Shown: positions 1 to 64,000 of the stretch, piece by piece
Position numbering within the stretch: the stretch's first letter is position 1
Layout of the letters: each line of letters starts with the position of its first letter
Assembly (NCBI RefSeq): GCF_052324685.1
Contig: NC_135225.1
Span: forward strand, 15,071,185-15,135,184
DNA: 64,000 nucleotides
From: Brachyhypopomus gauderio
Lineage: Eukaryota > Chordata > Actinopteri > Gymnotiformes > Hypopomidae
Direction: 5' to 3'
Translations under genes and position numbers: made by a program
The notes under the pieces: model-generated
What the model saw: the letters and a program-made list of their open reading frames with translations, nothing else
What the model was told of the DNA's origin: nothing
The model's database searches: none

Positions 1-53
1 AATAATAATAATAATAATAATATATGGAAGAGATGGTGGAAGAGATGTATAGA

Positions 54-86
<33 letters not shown>

Positions 87-384
87 GCAGTGAGCAGGAC
101 TGGCAGAGAGACATGAGGACTTATGTGGACTCTGTCCATAAACACATTAGGGAGAACACTGGAGCAGATGGTACAGTTTACATCATTCTCACCATGTGAG
201 CTAGCTGGATATTGTTGGGTATTGGCATGTTCTGATGTAAATTAATTCAGATGTGTTGGGGACATAAACACATTGTGAGATCCTAAACCCTGGAGAAATG
301 TCGGTCATTAAGTATATAAGGAAACATGGCAAATAGTTGACCCCTAACTTCTAACCCTAAACCCTGACCCTTGATTTCTTGAAA

Positions 385-1080
385 GGTGAGTGTTTGTGTT
401 TGGCTCTGGTGTGTTTCCTTTACAGTTGTGATGACTGAACTCCCAAACACAGAGCAGCATCCCTCAGATCTGACACGCAGGTATGCACCACAGTCCCACC
501 CCACACCACGGTCCCACAACACGGTCCTACCCCACACTGCACCACGGTCCTACCACACACCGCACCAGTCCTACCCCACACCACAGTCCTACCCCACACC
601 ACACCAGTCCCACACCACGGTCCTACCCCACACCACGGTCCTACCCCACACAACACTGTAAATCTGATTCCATTCCTGTCCATTGGAGTATGTATTGGTA
701 ATGTTTTCTTTTCTTTACTAAGAAACTTCCAGCACCACAGAGACAGATTGGTGTCGCTGCGAGAGTGGAAGAACATGAACGGTTGGCACTGGCGGCGATT
801 TGCTCATGTTCCTGCGGTGTTCCCACGTAGCAGTGTTCCGTGAGGCTTCACCACACACATCAGCCTTTGGCTTGTTCATTACCTGTTTTAATGTTGTTGC
901 GTTATTGCATTTTCTGCAACATTCATTTTTCCATGAATGACCGAAAGAATGGTCATTGTAAGATGGTTGTTCACGAGACACCTTGCAGTGTGGTGAGCAG
1001 CCAACAGACACCTCACCTGTGCTGCTGTTCAACATGTTTGTGGTTTTCTGTGTGCTTTTGGACATGTTTGTCCTCTCTTT
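385..1080 (+). repeat. Dispersed repeat family A, plus-oriented copy with CCACACCACGGTCCTA units
   Basis: Contains a block of about 170 bp of imperfect CCCCACACCACGGTCCTA units. A conserved stretch follows (AAACTTCCAGCACCACAGAG, then GAGTGGAAGAACATGAAC), then TGTTCCTGCGGTGTTCC. A second copy in inverse orientation lies at about 15430-15830. Flanking AG and GT signals hint at an old exon, but no protein family was recognised. Confidence 0.6.
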
Positions 1081-3134
1081 AATTTTGTTTTGTGGTTTTT
1101 GTCCTGAATGTGTTCACACCGCCTTTAGCAGGTGGCTTTTTTACTCTGAAGTGAGTTTGTTATTTTTTTCACTGGAATTTTAGGCACCATTTGTGCAATC
1201 AGTTTGGTTTAAAAGGAATTGTAACATTAAATAATTGAAAATCCATCAAAGCCTGAACATCTGAAATGAAATCATTTTAAGTTTTAATTTGTTTTATAAT
1301 GTAATGTAGCATTCCAAAGCCTGGTGTAAAAGTGATGATCAGTGCGTGAACAGCACACATTTCAGTTATGGAGAGGGAGAGCGGTCCATAAACACACACG
1401 TTTGTTATGAGAGAGAGAGCGGTCCATAAAGAACCAGTGAAAGTTGAACAACAGGTGGTGTTGATGTGCACAGATGGTGGACCGGGACTGTGGGGACACA
1501 GGTTCAGTAAAGGCTGTTGGAGTTCTTATTCTGTAGATCCCACAGTGATCCCACATGTGGGACCACTGAGCAGATCCAGGTGGCTCCTCCACACCTGCCT
1601 GACCCAGTAACCCATTCCTCATATCTCTATGACATTATCAGGCTATAAAAAATCCTGCATGAACCTGTTAACACCACACATTACATTTTGAAACCAAAGT
1701 AGGAAAATGACCCATTTAATGACCCCTTCCTCAAAGCATGCTGGAAGATGTGTGAGGTCAGAACTGTATAGGTCAGTGGTTCCCAAAGTGGGGGGCGCGC
1801 CCCCTAGGTGGGGCGTGGAGCTATTGCAGGGGGGGCGCGGAGCTTGAAAGTAAAACGTGCACATGTGTCAATATTAGGGATGCACCGATTCCGATATTAA
1901 TATCTGAAAAAATTCTAGATCGGGTATCGGGGACAATGTGACCAATCCATAAAAACAGATCTGTTCAGTCTAATTCTATGCTTGTATTGCTTACTTTTCG
2001 GAGTTAGTTCAACCTTAATACTCGCGCTGGTGGTATTCCACTTAGTCCATTTATTTGCTGGTTGACCAAAATAAACCTAGGCTCCAGCAATACTTCACTG
2101 TTCATACATGAACTGGTGAGTTGTCCAAAGCTCATTTAACCCGTTACTTACAGAAATAAATTAAAGAGCAGTGGTCTGACTCGGTCTACGGCAGAAAGCT
2201 AAAAAAACAATATTCCATACGCGCGCTCAACTCGCTCCCTTAAAGATAAAAATTAAATGTATGCATGTTGCCTCCAAATTGGTATGCTGTTTTAAATCTT
2301 AAACACGGTGATTATTGTTGCAGTCAAAGTTTAAAATGCAGTACAATTAAAAAACAAACCAGATACAGTCGCGCTGCTGCCTGTTGGTTTAGCTGCTTGT
2401 GCCCCTGTGGGTGTTTCTGCCTCTACCATTAATGAGTTCACATGGTGTCTGAGAGTGTTGATAACGAAGTAACAGCAGGCTGACAGGTAGCACACACATC
2501 ACACGTATTTATAAAGGCAGCATGTATGAGCACAATTATTGTTTCAGTGTTGCCCAGTGATTTGTCCCGTCTCACCAATCATGTTACATAATCTGGTGTA
2601 GCTAACGATATTACACAAATGAGGATTTAGTAGTCAGACATTCATGTTATAGTGTTAGGCACTCAGCATCCCACAATACATCGTTATACACACATACTTT
2701 GTGTGTTTTGCCAGACGTTTAAAGTACGGCGCGACCTTCAAAAGTGTTGTCAGGTTTATGATAAGCAGAGGCGGTCTTTGCATAGAGGCATTGCTAGGCA
2801 ATTGCCTTGGGCCCCTCCCACTGCAGCCCACTGTAGGGCCCTCCTGACTAACTAACTTATTTCTCGCATATTAATGTTGATTGGCCCCCTAGCTAAATTC
2901 ACCTTGAGCCCCCAAATTGCTAAGTCCGTCACTGATGATAAGTACCCTAAAGCAATATTTAGAGTCTCATTAAACCGCTCGATGCATAAAAATTCTTAAC
3001 AAGGTTATCACCCTGCCTATTCATAAATTAATGTGTGAATCTGTGAATTGACATGATTTGTACCATTCTGGTAATCTGACTAAAAAATCCGGTGAATCTG
3101 TACACACGAGCACGAAACTCTACAGTCGGACCTA
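1081..3134. other. Repeat-derived sequence without a gene
   Basis: Contains hAT-like ends (GTGGTTCCCAAAGTGGGG at about 1780, TAGGGATGCACCGATTCC at about 1874) and AT-rich sequence. No gene or complete element could be delimited. Confidence 0.5.
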
Positions 3135-4031
3135 CGGAGCCCCTAAGGCAGCGTTTCTCAAAGTGTGGGGCGCATGGGTATTGCAGGTGGGGCGCAAGCA
3201 ATTGGAAGAAACGAACCTTTTTAAGCCTGTCGTTTTAATGCCGTTTTAATGTCGTTTAATGCCTGTTCGTTTTGCATAAACCCCGGATGTTTAAAATGTC
3301 TGCGGAACAGTGTGAACCAGGGCTAGATTCGGCCCTTTAATGAATTTGTATGGGCCCGCCCCCGGTCAACAAATCACGATCGCCACCCCCCCCCCCCCAT
3401 TTGTATTTTATTACCATTTTGTTTGGGTGATATTGGACAGGTGGGGCGTGGAATTTTCCCTTCTTCTGAAGTGGGGAATGATAGAAAAAGTTTGAGAACC
3501 ACTGCCCTAAGGTGACATCATGTTAAAAATATAATAACACGTGGCCACGCCTTATTAACGTGTGTGAACGACTTGCGTGCGAACGACTTATTAACGCGTG
3601 CGAACGACTTATTAACGCATGCAAACGACTTATTAACGTGTGCGAACGACTTATTAACGCGTGTGAACGACTTATTAACACATGCGAACGACTTACTAAC
3701 GCGTGCGAACGAGATAATTAAGTATTACTTTATATAAAGCCAGGTTTACCTTCTTTGGCCAGTCAGTTGCACATCCCCTCCTTGGCAGTCAGTTCGCAAC
3801 ATCCCTGGGAGCTGCTTGCTTTGCTGTGAAAAAAAACTTTGTTGCCGCGCGTGAAAGGCGACATTAGTATCTCATTCCCACGCCTTAATGATCTCGTTCC
3901 CACGCGTTACTTATCTCGTTCCCACGCCTTAAATATCTCGTTCCCACGCGTTAATTAGTCGTTCCCACGGGTTAATAAGTTGTGGCCACGTGTTATTATT
4001 TTTTTTACACGATGTCACCTTACGGGCTCCG
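3135..4031. mobile_element. Palindromic MITE, copy 1, expanded and interrupted
   Basis: The left end CGGAGCCC...TAAGGTGACATCATG and right end GATGTCACCTTACGGGCTCCG are inverted repeats. The left arm carries about seven copies of a 21-bp unit around CGAACGACTTATTAACGCGTG, and the right arm has several TCTCGTTCCCACGCGTTA units. The centre contains TTTATATAAAG. An hAT MITE is inserted in the left terminal repeat. A compact copy lies at 26111-26419. Confidence 0.8.
3149..3504. mobile_element. hAT MITE nested in the palindromic MITE
   Basis: The ends are CAGCGTTTCTCAAAGTG and TTTGAGAACCACTG. An exact 8-bp duplication CCCTAAGG flanks it (3141-3148 and 3505-3512). It is 356 bp, non-coding, with a C-run near 3390-3400. 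Its insertion site can be read from the uninterrupted sister element at 26111. Confidence 0.9.
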
Positions 4032-4082
4032 GACCCATTCGTAACTTACCATTCGCAGGGCCGGCCCTTCCATTAGGCGACA

Positions 4083-4671
4083 TAGGCATCCCTCGTCATT
4101 CCCTTGTCATCTCAAGACTGGACTACTGCAACTCCCTACTGGCTGGTCTTCCTATGCATGCCATCAAACCCCTGCAACTGATCCAGAACGCTGCAGCTCG
4201 GCTGGTCTTCAACCTTCCCAAGTTCAGCCATGTCACTCCCTTGCTGTGCTCGCTCCACTGGCTTCCGGTAGCTGCCCGCATCAAATATAAAACCCTGGTG
4301 CTGGCCTACAAAGCAAAGAATGGTCCAGCTCCTCCTTACTTGATGGCCATGGTAAAACCCAGATGCATACCTAGAGCCCTCCGCGCCTCAAGTATGTCTC
4401 GTCTTGACCCTCCATCATCCAGGACACATGGGAGACAAGCATCCAGACTTTTCTCTGTCCTGGCTCCAAGGTGGTGAAATGAACTTCCCTTGTGTGTCCG
4501 AACATCGGAGTCACTTGCTGTCTTCAGACGCCGACTGAAGACCCACCTCTTTCAAGTGCACTTTGCATAATTATGCTTCGTCTATTGTGCTTTATCGTCT
4601 CTTTCCTCAGGTGTTTGTTACAGGTATTGCTTACTGTCTTTTTCTCAGGTATTGTGCATAATTGGGTTATA
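4083..4671 (+). mobile_element. L2/CR1-like LINE 3' fragment (reverse transcriptase C-terminus)
   Basis: In-frame protein shows SRLDYCNSLLAGLP, LIQNAAARLVF, LLCSLHWLPVAARIKYKTL and, after an in-frame TGA at 4475-4477, NELPLCVRTSESLAVFRRRL. This is the C-terminal part of a non-LTR reverse transcriptase, 5' truncated. The element is interrupted at 4672 and resumes at 6100, ending near 6309 with a tail GGATAAGAGCGTCTGCTAAA. Confidence 0.85.
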
Positions 4672-6097
4672 CACTGTAAAACATTTCAAGTTGGTTAAAC
4701 TCAGCAACATGAGTTCCCCTGCTGCCTTAAAAAGCTGAGTAAACTCAACTTGAAGGAAACCTTTGTTACAACTCAAGATGTTAAGTTAAACAAGTTGTTC
4801 AAATACTGATTCATTGTTTCAACTTGAATTAAAACACTGAAATTAAAACAACTTACTGTGTTTAATTTATCCATTTTAAAAATTATCTCTTTAGTTAAAT
4901 AAACTTGCAATTCCTGACTGGTTTTAACACATAGTTTCAAGTTATTAAAACTTCAGCAATATTCACATAACTTATTATTTTAAGTTAACCATGCTTATGT
5001 TTTTAAGTTATTTCTAATATTGTTGTTACTTAATGTTACTTAAGCTTTAACCTTGGCTGTTAGTACATCTTTAGTTAAAATAAAAAAATAAATAAATAAG
5101 GACCCAAAATAAACTGAAGGGAAAATGCGATTTGCATGTTCATTTCAATTGTTTATTAGCTCCTTCTTAAACAATAAAGAGAGGGTCATACAGTCACTCA
5201 ACATTTTAGTTGTTCTTTTACATACGCTGTTCAAACCCGGTCATCACTCTTCATGACATGAACACGGTGAGCCTAACAGTGCTAAAATAAATACAAGTGA
5301 CAGTACGGAACAAACACGTATGGTATGACCAAAACAAACCACATAATAACATAATCCATCACATTTAACCAAACATTTACTCTTTTAGCGTACCGCTTCG
5401 TGCCGCAAGTGCTCATGGGAGGTAGCGTACTCCATGCTCCACCCCTATACACCAGTGGCAACGCCACGATAGTTTAATTATTAAGAGTCTAAAGAGTAAA
5501 GACAAATTCTTCAACACCAACAGATAAATAGAGTGTTGCAATGCACGACATATGTTAGGAGCAATTTTGCAGGTTTTGAACAATGAAAACCGCTGTCGCT
5601 GCTGTGTGGTTCCGTTGTAAATGCTACTCCAGCTTGCCAAATTCCACTTGGTGAATCACGCTGCATTTAGATTGCCGTCTGGAGTCAGGCGTGTCCCTCC
5701 GCCGCTGAAAGTACTTCTCTATAGTTGATGATTTGTCGCTCCTTGTTAATATTAATTGCTATGCCGCTGTAATAGCAATTGGTTAGCCCAATGCTCCCAT
5801 GGTTTTAAAGTTGTAAAAACTATTCCAATATTTTCTAAATTCTAAAATGGTGCCTACATCTCTGCATATTCAAATCTTCCAACTTTCCTTTTTTAACCAA
5901 TAACTTACAAACATAAGTTAAATAAACTTGGGCAATTCTGAAAAACTCACCAGAAGTTAAGACAACGTGGTATTTTAAGTTATTTTTATTTAAGACGAAG
6001 GAACTTGAGTTGAATATCCTAAACTTACCATGGCAATTGGAACTGAAAAGAAGAAGTGAGTTCACATAACATAATGTGGCTGTAATGTTTTACAGTG
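4672..6097. mobile_element. TA-flanked DNA element with 14-bp terminal inverted repeats
   Basis: Ends are CACTGTAAAACATT and AATGTTTTACAGTG, a perfect 14-bp inverted repeat flanked by TA on both sides (4670-4671 and 6098-6099). That fits Tc1/mariner-type integration. No transposase was found in its 1.4 kb. It splits the 3' region of the LINE, and the LINE sequence ACTGTCTTTTTC continues on the far side. Confidence 0.75.
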
Positions 6098-6099
6098 TA

Positions 6100-6309
6100 G
6101 GAATTGTTTACTGTCTTTTTCCTCAGGTGATGTGTATATTCAGGTATAATTGTTAGGTATCATTTGACTTTCGTCTAGTGGTTTTTCCAGCTTAGAGTAC
6201 CTTGTGTTCAGGGCTATCTATTCTACCTTGGAGATTCCAAGCAACTACGTAGCACTTTTTTGTAAGTTCTCTGGATAAGAGCGTCTGCTAAATGCCATAA
6301 ATGTAAATA
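6100..6309 (+). mobile_element. Distal tail of the interrupted LINE
   Basis: Continues the 3' untranslated part of the LINE at 4083 and ends with GGATAAGAGCGTCTGCTAAA and a TAAATG-type repeat, the usual L2-like tail. Confidence 0.7.
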
Positions 6310-6604
6310 GGCAAATGCTAGGGGCGCCGTCTGTCCAGGGGGGCGCTCGCGTGCATGCGTTTTTTTTGTTTTTTTTTTTAACAAATGAACAATTAATAAA
6401 TGTGAAAACAAGCAAAGTCCACATAATCATAATTTCATTGTTTAATAATATTAGTCAAATTAATAATTCTTATAATAACAACACACAACACCAGTGGCGT
6501 GCACAGACATTTTGGGGGGCAAGTGCTCGGGGGGGTGGGGGGGGTGGTGAAGGGCACTTTTTAGCGCACATGGAACACTTCATTATAAAAAAATTACAAG
6601 CGTA

Positions 6605-7015
6605 AGGTTACGTAAGGTTTCCGAAACAGGAAGACGCGGCCTAAGACACAGCACACGTTCCAATTAGATGAGTTTATCCGTTAAACCTCTACATATCAAC
6701 TACCATTGCAATCGCGCTAATATATTCCTCTTGATCAGCAGGTGGCGTAAGTCTTCCTTAGTTTAGATATTCAACATCTTACAAGCTAGGCAGTTTGCTG
6801 CCTCTTCAACGGACTCATTGGCAAGATTAGTGAATGTCAGTAAGTAGGCGTTTCACATACAACCGCACAGACAGATGAAAGGGTTTGTTAAGAATACAGG
6901 CCTTCCTTCCTTATGCCTTCCACTCTAGACAGAGGTAAGAAGCATTGTATTGAGACCACAGCCAGCATATACAGCCTACAGCCGAGACAAACACCTTCTC
7001 TGAGAGAGACGTCTC
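6605..7015 (+). repeat. Dispersed repeat family B, uninterrupted copy
   Basis: About 410 bp from CGTAAGGTTTCCGAAACAGG to GAGAGAGACGTCTCA. It is more than 90 percent alike by eye to 18490-19333 and preserves the empty site of the insertion in that copy. No coding potential was seen. Confidence 0.8.
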
Positions 7016-8383
7016 AGGTCTCAGTTTCAGTACAGCTGTGCACAGGCGGAACAACTGGCACACTGAGCTGAGAAAAATGTGCAGTTTGAAAAAGCAAAGC
7101 CACTATAAGGTTGCATAGGGCAGTGTCTGCGACACATGAACAGCATGTGTGTGTCAGCACAACAGGAGATGAATCAGAAAGTCCAATCTGTAAGAGGGTA
7201 AGCAAAATTAGTAATGACTGGGGATCCTATATCACACGTTGTGTTTTTACCTTTTCTAAAACCTGATTGACCTATTTAGCAAATTAAGATCATTGTGGGT
7301 GGGGCTGAGGAAAAAAGTGTTTTAAAATGGAGAAAAAAAATGTGCATGGCATAAGAACCCCAAGAATGGAACCTGGAACCGTTTGCTTATTTTATGACAA
7401 TAGATTTTGCATACAGAACATGGATAGGCTATCACTGACATTAAAATAATGCTCAAGTTATACATAATCCTGAAACATGTATATCTGTCTAACTTGTCAA
7501 CAAACCCCTTAACTTTTGTTAGTCAAAACCAGTGAACATCTGAACTTAACTGCAGAGACTCCATCCCAGTCACTGAGACCCCATGTCATGCATATTTTAG
7601 TGCTTTTCCTCATTTATAATACCAGATTCAGCTCAATAACTAAGTAAAAAACTGTCATATTGGAGGAACACAAAAAAACTGCAAAGTATAGTGTTGACAG
7701 GACTGACACTGGGGACTCTGTTTTGCCAATATATTCATTCCTAGAGCAGTGTCTCTTAATCCTACTTGTGGTAATTCACATAGCTCAACACACATTATCC
7801 ACTTCACTAATGACTTAATAAACCGTTGGTTTGATAAGCAGTTGGAGCTAGATCATGTACATTCAATACTTGGCGTGTTGAATCGTGGAATATTTAAAAC
7901 TGTGTGGAGCAGTTAGAAACAGGACTGAGAAACACTGCCATAGAGTTTCAAGCTCAGCTCCAGGATACCAACAGCTCAATGTTATTCCAATTTTAGAACA
8001 ATACAGTTATATAAAATTAAAAATAATTTAATGCTAAACTTTGCAAGACTGTGGACACAGGACTGAAATGTGAAACCCCTGCTTTAGCCCTACACTTCCT
8101 CCTCCCTACTCGTAAACTGTGTGGTGACTCCTTCTTCATGGACCTGTAGCACAAGGCTCTCACACTGACCTCCCCTGACAGCCGGTCCCTATTCGACACT
8201 GAATACAAAATAACATTTTAAACAACTGCACAGTTAGCACATTAGACAGCTATATATCTAACCCTGGATAGTAGACTGTAAACACATTAGCAATATTTTC
8301 ATGCTGTTGAGATGTGTTAGCAATTCTGACCATTATAACAGGGTGAAGATATCAAGCGTTATTTTAATGCAATGCATGCCTAG
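7016..8383. other. No gene seen
   Basis: AT-rich sequence between repeat B and the LTR element. No coding exon, RNA gene or bounded repeat was recognised. Confidence 0.5.
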
Positions 8384-8715
8384 TGTCACGCTACGGTCCC
8401 CGAACCCTTCCTTTGGGGCGTGTGTTAACGTTGTCTGCGTCTGTGTACCTCCGTGGGTGCGGGTGCGTCTTGTCATTATCCGTCTCACCTGTGGCTCGTC
8501 TCGTCATCACGTGGGGTTGATGTGGTCTGTCTATTTAATGTGCGTTCGCGCAGTGTCTTGTGCTCGTCGTTGTCTAATGTTTGAGTCTACACGTTACGTG
8601 TGTAAGTGTCTGTTTAGCGTGCGCTATTGCGCAATACCTGTATGCATTAAAACGTGTCGTTGTGCCTGTGAAGCTGGATTTGTGTCTCGTCCTTCGCCTC
8701 GCACCCAACGTCACA
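8384..8715 (+). repeat. 5' LTR
   Basis: Begins TG and ends CA. Nearly identical to 10107-10452, but lacks the 14-bp internal duplication seen there. Confidence 0.9.
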
Positions 8716-8746
8716 GAACGACGAGCCGTCAGAGACACAACAAGCC

Positions 8747-9964
8747 ATGCCAGGCTACACCACCCGGCCAAAGAAGGGCAAGAAGCCCAGCAAGCGCCGC
8801 CATGCCTCTGCTCCTGCCCAACACCGCGCGGCCACCGTTACTCCCGAACTTATGGAGCAGGACCCTTTATGCAGCATCATGCTGCTCCGGGCTCGGGAGG
8901 CCAGCACTGGGGAACTGGCGGAGTATTTCCGCCAGACCGCGGTGCGGATGTGGAGGGAGCGACACCCCTCTCCCACCAGAGACCTCTCGCCCCTGAGGGT
9001 CGGCTCCCTCGAACTCTGCTCCACAGAGAAGACCCCTGAGAGCGAGTTCGAGGGGGAGGAATCGGAGGGCGAGGAGGAAGAGGAGGATCAGGCTCCCTCG
9101 GTTTGTTCCGCCTCCACCGTGGACTACGGCGAGGAGGAGGATTACCCTCCCTCCGTGTGCTACGCCCCCACAGTGGATTATGGTGGGGGAGAGGGGAACG
9201 AGGACGACGATTACCCTCCGTTCGAGTGCAACGCACCTGCCGTGGGCTACGGTGAGGAAGAGGAGGAGGAAGACGATGATTACCCTCCGTCAGAACGCTC
9301 CTTCCCCGCTGTGGGCTACGATGAGGAGGTGGAGGAGTTCGAGTCGGAGGAGGAAGGCAGTCCGCCTCCCTCTGAGTGTTCCGCTGGGACTGTGAAGGGG
9401 AGGTGGACACCAGAGACGGTCCCATCCTCCGATCGTTACGGTGGAGAGAGGATGGACTGCTCCCGGGGTGGCAGCCCGGAGCAGTCCATGGAGTGGGACC
9501 AAGGAGAAGAGGAGGAGATGGAGACTGCAGGGGATCTCCCAGGCGGTCCGCTCGGGGCGTCTACCGGCCGCGCTGCACCCGGCGCCTACGCCGGCCGCGC
9601 TGCACCCGGCACGTCCGCCGGTCGCGCTGCACCCGGCACGTCCGCCGGTCGCGCTGCACCCGGCAAGTCCGCCGGTCGCGCTGCACCCCGCGGAGGGTCT
9701 GCTGCGAAGACCGGAGGAGGACCGTCCGCTGCAGCACCGGCAGCTCCCGATCTCTCTCCCCTTATCGCTCTACTCCTGGCGCGTAGTCTGGCGCCTGTTT
9801 CATGTTTGTGTATGCCAGTGTTCGTAAGTCTTCCCATTTGTGTGCCTAACCCGTTTTTCCCTTTCGTGCCACTATGTGTAAGTGTACCTGTGTGTGTGTT
9901 TGTGAATGTCCCGTTAAATGTGTCTAACGTGTTTTCCCCCGTCTTCCCAGGGAGGGTGTTCTAG
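8747..9964 (+). CDS. LTR-element ORF: basic N-terminus, acidic repeats, GRAAPG repeats (405 aa)
   Basis: The frame starts 31 bp after the 5' LTR and is the only long frame inside the element. Residues 1-30 are lysine/arginine-rich (TTRPKKGKKPSKRR). Residues about 30-90 (ELMEQDPLCSIMLLRAREAS, then ELAEYFRQTAVRMWRERHP) look like a short helical, possibly Gag-like segment; that is a guess. Residues about 95-220 hold five imperfect copies of an acidic repeat around YPPSxCxAPxVxYGEEE. Residues about 275-315 hold five copies of GRAAPGTSA. The C-terminus is hydrophobic and low-complexity. No CCHC knuckle, DTG protease motif or YxDD motif is present. Function unknown; it could be a degenerate Gag or a novel accessory protein. 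Confidence 0.6.
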   Translation: MPGYTTRPKKGKKPSKRRHASAPAQHRAATVTPELMEQDPLCSIMLLRAREASTGELAEYFRQTAVRMWRERHPSPTRDLSPLRVGSLELCSTEKTPESEFEGEESEGEEEEEDQAPSVCSASTVDYGEEEDYPPSVCYAPTVDYGGGEGNEDDDYPPFECNAPAVGYGEEEEEEDDDYPPSERSFPAVGYDEEVEEFESEEEGSPPPSECSAGTVKGRWTPETVPSSDRYGGERMDCSRGGSPEQSMEWDQGEEEEMETAGDLPGGPLGASTGRAAPGAYAGRAAPGTSAGRAAPGTSAGRAAPGKSAGRAAPRGGSAAKTGGGPSAAAPAAPDLSPLIALLLARSLAPVSCLCMPVFVSLPICVPNPFFPFVPLCVSVPVCVFVNVPLNVSNVFSPVFPGRVF

Positions 9965-10106
9965 ACTGTGCGTGGCGGACTCTCCGCCGAGGGCGTTCAT
10001 CTCCCAGACGCAGGACTGGGCGCTTCAGATCCGCCCATCGACGTGGGTTCGGGGCACTCAGTCCTGTTGGCACCCCGGGACGGGTAGTGCCCTTGGTGGG
10101 GGCGTC

Positions 10107-10452
10107 TGTCACGCTACGGTCCCCGAACCCTTCCTTTGGGGCGTGTGTTAACGTTGTCTGCGTCTATTCGTCTGCGTCTGTGTACCTCCGTGGGTGCGGG
10201 TGCGTCTTGTCATTATCCGTCTCACCTGTGGCTCGTCTCGTCATCACGTGGGGTTGATGTGGTCTGTCTATTTAATGTGCGTTCGCGCAGTGTCTTGTGC
10301 TCGTCGTTGTCTAATGTTCGAGTCTACACGTTACGTGTGTAAGTGTCTGTTTAGCGTGCGCTATTGCGCAATACCTGTATGCATTAAAACGTGTCGTTGT
10401 GCCTGTGAAGCTAGATTTGTGTCTCGTCCTTCGCCTCGCACCCAACGTCACA
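10107..10452 (+). repeat. 3' LTR
   Basis: Begins TG and ends CA. Carries an extra 14 bp in the GTCTGCGTCT segment relative to the 5' LTR and is followed by the CCTAG target duplication. Confidence 0.9.
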
Positions 10453-10457
10453 CCTAG

Positions 10458-12859
10458 AAGTTAATATCATGAACAACAGCCAAGTTGCAGGTTCAACATA
10501 CGAATCCACTTGTCAAAAGGACAAACTAGCGCAGCTAACACTAATGTAGTTATTCTTGCTAGCATTAGCTAACTAGCTTATTTCATGGGCCAACCTAAAA
10601 TATGAGATTAAATGTTCCTTACCTTCGTAGTTGTGTAGCCTATGTATGACGAGCCATAAATTTTCTTGCTTTAGATCCAGGTTCTGAACCGATCGCAAAT
10701 ACAGGCCATCTAATCTGTATTTTTCCTATACTGAAACAAACTGCGTGCGCTACATAAGCAATGTCTTTAGTTTCATTCATGCTCCAACCCCCCCCCCCCC
10801 CCCCCCCCCCCCCCAGAGTTGTAAGGAAAATGCTTTATTCAGTTTGGTTTGGTTTAAAAAAAAAAGTGCGAATTTGGGAGCGGGATAGTACCACCCTTTG
10901 TGCAGTATGGTGGAAAAAAGCCAAGTTGACAAATTGCAAACGTTTGTGACGGACGAGCAGAGTAAACGTGGCGAACTCGCAGAGGCTCGATGAAGGAGAA
11001 CTAACGGAGGCGCGTAACGGCAGAGTTCATCGCTTTTAAAAGTAGGTGAGTTGAAGGAGGAAAAATGAAGGAAAGTTGTTGAGCTCTGCTGTGAAGTTAA
11101 AAGGGCAAAATGGAAATTTGTGAGTTATTATAAAAATGGTAATTTGTTAAAGATTTACTGTCCTTTGTACAAGGAATGCGAGTGTGTAAAAGCGTAAGCA
11201 TGAAGTTGAAAGGAAAGCAATTAGTAGTAAATAAAAGGATGGTTTTGCAGTAGGTCTGGACCCCGGCTTTTTTCAACTGCCGACGTTGGCGCTGGAGTAA
11301 CTTATTACGCTTATACTTTACCTGGCGGTCCGGCGTGTACACGGCAGCGTCAAGGTCAGATTACGAACCCCCCACTGAGTGGGCAATCGGTTCGTAGCGC
11401 AACGTGCTATCCACTGACCTACGGGAAAACCTCTTCTTACCTTAAAAAAAAAATAAAAAATTATCTTTGAAAAAAAATATATTGATAATAAAATTAAATA
11501 ATAAATATCACAATAAGATCACTTTTCTTCAGAGATCTCTGTATTTTATTTATTTTTAAAAAAAGGTTAAACGAACATTCATCGGTTATGTGCCGATCCT
11601 TTCCCACAGTGTCTGATATCTGTATTTCTCTTTCTGTAATTTCCAGGAGAGCCTGGGACCCGACGATGTTCCAGGCGATCATCGCGTGGTCGACGTGGCT
11701 GACAGTCCAGTGGAGCTGCGTCACCAGGCTTTTGTGACACAGCAGAGGGTAGACGGCATCATTGCTCTGAAATAAATGCTCCGTTTTTTTTTAGTCCGTA
11801 TCCAGTTAATCAGGCATGAGATTGGGTCCGGACAGGACTGCGTTCGGGTCCGGATCCGGACCGCGGTCCGCCAGTTGACTACCCCTGACCTATACAGTTC
11901 TTATGGTCTGTGTTTCCCCAACCCTAATCCTAACCTCAACCCCAACCCTAACCTCAACCCTAGCCATTAATTTTTACCAAACAACTTTATGTAGCTGCTA
12001 TTCTGTTTGCAGTTGATGCTACCTGCTAAATTTATGAACTAGTATGTTATCTAAAACAATCAGACAGTATTGACATAATCTATAATATTCTTGTCACAAT
12101 GTGACGTGCGGAGGAGGCAGGCACGATGAATGTAAATGTGGTGCAACATATACTTTTAATGACACCAGAGCCCTATAGAGAGAGAGTCGCAACATCTCCG
12201 TTCACTCCAATGGACCAGTTTTTTTTACAGCAATGGCGGATCGTGGAGCCTGTCAATAGTTCCCGGAAGTTAGCAGCAAATACTAGCAGCGCAGTCAAGC
12301 TGGAGAAGTGGACCATCTGTGATACACTTTTACAGGTTAGTACGCTTAAAAAATCTGATTGTGTATTATAAGGACATCTGAATCAAATTAACATGTGGAT
12401 TCAAATGTGCATTAAAGCATTTTAGTGAATTATCCACCTCTTAATAAGCAGATTTAGGGAACTAAATCTATGCTAAGACAACGCGAATACGGTTAGCGAG
12501 ATTTCACATTAACGGCCGACAGCCTATTAATTGTAAATTCCTCTCTTAATGCCATTTCACCTAAACGCGATGTTTTTGCGGGGTAGCTAAGTATTGGTTA
12601 AATATAACATTTGAGTGTGATTGTAGAGTGTGTTGGGTCGAGGAGGTGAAATGAGGATATCCATTTTGGAGTACCAACTAACGTTTTATTTCCTTTTATT
12701 TATTTATCCTTTTATTTTATTTTCCTTTTTATTTTAACGTATTTCCTCAGTTTTTGAAACTGCTGGATATAAGACATATACTATTTAGTGTAATTAAGTT
12801 TTAAATATTCTATCACTTAAAGAAATAATATAATTATTAGGAGTTCATATTTATTTTAC
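10458..12859. other. No intact gene; poly-C run and degenerate repeats
   Basis: Holds a run of about 23 C at 10792-10814, a weak tRNA-like stretch near 11345-11415, and TAACCCTAACC-like degenerate units at 11910-11960. An 81-codon plus-strand frame from 12126 ends in a donor-like ACAG|GTTAGT. None could be assigned. Confidence 0.45.
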
Positions 12860-13786
12860 CTGTGTCAACACTATAGCTGTGATCAGCAGCTATGGGCCCT
12901 GTCTTTACAGGTCCAGTGGTGCATTGTAGTGCAGGGGGCTTCCTCTTTCTGAGTGCGGGGCGATGCACAAAAATGGTGGCAACAGCATCTGCTCTCAGCC
13001 TAGTCTTGCCCTGTTTGCTTTTGATGAACTGGTCTGCCTCAAAATGTGCCTGCAGAGTGATGCGAGTTTACTCCTCACACATGACAACTCAATTTTGTCT
13101 ACCCATATACATATCCCATAGTGGGTGAATACACAGTATTAGAGAACACTTACTGGATACATATACACTCATTACACATATAAAAAACAACCAAGGATGT
13201 GCAACAAATTCAAATTCATATCACATCAATACTCATAATAATCATTTTCTCCTGTCTTTCTCTCCTCTCTCTCTTTAAGCCAAAGAGCCATAGGGGATTC
13301 AATGGAGCCTGCAACTAGATAGCACCCTCACCCTGCACCCGAGTCTGTCTGGAGTCTTTGATTTTTTTTTGTTCACTATTCAGTATTTGAATAAATCAGG
13401 CATTAAGCTTTCCAATAGTGTGTTTATTGTGAAAAGTGCAAATGCAGTGTTTGATGATTACCTCACATATATATTTGCTGTAGTAATCTTTAGTGAGGGT
13501 AAGATAGCTCCTGCTTAGTTGAGCCAACCATTTTTTTCTCCTCTCAGTATCAGTGGGGATACCAGAGCCGGAGTGGCTAATCGGGAGATTCGGAAGGATT
13601 CCCGATGGGCCGGCTCAAGTCAATCTCTAGTTTGGGCCGATTAGGAGGGAAAAATAATTTTGGGCCAGATTTTGACATGAATTTTCCGGGCTGAAAAAGT
13701 GGCCCACTCCGGCCCTGGGGGAAACCATACATTTTTGCTCCTTTCTCTGATCGATTGGAGCATCCCCATGCAGCACAGCAAACCAT
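12860..13786 (-). pseudogene. THAP-domain gene remnant, exon 1 split by an hAT MITE
   Basis: Two minus-strand exons encode a complete C2CH THAP zinc finger, a DNA-binding fold of host THAP proteins and P-type transposases. Exon 1 runs from ATG at 13786 (context CCACCATGG) to a donor GAG|GTAATC at 13462. Exon 2 is 13049-12860 (acceptor CTGCAG|GCACAT, donor ACAG|GTAAAA). Reading MVCCAAWGCSNRSEKG gives the first two cysteines. TERRKKWLAQLSR is the mid-domain signature. KYIC at the end of exon 1 plus AHFEADQF at the start of exon 2 give the C-x2-H pair, followed by GKTRLRADAV. A 155-bp MITE with an 8-bp target duplication lies after codon 23. MITE plus duplication add 163 bp and break the frame; without them the phase is perfect. 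Another MITE starts 19 bp upstream of the ATG. No further exons were recognised, so whether this was a host gene or a transposon is open. Confidence 0.8.
13563..13717. mobile_element. 155-bp hAT-type MITE inside the THAP exon
   Basis: The ends CAGAGCCGGAGTGGC and GCCCACTCCGGCCCTG are near inverted repeats. The flanks GGGGATAC and GGGGAAAC are an 8-bp target duplication with one mismatch, the hAT hallmark. No coding capacity. Confidence 0.85.
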
Positions 13787-13805
13787 GGTGGACACTACAC
13801 AAACA

Positions 13806-14174
13806 CAGGGTACCCGCGGGTCCTTAAAAAAATGTCTTTAAATGTCTGGAATTTTATGAGGGGAGGCATTAAATTATTATAAGTGTGTGTTGTTCAGTTG
13901 TTCTGGCGCGATGTGAACTTTGCCGAATCTAGCGCTAATGCAGAAAATAACCGCTCCAGGGTCCTAGTGCTAGATTCCTATCGTTGGAGTATACAGCCTC
14001 AACAACGTCAACAATTCTCGTTCGCCACCCCCCCCCCCCCCCCCCCCCCCCCCCCCGTCAACGATGTGGAACACACCTGCATCCCCGGTAATAGTATTAT
14101 TTTTTCTTGTGAGAGGTATTAAAAAGGTCTTAAAAGTCATTGAATTTGAGATTTAAAAATGTGCAGATACCCTG
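13806..14174. mobile_element. MITE with CAGGGTACCCGC / GATACCCTG ends, containing a poly-C run
   Basis: The inverted ends CAGGGTA and TACCCTG bound a 369-bp non-coding unit that includes a run of about 29 C residues near 14028-14056. The flanks share CAAACA but not as an exact 8-bp duplication, so hAT membership rests on the ends alone. It lies immediately 5' of the THAP remnant. Confidence 0.55.
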
Positions 14175-14642
14175 CAAACAACACGGAGGAAAGGACACAG
14201 AAAAACTGCTTGACATGATACTTATATTTGAGATTATTAGAGAATTATTTAATGAATTAATTGCTGTAAATAAGTGTATTAAAAAGACAAGATATATATA
14301 ATTGTATCAATGTATTTGAATATGTCATATACTGTCTGGATGTAATGTGTTTTAATGTATTTTAAAGCAAGTATTTTATTATTAAGTGTTTTAATGCTTT
14401 TAAAGCATATTTCTGCACAATGAAGTCAAAGAAAAATTTCCTTCTGTCAGAAAATGTACATTAGTCCTTTAGATTACTTAGGTCCCCAATACCATGGGGA
14501 CCATCCTCAAATCGCAGTTCTGTATCTGTGTTTATGCGCTCAAATTGAACTTCCTGGAACTATCTGAAGCCTCCGTGAATCACGTGACTATCAAGCGTTT
14601 TGAACTTTCGTTGTCGCCGCGACTCTCTCTCTATATGGCTCT

Positions 14643-14924
14643 GAATGACACTAAACACAGCTTCAGCGCGGTAGCGCAAGCACATAGAAGCGACACACAC
14701 AAGCACGAAGCTTTAGACAAAGACGAGCACGAGACATTGCGCAAACGCACATTAAATAGGTGTTGAACACATTCCCCAGTGATCACGAGACAAGGCACAG
14801 GTGAGACTATGAACACGCTCACAAACAACCCACACCCACGGAACTACAAACATGGACATAACTGCACGCAGACGACATAACGACACGCCCACAGGGAAGG
14901 GTCCGGAGCTGTCACCGTGACACA
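14643..14924 (-). repeat. Related solo LTR fragment
   Basis: On the minus strand this starts TGTCACGGTGACAG and follows the 8384 LTR at a distance (CCGGACCCTTCC, CGTCTGCGTG, TATTTAATGTGCG, TTGCGCAATG). It ends GTTTAGTGTCA. No matching 5-bp duplication was found, so one end may be truncated. No internal region accompanies it. Confidence 0.6.
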
Positions 14925-14930
14925 CCGGAG

Positions 14931-17231
14931 GTTTAAAAATATCCAAAAAGTATAAAATGGGAACACAACTGTGAAACCTTATACACACATATAACTATAC
15001 ACACATATAATTGGAAAACAAAGATGTTTTTAATGAGAGAGGCTGCTTATTTATTTTTTATTCAATTGTATTAATTTGTACCTAAAACTTTAGTCAGTTG
15101 GTTGTCCTTGTAAATACATTGTAAAGGGTAATTTGTATACTAACCAATATGTGGAACACCTTCAAATGTGTTATGAGTGTTTTTGAATGTAACTTAGCTT
15201 AAGTCTGTGTAAATCAGTATTAGTGTAATATAATGAAATGTAATTCAGTTATGAAGGTTGTACACTCAACGCATTGTTCTTCCAGACTTCCAAGATACAC
15301 CTTCTTCCAAGATACATAAAATTTTACACACACAAAATTAGAAGCTTGAAGATTGTGCAAAGGCCAACAAGAACGCAGAAAATGTCCAACCTCTATTATA
15401 CGAACATCAAACGTCAGTTAAAAGCCTGACAAAAGACTAACAGCAAAGTTCTCAAAAACACAAAGTGCAATAACATTAAAAGAGGTAGTGCAATAGTGGA
15501 CAAGCCAAAGGCTGAAGTGCATGTTGAAGCCTCAGGGAACTCTACTACACTGGAACACCGCAGGAACATGAGCAAAGCGACGCCAGTGCTGATGGTTCAT
15601 GTTCTTCCACTCTCTCAGCGACACCAATCTGTCTCTGTGGTGCTGGAAGTTTCTTAGTAAAGAAAAGAAAACATTACCAATACATACTCCAATGGACAGG
15701 AAATGAATCGTGTGGTGTGGGGGACCGTGGTGTAGTGTGGTATAGGGTGGGACCGTGGTGTGGGGTAGGACCGTGGTGCGTACCTGTGTGTGCGGTCTGA
15801 GGGATGCTGCCATTGCCTTGAAGGATGTTTCCTTAAACAGATGCACAATTGGCTGGAAATTCCCGAACCATACAAATGCGCACATACAATTTAATTCTCA
15901 GTACATAACGCATAATAATTTTTGGGAAGTATATTTGTTTTAAACATTCAGTAAAATTATGTGTGAGCACACATACTTACAATTAGTGTGTCACACTCAG
16001 AGCTCCAGCCTTCCTGGCTGAACTGTTTGTTCACACCAAAGGTTAAAAAACAGCATCATACTATCTTTCATTATGTTCTTTAATTAAAAGGGATGTTACA
16101 CAATGCAGTCAAAATGCACGAGTACTGAAATGAATGCTGAAAAATATAAAAAAAAAATACAATCCTGAGGCCAACACTAAGAACTGAGCTTTGGTGAAAT
16201 CATCTCTCCATCAGCCAGGATCAACCTGATCAGTAACAGGGTAAATGTGTTTGTAAACTCACGTTGTTATGTACTTTAACACCACATTAACATGAGGGAT
16301 TATTTTAAACACACTTAAAGTAACAGAAAAGCAGTCGAAGCATGGTTTAAATGCCAGCACGTGAGGGGGAGTCAGCTCCACATGTAACTTCCTGAAAATC
16401 ACATTTTCTTTAATATTACAACCGCCAAATGATCAAAAACGCATCTTTGAATACGCAGTAGTGATGACAAAATGTAATCATTTATGAGTCGTTTCTCTGG
16501 CATCACAGAGAGGGGAGTGCAAAAATATATATTTTGCATAGAAAAAATAATATTGTCTTTATATATAAACTCTGACCAGGTATTTTCAAGGCAGGAATGT
16601 TATAACTGGGCTGTGAGTTGGTCTGAACTATAAAAATTGCTAAGCTATAAAATAGGAAATGACCCTGTCAGAACACCAGTCTTCACCTCACTATTCGTTT
16701 AGTTCATTGAGTCAGCCTCTCCTTTGGCAATGTCATCTTCACGTCCAACACTGCACAGTTTAGTGAGTGGAGCAAATTCGATCAGACCACAGCCACGCCG
16801 ACAGCTACACCCTCATCACGCACATATAACGTCTCAGTAATGAACAAGGTTGTTTTCATCTCCAAGGGAGAATATTATTCAGTATTATACTGCACATGCA
16901 GTCACAAATTAAAAAACTTAAAAAGCTCCAGAAGCATTTGATCTTATATAATACAGTTCTTGTAATATTTGCAGATACTATACACTTCATATACATGTGC
17001 AGACACATAACCAAAATAAATACAAGCCAAAAAAAAAGGATAGAGTATAAACGTAGCAGGACAAACACAAATGATTCAAACGAAAAAAAAAAAAATTATT
17101 TTCTCTGTGCTGCTTTGGTCTGAGTACTGGACACAGTTTTGCATTAGACTGGCCATGTGTAATCCCCTCTGAGTATCGGTCTGTCTGGGTCTGTCTGGGT
17201 TGAAACCCCATATGTCCCACTTCCTTTGTCC
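14931..17231. other. 3' flank of ldlrap1, no coding sequence
   Basis: Apart from the inverted repeat A copy, this is AT-rich unique-looking sequence. Part of 16080-17231 may be ldlrap1 3' UTR. TTTAAT on the plus strand at 16079 (ATTAAA on minus) and TTTATA at about 16555 are the only nearby polyA-like signals. Confidence 0.4.
15430..15830 (-). repeat. Dispersed repeat family A, minus-oriented copy
   Basis: Reverse complement matches 385-1080, including GTCGCTGAGAGAGTGGAAGA and the ACCACGGTCC block. The two copies are about 15 kb apart, inverted and diverged, so they are independent insertions rather than one inversion. Confidence 0.6.
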
Positions 17232-20200
17232 TCAGAAGCCAATCACATCCTCCGCATCATCACCCTCAGTCCTGCCCAAGCTGCCCGCCTTGTGGTTGTA
17301 GTCCTGAAGGTTCAGCCCAGTGTCCAGGACCTGGGGGTTAGCACGACACTCAGCAAGCCTATGGAAACCACACACACACACACACACCTGTTTAATCAGC
17401 AGTCGGTAGTTCATGACGAGTAAGAGCAGCATAGTCGTGCAGTGATGGATAAAAATGGTAATGGAGTTTAAACACAAGCAGAAACTTCCCATACTGAAAC
17501 ACGGATATGAATGTCCCAATAGTTCCGGTCAGATTTTCATTGTGCTTATGAACATGTCTACAGTGATCCTGTCTGGATGAACCTGCTCCACTCAGTCCTT
17601 CAGGCTTTAAGGAAGTTGCTCGCTTCGTTTGTCAGGTCAAGAATAAAGAGTCACGATGCATTTTTCAGGTCTACATTTACTTTCCAGCTGGGTCGTGTTG
17701 TGGGCAGCCTGACCGAAGGAAGCAGCAGCAGAGGACGTAAACCTGCCCGCTCTACAGGTGACGTGCACCGCAATCTGTACGTAGACAGCAGGGGTGCGGG
17801 AAATTTTTGGAGTGCAGGCGCGTGTGAGGAGTGAGGAGTGCAGCTCACTGCAGCCACACGGCTGTTAACCTGCAGCTCCACATCCGATAGTTCGTCCCGG
17901 TTTAAGGCCTCTGTGATTCAGCTACTGAAGACACAACTGCAGGTGACATTCTAGGACATCAGATCAGTACAGTAACCCTACCCAGCGGCTCTACGCCATG
18001 TTAATGTCCTCCCTGGAAGGAACAAATGGGCGTGAAATAAACCCATGAAGATTAAAGGAGACATGGAGGTGAAAGGAACTGGATGAACATACAACACTAC
18101 AGTACACAAGTGTGGAGGAGGCGGAGAACCCTGCCCATCCGCCCTCATCACGGCACAACAATCTCCTGAAACAAGCAAAAAATTCAATAACATTGAATTA
18201 TTATTTTTAAAAGACGTTTTGTGATTGAACAGGGTTCTAAGCCACCTTACGGACCTCTACGGCAGGACATGGGAGAGACGAACAGATCTATAGGGAGGAC
18301 GGCCTCTGGACACGAACACCAGGAACAATGGTGCTGGAGGTGAGGGGTGTGATGGAGAAGAGAGAGTTCTGTATGCAGCGGGAAGACAGCACGCAACACA
18401 AAGCCGTTTACCTGAGCACGGATCAAAACTATCCAAACTGCGGCTGAAGAGAAAGATGCTGGCAAAAGAAAAAAATGAGTCAAGAGTCATCGTAAGGTTT
18501 CCGAAACAGGCAGACGGGGCCCAAGACACAGCACACGTTCCAATTAGATGAGTTTATCCGTTAAACCTCTACATATCAACTACCATTGCAATCGCTCTAA
18601 TACAGGGATGGGCAACTGGCGGCCCGCGGGCCGCACACGGCCCTCGTCCTCACTCAGTGCGATCAATAGATCAATAATAGTTAAATAATTAAAAGAAAAA
18701 ACCCGTTTGTGTCCGCCTCCTCACTCCGCAGCGCGCCCCGCGCTACAGTTCTTTGATATGAAGGAGTTCAAATTCCTTTTTGCACTTTTTTATTAAGCAA
18801 ATGTCTTTGTTGCTTATTAAGGACATGTTAATGCATTTATATGCCGAAAATAGATGTATGTTGGTGCAATAAACATACAGATCTGAATTAATTTAAAATG
18901 TGTTCTTACAGAGAATACTTTGTAGTGTCTTTCATATCCAATTATTTGAAGTGCATGGTCATGTGGCCCTCCAATAATAGTGCTGAAAAATTTTTGGCCC
19001 TCTTTATCATGGAAGTTGCTCATCCCTGGTCTAATATATTCCTCTTGATCAGCAGGTGGCGCAAGTCTTCCTTAGTTTAGATATTCAGCATCTTACATGC
19101 TAGGCAGTTTGCTGCCTCTTCAACGGACTCATTGGCAAGATTAGTGAATGTCAGTAAGTGGGCGTTTCACATACAACCGCACAGACAGATGAAAGGGTTT
19201 GTTAAGAATACAGGCCTTCCTTTCTTATGCCTTCCACTCTAGACAGAGGTAAGAAGCATTGTATTGAGACCACAGCCAGCATATACAGCCTACGGCCGAG
19301 ACAAACACCTTCTCTGAGAGAGACGTCTCAGGACAGCACGTGTGGAATTAGCATATTGAAAATGAAAGCAGCAGTGTTATTCTAACCAACAATGAAAAAT
19401 ATCCCCAATAAACAACATTTTGGATTGATCATGTTTTGGCTCAGTGTACTTTGGGATTACCAATAAGCATCAGTGTGATTTGAAGCCCTGTTCAAACTGG
19501 CTAAGTTTTACTCAGGATGTGGCATAATACAGAGTAAAACTCTGGGATATTTTAACCCTGTGTAAATTGCGAATCCTGGGAAATGTGTTTATGTGCCTTT
19601 CCTCAAGAAGAGAAGCTCTTTTCTTCTACACTTTGGCTTTTGCCAAAGTGGAGGAGCACGGTGTAGTACATGTACAAGTTCAACTAAAGTTATTGTTACT
19701 ATACGCTGCTTTATTAACTAGCAGCATTTTGTGTAGAGGATGTGTGTAGGATTACAGATTAAGTGACAGGAATGTAGACCTAGTCCAAGTCTTCATGGAT
19801 TAAGTGACGGGAATGTAGACCTAGTCCAAGTCTTCATGGATTAAGTGACGGGAATGTAGACCTAGTCCAAGTCCTCATGGATTTTTTGTGTGACGGTAAT
19901 GCACATGTGACAAATGAATCTGAAGGCCAAACAATGTGTTCAGAACTTGGTGTCACTTTTGATAATGAGCTCAGCTTTAAATCACACATCACAACTACAT
20001 GCAAGACAGCTTATTTTAACCTTCAAAACATCGATCCAAGATATAAGGTCCAAGATATACTCTCTCCTGCTGATGCATTTATCACATCAAGGCTAGATTA
20101 TTGTAACGCTGTTTTATCTGCTCTTCTAAAGAGCTCTATTTCTCACCTACAGCGAGTTCAGAAAGCTGCTGCAAGGGTCCTGACCCGCAGGAGAAAGAGA

Positions 20201-22928
20201 GATCACATTACACCCGCACTCCACTCACTGCACTGGTTAGAATAGATTTTAAGGTTCTGCTGATGGTTTTTAAATGTCTTCATGGCCTTGCTCCTCTTTA
20301 CCTCAGTGAAATGATGGTTAGATAAGTTCCAGTCAGGTCTCTCAGGTCTTCAAACAGTAATCTACTGGTGATTCCTAAAAGCTGATTAAAGATTGGCGAG
20401 GGGGCTTTTAGCCACTATGGCCCAAAGCTCTGGAACTCTCTTCCTGAAGAGCTTAGATGCATTTCATCCCTGCACAGATTCAAGAAGAGTCTCAAAACCT
20501 TCCTGTTTAGATCTGTTTTTAGTCAAGAAACTATCACATATTTTACTTTTTTAAATTTTATTTATTTTAATATCACATTATTTTACTTAACTACATTTTA
20601 TGCTTCTAATTATTTTTTATAATTTTGGCATTTTATAATTTCATTATATACTTTCATTGTTTTCTTCTATTATTTTAATAATTTATCATTTTATTATTTT
20701 ATTACCTTATTTGTTTGTTTTCTTCTGTTTCTTCAGTAAAGCAATTTGAGTTCCATGAATTTATGAAAAGGTGAAATACAAATAAAGATTATTATTATTA
20801 TTATTATGATATTATTGACAAACCAGTACCATCTCCATAATCACCACAATGTCTTATTCTGTGCCAACCAGTCATAAAAATGAGGCCCTGTGAGCTGTAG
20901 GGAAGACCAACGTATTCAAACAGTGTGCTTCAGACCATAAACAACATACAAATGTTTTAGAATCAATGTCATATTTGAGATCTATCTGAACCTACATTAA
21001 GTAGAATGTTTTATAGCAAAGTTAGCACACCTGATCACTTACTGTTTTAGTAAATTCTTATAGAAGTATAGAAATGTCAACACTGCCACTGAGACAATCA
21101 TACTGAATGAGAACCAAATAAATGATACATCCCAACAAACAAGACCATACACAATTCAGAACAGTTCTGACTGCTGTACTTAATGTAACACCACAGTACT
21201 GTTGCTCACAACACTCCAGCACTGAAGTATTCTCACTTACTCTATTACTACACAAAGCCTGGCCAGGTACTTCCTACTTATTCTGTGGGGATGATTCCTC
21301 AATGACCACCACTGCGCCAGTGTCTCTCACACTCACACACACACACATACACACACACACACCCATGCTGCTTTTACTCAATACCTCAAGGGTGTGGTCC
21401 GATATCCTCTGTGTAATTAAAGCTTTGTACAGCTTTATTGTTGTATAATGTTATTAATCATGTGCCACTTAGCAAATGCATTACTAGAAACGAGTGAACT
21501 GGCAGGCCTACCAGCACCATGGAAACAACAGCCAAGCACAGTTCCTGTTATACTCCTCTGTAACAGCAGTCTGGAGGAAAAGCCAAACCCCAGAGTCGGG
21601 GTCAGGGGTCAGGGTCCTGGTCAGCTGTGGGGATGTGCCCCACATGTCCCAGCATCCCTAGCATCACCAGCTTTAGTGACCTTTTTTAAAGTCTAAGTCT
21701 CTTAGAAACCGATCTTAAGGCCTTTCTAGCATGTGCCTTAAGACCTCACGGAAACGGTACTCCTTTATGGTCCAGTATGAATGATCTAACACACTGGAAT
21801 GATGAACGTAAATGTGACGGACATTTTTGTTAACAGAGCTACACTAGACACTCCTGGATGACAGGTGGCCCACAGACACACCTGCATTACAGGTGACCCA
21901 CAGACAGTCCGGGATTACAGGTGGTGCACAGACACTTCTGGATTACAGGTGAGTAACCTGTAATCTAAGAATTTGACTGAGCCGAGCACTCCAACCCTCA
22001 TGGCGAAGCATCACTGTAGCGTGCAGCTCTGTGTGGGGACAGGACAGACGTTCCACATACAGAACAGAACAGTGAAATAATGTGACTAACCTTGAGAAAG
22101 CTTCATCCAGATCGTCATCAAGCTCCTGTATAAGAAACAAATGCACCCGCTTTATGTTCACTGCCATCCAGAGTGACTCACAGAGGTCAGGGGTCATACT
22201 CCTTTACAAGGTCAAATTCAAGCACTTTAAAGGTCCATTTTCAATATTTTCCAGCACCTTACAGCTGTAGTAAATTACATATTTACATAAACACATCTTC
22301 AAAATGACGAATTCACTTTTTGTGAAACATAATACTTACAATTTCAAGCATTTTCAAGTACTTCAGACAAAATTCCAGCACTTTTCAAACCTTGAAAATG
22401 CAACATTAAAATTCAAGCATTTCAAAGGATGTCAAGCACCGGTATGAACTCAGAGATGTGCTCTGTAGTCGGGTCCTCATGTAACAGGTCAGTGTACTGC
22501 CGTCAGGCCTGTCTAGAGTGGATGATGGAGAAGTTTGTTTCTAAACCCGCACTGAAGTACTGCTCTGTGTGTTTACCCGCACTGAGGTACTGCCCTGTGT
22601 GTTTACCCGCACTGAGGTACTGCTCTGTGTGTTTACCCGCACTGAAGTACTGCTCTGTGTGTTTACCCGCACTGAAGTACTGCTCTGTGTGTTTACCCGC
22701 ACTGAAGTACTGCTCTGTGTGTTTACCCGCACTGAGGTACTGCCCTGTGTGTTTACCCGCACTGAGGTACTGCTCTGTGTGTTTACTCTGTGTGCTTACT
22801 GTGCTATTCTGTATGTATGTGTGATTACCCATTCAGTGGTACTGTTCTGTTCTGTTCTGTTCTGCGCTGGATGGGGGTCATTATGCACAGCACCTTGCTC
22901 CAAATTCAGCAGGTTCCCTGTAGCCACT

Positions 22929-22986
<58 letters not shown>

Positions 22987-23079
22987 TAATAAAGTCTTAA
23001 ATAGAATAATAGTCATACACACAGAACAGATTCATACAGAATAATACCGTCAGACACAATAATACTGCCAGACAATCAA

Positions 23080-23172
<93 letters not shown>

Positions 23173-23289
23173 GTTTTTTGTTTCTTCCTGAAAACATGGT
23201 GAGTATTGGTGTCCACAAAGATGCTGTCTTACTGCTCAGTGTGTTCAGTGATGAGTGAGTGGGGGTTGGAGTGTCAGTGAGCACAGGAG

Positions 23290-23346
<57 letters not shown>

Positions 23347-23447
23347 ACACGCCCCCTATATGACAGGAAACTGGTTCTGGCTGAATTGGATTTAATCTAA
23401 AAGTGTCAGACCTGACAGCGAGGGGGGAAGAGAGAGACAGAGAAAAA

Positions 23448-23528
<81 letters not shown>

Positions 23529-23593
23529 TGTGTGTGTGTGAGTGTGAGTCTGTGTGTGTGTGTGTGTGAGAGTGTGTGTGTGTGTGTGTGTGT

Positions 23594-23632
<39 letters not shown>

Positions 23633-26600
23633 TGTGAGTGTGAAAGTGTGTGTGTATATATGTATATATCACCTCCTTCTCTCAGTGTGTGTGTGTGTAT
23701 CACCTCCTCCTCTCAGTGCATGCGTGCGTGTGTGTGTATCCCCTCCTCCTCTCAGTGTGGGTGTGTGTGTGTATCACCTCCTCCTCTCAGTGTGGGTGTG
23801 TGTGTGTATCACCTCCTCCTCTCAGTGTGTGTGTGTGTGTATCACCTCCTCCTCTCAGTGTGTGTGTGTGTGTGTGTGTATCACCTCCTCCTCTCAGTGT
23901 GTGTGTGTGTGTATCACCTCCTCCTCTCAGTGTGTGTGTGTGTGTATCACCTCCTCCTCTCAGTGTGTGTGTGTGTGTGTGTGTGTATCACCTCCTCCTC
24001 TCAGTGTGTGTGTGTATCACCTCCTCCTCTCAGAGTGCATCTGTCACCTCCTCCTCTCAGTGTGTGTGTGTGTGTATATCACCTCCTCCTCTCAGTGTGT
24101 GTGTGTGTGTATCACCTCCTCCTCTCAGAGTGCATGTGTCACCTCATCCTCTCAGTGTGTATGTGTGTATCCTCTCCTCCTCTCAGTGTGTGTGTGTGTG
24201 TACCACCTCCTCCTCTCAGTGTGTGTCTGTGTGTATGTGTGTATCTTCTCCTCCTCTCAGTGTGTGTGTGTGTATCCCCTCCTCCTCTCAGTGTGTGTGT
24301 GTGTATCACCTCCTCCTATTGTGGTGGTTCCATTATCTTGTCCATCAGGTGTTGTCTTCACTCGCTTCTCTTTCTCTGAGAGCAGAAACTGAGAGTGACT
24401 TTAAATACACACACACACACACACACATACACGGGATGTGCCATTTTTTATCCATCGTTTACCTATTTTCAGCCAAATAAGTGAAAAGGCTGCATAATTA
24501 TTACCGAACGATGACGTTTTTAATGGATGTTTTACGCCTTAGCTAAAGCTAAAGCTCACGGCTCCAGTGTTACACACATTAACTAAAACTCACAGATCTC
24601 TGTCTGAACTGTGTGGTGTGTGTGTGTGGGGTTAAGTTTGGTATAGTGTTAAGAGTAAGATTAGGGTTAGTAGCCAAATTTGTAGAACTATATACTATAA
24701 TTTGGAGATATCAGCAGACTATTTGTGTTTGTGACTGGCCTTCCACCACGCACACACAGACGTCCCTCACGTGACTGGCATGAAGGGATACCCAGCAGAG
24801 CATACCTTCTTCTTTGGCAGCCTGCCAGAACTCAAACGCCACCCTGAAGGCCTGAGCGACTGTTAGGGTCACTGCCTGAGCCTGGAGAGAGAGAGAGGAG
24901 GGAGAGAGAGAGAGAGAAAAGATAGACATTTAGCAAGGACAAAAAGGATATGTGTGTATATACACTACCGTTCAAAAGTTTGGGGTCACTTAGAAATGTT
25001 CTTATTTTTGAAAGAAAAGCATTTTTTTTTTCAATTTAGCTAACATTAAATGCATCAAAAATACACTCTATATATTATTAATGTGGTAAATGACTATTCT
25101 AGCTGTAAACATCTGGTTTTTAATGCAATATCTACATAGATGTATGGAGACCCATTTCCAACAACCATCACTCCAGTGTTCTAATGGTACATTGTGTTTG
25201 CTAACTCTGCTAACTCTTGCCACAGCTCGTATTGATGTGCCATCCTGGATGAGCTGCACTACCTGAGCCACTTGTGTGGGTTGTAGAGTCCGTCTCATGC
25301 TACCACGAGTGTGAAAGGACCACCAACATTCAAAAGTGACCAAAACATCAGCCAGAAAGCATATGTACTGAGAAGTGGTCTGTGGTCCCCACCTGCAGAA
25401 CCACTCCTTTATAGGGGGGGGGGGGTCTTGCTAATTGCCTCTCATTTCTACCTGCTGTCTATTCCATTTGCACAACAGCAGGTGAAATTGATTCACAATC
25501 TGTGTTGCTTCCTAACTGAACAGGTTGGTTTCACAGAAGTGTAGTTGACTTGGAGTGATATTGTGTTGTTTAAGTGTTCCCTTTATTTTTTTGAGCAGTG
25601 TATATATATATCAAAATTTATTGAATTAATTAGAAGCATTGTAATTAATTAATCAAAATTAATCGCATTTTAATCGCATTTCAATATTTAACATGAGAAA
25701 TATTTATTTAAGTTTGAATGATGAATGAATCAATGAACATAAGCATAAACTTCAACATCTTGTTTATTTTTCCACCAGTCTACTACACAGACCAATAGAT
25801 GAGTGCAGAAAACAGAGCAAACAGTTTTCAGAACACTGGAAATTCTGACCAAAAATGTTGTTTAATTTTGGGAGTTTTGCTCAGGATATTGGAAGAATAA
25901 GAAGAACTGAAGTATATCAGAAGATGTTTTTTTTTCTTTAATTCAGGCATGAAAATGGGTCAGGGGTTAAAAAGGTGAGAAGACCGGGGGCGGGGCATGT
26001 GACATCATGGGGATACGGGGCGTTGACATGTGACGTCATGGGTATACGGCGACGGGGAGGGGGGGTGGCTGCTGGTGTACGGGGATACAGCGACAGGTGA
26101 TGCCAAATATTACGGAGCCCGTAAGGTGACATCATGTAAAAAATATAATAACGCGTGGCCACGACTTACTAACGCGTGCGAACGAGATAATTAACGCGTG
26201 CGAACAAGATAATTAAGTATTACTTTATATAAAGCCAGGTTTACCTTCCTTGGGTAGTCAGTTCGCGAACATCCCTGGGATCTGCTTGCTTTGCTGTGAA
26301 AAAATAAACTTTGTTGCCGCGTGTGAAAGGCGACATTAGTATCTCGTTCCCACGCGTTAGTAAGTCGTGGCCACGCGTTATTATTTTTTTTACATGATGT
26401 CACCTTACGGGCTCCGTAAAATATAGTAAAATCCATAAAAAAAATTTTTTTGACTGTCTTGTCAATGGATTCAATATATGGAGCCAGATCCTTAAACGCG
26501 AGAGGCCGCTTTCGCCATTCCAGATGGCTCAGTCAAAACCATTACATCTTAATGAACCAATAAATACATCAGCAGCGAAAATGAGTGTAAAAATACCAGG

Positions 26601-28637
26601 GTTCATGTGTTTTTATTTTCTAACATGGGCTAAAGCACAGGGTAGACTCAAACGACAAGCGTTTACAACTTCATCTTCAACATTTTCAGCCCTGGCGCGA
26701 ATGTTATCCTCACCCGTCCCTGGATTCACCAGTTACAACTACAGACACTAGAAAAATCTTGTTTCTTATTTTATGTCACCGTTAACTACACGGGGTTGAC
26801 GCGAACTTAATAGGTCTATCTGTCTACCTATTTATCACAAGAGCTTGTGGCTCTGACAGTATTTAACGCTGTAGCGAACGGCAGTAACTTTGTTTTACCG
26901 CAAAATATGAAAACGATTGAAACCATTAATAACCCAATTAAATCCACTGGGAAATGTACGATCTGGTAAATGTAGTGGTAAATGTACGATCTGGTAAATG
27001 TACGATCTGGTAAATGTAGTGGTAAATGTACGATCTGGTAAATGTAGTGGTAAATGTACGATCTGGTAAATGTAGTGGTAAATGTACGCTCTTCTGACTT
27101 GTCTGCGGTGTAGCACTAGGTCCTGCTTCTCATCCCGCTTAGCAGTAAATGAATACCATGAATGAAGAACGTTCGTATGATTGAAATGCTATTTGGCCTC
27201 TACGATGGTTCGGGGCGGAAACTGCTGGCCACTGTGTCATTGAAATTGCCGATTTCGGTCACCCGGTCACCGGTCACCCTTTTCAACTTCAAAACGGCAA
27301 ATTTCGCCGAAAGGTGACAGATTTTCATCCCTGTTAATTTCCCAGACCTCTGTCACAGCCCTAAAGTCCTCTGCACAGGCATATCCATAGTGCCTAGAAG
27401 TGGCTTCTGCATGCTCAACGCAAATGACTGGATCTTCCATTCATCATCTATAATATGAGCTGTCACACCAAGATAATTCTTGTTGCTAACAGATGTCCAG
27501 TGATCCCCAGTCAGAGCCACATTTGTGGCAATTTTCACAATAACCTGTTTTACTTCCCTTTCCTCATCATACAGCTGCTGGATTTTCTTCGACATTGTCT
27601 TTCTGGACGGCAGTTCGTAACTTGCAGCAGCTGACGCAGTTTGCAGCGCTCCTTCGACCACATAGAGCGGTCTACAATCCCCAGCAATCCATCTCGCCAG
27701 TGAATTGGTAAATTTGTCTAACGTGGACTTTGACGTTTTGTTTCTTAATTTGAACCCCAACATGTGGTCGAGTGTTGACTCGCGACACTGTTTGCTCAAA
27801 CTAGGAATACATTTAGCAACTAAGTTATCATTACTGACCTGCGCTTTAGCCCCAACACGTTTTGCGTTGAGGTTGTAACGAAGGGTGGAAGTGCTCCTGT
27901 GATAAGCGAACTCCTTCCTACATAAAGTGCAAATAACACTATTTTTGTTTGTACTTCCATCTGGAAGTTTCTTATATTAAAATTTCCCATCCACCAGCAT
28001 ATCCTCTTCAGTCATCTCCATCATGCTTATCTTATTTTGCGTCCATATAATCTGTATGCCTGGAACTCGTGCACTGAGAAACATTCCACGGTGCAAAAGT
28101 GTCTCATGCGTTAAATGCGTTAAAATGCATACATTTTTTTAGTTTGTTAATTTCCCTGTAATTAATTAATCGAAATTAACGCGTTAAAGTCCCACTACTA
28201 ATATTTATATAGGTGTATATATTAACCATAACCTTCGGAAGCGTTTATTAGTAGATCCTCATCTCTCCGTCAGACGACGTGGAATCTGCTTTGCAGTTAA
28301 ATTGATGATGGGAAGGAAAGGGTGTAGCCACACAAGAGATCACACGCACGCACATGCACATGCGCACAGGCACACACATCTCACCATTTTCTTTTTGGGG
28401 CAGAGGAAGGCGTGGCACTCCAGTGTGTCATTGTGCTGGCTCTGAGCGATGTAGGCAAACACTTTATCATGCATCTTATCAGCTGTGCAGTAGGATATCC
28501 TGTAGAGGACAGGAAGGGCCATGAGGGCAGGACCCCTACCAAACTGAGGTGCCCCCCCCCCCCCCCCCACCACACACACATACACACACAGAGGCCCCAA
28601 ACGCACACACACACGGCCCGCACACACACACACGCCC

Positions 28638-28671
<34 letters not shown>

Positions 28672-29282
28672 GACTATGATGACCGCATACCCTCCTTGAG
28701 GGGGGAGTGAGAGAGATGGACAGAGAGACCTCTGACCTGTAAATAGAGATGTTCTCTATGAGCTGGTTTGATACACCGTCATACAGAATGATCCCTCTTG
28801 GAGAGACCTTTAGTGTAACTTTCTGTAGTTTTCTCCCGCTGGCTTTGGCCTGGGGGGGGGAGGAAGAGAGGGTGTTTTGATGTTACTGCAAATTAAAGAT
28901 CATTGGCTTTAGTCTCCAGTGTGTTCTCTGGTCTGACTCTGAGAGAAGTGCAGTGATCTCAGATCAGATCTCAGTGTTCCATTACATTCACCAAGAGAAC
29001 TGTCATGTCCTCTTACTGCACTACCTTGTACACACAGACACCCAAACTGCTGAACTCAACAGCACACCAGTCACACCACGTCAGCTGCTTGCTGTTGTCT
29101 GGTTTCCAAGGGAAGCTCACCGTAGCAACAATCCTCTTGACAGCAGCGGCAGACAGCTCCTCTCCTTTGGGCTGTTCCACCAGAGTCACTCCCAGATATC
29201 TGAGCTGGAACACCACGCCCTCTAGTAGTGTCTCCCTGGTGTCAGTCCAGTTCTCTGGGAGCTCTGTGGAGACAGGAATGTT

Positions 29283-29326
<44 letters not shown>

Positions 29327-29798
29327 GTGACTCTGTAGACTCTTTTAGCTGCCGAAATGTTTTTCTCTCCTGCACATTTCAGTTTGATAAATCTGCAGTC
29401 TGTAATGTGACTTAAATCACAACAAATATGTGTGCTGTGCAACCCTGACACCCTTAGCAACATGTTCAAGTACAGCTCAACTCAAACGGTCTGTGTGTTG
29501 ATGAACTGGGTTTAGTTTAGTTTAGAGTCAGGAACCAGCAGACCAGTTCTGCACTCGACTGAGCAGGTCTGGACTTGACAAGCGTAGCTGTATCCATTAG
29601 CTGCAGATGTAGCACAGTTGCCTCTGCGTTTAGGATGTCCTGTTCCTTAACTTCCTGACTACACAGGATTATTAGGGTCTCATTAATATGTAATTAGACA
29701 CACACACACACACACTCACAGAAACACACACACACGCACACACAGAAACACATAGTGACATGCACACTAAAGTTTGTTCAGGTTCAGCATGCTGTTTG

Positions 29799-29845
<47 letters not shown>

Positions 29846-30607
29846 CAGCACACACAGCAGTCTGCCCCACCCACCGGCATCACAGACATTAAACACTCAC
29901 ACAGCTGGATCCAGTTTCCTCTGATTCGTTTTCCCATTCTGAGGTCACCATTTCCCAGACTGAGCATCACACAGCAGCCCATGGTACAGCCACATTCATT
30001 CTGAAGGTTAACTTTAAATGTCAGCACTCTTAGGTTCCAGTGCCCCAAACATGACCCCTACTTTAACTCGTCCAGTTACAGCCCATTACAGTATACGCCT
30101 GGGGTGTGTTTGTGTGTGTGTTAGAGAGAGAGGATGTAGGTGTGTCTGGGTACTGTTTATTACAGTATAGTACATAGTATTGTACAGTGTAGTACCATAG
30201 TGTAGTAGTACAGTATAGTACTGAAAGTGAGGTCAGGCTGAGGTCAGAGTCAGTACAGTGTAGTATGAAGGTGAGGTCAGGGTGAGGTCAGTGTAGTATG
30301 AAGGTGAGGTCAGGGTGAGGTCAGTGTAGTATGAAGGTGAGGTCAGTGTAGTATGAAGCTGAGTACAGTGTAGTATGAAGGTGAGGTCAGGGTGAGGTCA
30401 GTGTAGTATGAAGGTGAGGTCAGGGTGAGGTCAGTGTAGTATGAAGGTGAGGTCAGGGTGTCTAACAATCTGTGCAGCAGCAGTGCAGTGACTGCCAATG
30501 CTGGCGAGGGACAATAAGATGAACACTGTTACGTCTCTCTCTCTCTCTCTGTGTCTCACATACACCCACACAGACACGAATACACACCCACATGTATATA
30601 CATACAT

Positions 30608-30641
<34 letters not shown>

Positions 30642-33600
30642 CCCCACATACACATACACACACACACAGTATGAAACAGGCTGACTGAATCTGATGACAT
30701 CACTTCAGTGTTCACAGTGGCCTTCTGAAAATATCACTCCACTGTCTGCATTCTCTCATTCTGAAGATATCACTCCACTCCACTAAAATTGTACATATCA
30801 GATTAAACAGCCATCAGCTAATGATGACTAATAGATGTGGTAAATCTGGGTTAGAAGATGACAGGAAAACAGAAGGACACCGAGAGGTGGTGGTGAGTGA
30901 AGCCCACATACAGAAATGATCCTCCACTGGGAAATGGCAGACAAAACCAGAGTGAGACCAGGACAGAGTGAGTGTCTCCGTTTGTCCAGGACTGATTAAC
31001 CATCCCTGCAATACTGCTCTGGACAAAACGAATATGGCAACACGCAAATCAGGCATGTAACAAATCATGTGCAGCAAAACATAATGGGTTATTACTGGTA
31101 CATACTGGGTTATTACTGGGCTGCAGCTGAAACTGGCGACAATGCACATTGCCTCACTGGGGAAGGTTTACATTTATTTTTGGCCCGGCTCCTCCTTCAA
31201 GTTGTGCATCCCTGCTCTAGCAGTTGGCTGTTGTCACTGGGCATTCTACTTCAATGGGAGTTAAATATGCAGAATACTAATTTAAAAAATGGAAAAAAGG
31301 AAATCTTAGCAAATCTAGACCATGAATAAGAAGTCAAGATACTCAGACAAGAAACATTTTCTTTGAACTGTTGCTATGAAACGTGGTGTAATGGCCGTGA
31401 TGCACATGGCGCTGGCCAGCAAGTGGCCCGAATTGGGACTGATCTTTCCAGATACCTCCAGATGTACTGCTAGCTGCACGCATGAACTTCAAAACGAAAA
31501 TGAATTTCTTGAAAATGCTGCATGACGTGATGAGATGACTGAACTCGGGTCTACATCCAAAGAGTGGGTAGAACAGAGGGACGTTCACCACAGGTCTGAT
31601 AATAACAGACAATATAAGAGAAGAAGCCGCAGGTCTGATAATAACAATATAAGAGAGGGAGTCACAGGTCTGATAACAATAACACATAACATAAAAGAAG
31701 AAGCCACAGGTCTGATCATAACAATATAAGAGAGGGAGCCACAGGTCTGACAATAACACAAAATACAGGTCCTTCTCAAAAAATTAGCATATTGTGATAC
31801 AGTTCATTATTTTATGTAATGTACTGATAAACATTAGACTTTCATATATTTTAGATTCATTACATACAACTGAAGTAGTTCAAGTCTTTTATTGGCTTAA
31901 TATTGATGATTTTGACAAAAAAGTAAAGAAAAAACAAAAATCTCAAAAAAATTGCATATTTCATCCGAATAATAAAAGAAAAGTGTTTTTAATACAAAAA
32001 AAGTCATCCTTCAAATAATTATGTTCAGTTATGCACTCAATACTTGGTCGGGAATCCTTTTGCAGAAATGCTGCGTGGCATGGAGGCAACCAGCCTGTGG
32101 CACTGCTGAGGTGTTATGGAAGCCCAGGATGCTTCGATAGCACCTTAAGCTCATCCAGAGTGTTCTTGCGTCTCTCAACTTTCTCTTCACAATATCCCAC
32201 AGATTCTCTATGGGGTTCAGGTCAGGAGAGTTGGCAGGCCAATTGAGCACAGTAATACCATGGTCAGTAAACCATTTACCAGTGGTTTTGGCACTGTGAG
32301 CAGGTGCCAGGTCGTGCTGAAAAATGAAATCTTCATCTCCATAAAGCATTTCAGCAGATGGAAGCATGAAGTGCTCCAAAATCTCCTGATAGCTAGCTGC
32401 ATTGACCCTGCCCATGATAAAATACAGTGGACCAACACCAGCAGCTGACATGGCACCCCAGACCATCACCGACTGTGGGTACTTGACACTGAACTTCAGG
32501 CATTTTGGCATTTCCTTCTCCCCAGTCTTCCTCCAGACTCTGGCACCTTGATTTCCGAATGACATGCAAAATTTGCAGTGCTGCTTCTCTGTAGCCCAGG
32601 TCAGGCGCTTCTGCCGCTGTTTCTGGTTCAAAAGTGGCTTGACCGGGGGAATGCGGCACCTGTAGCCCATTTCCTGCACACGCCTGTGCACTGTGGCTCT
32701 GGATGTTTCTACTCCAGACTCGGTCCACTGCTTCCGCAGGTCCCCCAAGATCTGGAATCTGTCCTTCTCCACAGTCTTCCTCAGGGTCCGCTCACCTCTT
32801 CTTGTTGTGCAGCGTTTTCTGCTACACTTTCTCCTTCCCACAGACTTTCCACTAAGGTGCCTTGATGCAGCACTCTGGGAACAGCCTATTCGTTCAGAAA
32901 TTTCTTTCTGTGTCTTACCCTCTTGCTTGAGGGTATCAGTGATGGCCTTCTGGACATCAGTCAGGTCGGCAGTCTTACCCATGGTTACGGTTTTGAGTAA
33001 TGAAGTTTAATTTTTTATCATTACATTATGGAAAAGAATGAACTTTATTACAATATGCTATTTTTTTTTAGAAGGACCTGTATAAGAGAGGGAGCCACAG
33101 GTCTGGTAATAACATAAGAGAAGGAGCAACAAGTCCGATAATAATAGTGGAACTGTATGCAAAAGTCGGATTAACTACAGATCACTGGAGTCTAAACTAA
33201 TGGAGGAGTGACCAGTTCAGCTCGGCTGACCCGAATCATCCAGCGATCTTGTTTCATTCAGAATGTCAAGGCAACTCGATCTTAAGAAATGCCTCCGATA
33301 TGTAGCAGTTATTAAACTGTTTACAGAAATGTAAAAGGCATAGATGGATAGCTAACCACGCTAACTTTACACGACGATATCATTAACTGATAAGGTAAAT
33401 CAATGAAATAAACCGAAAGCGAACGTTAGTTTGTACAGCTGTTTACTGTGTGCGGTGCCAGTCCCGCGCTAGCAGCTAGGCTAACTCCACAGTGCCAGTC
33501 CCGCGCTAGCAGCTAGCCGCAAGGCTAACTCCGCTGAGCTGGGCGAACCGGGCCTGCACGCACCAATCTGCCGCTGTTTCCCTCCCACCACTTTATTTTC

Positions 33601-33979
33601 ACATAAAGTCACGACACTGCACCGCTGACACGGACATCACGGTAATGTGAAGCGCTAGCGGCGTTTACAGTAGCTCACTAAAGTACTAACGCTGTGAACT
33701 TAAAAATGCAAGAAAAGCTGCACATGTACAAACATTTATTACCACTAAACGTGCTAACCAACCAACTGGCCGCTGAGTTTCTCTTCAGGAAACAGGTGAA
33801 CAAGTAAATTATTTTGGACGGAACATGCTGCTCAAAGACAAGTTTCATACTTTAGAAAATGACTGATGAAGGAACCACGACACGTAGAGTTCAGGACATT
33901 AGTGAGAGGGACAGACAGGCAGGCGAGGATCTCTCTCACACTCACACACACACACACACACACACACAGAAACATATGT

Positions 33980-34050
<71 letters not shown>

Positions 34051-34063
34051 TTATGTTCTCCAC

Positions 34064-34117
<54 letters not shown>

Positions 34118-34247
34118 TTATGTTCTCCACTAACACACACACACTCGCTCACACTCACTCACTCTTATGTCTTCCAGAAGTCCAAGACTGTTTGGCGATG
34201 TTGGGGCTCCGAATGATCGCCCGTCCTGCCGATTTCAGAGCGTCCAT
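17232..34247 (-). CDS. ldlrap1: LDL receptor adaptor protein 1 (ARH), 9 coding exons, 286 aa
   Basis: This is a clathrin adaptor that links NPxY-type tails of LDL-receptor family members to clathrin and AP-2 in coated pits. Coding exons on the minus strand are 34247-34163, 29263-29121, 28849-28737, 28499-28385, 24881-24806, 24375-24310, 22929-22829, 22125-22091 and 17358-17232. All introns are GT-AG and phase is continuous (861 nt with stop). The start [10 protein letters not shown] is the family start. The PTB domain spans about residues 40-170 ([15 protein letters not shown], then [17 protein letters not shown]). A type I clathrin box LLNLE lies at 206-210. The AP-2 beta-appendage helix DEAFSRLAECR keeps F243, L246 and R250. 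Human ARH is 308 aa, and the shortfall lies in the linker around exons 6-7. The ATG lies about 190 bp from a possible promoter at 34437. Several exons border microsatellites or minisatellites. The 3' end is unsure: ATTAAA at 16079-16084 is only a candidate. Confidence 0.96.
18490..19333 (+). repeat. Dispersed repeat family B, interrupted copy
   Basis: Same sequence as 6605-7015 with a 426-bp insertion at 18603. It lies in ldlrap1 intron 8. Confidence 0.8.
18603..19028. mobile_element. hAT MITE (CAGGGATGGGCAACT ends)
   Basis: Terminal repeats CAGGGATGGGCAACT and AGTTGCTCATCCCTG are inverted copies with one difference. The flanks CTCTAATA and GTCTAATA form an 8-bp duplication with one mismatch. 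The pre-insertion site GCGCTAATATATT is preserved at about 6710. Confidence 0.88.
19760..19885 (+). repeat. Tandem repeat, three copies of about 41 bp
   Basis: Unit around GATTAAGTGACGGGAATGTA followed by GACCTAGTCCAAGTCTTCAT. Located just upstream of the LINE fragment. Confidence 0.8.
19886..20815 (+). mobile_element. Non-LTR retrotransposon 3' fragment
   Basis: Frames show [47 protein letters not shown] and [12 protein letters not shown], then a frame shift into SYISEMM-like sequence. It ends in an AATAAAG plus ATT microsatellite tail. This is the RT C-terminal region of an L2/CR1-group LINE, 5' truncated, in ldlrap1 intron 8. Confidence 0.85.
20816..22090. other. ldlrap1 intron 8 remainder
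   Basis: A short (CA)n near 21330-21360 and a small tandem repeat near 21840-21960 (ACAGGTG-containing units). No exon or element was recognised. Confidence 0.5.
22548..22790. repeat. 30-bp minisatellite in ldlrap1 intron 7
   Basis: Eight near-identical copies of a 30-bp unit around ACTGAAGTACTGCTCTGTGT. Because 30 is divisible by three it is open in several frames, but these frames are repeat artefacts. It begins about 40 bp from the exon 7 donor. Confidence 0.92.
22829..22929 (-). CDS. ldlrap1: ldlrap1 exon 7 (clathrin box exon) beside a (TG)n acceptor
   Basis: This 101-bp exon carries [12 protein letters not shown], the clathrin box. Its 3' splice site is a (TG) run of about 26 units followed directly by TAG, with no ordinary polypyrimidine tract. 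The donor is TGG|GTAATC. The length is not a multiple of three, so skipping would shift frame and remove the AP-2 helix encoded by exon 8. A 30-bp minisatellite begins about 40 bp downstream of the donor. Confidence 0.88.
22931..22983. repeat. (CA)n microsatellite abutting ldlrap1 exon 7
   Basis: Pure CA run on the plus strand, UG repeat in the ldlrap1 transcript, ending at the exon 7 acceptor. Confidence 0.95.
23080..23345. repeat. Two further (CA)n microsatellites
   Basis: CA runs at about 23082-23163 and 23294-23345, in ldlrap1 intron 6 between exon 7 and the donor-copy minisatellite. Confidence 0.95.
23450..23650. repeat. (TG)n microsatellite, about 200 bp
   Basis: Nearly pure TG with scattered GA steps, merging into the donor-copy minisatellite. 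Confidence 0.95.
23660..24309. repeat. ldlrap1: Minisatellite made of copies of the ldlrap1 exon 6 donor
   Basis: About 20 units of TATCACCTCCTCCTCTCAG plus a variable (TG) spacer. On the gene strand each reads CTGAGAGGAGGAG|GTGATAC, matching the real exon 6 junction AGGAGGAG|GTGATAC at 24310/24309. Some units are mutated at the GT. Confidence 0.9.
24310..24375 (-). CDS. ldlrap1: ldlrap1 exon 6 (linker after the PTB domain)
   Basis: This 66-bp exon encodes [16 protein letters not shown], matching the EEKEKR start of the human linker and diverging afterwards. The acceptor is CTCTCAG|AGAAAG and the donor AGGAGGAG|GTGATA. The donor and the bases around it are repeated about 20 times in the minisatellite that starts immediately downstream (24309 down to about 23660). 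Phase joins exactly to exons 5 and 7, which supports the call although the exon is short. Confidence 0.85.
24963..25602. mobile_element. Chimeric Tc1-like remnant
   Basis: The left end CACTACCGTTCAAAAGTTTG is one Tc1 family. The right end (reverse) CACTGCTCAAAAAAATAAAG is another. The minus strand from 25301 encodes the paired-type helix-turn-helix start [17 protein letters not shown] and [13 protein letters not shown]. It then passes at about 25195 into the terminal region of the first family. No catalytic domain remains. Confidence 0.75.
26111..26419. mobile_element. Palindromic MITE, copy 2 (compact)
   Basis: TTACGGAGCCCGTAAGGTGA and its reverse complement close a 305-bp unit whose arms hold AACGCGTGGCCACGACTTA. 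Same family as 3135-4031, but with only two to three of the internal units and no nested insertion. Confidence 0.85.
26945..27090. repeat. Tandem repeat of AAATGTACGATCTGGT units
   Basis: Six copies of a unit of about 16 to 28 bp, inside the hAT relic. Confidence 0.85.
27353..28025 (-). pseudogene. hAT/ZBED transposase fragment
   Basis: The minus strand reads a BED zinc finger ([20 protein letters not shown], then YNL) and then the hAT body. Segments include [47 protein letters not shown] and [13 protein letters not shown], the DHWTS motif being typical. An in-frame TAA before the BED finger and loss of the C-terminal half show it is dead. Confidence 0.8.
28548..28670. repeat. Poly-C and (CA)n next to ldlrap1 exon 4
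   Basis: C-run at 28551-28568 followed by CA-rich repeats, between exons 4 and 3. Confidence 0.9.
29286..29325. repeat. (CA)n just upstream of the ldlrap1 exon 2 acceptor
   Basis: About 20 CA units, 22 bp from the exon 2 acceptor at 29264. Confidence 0.92.
30225..30462. repeat. Minisatellite in ldlrap1 intron 1
   Basis: Copies of GTAGTATGAAGGTGAGGTCA with optional GGGTGAGGTCA spacers. Each unit holds a donor-like AAG|GTGAGG in the plus direction, which is antisense to the gene. Confidence 0.88.
31766..33080 (-). mobile_element. Near full-length Tc1 transposon
   Basis: Terminal inverted repeats CAGGTCCTTCTCAAAAAATT and, at the right, AGAAGGACCTG, flanked by TA on both sides. 1315 bp with one transposase frame on the minus strand. 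In ldlrap1 intron 1. Confidence 0.95.
32029..32982 (-). pseudogene. Tc1 transposase, inactivated (317 codons)
   Basis: Starts [20 protein letters not shown] with the helix-turn-helix region ([20 protein letters not shown]). The second aspartate motif [11 protein letters not shown] and the final [12 protein letters not shown] are intact. Between ATEKQHC and [10 protein letters not shown] a short deletion removes the LFSDES segment that carries the first catalytic aspartate. After KRKLRDART the frame shifts and the usual C-terminus is lost. Catalysis by this copy is therefore not expected. The family's usual length is about 340 aa. Confidence 0.9.
33151..33940. other. ldlrap1 intron 1, no exon
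   Basis: Includes a short direct repeat at 33453-33530 (GTGCCAGTCCCGCGCTAGCA). No coding sequence or complete element was seen. Confidence 0.5.
33942..34137. repeat. (CA)n, (CT)n and (CA)n run in ldlrap1 intron 1
   Basis: CA and TC microsatellites with two copies of TATTATGTTCTCCACTAACA between them. The run ends about 25 bp from the exon 1 donor. Confidence 0.92.
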
Positions 34248-34436
34248 AATCTGTTTCCGTAGTGGGAGTCCGAGCCCACCGTGTGCAGCTCCGACAGCCA
34301 CTCCCAGCGCTCGCCTCGATCTTCCTCCCTTCACTAACTTTTTGGGTATGAAGCTAAATTTTCCTCCCGTGTGTGAGTTTATAAGAAAATCCAACTGGAT
34401 GGACGATCATGTTCGCCAGGGAGGGCGGTGTTAAAT

Positions 34437-34444
34437 ATGCAAAT
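34437..34444 (-). promoter_or_regulatory. Octamer-like site upstream of ldlrap1
   Basis: ATTTGCAT on the gene strand inside an A/T-rich TATTTAATTTGCATATTTAA stretch about 190 bp before the ATG. A promoter role is a guess from position and motif. Confidence 0.3.
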
Positions 34445-34501
34445 TAAATAGACAGTGTAATGTCATGACGTGAGCTTTGAAGCCACAGTAGGCAAGTACA
34501 G

Positions 34502-34556
<55 letters not shown>
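34502..34556. repeat. (TG)n microsatellite
   Basis: About 27 TG units in the ldlrap1 upstream region. Confidence 0.95.
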
Positions 34557-36944
34557 ACTACAGAGAGACACATTGTGATGGGTTTGACAGTCAGTACTGT
34601 TTTCCACATCGACCATAATAGGCAAAAAATGTTGAAGTTGATAGCATCTAACATGACATGACTTATCCTATGAGGAAAGTAACAAATAAAAAACAATTTT
34701 GTAAAGTGTATTTAAGCATAAATGTCTTCCACTAACCCCTTTTAATTATGAATCATCCCATAAAAGATTTTCCAGTACAGACAAAGGCAGAAGAGTCCCC
34801 AGGAGAAAGAGACTATTATTTACGTGTGTGTCAGTAAGACTCTGTTGTAACAGCACTCTGCACTGTCATGCTGTGTAAACAGCAAAGGAAAACCACCCAA
34901 GATGTTCAGATAAGCATTGGTCTTTTTTAAAGTGATTGTTTTGTAAAGTTTTCTGTGGATAAGACGCACCTATTGACACCCCAGTTGAGGCAAGAAACTG
35001 ATTCTGAAAAAATCTAGTCCTCCCACATTCCTGAACATCACTGGTGCCTCACCCTCCCTAATAGGGGAGGGGCACAAGACTCTGTTTTCAGACCTGTTTA
35101 CACCTCTACCTTTGAATTGGATCTGTGTTTTCGGACCTGTTTACACCTCTATTTTTGACCTGGATCTTGGCACCCAGACAGCTCACAGAGCAGCATGCGG
35201 TCGGGATTCAAGAGCAGTTCATTCAAACCCATCAATGGGCAAGTTCATGCACCGAAATTGACATCTAACTGATTACAACTGCAGGCCTGTGAGAGAGAGC
35301 GAAATACAAGCCCCATTGCCCACGTTAGCGGGTAGTTCCTCCCACCACCACCGAGCTGTGACTGTATTAATCTGCACAATGATTTCTCTATCTGACGCCA
35401 CAATCACCCAACTACAGCTACACATGGTATGCAAATGCACTTAATCCCCCTGCTGGCAAAACTGAGAGGGAAGCGAATCTCAGAGATGGACTGGATCTTT
35501 CTACAAGAACAGGTGGAAAGGGTGTGATGTGCAGTCCTAAAGGCCACACCACAATCTCCAGATTATACTCAAGTATCACAGCCTTGGATTAGAAAAATAT
35601 GTAAAATGAGTTAGGTCTTTGGAATACATTATGAGTGTATTATGTATTAATATTATGTTTAGGGTACCTAATGGCTTAGGCCTAGGGTAATTGGGAACAT
35701 TATGAATTATGGTTAGTGTAATAGAGTACATTACGAATGAGGGTTAGTGTAATAGGGTACATTACGAATTAGGGTCAGTGTAATAGAGTACATTACGAAT
35801 GAGGGTCAGTGTAATAGGGTACATTACGAATTAGGGTCAGTGTAATGATATATTAACGTTTAATAGCTATGCTGTACTTCACAGAATTTTGCTTCTGTGC
35901 AAACACAAAAGCAGAACAAATTCAGTCTTTAGAATATAGGCTACAGAATTTCCATATTAGTTTCAGGCTAGCAGATAAACAGCTGATATTTATCAGATAG
36001 GTCTGTTCTCATTTCTTTTCTTTCCATATTCACACTGACAAAAGTCTGATATACATCATAGATGTGCCCTCGTTTAAAAGGCTGAGCTTTAGTCACAGGC
36101 ATGGTGCATGCTGGGACCTGAATCGAATATTCAATAAATGATAAACAATCTTTTCATAAAGTGAGGCACACCCATATCTTTTCCATACGGTTATCACATG
36201 TATGTGATACTATTAGTGCAGGAATGCTGCATATAACTAGTATCTCATCTCTGGTCTGAAGTGCTGAACTGGCCTCCAGAACTACTGGAGACTGAAGCTC
36301 ATGATCAGGGGCCCTCACAGAGGTCCATATTGTCTGACCTAGAGCTCACAGCTATTTTGTAAGAAATCCAGTTGCAGTGCAATGTGGATCTGGCACAGCT
36401 GAATCATTTGAATCTGATTAGTGAAATCACTGAAATCAAAGAGTGTAGAAAGTGTTAGAGGCAGTGGATTTATCTGAGACATGAGACACTGTAAATATAA
36501 AACAAAAAGTAAAAACTGATTCCAGTTCAGACGTGAATGTGTTCATATGACATTACTAGAACTCAAAGCTACTCTAGTGGATCCAGGGCCAGATAGCTGA
36601 CACATTGCTGACAATGTGATGTTTATCACCACCTAGTGGTGAGCAGAGAACATTACTACCCCCCCCCCCCCCCCCCCCCCCCCCCAAATTGTATATTGTA
36701 TAGCAGAAATCTGTTATATTCAGTTTTCCACTTCATGGAACAAGGCAAGTTCCCAGACAATTCAAAAAGTAAATAGTATAGTAATTGTAATAGTAGTATT
36801 ACAAACACAACATTTTAAACCACCCATTCAACCATCAATGTGTAATAAAATGCTGTCTTTGTGCATCACCATATCTCACAAATTTTCCCTTTCATACTAG
36901 ACAGAGCAAATGACATGACTCCTTCCAAGATGCCAGAAAAAAAC
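34557..36944. other. Intergenic between ldlrap1 and maco1
   Basis: Contains a tandem repeat at about 35695-35845 (GTGTAATAGGGTACATTACG, about 30-bp unit) and a C-run at 36659-36685. No exon was recognised. Confidence 0.55.
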
Positions 36945-36950
36945 TTTATT
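36945..36950 (-). terminator. maco1: Candidate maco1 polyadenylation signal
   Basis: AATAAA on the gene strand, 2.8 kb past the stop codon. It is the first canonical hexamer with plausible surroundings noted, but nearer sites are possible and transcript data would be needed. Confidence 0.4.
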
Positions 36951-37009
36951 CCTCGAAAACCTCACAGAGTGAGAATGCAGTCAGGTTAGCTGTAAATAAA
37001 GAGGGGAGG

Positions 37010-37042
<33 letters not shown>

Positions 37043-37384
37043 GGAGGTGGTGTGTTGAGGGGAGCACACGTGCTTTCTTCTCGTTTGAACTTTGTTTGCT
37101 AATTCACTAGTTCTCCCGCAAAACTTGCAGTCTGTGGAAAACTAGTCCTTCACACCAGATTTTAAACAACACGCGCACAACAACTTGTAACCACTAGAAA
37201 AACTAGAACACCACACAGGACTCACTCTGGATCCTCCCGTCTGGTAGTACTGAAACAGTAATACAAGCAACAAAAACGGATTCATTTTTATGGGGCTGAG
37301 ACCGTCACACCCAAAGCAAACCCGAACTTCCTTTCCTAGATCCCTCCATATCACCATCACATCTGGTGGTTCTTCAGCTGAATT

Positions 37385-37560
37385 GCCAGTATTCCAGAAT
37401 CTTCCTCACAGCTGGACGGGGGTTCCAGGATTCTAGAATCTTCCTCACATCTGGTTGGGGTTTTCACAATTCTATAATCTTCCTCACAGCTGGTCAGCAG
37501 TTCCAGGATTCTAGAACCTTCCTCACAGCTGGTTAGGGGTTCCAGAATTCCAGCTAGCCT
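37385..37560. repeat. Tandem repeat in the maco1 3' region
   Basis: About four copies of a 45-bp unit containing ATTCTAGAATCTTCCTCACA. Confidence 0.8.
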
Positions 37561-38299
37561 CCATCATCATGCACCATTGCATGCTTCTCTGTGGGCAGGT
37601 GTCTACTGGTACTATCAACCACTTGTGGAATGCTCCTAAGATTCTCACTTTTTCAGGAGTTAAATCAAAGAGGTTCTGAATACAAATCAGGCGTTAACCA
37701 ATCCACAGCCCGTCAACGTGCAGGTTCCTGCAAACACACACAACAGGCTTAACATCTGTGAGAAGCGTCTTGAGGAAGAGGGTAACTGATGGCTTCCAAC
37801 AGTTCTTTTCTTAACACTTGTTTACTTAGCAGGGTGCGAACTCTGCAACACTGAGAACTTGAATCCAAATACTTTCCTATGTACAACAGCGCCATCATGT
37901 GGCAACACCAAAAAGCTCTCTGCTACCAAGACATCAAAAGAGAAAAATACACTTTAACAGTTCTGATGGCTGCTTCTGGCATTAGCCTAGCACTGAACAT
38001 TTAAAATTACAGCCCTAGTTACTTGGCACTGGACTACATTTTAGCACTCATCAGACATCTCATCATCAGAACTGACTGGCCAATGTAGTAAACCTTAGGA
38101 GTAATCCAACATACTCCATGAGTCCCTGAACACTGCACAATATCATTAATGTAACCCTTTCCCCTTCTAATCTACTTTCAAGCACAGTGCAATACAGCCA
38201 AATAAATAAATGTAAACGAGAGCAAATTAAATTATTTTCTGTACTAGAAGTGAAGTGGTGTTATGAAGGTGTGTTTGGATCTGTCTGGGAACAACTGTG

Positions 38300-38850
38300 T
38301 ACGGTCATACTTAGGGGGATGGCAGAGCCATGTGGTCATATTTAGGGGCGGGGCAGAGTCACGTGGTCATATTTAGGGGCGGGGCAGTCACGTGGTCATA
38401 TTTAGGGGCGGGGCAGAGTCACGTGGTCATATTTAGGGGCGGGGCAGAGTCACGTGGTCATACTCGGGGGCGGGGCCGACTCACGTGGTCTTACTCGGGG
38501 GCGGGGCCGACTCACGTGGTCTTATTCGGGGGCGGGGCTGACTCACGTGGTCTTACGCGGGGGCGAGTCACGTGGTCTTGGTCAGGGGCGGGGCCGAGTC
38601 ACGTGGTCTTGGTCAGGGGCGGGGCCGAGTCACGTGGTCTTGGTCAGGGGCGGGGCAGAGTCACGTGGTCTTACTTAGGGGCGGGGCAGAGTCACGTGGT
38701 CTTACTTAGGGGCGGGGCAGAGTCACGTGGTCTTACTTAGGGGCGGGGCAGAGTCACGTGGTCTTACTTAGGGGCGGGGCAGAGTCACGTGGTCTTACTT
38801 AGGGGCAGGGCAGAGTCATGATGTCATACTTTGGGGCAGGGCAGAGGCCT
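38300..38850. repeat. 31-bp minisatellite with E-box and GC-box in each unit
   Basis: About 16 copies of AGTCACGTGGTC plus TTACTTAGGGGCGGGGCAG. Each unit includes CACGTG (E-box) and GGGGCGGGGC (Sp1-type). It lies 0.9-1.5 kb past the maco1 stop codon. Confidence 0.93.
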
Positions 38851-39254
38851 AAGCAGGGACACTGTCTCGCAGGTCCAACAATGATGTCCAAAAGGCACTG
38901 GTTATCGGTTCAGTTCAATAAGCTTTATCCATGACTATATGATCATTACCTGTAAACAGGTCTGCATTTAGGGCTACTGGACCAAAAAGTATTTATAATA
39001 ATTTTTTTGATATTCCCTATCAAATAAAACAAATGTGTTGGTTTGGTGTAATTAGAAAACCAAAACACGTGTCCTGTGTGAGTGGGTGAGAAAACGTGAT
39101 GACATTCTTCAGGAAAACTCACTTTCATCAACAGAACATTCAGGAATTCTAGGTTAGCATGGCGCTTTCCAGCTTGTAGGACCTTGAACTGAATAACTAA
39201 TGCTTTGTCTTTAAGGGAGGAAAAACAGAAAATCAAAGCGTAAAAAAAACTCAA

Positions 39255-39405
39255 GGAGAGCGGGTGTAAGCCAGAGCTCCACCAATGAGGGGAGAGAGCA
39301 GGTGTAAAGCCAGAGCTCCACCAATGAGGGGCGAGAGCGGGTGTAAGCTAGAGCTCCACCAATGAGGGGCGAGAGCGGGTGTAAGCCAGAGCTCCACCAA
39401 TGAGG
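39255..39405. repeat. Minisatellite with CCAAT in each unit
   Basis: Four copies of a unit of about 40 bp around GAGCTCCACCAATGAGGGG, in the maco1 3' region. Confidence 0.88.
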
Positions 39406-39683
39406 GGAGTGCACGCCCACTTCTGTGAGGTTTCTAAACATTTACAAGAAAAAAACCAACAGCAATTTCCTATTGGACAGGTGATGTCTCAGTTTCCTAT
39501 TGGACTGGTGATGTCCCTTAAAAGTCTCTTTTTTCCTTTTTCTTTTTTACTACAACAATTACAGTCACACAATACAACATCCTTCTGTCCAGCGAGAAGC
39601 AGCAGGAGAAACCGGAGGAGAAAAAAAAAAAAAAAAAAAAGTCCCAAAAACATTTGGAGCCTCAGAAATGACAACAGAGGTGT

Positions 39684-39684
<1 letters not shown>

Positions 39685-39728
<44 letters not shown>
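39685..39728. repeat. (GA)n microsatellite
   Basis: About 21 GA units 33 bp past the maco1 stop codon, within the presumed 3' UTR. Confidence 0.95.
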
Positions 39729-39730
<2 letters not shown>

Positions 39731-39760
39731 TATGAATTGTTGGCTGGTCTGTGTGGGAGT

Positions 39761-42700
39761 TTATTTTTTGAGAGGCTGGTAGACGGATGCGTTGGGGTCT
39801 AGGCTGGAAGGGCTGGTGTCCATAAACTTGGAGGAGTAGTGCGGTGTGACAGGGCTCATGTTGCTGGTGTCTGCTGAATACGCGATGCTGGGCATGACGG
39901 CCATCACCTCCGCAATCTTCTGCTTCAGGTCCTTTATCTCTTGGTCTTTCTGCAAGATCTGACCTGGGGAAAACAGGAATGTCAGGTTTCCGTATGAGGA
40001 GAAATGTTTAGAACATTCGTACATTTAAACAAAACATCCACAGCATGCACAAGCCCTGAGCAGAGGTCTGCACACTCAGGACTGACGGTGCCACACACCC
40101 GCCCCTCCTACAGCTTTCTGTCTGCTACCTTCAGCCTGACTAACCTTCATACTGATCAATATGATCTTGAGGCTGCTCTGCTAGGTGAGCTACAGTAATT
40201 AATCAGTTTTACAGGCGTCGTAGTAAAACACTCAAACATCTGTGAGGATTCCCAGAGGGCCCCGTGTTGGGGCGCTGGGTGCAGACCTTGTGCGATCTCC
40301 AGTTGTCTCTTGGCGTCTCCGAGAGCGGAGAAGAGGTCCAGCTTGATCCTGGTCTCTGCACTCAAACTGTTCTCCAGGTGCTGCGTCTTCTCCTGCATGG
40401 CTGACAGGGCGGACATCAGCACCTCCGTGTCCTTCTCGCTTTCTTTGTACTTGTGCAGCTCCTGTGGGGCACAAGGCAGCGTGCTGGACCTCAGGCACAT
40501 ACAGGAGGACCCAGAGCGGTGGAGTGAACCGCTGGGCTGTGATCGATGGTTTGGCCGGGTGTGGGAGGCGTGTTGTCACCCACCTGGACTTTGAGCTCGA
40601 GTTCGCGAATCATGTCCTCCTTGACTTTAATGTCCAGTGTGAGTTTCTTACACTCGGTCTCCAGTTCAGAGATTCTCCTCCTCAGAGTCTCTGTGCACTC
40701 ACCTCTGCATGGAGGCAGAAGGTCAGAGGCAGTTAACCACAAACTCGGGCACAAACGCGTGAGACAATGAATGGAGCAGGGGGCGGGGCAGGGGGCGGGG
40801 CACCTGGAGGCGGCTGCTAGGGCGACGGCGCGGGCCGCTGTGGCCTCCTCCAGCTTCTTGCGTTTCCTGTCGTCGGCCAGCTGTCTCTCAGCAGCGGCGC
40901 GAGCATCCTGCTCCACCTTCAGACGCTTCTCCAGCTGACCCAGCATCTGCTTGTCCTTCTGCTTTACCTGCACAGCACTGTGGAGCCTGACACACACACA
41001 CACACACACAGATACGCACACAAACACACATTAGTGTCTATTACAGCTGCAACGTGCAGACACAACACAATGCAGGTCTTTATATAAACCAATAACAATC
41101 AACCAGATAGAAATTATCCCAACAAAATCAAACTCAGTTTAGTCTTTCCTGTTTAAAACATCTGTAGTCATCATGGTGTTACTCATGTAGCACTACTGGA
41201 CTACATGGTAAATGAAGTTACAGAAAAGCTTGTAGCTGCATGGGTAGAGTGTGTGTGCATGTAGGCTTTTATGACCATGAAGTGTAGGCAGTCATGGTTC
41301 GGGGGCAGTCATGATCTGGTGGTAGGGAACTGGTCTTGTGACCGGAGGGTCATGGGTTCGATTCCCAGACCTGAGGCCATGACTGAGGTGCCCTTGAGCA
41401 AGGCACCTAACCCCAACTGCTCCCCGGGCTCCGGGCTAGGGCTGCCCACCGCTCTGGGCACATGTGATCCACAGCCCCCTAATAATCACTAGTGTGTATG
41501 TGTGTTCTAACTGCACAGATGGGTAAAAGCGGAGGACAAATTTCGATTGCTGTGAGGGGAAAAAATTAAATAAATAAATCACAATTGACATAGTATGGCA
41601 CATTTAAATTTTACATTTACAATAACACAAGTGTATATTAGAAGAAAACATAAGTGATGAGTGAAACTGGACCTCAGTTCCAACAATCACAAATCTTAGG
41701 TCACAACTTTACCAGGACCAGCGGAGGGAAAACAGATAGATTCGGACATTTTCTGAGGAGTGAAAATATTGCTAGTTGTACTACCTAAAGAATGTGAATG
41801 GGGTGTGAGTGAGAGTGGTGTGTGTGATTCAGACAGCGGTGTATGTCTGTGTGAGTGCGCGGTGTGCATGAATAAGTGATGTGTGTGAGACAGTGGTGGG
41901 TGTGTATGTGTGTGTGTGACAGTGGTGTGTGTGTTTGAGATCAAGGTGTGTGTGGTGTGTGTGCGCAGTGTGCATGAATAAGTGATTGTGTGTGTGTGTG
42001 TGTGTGTGTGTGCGCACGAGATTGAGGGTGTGTGGGTGTGTGTGTGCGTGAGAGATGTGCTGCAGTCTCTCACTTGTTCTGCAGTAGTTCATTGTCATGG
42101 CGGAGCTGACTGAGTTCTGTGCGTACGCTGCGCTCAGAGCTGCTCAGAGAGCCCAGCTGGCTACGTAGGTCCTGCTCCACCTGCCGGCTCAACTGCAGCT
42201 CCGCCTTTAGCCTCCGCACATCCTGCTCCAGCCTGTCAGACACACACACGTGAACACACACACACACACATGAACACACACACACACGTGAACACACACA
42301 CACACACACGAACACACACACACACACACGAACACACACACACACACGAACACACACACACACACAAGGCCTTTTAGGGTCACCAGTTCAGACGTACAGC
42401 ACTTGTGTTACTGGTTCACACAGAATTACACAGAATCTATACTACTAACTTTCACGGTTTATATGAGCAGCTCACAGGTGACTTACAGTGGGGCCCCATC
42501 TCCACCCTAACCCCAACCCTAACTCCAACCCTTACACCATGGGGTCTCCACTACTGTCTGAAATGGTTGATTTTGTCACTACCGTCTTTCTTCTACAAGC
42601 TCTTTATTTATTAATGCCAATTCAAGCAACGTTTGGTCAATAAAACTAAATGTTTGACTAAGTTTTAGAATTACTGTTAACAGACTATTATTAACGTCAC

Positions 42701-45700
42701 ATGATGCAGAGATAATAAATGTGGCACAACCAACATCAGAATAAACAGAAAATAGTAATTTTAAACCGTGGTGCTGATTCTTCTTGTATTGTACAGGGTG
42801 ACGGGCTTGACAAATGCAGCCATAAAACCGGTTTATTTCCCAGAGTTCTCCTCTGTGAGCACACTCACAAGAACTTGATTCTTTACACCCAAAGTTACAC
42901 CCATGTACCAACCAACACCCATCCACTCATCCTCAGGGGTGTAGGGAGCTGAAGGCATCAGGGGACTCGAAATACAAACTGGAAGAGTCCAATGCCAACA
43001 GCAGACAATAAGCTATCCTACATCCAGACAGCATTCTGAAAACTAAGGCATCCAGTGCATCAAAGTGTGGGGCTGTTGGGTAATCCGTGTGTACGAGTAC
43101 CTGACCCGTAGGTTGTGTGGGCCAGGCTGTGTGTACCTGACCCGTAGGTTGTGTGGGCCAGGCTGTGTGTACCTGACCCGTAGGTTGTGTGGGCCAGGCT
43201 GTGTGTACCTGATCCGTAGGTTGTGTGGGCCAGGCTGTGTGTACCTGACCCGTAGGTTGTGTGGGCCAGGCTGTGTGTACCTGACCCGTAGGTTGTGTGG
43301 GCCAGGCTGTGTATACCTGACCCGTAGGTTGTGTGGGCCAGGCTGTGTATACCTGACCCGTAGGTTGTGTGGGCCAGGCTGTGTGTACGATTACCTGACC
43401 AGTGCCTCAGGCCTGCTGAGCTGGTTATTGGGGATGCAGTTCTCTGCTGGATCTCGGTTTGACCCCGCCCCTTTCCCTCCCCCACACTTTTGTTTCTTCT
43501 CTCCCTTCCCTGAGGAAGAGGATGACGAGGGCGTCGCCGTGGAGGTGGGAACACTGCCATTGGCGGTTCCGTGTCCACGGGGCGATGAGTTCCCCCCGGC
43601 CACACCGCTTCCTGTGGCCTGGTTTTTAAAATTTTTGGAGGAGGTGGAGTTGGAGGAGGAGGAGCATGACGATGATGATGATGAGGAGGAGTTGTCCTCT
43701 TTGGTTTCAGTGCTGCCCAGCAGCTCAGAGCTGCTCAGTCTTTTGCCACTAGTGTGATTCTCCATGTACTCCAGTTCCTGGGCCCTGCAGTCCAGACCAG
43801 GCAGCACACTGCTGCCGCTGTTGTGGTTCTGGTTCTGGTTCTGGTTGGGCTGCTTCTTGGACTCCCTGCTCTCTGCCTTCGCACGCTCCTTCTCCCGGTA
43901 TTCCAGCTCCGGCAGAGGAGTCGTCGCGGGTTTCCTGCCACCAGCAGAGCCGTTCTGAGCCGTGGGGAGAGCGTCGGTTTCGTGGACACCTTTGACTGCA
44001 GCAGTTAGGAGAAACATGTGGAGGAACAGAGGAGCAGACTGAGTAGTGACGCCACTGTACCGTTCACCACACTGAAATCACACTCCTGCTCAACAAGACA
44101 CACTTCATATCACACAGCTCTACTTCTACAGTAATATGAAACCAACTTCACAATGACACCATGTTCATTATTCAGATGTGTCCAAGAGCACACAGGATGT
44201 CTGGTAACAAAACTGCTCTTTTATGAAAATACAGAAAGCCATCATTCAGGGGAGGATATGTGGATTTGTAGTAATGAAAACTATTTAGCCATATTGGTGA
44301 GAAAATGCTCAGATTACCTACATACACTATATTGCCAAAAGTATTCATTCACCCATGCAAATGGTCAGAATCAGGTGTTCCAATCACCTCCATGGCCACA
44401 GGTGTATAAACTTACATGCAGACTGTTTTTTACAAACATTTGTGAAAGAATGGGTCACTCTCAGGAGCTCAGTGAATTCCAGCGTGGAACTGTGATAGGA
44501 TGCCACCTGTACAACAAATCCAGTCTTGAAATTTCCTAAATATTGCACAGTCAACTGTCAGCTGTATTATAAGAAAATGGAAGTGTTTGGGTACAACAGC
44601 AACTCAGCCATGAAGTGGTAGGCCCTGTAAGCCTTGTACCCATGTTAAAATTGTAAAGCGACCATGGGTATCTTGAAAGGTGCTATATGAATTGAACGTT
44701 CAATCATTCATAAACTGACGGAGCGGGGTAAGCGGATGCTGAAGCACATAGTGTGAAGAGGTCACCGACTTTCTGCAGAGTCAATCACTACAGACATCCA
44801 AACATCATGCGGCCTTCAGATTAGCTCAAGAACAGTGCGAAGAGATTCATGTAATGGGTTTCCATGGTTGAGCAGCTGCATCCAAGCCATACATCACCAA
44901 GTGCAATGCAAAGCATCGGATGCAATGAGGAGTTACAAATCACACTTCTTCATCTGGCAATCTGATGGATGAGTCTGGGTTTGGTGGTTGCCAGGAGAAT
45001 GGTACTTGTCTGACTGCATTGTGCCAAGTGTAAATTTTGGTGGAGGGGGGATTATGGTGTGGGGTTGTTTTTCAGGAGTTAGGCTTGGCCCCTTGGTTCT
45101 AATGAAAGGAGCTCTCTCGCACAAAGCAAAGTCCATAAAAACATGGGTGCCAGAGTCTGGTGTGGATGAACTTGACTGGCCTGCACAGAGTCCTGACCTC
45201 AACCTCATGGAACACCTTTGGGATGAATTTGAGTGGAGACTTAGAGCCAGGCCTTCTCATCCAACACCAGTATGTGACCTTACAAATGTGCTTCTGGAAG
45301 AATGGTCAAAAATCCCCATAAACACATTTCTAAACCTTGTGGACAGCCTTCCTAGAAGATTGATGGTGTTCCAGCTGCAAATGGACCAACGTCATATCAA
45401 GAACCCTGTGGATTATGAATGGGATGTCACTTAAGCTAATTTGTGAGTCAACGAAGGTGAGCGAATACTTTTGGCAATATGTATGTGTTTGTATATGTAT
45501 GTATGTACGCTGTGCGCAATTGGCTGCCGCTTCTCGCCGGTGTGTGTGATTGGTTGTGTAAGAGTTGTACCTGTATTAAAATTGTAAAGTGACCTTGGGT
45601 ATCTAGAAAGGCGCTACATGTACATCATGTACATTCATTTCATGTACATATGTATTTTATACACAGAAAAACACACAAGCACATGCAGATTGAGCTCATT

Positions 45701-48700
45701 TACCCCCCCCTCCAGTCTCTTACCCTCCTCTGCCTCCCTCTCCTGTTTCTGCAGCAGCTGTTGTTCTGGAGGCAGGGCCTGCTGTAGGAGCTGCATGTAG
45801 AACTCGTTCTCCTTCTGCACCTCCTTCTGCTTACGCAGCCGCATCTTATAGGTCACGTAGCTCTTGAACCCGAAGCCCAGTGTCACCACGGGGTAGCCGA
45901 TACTGCACACGGGGCACAACACGGAGCTTACTCACACACACACACACACACACTTCACTACTAGGGAAGCTACTGAGATATACACAAATGTCTGTAAAGG
46001 TTGTGTGTGTGTGTGTGTATTAAAACACACTGGTTTGGGGACACTTCTGGGTTCCTGCTCTACTGATTAAAAATCTCCGACATCTAGGCTAAAGCTTTCA
46101 CACTTAAAATTCCTCCAGGGGTGTCTAGTATGAGTTTTAACCACCAGGAAGAAGAAAGGTTGTGTTGGACTGAAGGAGGCTTGAGAAGTATTGTTGCTTC
46201 CTCAGTGGGGAGCGTGACGTATCCTAAAAGGACAGTAATGCAGTAGGAAATCTGAGCTGAGAATCCTCCATTCAGAAAGTCTCTAATTCATCCCTGAATA
46301 GTGTGAGTGTGTGATGATGGATCTGGGTTCAGAGGATCATAATCCCACACGGCATCTGAAGGTCCATCTCAAGCTCCACATCACATGGTCAGTGATGCAG
46401 CACACGCACTGTGTCAGTCTGAAGAACGTGTGTGATCCTCACCAGTGTGCTGCGAACGGGCGACACAGATCCACGTGGAAGTCTTTCAGATCTTTGAATC
46501 TTATAGCTGCCTCTATATAAACAAAGAGTATCCATAGCGACACAGTGGGAAGGCAGACCCCTCTTTCTGCAAGAGAGAGGAAGGAGTGGGAGAGGTTAGT
46601 ATAGCACAGCTGACATCAATGAGGATGAAGCTCACACACACAGTGATGCTACAGGACACCTGCACCAACACAGGGAGCTGTCTGTGTCCTCCCCGGGTTC
46701 CATTCAAACAAGGAGACTGTAATGATGTAGGAGCTCCAGGCTCAGAGTCCCCTATAGTCCCTAAAACACCCCTATAGTCCCTAAAACACTCATGCCCCCC
46801 TCTGCTGTACAGAAAAGACACTACACACCCAACAAAGTAGGGAAATGTGCCAACAGGAGGGCGGTATCCACACCAGATTGGACTGACTGGAAACCTCAGA
46901 AATAGCGTAAGGCCTGAAGAGGTCAAGTGATGTGCTCAGAATGCAGTGGTCCATTACAGCCAGAGTTAAGCGACTGGATGACAGCTGTTCACTAATCAGA
47001 ACACGATTAAGATAAATACCGAGGACATAGTTTACTCAGCCACAGAGGAGACGACACTGGGTGTGATCTGAGACACAGCCCAGGTGTGGACAAAAGAGAT
47101 CAAATACTTTTTGTCACATGCAGAAATAACTAAGCCTACAGCTGTCCACTATAATCTGTGTGTGTGTTCAGAGAGGAAACACCATGTACGTATCCAGGAT
47201 TAGCACAGTGTCACCTTACTGAGTCATGAACATACCTAATCAACACCCCTTTTACCAGAGTCCAAATGACCCACCGTGTTTGTGCTAACAAAGCACCTCT
47301 AAACTCTGGACAGTTCTAACCCTAACCCCAACCCAACCCTAAACCCCAACTCTAACGCCACAGTCAGAGACTTCAGCTCTCACACTTAGAGGGTGTGAAA
47401 CCCTGGGGAGTGGAGAGGTTCTCGAGGGTTCAAAAGTTTTATCTCAACCCTTAAAGGGTTTTGGATAAAAGTTTGAAAGTGAGACTCAATGTATATTTTT
47501 TGTCGTGTGTATCGAGAACTTTAAGACTGAAAAAGCTGACAAACCATTGTCGATGATTGAATATACTTTTTCAATATACAAAAAGTATGCAAAGAAACAT
47601 TTTTTGTTTTATTTCATGATACAATTTCCTGTTTGATTAGCTGGTGAAAACACTTATGGACACTTAGCTTAGCGGTCTGGTAGGAAAATGCTGAAAAGTT
47701 ACATTCTGATAACACCACTGAGGAAGAAGAAAGCGGTCATAAAAACAAAAGCAAGCTAGAGTGCCACAGAGAATCCTGCTTTCTGAGGTACTCAAACACA
47801 CCTACAACACCTCAACACATATGAAGGCTGCTCAGATCTACTCACTTATTGTAACTTTTTGTTGCATGCATGCGGTTAATTCAGGCACTTTCAAACAGCT
47901 CAAAAAATAACAATGAGAATACTTCAAACATACATAATTTAATGACTTCAGTGTTTGCAGGGGAATTGGTTGCATTCAGATGCTTTGCTTGAATAAAGTA
48001 TTGTTGCCAAGTTCCAGGTGTGATGGCTTGACCTGTGCGGCCTAGTTGAGCAGGCCTTACCCGTGTGGCCTTACCTGTGTGCCAGACGTACTGCACCCAC
48101 ACGTAGGTGCTGGCGGCGAAGAACAACCACTGCACAGGGATGAACAGCAGGCAGATGATGTCTGATGTAAACGCCACACATACAAAGAACACTGAGAAAG
48201 CCTGAGGGGGAGAAGAGAGGAGGGTGACATAACGGAGCTGAAAGTCCTTCACCGCACATCAAAACCCCACATGCATTTCAGAAAGAAGGAGCATTATTTG
48301 GTTCTTACTATGACCAACATGACTGAGATGAAGTGTGTGAGAGGAGCTCACCAGACCCTGGTATCTGAAGGAGTCGTACACACTCCGGATGAAGAGCCAG
48401 AACGGCCAGAGGTACTCGAACCTGAACTCCAGCACGAAGTCCGCCAGCAGCACAAGGGCCCACACCACCAGGAACTTCAGGTACAGGAAGGTACTGCAGA
48501 GAATCAGATGCAGGAGAAGCAACACCACACGCTTCCTGGTTATGCAAACGAAAGGACATCATGAATCAAGCACTGATTTGCAGTATTGCACTTAAAAGCG
48601 CCGGACTGTGGAGATGGACCGGGACCCAGAGACAACACATCACTCCTCCGACCGGAGTCCCTCACTGGGCACATCTGTCTTTTTCAAGCCTTATAATTGT

Positions 48701-51031
48701 TATTGTCTCTTACACCATCAGAAGGCATTTACTGATTCTGGTTCATCCTCTCATAATTATAAATTACATAACTCTAACCACAAACAAAACTGGTAATGAT
48801 CCCATTTCCAAAACTGCAGTGAACATTTGTAATAACTTCTATGCTGTGTCCAGTACTCATTATCCCCAGAATAAGACCAAACACTGGGCGTATGCCGGCG
48901 TCCACAGGTGTGCCACTATTCCACAGGTGTTTTCATATGTGCGAACAGCCCATTGGGGAGTTGCAGATCCAGACTGATGACATTTTTACATGGTGTAGTA
49001 CATGCCAGTAATCCTGCTGCTATTGACACTATCATGGAGAACGCAACCTCCACTAACCAGATTAAACAGGCCCTAACATTATAAATGTAAACTGAGACCT
49101 TTCAGATACAGATTAGGTCTGGCCCTTTGCCAGGTAGTGCTTAATAAATCTCTTATTCAGGGATGTATTTCCTAACAGACCCTTAAGTTGAGACGTTGTT
49201 GAGCATATCACACAGTAATAGATAATTAAGTACTGTGAAGTCCAATACATTATTCAAAAATACTTAAGGTAGTCTGAGAGACTCAATTCAGGGATATGTA
49301 AACACGTTCATGTACATTATCCAACTTTTATTTTTTTTATGTCTTAAGAAAATAAACAGAACAAGAAAGCAGGGGTCGGAGCTACAACACCAATGGCTGC
49401 AACAGTTAGAACAATAACATTTGTCTGCAGGAGTTACATGTTTAGTATAATGATAAAGTATATCAAACCCAGAAGTATCTGTCCATCTTCTACACCAGTA
49501 ATCAAATTTCCCCCATATACAATCCAGTACCTCCTATTAGGAACTGGTTATCCCAACACCTAGTTGAGAGTGGAACAGACCCACACGTGCATTTATGACA
49601 ATGTATCCGATACGCCCAGTACAAACCCACTACCATGTCTCCACATGACACAGACAGTAAACAGCCGGCGGTGGTCCTGTGGCCCTATACTGTGTAGCAA
49701 CCTGATCATTACAGTAGATGCTTACAGTCTGTAGTAATGCTACAGTAAAGAAAAGTTGCATTGCAGCATGTTTGATCTGGAAATAATGAATGTGAAATCA
49801 GACCACGGAAGCAAGTCACCTAGCATGGCTGTTCAACCAAAAAAGTAATAGGTATTAAACTTCAGACAGCTTTTCTCTGTGATGGCAATAGCTGTTGTCT
49901 ACAGAAAATAATCTGAATGACAACTCCACTGCAGCTATTTTTGTTACTGTACTTTTGTGGACCATGTGCATCTTTCTCCGACGTGCTACACTGACCTGCC
50001 TAAATACTGTTAATGTGAGTACTGCTGTGCTGTAGTTGAATCACTGTTAATGTGAGTACTGCTGTATTGTAGTTGAATCACTGTTAATGTGAGTAATGTT
50101 GTGCTGTAGTTGAATCACTGTTGATGTGAGTAATGCTGTGTTGTAGTTGAATCACTGTTAATGTGAGTACTGCTGTGCTGTAGTTGAATCACTGTTAATG
50201 TGAGTACTGCTGTGCTGTAGTTGAATCACTGTTAATGTGAGTACTGCTGTGCTGTAGTTGAATCACTGTTAATGTGAGTACTGCTGTGCTGTAGTTGAAT
50301 CACTGTTAATGTGAGTACTGCTGTGCTGTAATTGAATCGCTGTTAATGTGAGTACTGCTGTGCTGTAATTGAATCACTGTTAATGTGAGTACTGCTGTGC
50401 TGTAGTTGAATTACTGTTAATGTGAGTACTGCTGTGCTGTAGTTGAATCACTATTAATTTGAGTACTGCTGTGCTGTAGTTGTCTAAGATGTGTTTGCCA
50501 CAGGTCAGTGTGGCTAGTGCTGCTCTCCTACAACCGCGCTAGCTAACTTGGTAACTAGCGTTGCTATCCTGGAAACACAACTGCGCGCGGGACAAATCAC
50601 GGTAGTTAGTTACCGTATGTGGACACGGTGGACGTTTCCAGTGTAATCTGGACGCTGAGTGACATAAGGGCCTGTGTCTATCTACAAAGACCAACCCTGC
50701 TAACCGGCTAACGGCGCTAGCGGGGCTGTTAGCTCAGCACGACTGACAGGAGCGGACACCGAGACCGCGACAGGCCGCCAGACCCCGCTGGTTTACAGCC
50801 CCGGGACGAGCCGCGCGCGTCTCCGTCCCCCCGCTCATGTTTACCTCCGTGAACGGGACCGCGGAGACGCGTGTGCGCGTTTCGACACCGAGTCCGTCGG
50901 GCGGCAGCAGCAGCGGCTCGGCCGTTAGCGCGCGCGCGGACCGGAGCCTACCTGCCGTAGATGCCCTCGGTGATCCGGCTCCGTTTTAACGGCCGACGGA
51001 GCTTGCTGCAGTCCGCGTTGCGCCGCTTCAT
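39761..51031 (-). CDS. maco1: Macoilin (TMEM57), 11 coding exons, 697 aa
   Basis: Macoilin is a conserved multi-pass ER membrane protein of neurons, implicated in excitability and behaviour in worms. Minus-strand exons are 51031-50952, 48493-48352, 48201-48075, 46566-46443, 45902-45724, 43995-43395, 42232-42074, 40986-40804, 40704-40584, 40461-40287 and 39963-39761. Phase is continuous (2094 nt). The start [17 protein letters not shown] is diagnostic. Residues 27-175 form hydrophobic segments ([51 protein letters not shown]). Residues about 218-418 (exon 6) are low-complexity, with a serine run at about 320-337. Residues about 418-640 are coiled coil, and the protein ends in [10 protein letters not shown], as in vertebrate orthologues. 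Human macoilin is 664 aa, and the excess is mostly in exon 6. Introns hold a Tc1 relic (44323-45485), a SINE (41300-41580) and several minisatellites. A CpG-rich promoter precedes exon 1, and AATAAA at 36950-36945 is a candidate polyA signal. Confidence 0.97.
41300..41580 (+). mobile_element. tRNA-derived SINE in maco1 intron 7
   Basis: Head with A-box-like GATCTGGTGGTAGGGAACTG and B box GGTTCGATTCCC. The body reads GCCCTTGAGCAAGGCACCTA and GGGTAAAAGCGGAGGACAAA, with an A/T-rich tail TTAAATAAATAAAT. It resembles a SINE common in characiform and gymnotiform fish. Confidence 0.88.
41820..42060. repeat. TG-rich tandem sequence next to maco1 exon 7 donor
   Basis: TG/GTGTGTGAGA-type units on the plus strand in maco1 intron 7. 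Low complexity, no coding value. Confidence 0.8.
42241..42366. repeat. CA-rich repeat (CACACACGAACACACA) abutting the maco1 exon 7 acceptor
   Basis: On the gene strand it gives a TG-rich tract ending TGTCTGACAG at the exon 7 acceptor (42233). Confidence 0.9.
43085..43392. repeat. maco1: 36-bp minisatellite copying the maco1 exon 6 donor
   Basis: Eight copies of a 36-bp unit containing GTACCTGACCCGTAGGTTGT. On the gene strand each reads ACCTACGGGTCAG|GTACAC, against the true junction CACTGGTCAG|GTAATC at 43395/43394. The distal unit ends GTACTCGTACACAC, close to the true intron start GTAATCGTACACAC. Confidence 0.92.
43395..43995 (-). CDS. maco1: maco1 exon 6, low-complexity cytosolic region
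   Basis: This largest macoilin exon (601 bp) carries the variable hydrophilic linker, including NQNQNQNHN, conserved patches ELEYREK and ELEYMENH, a serine run broken by one cysteine, and KNEKKQKC-like GEKKQKC. It ends CPxNNQL-type [14 protein letters not shown]. The donor is GGTCAG|GTAATC. Reading past it in frame gives a stop at once (GTC AGG TAA). An eight-copy 36-bp minisatellite that repeats the donor context follows immediately in the intron. Confidence 0.93.
44323..45485 (+). mobile_element. Tc1/mariner relic in maco1 intron 5
   Basis: Left end TACACTATATTGCCAAAAGT and right end ATACTTTTGGCAATATGTA are inverted. The plus-strand frame from 44988 retains [24 protein letters not shown] with NLMEHLWDE after it, and LEEWSKIP, the C-terminal catalytic part. 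The N-terminal half is shifted. A short SINE-tail-like segment (AAATTGTAAAGCGACCATGG) is inserted at about 44640-44700, and a similar tail lies at 45570-45620. Confidence 0.88.
46567..48074. other. maco1 intron 3, no exon
   Basis: Unique-looking sequence with a brief AACCCTAACCCCAACCC patch near 47310-47350. No element was delimited. Confidence 0.55.
48494..49985. other. maco1 intron 1, proximal part
   Basis: No exon, RNA gene or bounded repeat was recognised. Confidence 0.55.
49990..50485. repeat. 37-bp minisatellite in maco1 intron 1
   Basis: About 13 copies of a unit around GTTAATGTGAGTACTGCTGT, about 470 bp downstream of the maco1 start-codon exon. The plus strand repeats GTGAGT, which is antisense to the gene. 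Confidence 0.92.
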
Positions 51032-51480
51032 CCTCCTGCCGTGGGGTTGGAGCTCCTACCGCGATATCGTCCAGTTTCGCGCCGTGGTCGGACGGAGCGA
51101 CATTGAAGTTCCCGGAGAACACGGCGCTGGACACAAAGACACCGACGACTCCGCCGAGGACCCTCCTCTTCCTCCTCTCCCTCCCCGACGCAGTTTATCC
51201 ACACACGGCTGTCGTCCACTCCAATCACAACCTTTAACGGCGGCGATAACGCTGATGGATGTGTCGCTACACCGTCAGCCTACAGCCATTACCCCGTTCC
51301 GTCACGGCGCCATAGAAAACGGAATATAGAGCGACCGACAACCTACGAACAGCCTCGCGACCGTCGTTGTCCCTCGCGGACCAATCGTGCTCTTTGTGGA
51401 CAAATCAGGTAGTGCCAAGCGCCCAATGAGAGGACTGTAGGGCGGGCTATCGCTGTCGCTTACGCTATTTGCGTAGAAAT
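50560..51480 (-). promoter_or_regulatory. maco1: CpG-rich promoter region of maco1
   Basis: Dense CpG (for example GCGCGCGCGGACCGG) surrounds exon 1 and extends upstream. CCAAT boxes occur upstream of the ATG near 51216, 51382 and 51424. No TATA box is evident. It may also serve rhd, 1.2 kb further on, but that is inference. Confidence 0.7.
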
Positions 51481-51794
51481 TATTTCCCTTCGTTCCCTGA
51501 CGTTGCCTGCTCTACCAAGCTTTGATAAGACAGCCAACAATAGAATATTCCGTTCAGCGTTTCAAACGCGCGAAGAGGTTGAAACACAGTGTAATATTAT
51601 TTATATGTGTAACAGTGTTTAAACTGATTTGCTTAAGAAACTACTAATGACTAACGGAAATGTTCAACATTTTCCATTTGCTTGTTACAGGCAGTTATTA
51701 ATGGTTGTTGAGACAAAAAGCGTGGGGAAAAAATTATTAAGATGTCCGACACTGTAATAAGGTGGGAGCCACTAGGTGGAAGACTAGACCTGCA

Positions 51795-52250
51795 TTATAT
51801 TTTTGCATGATTCAAGGAGTCATGTTAACCCTCAAAGAATCATATTAACCCTCAAAGAATCATGTTAACCCTCAGAGTCATATTAACCCTCAAAGAATCA
51901 TGTTAACCCTCAAAGAGTCATATGAACCCTCAAAGGATCATATTAACCCTCAAAGGATCATATTAACCCTCAAAGAATGATGTTAACCCTCAAAGAGTCA
52001 TATGAACCCTCAAAGAGTCATATGAACCCTCAAAGGATCATATTAACCCTCAAAGGATCATATTAACCCTCAAAGAATCATGTTAACACTCAAAGAATCA
52101 TGTTAACCCTCAAAGAGTCATATGAACCCTCAAAGAATCATATTAACCCTCAAAGGATCATATTAACCCTCAAAGAATGATGTTAACCCTCATAGGATCA
52201 TATTAACCCTCAAAGAATCATGTTAACCCTCAAAGAATCATGTTAACCCT
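51795..52250. repeat. 20-bp minisatellite between maco1 and rhd
   Basis: More than 20 copies of AATCATGTTAACCCTCAAAG with small variants. Each unit carries a GTTAA half-site. Confidence 0.95.
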
Positions 52251-52359
52251 GGGTGTTTGCATGTCTCTGGGTGTTTGCATGGCACTTTGTGCTGCTCCCA
52301 ATTCAGAGGACAGGCTGCCGTGATCCCCTCCCTGGCCAGTAGAGCTCATCCAACAGTCA

Positions 52360-52628
52360 TGCACAGACCCACGGAGGGGTGAACACTCTCACATGCTCAG
52401 ACCCACGGAGGGGTGAACACTCACACACACTCAGACCCACGGAGGGGTGAACACTCTCACATGCTCAGACCCACGGAGGGGTGAACACTCACACACACTC
52501 AGACCCACGGAGGGTGAACACTCACACACACACACAGACCCACGGAGGGGTGAACACTCTCACATGCTCAGACCCACAGAGGGGTGAGCACTCACACACA
52601 CACAGACCCACGGAGGGTGAACACTCTC
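52360..52628. repeat. Minisatellite abutting the rhd start codon
   Basis: Copies of a 30-34 bp unit around AGACCCACGGAGGGGTGAAC, ending directly before ATGGCTCCCC at 52631. The last five units are open in frame with the rhd ATG. Confidence 0.93.
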
Positions 52629-52630
52629 TC

Positions 52631-55600
52631 ATGGCTCCCCGCTACGCTCCCAGTCTGTGGTCGCGGCTGCCACCTGTAGCTCTGCTGCTGGAGGTCATCT
52701 TCATTGTGCTTTTTGCTTTTTTTGTGGAAATAGAGGAGCTCAAAGATAAAAAGAATCAAGAGTTTCTTTACTTCTATGCAAGTGAGTATTTGTATGTATG
52801 TAAGTAAGAATGTATATATTAGTATGTATGTAAGTTTTTAATGTGTATGTTTAGTTTGTGACACAGCTTCTGTTTTAGAGCATGTTTGGAGAAAGTAACC
52901 ACCCTTACACTTCAGTAATAATATCTTGGATGAGCAAATTAGTTTAAGCTAATATACTTCTGGTATGAATATATTATGTATGCCCTGTTTCAGTCAATTG
53001 TGAATCAATTAAAAACACAAATGTGCACTTGTCCTGCAAAGGCAAACTGATCTTCAGGAAGTCTGATATTTATAGTGGATCATTTAGAGTGTACTGCAGT
53101 GTCCATCTTGTTCAGTCTGTGCGCTGTGTAAGGGAGTGACCCTCACTGTTGGGGTGGAGGCACCATGCTCTGCTGGTTTGGGGTGATAAGAGGGCCTCCA
53201 CCCTAACCCTAACCCCTCCACCCTTTAACCGTGTTTGCAAACATTCGTGCACTAATGTAGAATAATTTGCCCTAATTGCCAAGTTGCTACTCCGTCAGCA
53301 GTGCTGGTTTTCCAGCAGAAATCAGGTGAGCGGATCTGGGGTGAGTTTTCCCAAAACGTTCTTAGCGCTAAGTACTTCGTAACCTTGTACTTACATACGA
53401 GGTTACGAAGTACTTAGCGGTAAGAACATTTTGGGAAAACTCACCCCTGTTCAGCAGGTGAGTGGATCAGGTGATAGGATCAGGTGAAAGGATCAGGTGA
53501 CAGGATCTGTTCAATAGGTGAAAGGATCTGTTCAGCAGATGAGTTAGTCAGGTGAGTGGATCGGAGGATCAGTTAATCAAATAAGCTGTTATTAAACTTA
53601 TTTTTGGGGAACGGATTATTATAATAGTACTTATCTAATGAAAGATGGACATCCTTAATAGGCTGCATTATCCATAGCCTTACAGTCACTAAACTAAAGG
53701 CTCCTAAAAATTGCACTTGCCTTCCCTCATTTACAGGCCAATGTCTGATTACTGTGGACACCAAAACACAACTTGCCCTCTCATGAAACAGAAACAAGTG
53801 CTGCATTGTTTACTTATTCACTTAACACCGTAAACAGTGCTGGAGTTCAGCTGAACGCACCAGTACATTTGGGAGACACGCAGTGGCCTTTGTTAGACTG
53901 GACTGTCTACTGTTAGACTGGACTGTCTACCATCTACTGATTTCTGAGTATGCACACGTACCTCGGCTGCCTTTCTTCCCTCTCAGTCTTTCAGGATGTC
54001 CATGTGATGGTGTTCCTGGGCTTTGGCTTTGTGTCTGCGTTCCTGGTGCGCTATGGCTTCAGCGGCGTGGGCTTCGGTTTGCTGGTGGCTGCCATGGTAG
54101 TGCAGTGGGCCACCTTCATCAACGCCTTTCTACCATCTTTCTACTTCAGTCATTTCAACTGGCCAGTCCACATCAATCTCAACAGGTAAGGACATGCTTG
54201 TGTGGATATCAGTTTCTATAAGACCCTAGGGTGCAGTTCTGGCTCATTTTCCCACAAAACCGGCACCAGAACTGGCACCAGAACTGGACCTGCAATGGAC
54301 ACAGAGGGGTTTCATCATCCACACTTGGACATCCCCTATAGATTAAGTTCTTCAGAGAACACTGGTTACCATGACTACACACACACTATAGCACAGCGCC
54401 CACAGGACACTTTCAGACATGTGTCATCATGACTCAGAACACCTCTCCATCACTTTCACAATCTAGTGGTAATTTGTCACCAAGGAGACAAACTAAGGAT
54501 TCGCTCCTGAATTTGCAAGACAGCACCAGCACTCTGGGAGGGGAATATCAGAACACATTTTATAATGTGTCAGTGTGGACTCTGTTGCTATAATTACACC
54601 TCCAGTAAAGCACAGGAGAGATACTTCTGCCTCTGACTTTTAGAAGATTCAGCACATTATAGTCACATAAAATGATTCACTACAGAACCTAAACAATTCC
54701 TTCAACTTAAATGATTCCTTCAACTCAAACGATTCCTTCATCTCAAACGATTCCTTATTCTTCCTTCATCAGCTTGGCTGAGGCGGAGCTGTGTGCTGCC
54801 TCAGCCCTTGTTGCCATGGGAGCGGTCCATGGCAAGACGAACCCTACTCAGCTTCTTCTGTTTGGGCTCCTGGAGGTCACAGGATTTGTGGTGACCCAGA
54901 AGCTCATGGACACACTCTTCAAGGTGAGCAGTGTGCACACACTGCGCCATATCCATGGTCACAGCATCGTTTCCATGGTCACAGCACATTTGACTCAGGT
55001 ATTGTCCATCGGCATTATTCAGTTGTTTTCTGGAAAGGAAACACCTGAAATCAGAAGGTTAACCGCGTACATCCTGAACAAACTCATTTCCATCTCTATT
55101 CTGAATAGTTACATTCTTAGAGACCTAAACGGTACAAACATATACAGTCACACATGATAAAACAGGTATTGTATTGCTGAAATGTAGATGTTTCTTGAAG
55201 CACTCACTGTTTGGTGTGAAGCTGACCACCCTGTTTTACCAGAGCGGGAGGATCTACGCCACCATGCAGATGTATGTGTTCGGCGCTCTGTTTGGAGTGA
55301 TGACGTCCTGGGTGCTCTATCGCAGTGATGCTGAGCCCAGGCATGAGAAAGAAAAGTTTGACAGCAAAACTGGCCTGTTTGCTATGTTAGGTATGGTAGC
55401 AGCATGCCTAATCCAGCTCAAAAAGACCTGCTATTGGCTTAGAACATCACGCTTCTGCTTTGTTGTTGTCATCATTTTGACTTTTTTTGCCTGATTATAA
55501 GGAAAGAGTAATACTGTTATGAAGAGAAGTACTGATATAAATAGTAATACTGTTTTAGAGAGTAGTACTGCTATAAAGAGTAATACTGCTATAGAGTACT

Positions 55601-58492
55601 ACTGTTTTAAATAGTAGTACTGTTATAAAGAGTAATACTGTTATAAATAGTAGTACTGTTTTAAAGAATAGTACTGTTTTAAAGAGCATTTCCTCTGCCT
55701 TGTGAAAGGGAAAAGGTGTATAAGCTTTATGTCACTTAGTGCAGATCTGCCCCTCCCCCCAGGTCTGTTGTTTCTGTGGATGTTTTGGCCCAGTATGAAC
55801 TTCATGCAAGTAAAGGACATCAGGGTAGTGTACAGCACATATCTGGCCCAGGCTGTGAGTGCAGTGACCGCCATGGCCGTCTCCGTGCTGTCAAGTCCTA
55901 AAGGGAAAATCAACCTGGTCAGTCTGCCAAGCTTTTCTTATTACGTCTTAGACAGGCTAAGATAGTCTTAAGATTAACATAAATAAATATTAATTCAAGA
56001 CTACTTTAAGACCGATTTTCTTGAAGATGCTAGTGCACCCCAATATGCTGAGATGATACCTTATCTATAGGAATCATTTTACTGTGAACTATGCATGTCT
56101 ATGTGTGACCCAATAAACTTGTAGGAAACTCTAGTTTCCCAAATCTCCTCCCAGATACTAAAAGCAACAAAGCTGCTGTCACTAACATCCCATCACATTC
56201 AGTTTAGTAAGTCAACGTCAGCTCTTTACTATGCAGATCAGACAATGTTTTCAAAATTGTACTAAAATAGTCATAAATGTTAAAAGTTTTGACATAGTTG
56301 GTTAACCCTGGCTGTGTCAGACGTCTGAGGGCTCTCGCCCTCCTCCTACTCTCACCCTCCTCCTACTCTCACCCTCCTCCTCTCTCACTCCTCCTACTCT
56401 CACCCTCCTCCTACTCTCTCACTCCTCCTACTCTCTCACTCCTCCTACTCTCACCCTCCTCCTACTCTCTCACTCCTCCTACTCTCTCACTCCTCCTACT
56501 CTCACCCTCCTCCTACTCTCTCACTCCTCCTACTCTCTCACTTCTCCTACTCTCTCACTCCTCCTACTCTCACCCTCCTCCTCTCTCACTTCTCCTACTC
56601 TCACCCTCCTCCTACTCTCTCACTCCTCCTACTCTCTCACTTCTCCTACTCTCTCACTCCTCCTACTCACGCTCCTCCTACTCTCACCCTCCTCCTACAC
56701 GCTCACTCCTCCTACTCACGCTCCTCCTACTCTCACCCTCCTCCTACACGCTCACTCCTCCTACTCTCACCCTCCTCCTACTCTCACTCCTCCTGCACTC
56801 TTACTCCTCCTACTCTCTTACTCCTCCTGCTCTCTCACTCCTCCTACTCTCATTCCTCCTACTCTCACACTCCTCCTACTCTCTCGCTTTTCCTACTCTC
56901 ACTCCTCCTACTCTCTCACTCCTCCTACTCTCACACTCCTTCTACTCTCTCACTCCTCCTACTCTCTCACTCCTCCTACTGTCTCACTACTGCTACTCTC
57001 ACTCTCCTCCTACTCTGTCACTCCCACCAGGTGCATGTACAGGGTGCCTCCCTGGCAGGAGGGGTTGCTATTGGAGCAGCTAGAACAGTCCATGATCCAT
57101 GGGTTGCCATGGTGATTGGCATGTGCGCTGGCCTTTTGTCCGCACTGGGATATCGATATATGAAGGTTAGTGCAGGTCACATGATCAATCAGTCCCTCCA
57201 AAGCAAGCAGATCTGTCAGCCTTATTTGGTTAGGGGACAGATCTCATCTTTGTTTGTACCTTGTTGACATGTTGGTATAAAGATGTTTGCCACACTACAC
57301 TTTATTGTACATTTTACATATGGTAAATAGGTACAAGTTTGAGAATGCCATTAGGACACTTTTCCTGGGGTAATGATCTCAATATGCCTTTGTGTATTTA
57401 TGTCATTAATAATCAACTCTCTGTTTCCCAGGATCACATGCTGTTTGCATTTGAGTGTCATGACACCTGTAGTGTCCTGAGTGTTTATGCCATACCAGGA
57501 ATTCTGGGAACTTTTGGCCATCTCATTCTACAGCTGACCAGCACTGACGATCTTACAATGTAAAATCAAATTCCATATTACATAGCAAATTTAGAATGGA
57601 ATTTTACATTCTGAATAGCAATGATATGTATGTAAAAAGTCTAATATATATATTGAATGTTTCTGTTGTGTCTTCTCCAGAGCCATCAGGTTTGCAGTAC
57701 ATTTCATCTGTGTTGTATTTATCTCCATCAGTATGAGCCTGGTCACAGGCTCCATCACAGGTGTGTCACTATGGTAACTCAATTTAATTAAGAAGGGAAG
57801 CCAGGTTTAGACCCCCTACCTGCTGTGGGAGTGTTTATAAAGGCCTTGTTACTCATGTGCTATGTACTTACACATCTGTAGTGGAGATGTCATTTAACAG
57901 GTGTGTAAAGCCCAGAATAAGTGATCACCATTTGTTTAAAATTCCCTCATTTCAGAAAACAGCCCTTATCATCAAGCCATTAGCTATAAATCACTTTTGC
58001 AGTCATATCATTTAGCAATGCATGTTTACTGAAGTTTGTAAGATTTGTTTGATTTAATAACCTACATGCTTAATTCGTGTACCAAATTTAAATATCCTTC
58101 TAGCGCCTTATCTAGAGGTCCCGTAGACTACAATAATCTACAGTTTCCTTTATTCTGTACATTTAAAGGATTCCTCCTAAAACTAAAATTTTGGAAACCT
58201 CAGCAAGACAGGAAGTGCTTTGATGATCAGGCATTCTGGGAGGTGAGCAGATTTAAAATCTCACTAACTAAAAATTCACAGAATCACTAAAGTTCCGCTA
58301 CAACTCTCCCTGTATAGAAGAACTGTTCTACTCTCATTCTTGAAAAAAATTTCAGTTTGGTGGAAATCAAAGGAAGGTTTCCACTAATGTAATGAATCCA
58401 TTAATGTAATTCGTTTGTAACTAACTTGCTGTTGTCTTGATTGTTCTTGGATGTGTTTTCTACAGTTCCCACACTTAGCAGTGCACAAGTGA
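52631..58492 (+). CDS. rhd: Rh blood group protein (Rh30 type), 10 exons, 415 aa
   Basis: Member of the Amt/Rh family of 12-helix membrane proteins; Rh30 proteins partner RhAG in red cells. Plus-strand exons are 52631-52781, 53987-54185, 54773-54923, 55243-55390, 55763-55917, 57031-57165, 57432-57559, 57681-57760, 58169-58242 and 58466-58492. Phase is continuous (1248 nt; human RHCE is 417 aa and also has 10 exons). Family signatures include [11 protein letters not shown] (exon 5), [10 protein letters not shown] (exon 6), AIPGILG (exon 7) and the C-terminus [18 protein letters not shown]. The two pore histidines of RhAG/RhCG are replaced by tyrosine (Y178 in [10 protein letters not shown]332 in VYAIPG), as in human Rh30, so ammonia conduction by the usual route is unlikely. 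The chosen ATG starts [13 protein letters not shown]. An in-frame open stretch upstream is minisatellite and was excluded. Exon 10 codes only FPHLAVHK. The gene could be named rhce by position. Confidence 0.95.
53338..53447. repeat. Snap-back inverted repeat (48-bp arms, 14-bp loop)
   Basis: Left arm 53338-53385 and right arm 53400-53447 pair with two mismatches. Arms begin GGGGTGAGTTTTCCCAAAA. It lies in rhd intron 1 and resembles small fold-back MITEs. Confidence 0.9.
55505..55690. repeat. Tandem repeat in rhd intron 4
   Basis: Imperfect units around AAAGAGTAATACTGTTATAA, ending about 70 bp before the exon 5 acceptor. Confidence 0.8.
56335..57025. repeat. Pyrimidine-strand minisatellite before rhd exon 6
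   Basis: About 690 bp of CTCCTACTCTCACTCCTC-type units, almost purely C/T with A steps. It runs to within a few bases of the exon 6 acceptor CCCACCAG at 57030. Confidence 0.93.
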
Positions 58493-58512
58493 GACAGGAA
58501 TGCACTCGCTAC

Positions 58513-58668
58513 ACCAAACCCGACAGCAGGACGGATCAGGACTGTCTAATCAAAACCCGACAGCAGGACGGATCAGGACTGCCTAATGGAAACCCGACAG
58601 CAGGACGGATCAGGACTGCCTAATGGAAACCTGACAGCAGGATGGATCAGGACTGCTTAATCCGAAAC
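58513..58668. repeat. Minisatellite in the rhd 3' UTR
   Basis: Four copies of a 36-40 bp unit with CCGACAGCAGGACGGATCAG, beginning about 20 bp after the stop codon. Confidence 0.9.
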
Positions 58669-58717
58669 CTGATTGAATTAGTTAAATGTTACCAAAGTAT
58701 ACAAACAGTGTACATGT

Positions 58718-58724
<7 letters not shown>

Positions 58725-58772
<48 letters not shown>
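58725..58772. repeat. (CA)n microsatellite in the rhd 3' UTR
   Basis: About 22 CA units downstream of the 3' UTR minisatellite. Confidence 0.95.
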
Positions 58773-58774
<2 letters not shown>

Positions 58775-58977
58775 ACCTTCTGTTCAAGGCTGCCAGTGTA
58801 CACACAGAGGTCCTTGTTCTGACTGCACAGAAAGCCTTCCAATGCATTTCGGCTTACACGAGAGAACGGCTCATGCAGTGTCAGTGTTGTTATAATCGTC
58901 ACTCTTGGTCATCGTCTAAATTATCCACTACAGGTATAAACATGCAAGTGTGTAAGCCACTGAATTTATTAGGCATC

Positions 58978-58983
58978 AATAAA
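58978..58983 (+). terminator. rhd: rhd polyadenylation signal candidate 1
   Basis: AATAAA 486 bp after the rhd stop codon. A second AATAAA lies at 59049-59054. Confidence 0.6.
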
Positions 58984-59099
58984 ATTATAGTAGTACAACG
59001 TGTCTTTTTGGACGTCTAGTAAATAGAACACAAAGTGATCATTAGTTCAATAAAAACACATCACAGGCTGAGCAAACAGACAGCAAACTCCCACCAGCC

Positions 59100-59105
59100 T
59101 TTATT
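59100..59105 (-). terminator. tmem50a: tmem50a polyadenylation signal candidate
   Basis: AATAAA on the gene strand about 1.36 kb past the tmem50a stop codon. It sits about 45 bp from the last rhd signal, so the two transcripts would meet or overlap. Confidence 0.55.
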
Positions 59106-60467
59106 CCCCCCACCACAGCCATTAAACATCTTTACTGTGTGTCCAAAGTATAGAGGAAACTGTGTTTCTAAATCACAAACACCACTGTGCTGTAAAGGCT
59201 GCTTGTCCCGCACACGTCAGCTCCGTCTGACCAAACTAACAGGGACACTGTGCTTTCTCTTTCCTGTCATCTCTTCTGTAACGTAGCCACATAGAGTGCA
59301 AACGAAGATAAACGCTACACAACCTGATCAAATCAAGAATACAAAATAAACAAATTATAAAGAATACAGTTACAAAGACGAACAACCTCCAGTGCTGTTC
59401 AACAAACCTAAGAGTTTGTATATTTGTGTTTTCTACAAAGGGAAGGGGGGGCGGGGGGGGGTCTTGAGCAGGAAGAGAACTGGGTCAAAGCCAGAAGGAG
59501 CGAGACATAGAGACTTTCTCAGACGAGACATGGTGGAGATGTTTTGACAGTACACATCCCTTGTGTGTAATGTCTGACATGGACAGAGGGGTGAAAACAA
59601 CAGAGCCGTTCTGAGCAGCACTAGCCTTTAATCACCCGGGACGTTGGTTCTGGTTGAGGATTTGGTTAGGCCCACCTTCATTTCCAATTACACTTCCAAA
59701 TTAAGATCCTACAAGAACATCTCAGAACATTCTCAACATATCAGTTCCCTCTTATAAAGCCACTGCGGAGAGTGCTGGATGCCCTCACGACCCAGTGAAC
59801 TGCGTGTGGAGAATCCCAGTGACATCAGTGAATGAAGCTCCACCCTGTGTGTGGAACCCAGGCCTCATCTGAGCGAGTACTTCACAGCAAGTGCTACCAG
59901 AGTCCCAGGAGTAGAAGGTGTTGCAGTCGCGCAGACGGGAGTGTGGATGAACTCGAGACACCGAGGAGGTTTCTGCATCACCAAAACGGAGCTGTCTTGG
60001 TCATCGTGGCAGTGCGTGGGAACCACCAACTCCTCCTTGTCCTTCGGTGGCCATCATATCCATCAACCAGGTGAGCAAAAGGTCATGTTTCATGTTTCAA
60101 AAGTGGTCAAACATCTACACCATGTTATAAAATAAGATGGGCGAGTCTTGTGGGGAGTGGTCAGTTATGTCATGTTTCAAACAATGATGGGTAAGTCCTG
60201 TGGGGATAGTCAAACAGTCACGTCACTTTCAGAAGATGATGTGAGGGTCTTAGGGATGTGGTCAAAGAGTTAGATCATGTTTCAAAAGAAGGTAGGCGGG
60301 TCCTGGGGGCATGGTCAAACAGAGACTTTGTCTGCTCACACACGGCCACAGAGCACCAGTCATTACAGGAAAGAGGGACAGTGTTTAAAAAGCAGGGAAG
60401 AAAGAGAACAAAAAGACAGATGAAAGAGGAGACAGACAAATGCTTGGTTTATAATGGTGTGACCTCC

Positions 60468-61910
<1,443 letters not shown>

Positions 61911-62584
61911 CGTCCTGAACACAAGGGGAAACTGACGTTTATTTACAGTACAAAAACAGACACGTTACTCCATTCGCATTTCTTCTACACAATCTATTCG
62001 AATAACTAGTGCTTAAAGAAATATAACCTTAATAACACGAATGAGACGGTGGTGTGAAAATGTTCCCGGAAGAAGGTGAACAATACTGGATAATACACAT
62101 GAGGACAGTGCGCCACACATGACCCAGAACAACCAGAACATGGATCTACGACCACTCGTATGATTCATGTTAGGCAGTAAGACAACTCAATTATCTAATC
62201 AGTAAAACATCCAATATCCAGCGAACTAGCTGAACTAGCGAACTTGTTTAGATCAGATTACAAGTCATTGCCGCTGCACTAACGGCTCACAGTCAAACAG
62301 CCTTTACACAAACGGAGACAAACAGCTTTCCACACAGGTGTTGATGTTTACTGCCCGCTGCGAGGAGCAGTTGGTGGGGCAGTTGGTGAGGTTTGTGCAC
62401 CTCTCCCTGGGTTAGCACGTTAGCAGCCAGCTAGTGGCTATATGTGTTGTTTAGCCAAAATCGCCCCATCAAACACTGATTAACAGCTGAAAGGAAAACG
62501 CCCGGTTCGCCTGTACGTGTCGAGTCACTTGAACAGCACGTGTGTGCACACGGTTCAGGTGTGAATCTGCACATTTTTCCTCAC

Positions 62585-62760
62585 CTTACGATAATTCTGT
62601 CGTCCGTAGAGCCCAACAAACAATCCTTTCGCTTCGTTCGGAAGCTCAGTAACGCGCATGCGCGCAGCACGTCCTCCGGTCTTCGACTCCAGGCGACTCT
62701 CCGACTGTACGTCGTCCACAAAGACACCCGTTTTAGCAACATGGGGAAGGTCACTTCCTG
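62585..62760 (-). promoter_or_regulatory. tmem50a: tmem50a noncoding first exon and promoter
   Basis: The donor TAAG|GTGAGG at 62585/62584 would join the acceptor at 61918, giving a noncoding first exon. The NRF-1 palindrome GCGCATGCGC is at 62654-62663, in a CpG-rich stretch. An ETS-type CAGGAAGTG lies on the gene strand near 62755. The exact start site is unknown. Confidence 0.6.
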
Positions 62761-62764
62761 GAAA

Positions 62765-63310
62765 CATTTAAAGACTCGCTGTTTACTGATGTGCATAGTT
62801 TACAACTGCAGCATACTGTAATACCAGATAAACAGGAGACAACAGTGATTGGGGCAGTATGGTCACGCAAGCAAGATCGTATGGAGACATAACAGAATCA
62901 GGACAACACATTCAGGGTCAGAATTATGACATTCACCTACAGCAGGAGACACATGGAGACATTTGATGATTGTTATGTTAACGTCAGCTGTGAAGGACTC
63001 TGGTAACCATGCAGCTGAGAACATGGAGAAACATTGCCCTTTCTTAAATCAACTATAGATCTACTTTTTCTATGGAGCCGATCGACCTCCCTTTGAAGCC
63101 CCCCCCCCCCTCCTGTGGTGCTGCCATTAAAGTGTTGAGAATGAAAATGCATTTTAGTGCGGCCTCCATGTGGCAACACAGTTGCTACTCTCAGTACTTT
63201 CATACTCAACTGTCTCCTGTCCGTTAACCTTCCCTACATTTACTTTGTCATTACCAGAAAATGCAGTAGCTGATTTTTCCGTTGTTGATCATTACTACAA
63301 TAAACATTTT
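62765..63310. other. Intergenic between tmem50a and the edge gene
   Basis: A short C-run at about 63100-63110. No exon was recognised. Confidence 0.5.
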
Positions 63311-63319
63311 ATTTGATTA

Positions 63320-63870
63320 TAAACTATAGACCATGCATAACTTAATTTAACAATATACCCCCCCCAACTCATTCATACAGCACAGCTCTGATCACATCTG
63401 GTTTTATTCTGATTTATCAATACAATAATATACATGACACTGAATGTATAGAACAAAGGTAACTAAGAGTGGTCTAGAGCAAGGATTACTTTCACATTCT
63501 GTATAAGTAGAGACAGAATAAAAAGATATTTCACAGGCCAAAGAAGTAGCCTTTAGAAGTCATACAAATTAGATCTTTATTAGTAATAAAAATTAGATTT
63601 TTATTAGATGAAAAACTATATTGACTATGCATAGCTTCATTTAACAATACACCCCCCCCCCAACTCCTTCATACAGTATGTGAGCTCTGATCACATCTGG
63701 TTTTATTCTTATTTATCAATACAATTTTAGATACATTACACTGAATGTATAGAACAAAGAATTGTAACTAAAACAGTGGTCTAGAGCAAGGATGTACTTT
63801 CACATTCTGTATAAGTGGAGACGGAATCAAAAGATATTAAAAGGCCCAGAGAAGAAGCCTTAAGAAGGTC
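63320..63870. repeat. Tandem duplication of about 310 bp next to the edge gene
   Basis: 63335-63555 and 63640-63865 share long stretches in order: TTTAACAATA, CTCTGATCACATCTGGTTTT, ACTGAATGTATAGAACAAAG, GTGGTCTAGAGCAAGGAT and ACTTTCACATTCTGTATAAG. It lies just downstream of the partial minus-strand gene, so it may be a duplicated 3' UTR. Confidence 0.85.
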
Positions 63871-63915
63871 CCACGCTTGGTGAGTGGTGGAAAAGGTCCT
63901 GCTGGCCAACAGTGT

Positions 63916-63999
63916 CTAGACGACTCCAAGCAGTTGCAGAGCGATGTATATAGACAGAATGATGACCCCAAAAAGGCCGATGTACCCATAAGCTCCATT
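63916..63999 (-). CDS. C-terminal end of an unrecognised membrane protein (partial)
   Basis: The minus strand from the window edge reads NGAYGYIGLFGVIILSIYIA and continues QLLGVV to a TAG stop at 63918-63916. This is one hydrophobic helix of about 20 residues ending two or three residues before the stop, as in a tail-anchored or multi-pass protein. No family was recognised. The segment downstream of the stop is a tandem duplication, possibly its 3' UTR. The exon continues past the window, so a chance open frame is not excluded, but the hydrophobic pattern and the sharp stop argue for a real terminal exon. Confidence 0.5.
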   Translation of the reverse strand, partial: NGAYGYIGLFGVIILSIYIALQLLGVV

Positions 64000-64000
64000 C

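What the first reader, a model, noticed from the sequence alone, without database searches (positions are those of the whole stretch)
23660..24375. Minisatellite that multiplies the ldlrap1 exon 6 splice donor about 20-fold
The exon 6 junction AGGAGGAG|GTGATAC is repeated in nearly every unit of the array directly downstream. The spliceosome would meet about 20 near-identical donors in a row, separated by TG runs. Array length could tune which donor is used and so the linker length between the PTB domain and the clathrin box, or could act as a U1 decoy array. It seems to have grown from the junction itself.
Basis: partly seen in the sequence, partly recalled or inferred. Interest (0 to 1): 0.82.

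Follow-up and report, generated by a model that had tools for sequence, protein, structure and literature searches.

The report
Minisatellite repeating a fish splice site
In a fish cholesterol-receptor adaptor gene, the signal marking the end of exon 6 has been copied about twenty times into the next intron; this resembles known junction-copying repeats, cannot lengthen the protein as first guessed, and may feed an RNA structure that joins the two ends of the intron.

Summary
On the minus strand, ldlrap1 exon 6 ends AGGAGGAG|GTGATAC (last base 24310), followed by 19 tandem units, mostly 27-41 nt. Of these, 15 of 19 keep GT at the junction-equivalent site; 12 of the 15 carry the identical nine-base donor GAG|GTGATA.

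The main interpretation fails. An in-frame TGA (24259-24257) lies 50 nt past the junction, before each of the 15 intact array donors. Using any of them truncates the protein before the clathrin box, so the linker cannot be length-tuned in this allele.

The array fits a known kind, the "mirage": a minisatellite built from an exon-intron boundary, described in amphioxus, with human parallels in ABCA7 and IFI6. Here 3 of 27 donors (ldlrap1 exon 6, maco1 exons 3 and 6) have a copy at 13/14 or better in their own intron, against 0 of 702 mismatched donor-intron pairs.

The intron also has the AC...GT layout of fish "bridging" introns: AC runs at the donor, (GT)26 before the acceptor. Each unit is a donor plus an AC arm, and folding pairs the acceptor's UG arm with the array. 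Splicing itself is untested: no RNA data, relatives or second allele.

The parts
24310..24375 (-). ldlrap1 exon 6, 66 nt, phase 1 at both ends; its last 8 nt AGGAGGAG recur in the array
   Evidence: frame-consistent gene model; ends located with a recalled human protein for the neighbouring exons
23656..24309 (-). donor-copying array: intron part of the junction unit plus 19 units, each CTGAGAGGAGGAG + donor-like GTGATA + AC run; 15 of 19 keep GT
24257..24259 (-). in-frame TGA met on read-through, 50 nt past the junction and upstream of each of the 15 intact array donors
23451..23655 (-). long CA tract (TG on the plus strand) directly after the array; folds with the two internal UG tracts
23294..23350 (-). 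internal UG tract 1 of intron 6
23083..23164 (-). internal UG tract 2 of intron 6
22930..22984 (-). (GT)26 and TAG forming the acceptor region of intron 6; predicted partner of the array's AC arms
22829..22929 (-). ldlrap1 exon 7, with clathrin-box-like LLNLE
   Evidence: the name of the motif is recalled
43097..43395 (-). sister case: maco1 exon 6 donor GGTCAG|GTA and 36-bp array repeating GGTCAG|GTA
48053..48081 (-). sister case: maco1 exon 3 donor ACACAG|GTAAGGCC and one tandem copy ACACGG|GTAAGGCC

Best explanation
The array is a mirage-type minisatellite. A tandem duplication spanning the exon 6/intron 6 boundary of ldlrap1 (about 8 nt of exon, the donor, and an adjoining AC run) was multiplied to about 20 copies, which now lie inside the intron. 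Shown here: the anatomy, the excess of junction copying at donors in this window, the stop codon that precedes each intact downstream donor, and the AC...GT layout of the intron. Inferred: the first donor makes nearly all productive mRNA; occasional use of array donors gives transcripts with a premature stop; and AC arms of the units pair with the (UG)26 tract at the acceptor, bridging the intron ends as in the AC/GT introns described in fish. The array is tolerated, rather than selected for donor choice, because duplicating a donor downstream of itself leaves the first donor intact.
For: Units carry 8 exon nt, the donor and the AC run. 3 of 27 donors have a copy at 13/14 or better in their own intron against 0 of 702 other donor-intron cells; permutation rate 2e-5; reversed and complemented junctions 0 of 27. 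In maco1 exons 3 and 6 the copied exon end encodes protein matching recalled human MACO1, so the exon is the source there. All 15 intact array donors lie behind an in-frame stop. Intron 6 has AC runs from +5 and (GT)26 next to the acceptor; the 3 of 27 introns with donor-side AC runs are all among the 8 of 27 with acceptor-side GT runs (P about 0.02 by hand). The acceptor's pyrimidine fraction (0.48) is the lowest of 27. Folding pairs 52 of 53 nt of the acceptor UG tract with the array, also for shortened arrays of 4, 8 and 10 units and at 25 C.
Against: The fold prefers the long AC arms of units 10 and 13 (about 20 pairs each), with only 0.6 pairs for the arm at the authentic donor; with 0 or 1 unit kept, the acceptor tract pairs mostly with the long CA tract instead, so a bridge would form without the array. 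CA/UG pairing is nearly automatic with such repeats, and CA/TG tracts are common in this window. For maco1 exon 6 the 13/14 copy is the last, distal one; the inner units share GGTCAG|GTA but only about 10 of 14 (counted by eye), and one of them has GATCAG. Whether ldlrap1 exon 6 gave rise to the array or took its end from it was not tested. No RNA data.
Confidence: 0.55

Rival explanations
1. Plain passenger: a minisatellite grown from the junction with no role for its AC arms. The CA and UG tracts are ordinary microsatellites, and splicing simply uses the first donor.
For: The window is rich in repeats: 109 TRF rows, 52 merged minisatellite loci. Amphioxus mirages are reported not to interfere with splicing (PMC3087553, passages). 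The fold does not favour the authentic donor.
Against: The acceptor has no ordinary pyrimidine tract, only (UG)26, and AC and GT runs sit at the ends known for bridging introns.
Confidence: 0.3
2. Waste or decoy switch: array donors compete with the real donor for U1, and their use sends transcripts to decay, so array length sets ldlrap1 output.
For: 12 of 19 units carry the same nine-base donor as the exon; all 15 intact ones lead to a stop. 6 of 11 core substitutions fall on the GT (P 4e-4) and 3 of 4 GT-less units are among the first four (P 0.016), as if near competitors were being removed (tested after seeing the data, changes not independent). IFI6 uses repeat units as donors (PMC4526556, passage).
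Against: In ABCA7 the donor one unit downstream is used at about 2% and does not respond to VNTR length (PMC5954066, passages). Edge units of such arrays diverge anyway.
Confidence: 0.12
3. Array first: the array was already in the intron and exon 6 took its present donor from the first unit after losing an older one.
For: The exon 6 tail does not align with the recalled human protein beyond [14 protein letters not shown], so its end may be new.
Against: In both maco1 cases the exon is the source. The present donor is in phase with exon 7.
Confidence: 0.12
4. Linker tuning: alternative array donors lengthen the linker between the PTB domain and the clathrin box.
For: Donors of equal score are present; 2 of the 15 (23992, 23704) lie a multiple of three from the junction.
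Against: 0 of 15 array donors give a full-length frame; all are preceded by the TGA at 24259-24257.
Confidence: 0.02

Closest known systems
Mirages of amphioxus (Adh3, globin, troponin C and PGBD5 genes)
   [quoted passage not shown] Adh3 units of 10-72 bp (PMC3087553 and PMC3902484, passages)
   Different: Here in a vertebrate gene; units include an AC arm facing a UG tract at the acceptor. Splicing and length instability were shown there and are untested here
ABCA7 intron 18 VNTR (human)
   Same: Tandem array flanking an exon and including its donor; a donor one unit downstream gives a frameshift (PMC5954066, abstract and passages)
   Different: 25 bp C-rich unit, starting at the GT; no AC/GT layout is mentioned in the passages I saw
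IFI6 (6-16, G1P3) minisatellite
   Same: Repeat units serve as alternative donors (one passage of PMC4526556 citing Turri 1995; the 1995 paper is not held)
   Different: There downstream units yield known mRNA variants; here they would meet a stop first
AC/GT bridging introns of fish (Lin et al. 2016)
   Same: Dinucleotide repeats at opposite intron ends that pair; splicing without U2AF2 in zebrafish (seen through PMC9198270, passage, and PMC7404189, section 4.1; the paper itself is not held)
   Different: Here the donor side is about 20 AC arms, each behind a donor-like site, rather than one run

Membership tests
Mirage (junction-spanning minisatellite) | tandem repeat of minisatellite size | tested here: met
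   19 units after the junction, mostly 27-41 nt
Mirage (junction-spanning minisatellite) | unit spans the exon-intron boundary, with exon and intron bases and the splice signal | tested here: met
   AGGAGGAG from the exon plus GTGATAC...; GT kept in 15 of 19 units
Mirage (junction-spanning minisatellite) | regular splicing continues despite the copies | not testable with these tools
   needs RNA data
Mirage (junction-spanning minisatellite) | length instability between alleles | not testable with these tools
   one allele only; own-genome search unanswered
AC/GT bridging intron | AC repeats near the donor and GT repeats near the acceptor | tested here: met
   AC runs from +5, (GT)26 ending 2 nt before the G of the acceptor TAG end
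AC/GT bridging intron | the two ends pair in the RNA | tested here: inconclusive
   predicted 52 of 53 nt of the UG tract with the array, but mainly with units 10 and 13; prediction only
AC/GT bridging intron | splicing independent of U2AF2 | not testable with these tools
   needs a knock-down experiment
   0 of 15

The most novel reading that the evidence does not exclude
The array is a set of about 20 modules, each a donor-like site plus an AC arm, competing for one (UG)26 arm at the acceptor. The AC-arm lengths, which change by slippage, decide which donor is brought to the acceptor; since only the first donor gives protein, array make-up sets the productive fraction of ldlrap1 mRNA. The fold's preference for the long-armed units 10 and 13, both with intact donors, would then be a real drain on output.
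Probability: 0.08. Interest if true: 0.75.

Novelty: new variant of a known kind. Interest (0 to 1): 0.45.

Why it matters
If right, junction-copying minisatellites recur outside amphioxus, in a fish gene neighbourhood (3 of 27 donors in 64 kb), and here one has multiplied a donor together with its possible structural arm. That gives a natural test of whether distance, exon definition or RNA bridging chooses between identical donors, and of how introns lengthen without breaking the gene.

Tried and rejected
Linker-length tuning: rejected for this allele by the in-frame stop.

Exon 7's downstream 30-bp array (22545-22786, CGG|GTAAAC) as a further junction copy: not accepted. The best copy of the exon 7 junction in its own intron is 10/14 and 3 of 26 other introns do as well; no other 13/14 match to it exists in the window.

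Arrays next to donors as a general effect: 5 of 27 donors have one within the set limits against 1.56 expected (P 0.016), or P 0.037 when only the 39 arrays of the gene span are placed; acceptors 4 against 1.59 (P 0.064), or P 0.115 in the gene span. Two of the five, ldlrap1 exon 1 and maco1 exon 8, are not convincing copies: own-intron scores 11 and 9 of 14. At a lower threshold the matrix test is less clean: 12/14 gives 4 of 27 own (adding Rh exon 8) and 3 of 702 others; 11/14 gives 6 of 27 and 14 of 702.

U1 duplex energies and a donor weight matrix were used only to rank sites; the frequencies and the U1 5' end are recalled.

Errors in my models: three acceptors are off by 1-2 nt (maco1 exon 9, Rh exons 5 and 6) and the Rh start by one. 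The maco1 model has an internal stop at index 533, which I put down to the exon 9 start; it lies downstream of the exon 6 results used.

Searches for LDLRAP1 with zebrafish and exon 6 gave 0 papers. A paper on micro-exons uses LDLRAP1 only as a structural template in the two passages seen. A sea bream myostatin paper mentions minisatellites in growth hormone introns but in the four passages seen nothing on donors. Relatives could not be compared: by their descriptions the collections offered hold no vertebrate genomes, so I ran no scan of them.

Full report
Setting. The window carries ldlrap1 (minus, 9 exons, 34247 to about 17233), maco1 (minus, 11 exons, 51031 to about 39761) and an Rh-type transporter gene (plus, 10 exons, from about 52631). 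One reading frame of the Rh gene matches Rh type A and type C structures (E 4.7e-8 and 1.1e-6). Exon ends were set by frame and splice signals; three acceptors in that table are off by 1-2 nt. A ray-finned fish is likely from gene content and repeats (inference); no tool named the species.

Observation. Exon 6 of ldlrap1 (24375-24310, 66 nt) ends AGGAGGAG|GTGATAC. Nineteen units follow, each CTGAGAGGAGGAG or a near copy, a donor-like GTGATA or a variant, and in most an AC run. The 13-base core GGAGGAGGTGATA occurs 12 times, all in the array on the minus strand, and not on the plus strand. Fifteen of 19 units keep the GT: 12 GTGATA, 2 GTGACA, 1 GTGGTA. A search of both strands of the window for the 14-nt junction at 13/14 finds 15 sites including the junction itself, all in the array on the minus strand.

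Is the junction right? Exon 5 ends in phase 1, exon 6 with this donor ends in phase 1, and exon 7 starts AAGTGGCT after TGTAG, giving GAA GTG GCT. The spliced product reads from MDALKSAG through ...[18 protein letters not shown]... to ...DVIGF. The one other GT that the scan listed inside exon 6 (after 24362, score 1.8) gives a stop. No transcript was available to confirm this.

What the copies could do to the protein. Reading on past the junction, the frame meets TGA at 24259-24257, 50 nt downstream. The first downstream unit with an intact GT has its junction at 24207. All 15 array donors therefore give a stop at the same place (index 216 counted from zero), before the clathrin box. Longer linkers are not available from this allele. 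Exon junctions follow the stop, so nonsense-mediated decay is the expected fate (recalled rule; not tested). Exon 6 has a length divisible by three, so skipping it would be in frame.

Is the copying more than chance? For each of 27 donors I took 14 nt spanning the junction (6 exon, 8 intron) and sought the best ungapped match in the first 400 nt of every intron, cut at the intron's end. Three donors reach 13/14 in their own intron (ldlrap1 exon 6 at 14; maco1 exons 3 and 6 at 13); 0 of 702 other cells do. With intron labels permuted, three or more arose at a rate of 2e-5; reversed and complemented junctions gave 0 of 27 at 13/14. At 12/14 the counts are 4 of 27 and 3 of 702, at 11/14 6 of 27 and 14 of 702. 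A placement test of 52 merged minisatellite loci found 5 donors with an adjoining array against 1.56 expected (P 0.016; P 0.037 within the gene span) and 4 acceptors against 1.59 (P 0.064; P 0.115). This second test is moderate and includes weak cases.

Direction of copying. maco1 exon 6 ends ...[13 protein letters not shown], against ...PNNQLSKPDALVR in the recalled human protein, and the 36-bp units repeat GGTCAG|GTA. The 13/14 match there is to the last copy only; the inner units share about 10 of 14 by my count, and one has GATCAG. maco1 exon 3 ends ...VWHT, with ACACAG|GTAAGGCC followed at once by ACACGG|GTAAGGCC. In both the exon must be the source. For ldlrap1 exon 6 the tail is not human-like, so growth from the junction is likely by analogy, not shown.

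The intron. Intron 6 (1380 nt) has AC runs from +5 and ends in (GT)26 and TAG. The pyrimidine fraction of the 25 bases tested before its acceptor is 0.48, the lowest of 27. Of 27 introns, three have an AC run of at least 5 repeats in the first 200 nt (ldlrap1 5 and 6, maco1 7), eight have a GT run of at least 5 in the last 200 nt, and all three are among the eight; no intron has the reverse pair (hypergeometric P about 0.02, worked by hand). Introns of fish with such repeats at opposite ends, paired in RNA and spliced without U2AF2, are described by Lin and colleagues, which I saw only through reviews.

Folding. Over 1476 nt from exon 6 into exon 7, the long CA tract pairs with the two internal UG tracts (80.6 and 56.8 expected pairs), while the acceptor UG tract pairs 52 of its 53 nt with the array. 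With 0 or 1 array unit kept, the acceptor tract pairs mostly with the long CA tract; with the first 4 or 8, the last 10, or all 19 units it pairs with the array, at 37 and 25 C. In the full array most pairs go to units 10 and 13, which have long AC arms, and 0.6 to the arm at the authentic donor. This speaks against a simple view that bridging selects the authentic donor, and the model ignores proteins that bind CA repeats (hnRNP L, recalled).

A hint of selection. In the 19-base core, 6 of 11 substitutions over 19 units fall on the two GT bases (binomial P 4e-4), and 3 of the 4 GT-less units are among the first four (P 0.016). Both tests were made after seeing the data, two units have adjacent double changes, and edge units of such clusters escape homogenisation anyway. 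I treat it as a lead.

What is known. [quoted passage not shown] many units carry splice signals, and they are reported not to interfere with splicing (PMC3087553 and PMC3902484, passages). The human ABCA7 intron 18 VNTR includes the exon 18 donor; a donor one unit downstream is used at about 2%, frameshifts, and did not respond to VNTR size, while exon 19 skipping rose with size (PMC5954066, abstract and passages). IFI6 uses downstream repeat units as donors (PMC4526556, one passage). Tandem repeats at exon-intron boundaries are linked to new introns in human duplicated genes (PMC2812944, passages). My ten counted paper searches listed no report of this array, or of a mirage combined with an AC/GT intron, by title or abstract start; the library holds part of the literature.

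Verdict. A real and well-formed case of a known kind, a donor-copying minisatellite, with two sister cases in the same window and an intron layout that gives the copies a possible structural arm. The protein-tuning idea fails for this allele; the bridging idea is plausible and testable.

Noticed in passing
22545-22786: A 30-bp array (8.1 copies) after ldlrap1 exon 7 carries CGG|GTAAAC in its units (7 sites listed, score 4.9), above exon 7's own donor TGG|GTAATC (3.1); use of each gives a stop at index 243. It is not a clear copy of the junction.
   Followed up: partly
56332-57024: A 17-bp pyrimidine-rich array of about 42 copies ends right before the acceptor of Rh exon 6, so that the intron's pyrimidine tract is about 690 bp long.
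   Followed up: no
54691-54756: An 18-bp array lies 17 nt before the Rh exon 3 acceptor; a unit reads CCTTCATCTC where the acceptor reads CCTTCATCAG, perhaps an acceptor-side counterpart.
   Followed up: no
53455-53534: A 13-bp array in Rh intron 1, sense strand, with CAGGTGA-like donor strings in several units, far from an exon in my model.
   Followed up: no
40776-40804: After the maco1 exon 8 donor CAG|GTGCCCCGCCCC comes CTGCCCCGCCCC, a 12-bp near copy without GT.
   Followed up: partly
52358-52633: A 34-bp array runs up to the start codon of the Rh gene.
   Followed up: no
41000-42074: maco1 intron 7 also has AC runs near its donor and a GT run 3 nt from its acceptor, a second AC/GT-type intron.
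   Followed up: partly
23385-24480: On the plus strand the array is open in all three frames (259, 278 and 335 codons stop to stop) and reads as (TG)n, pyrimidines, CAG, an acceptor-like string.
   Followed up: no
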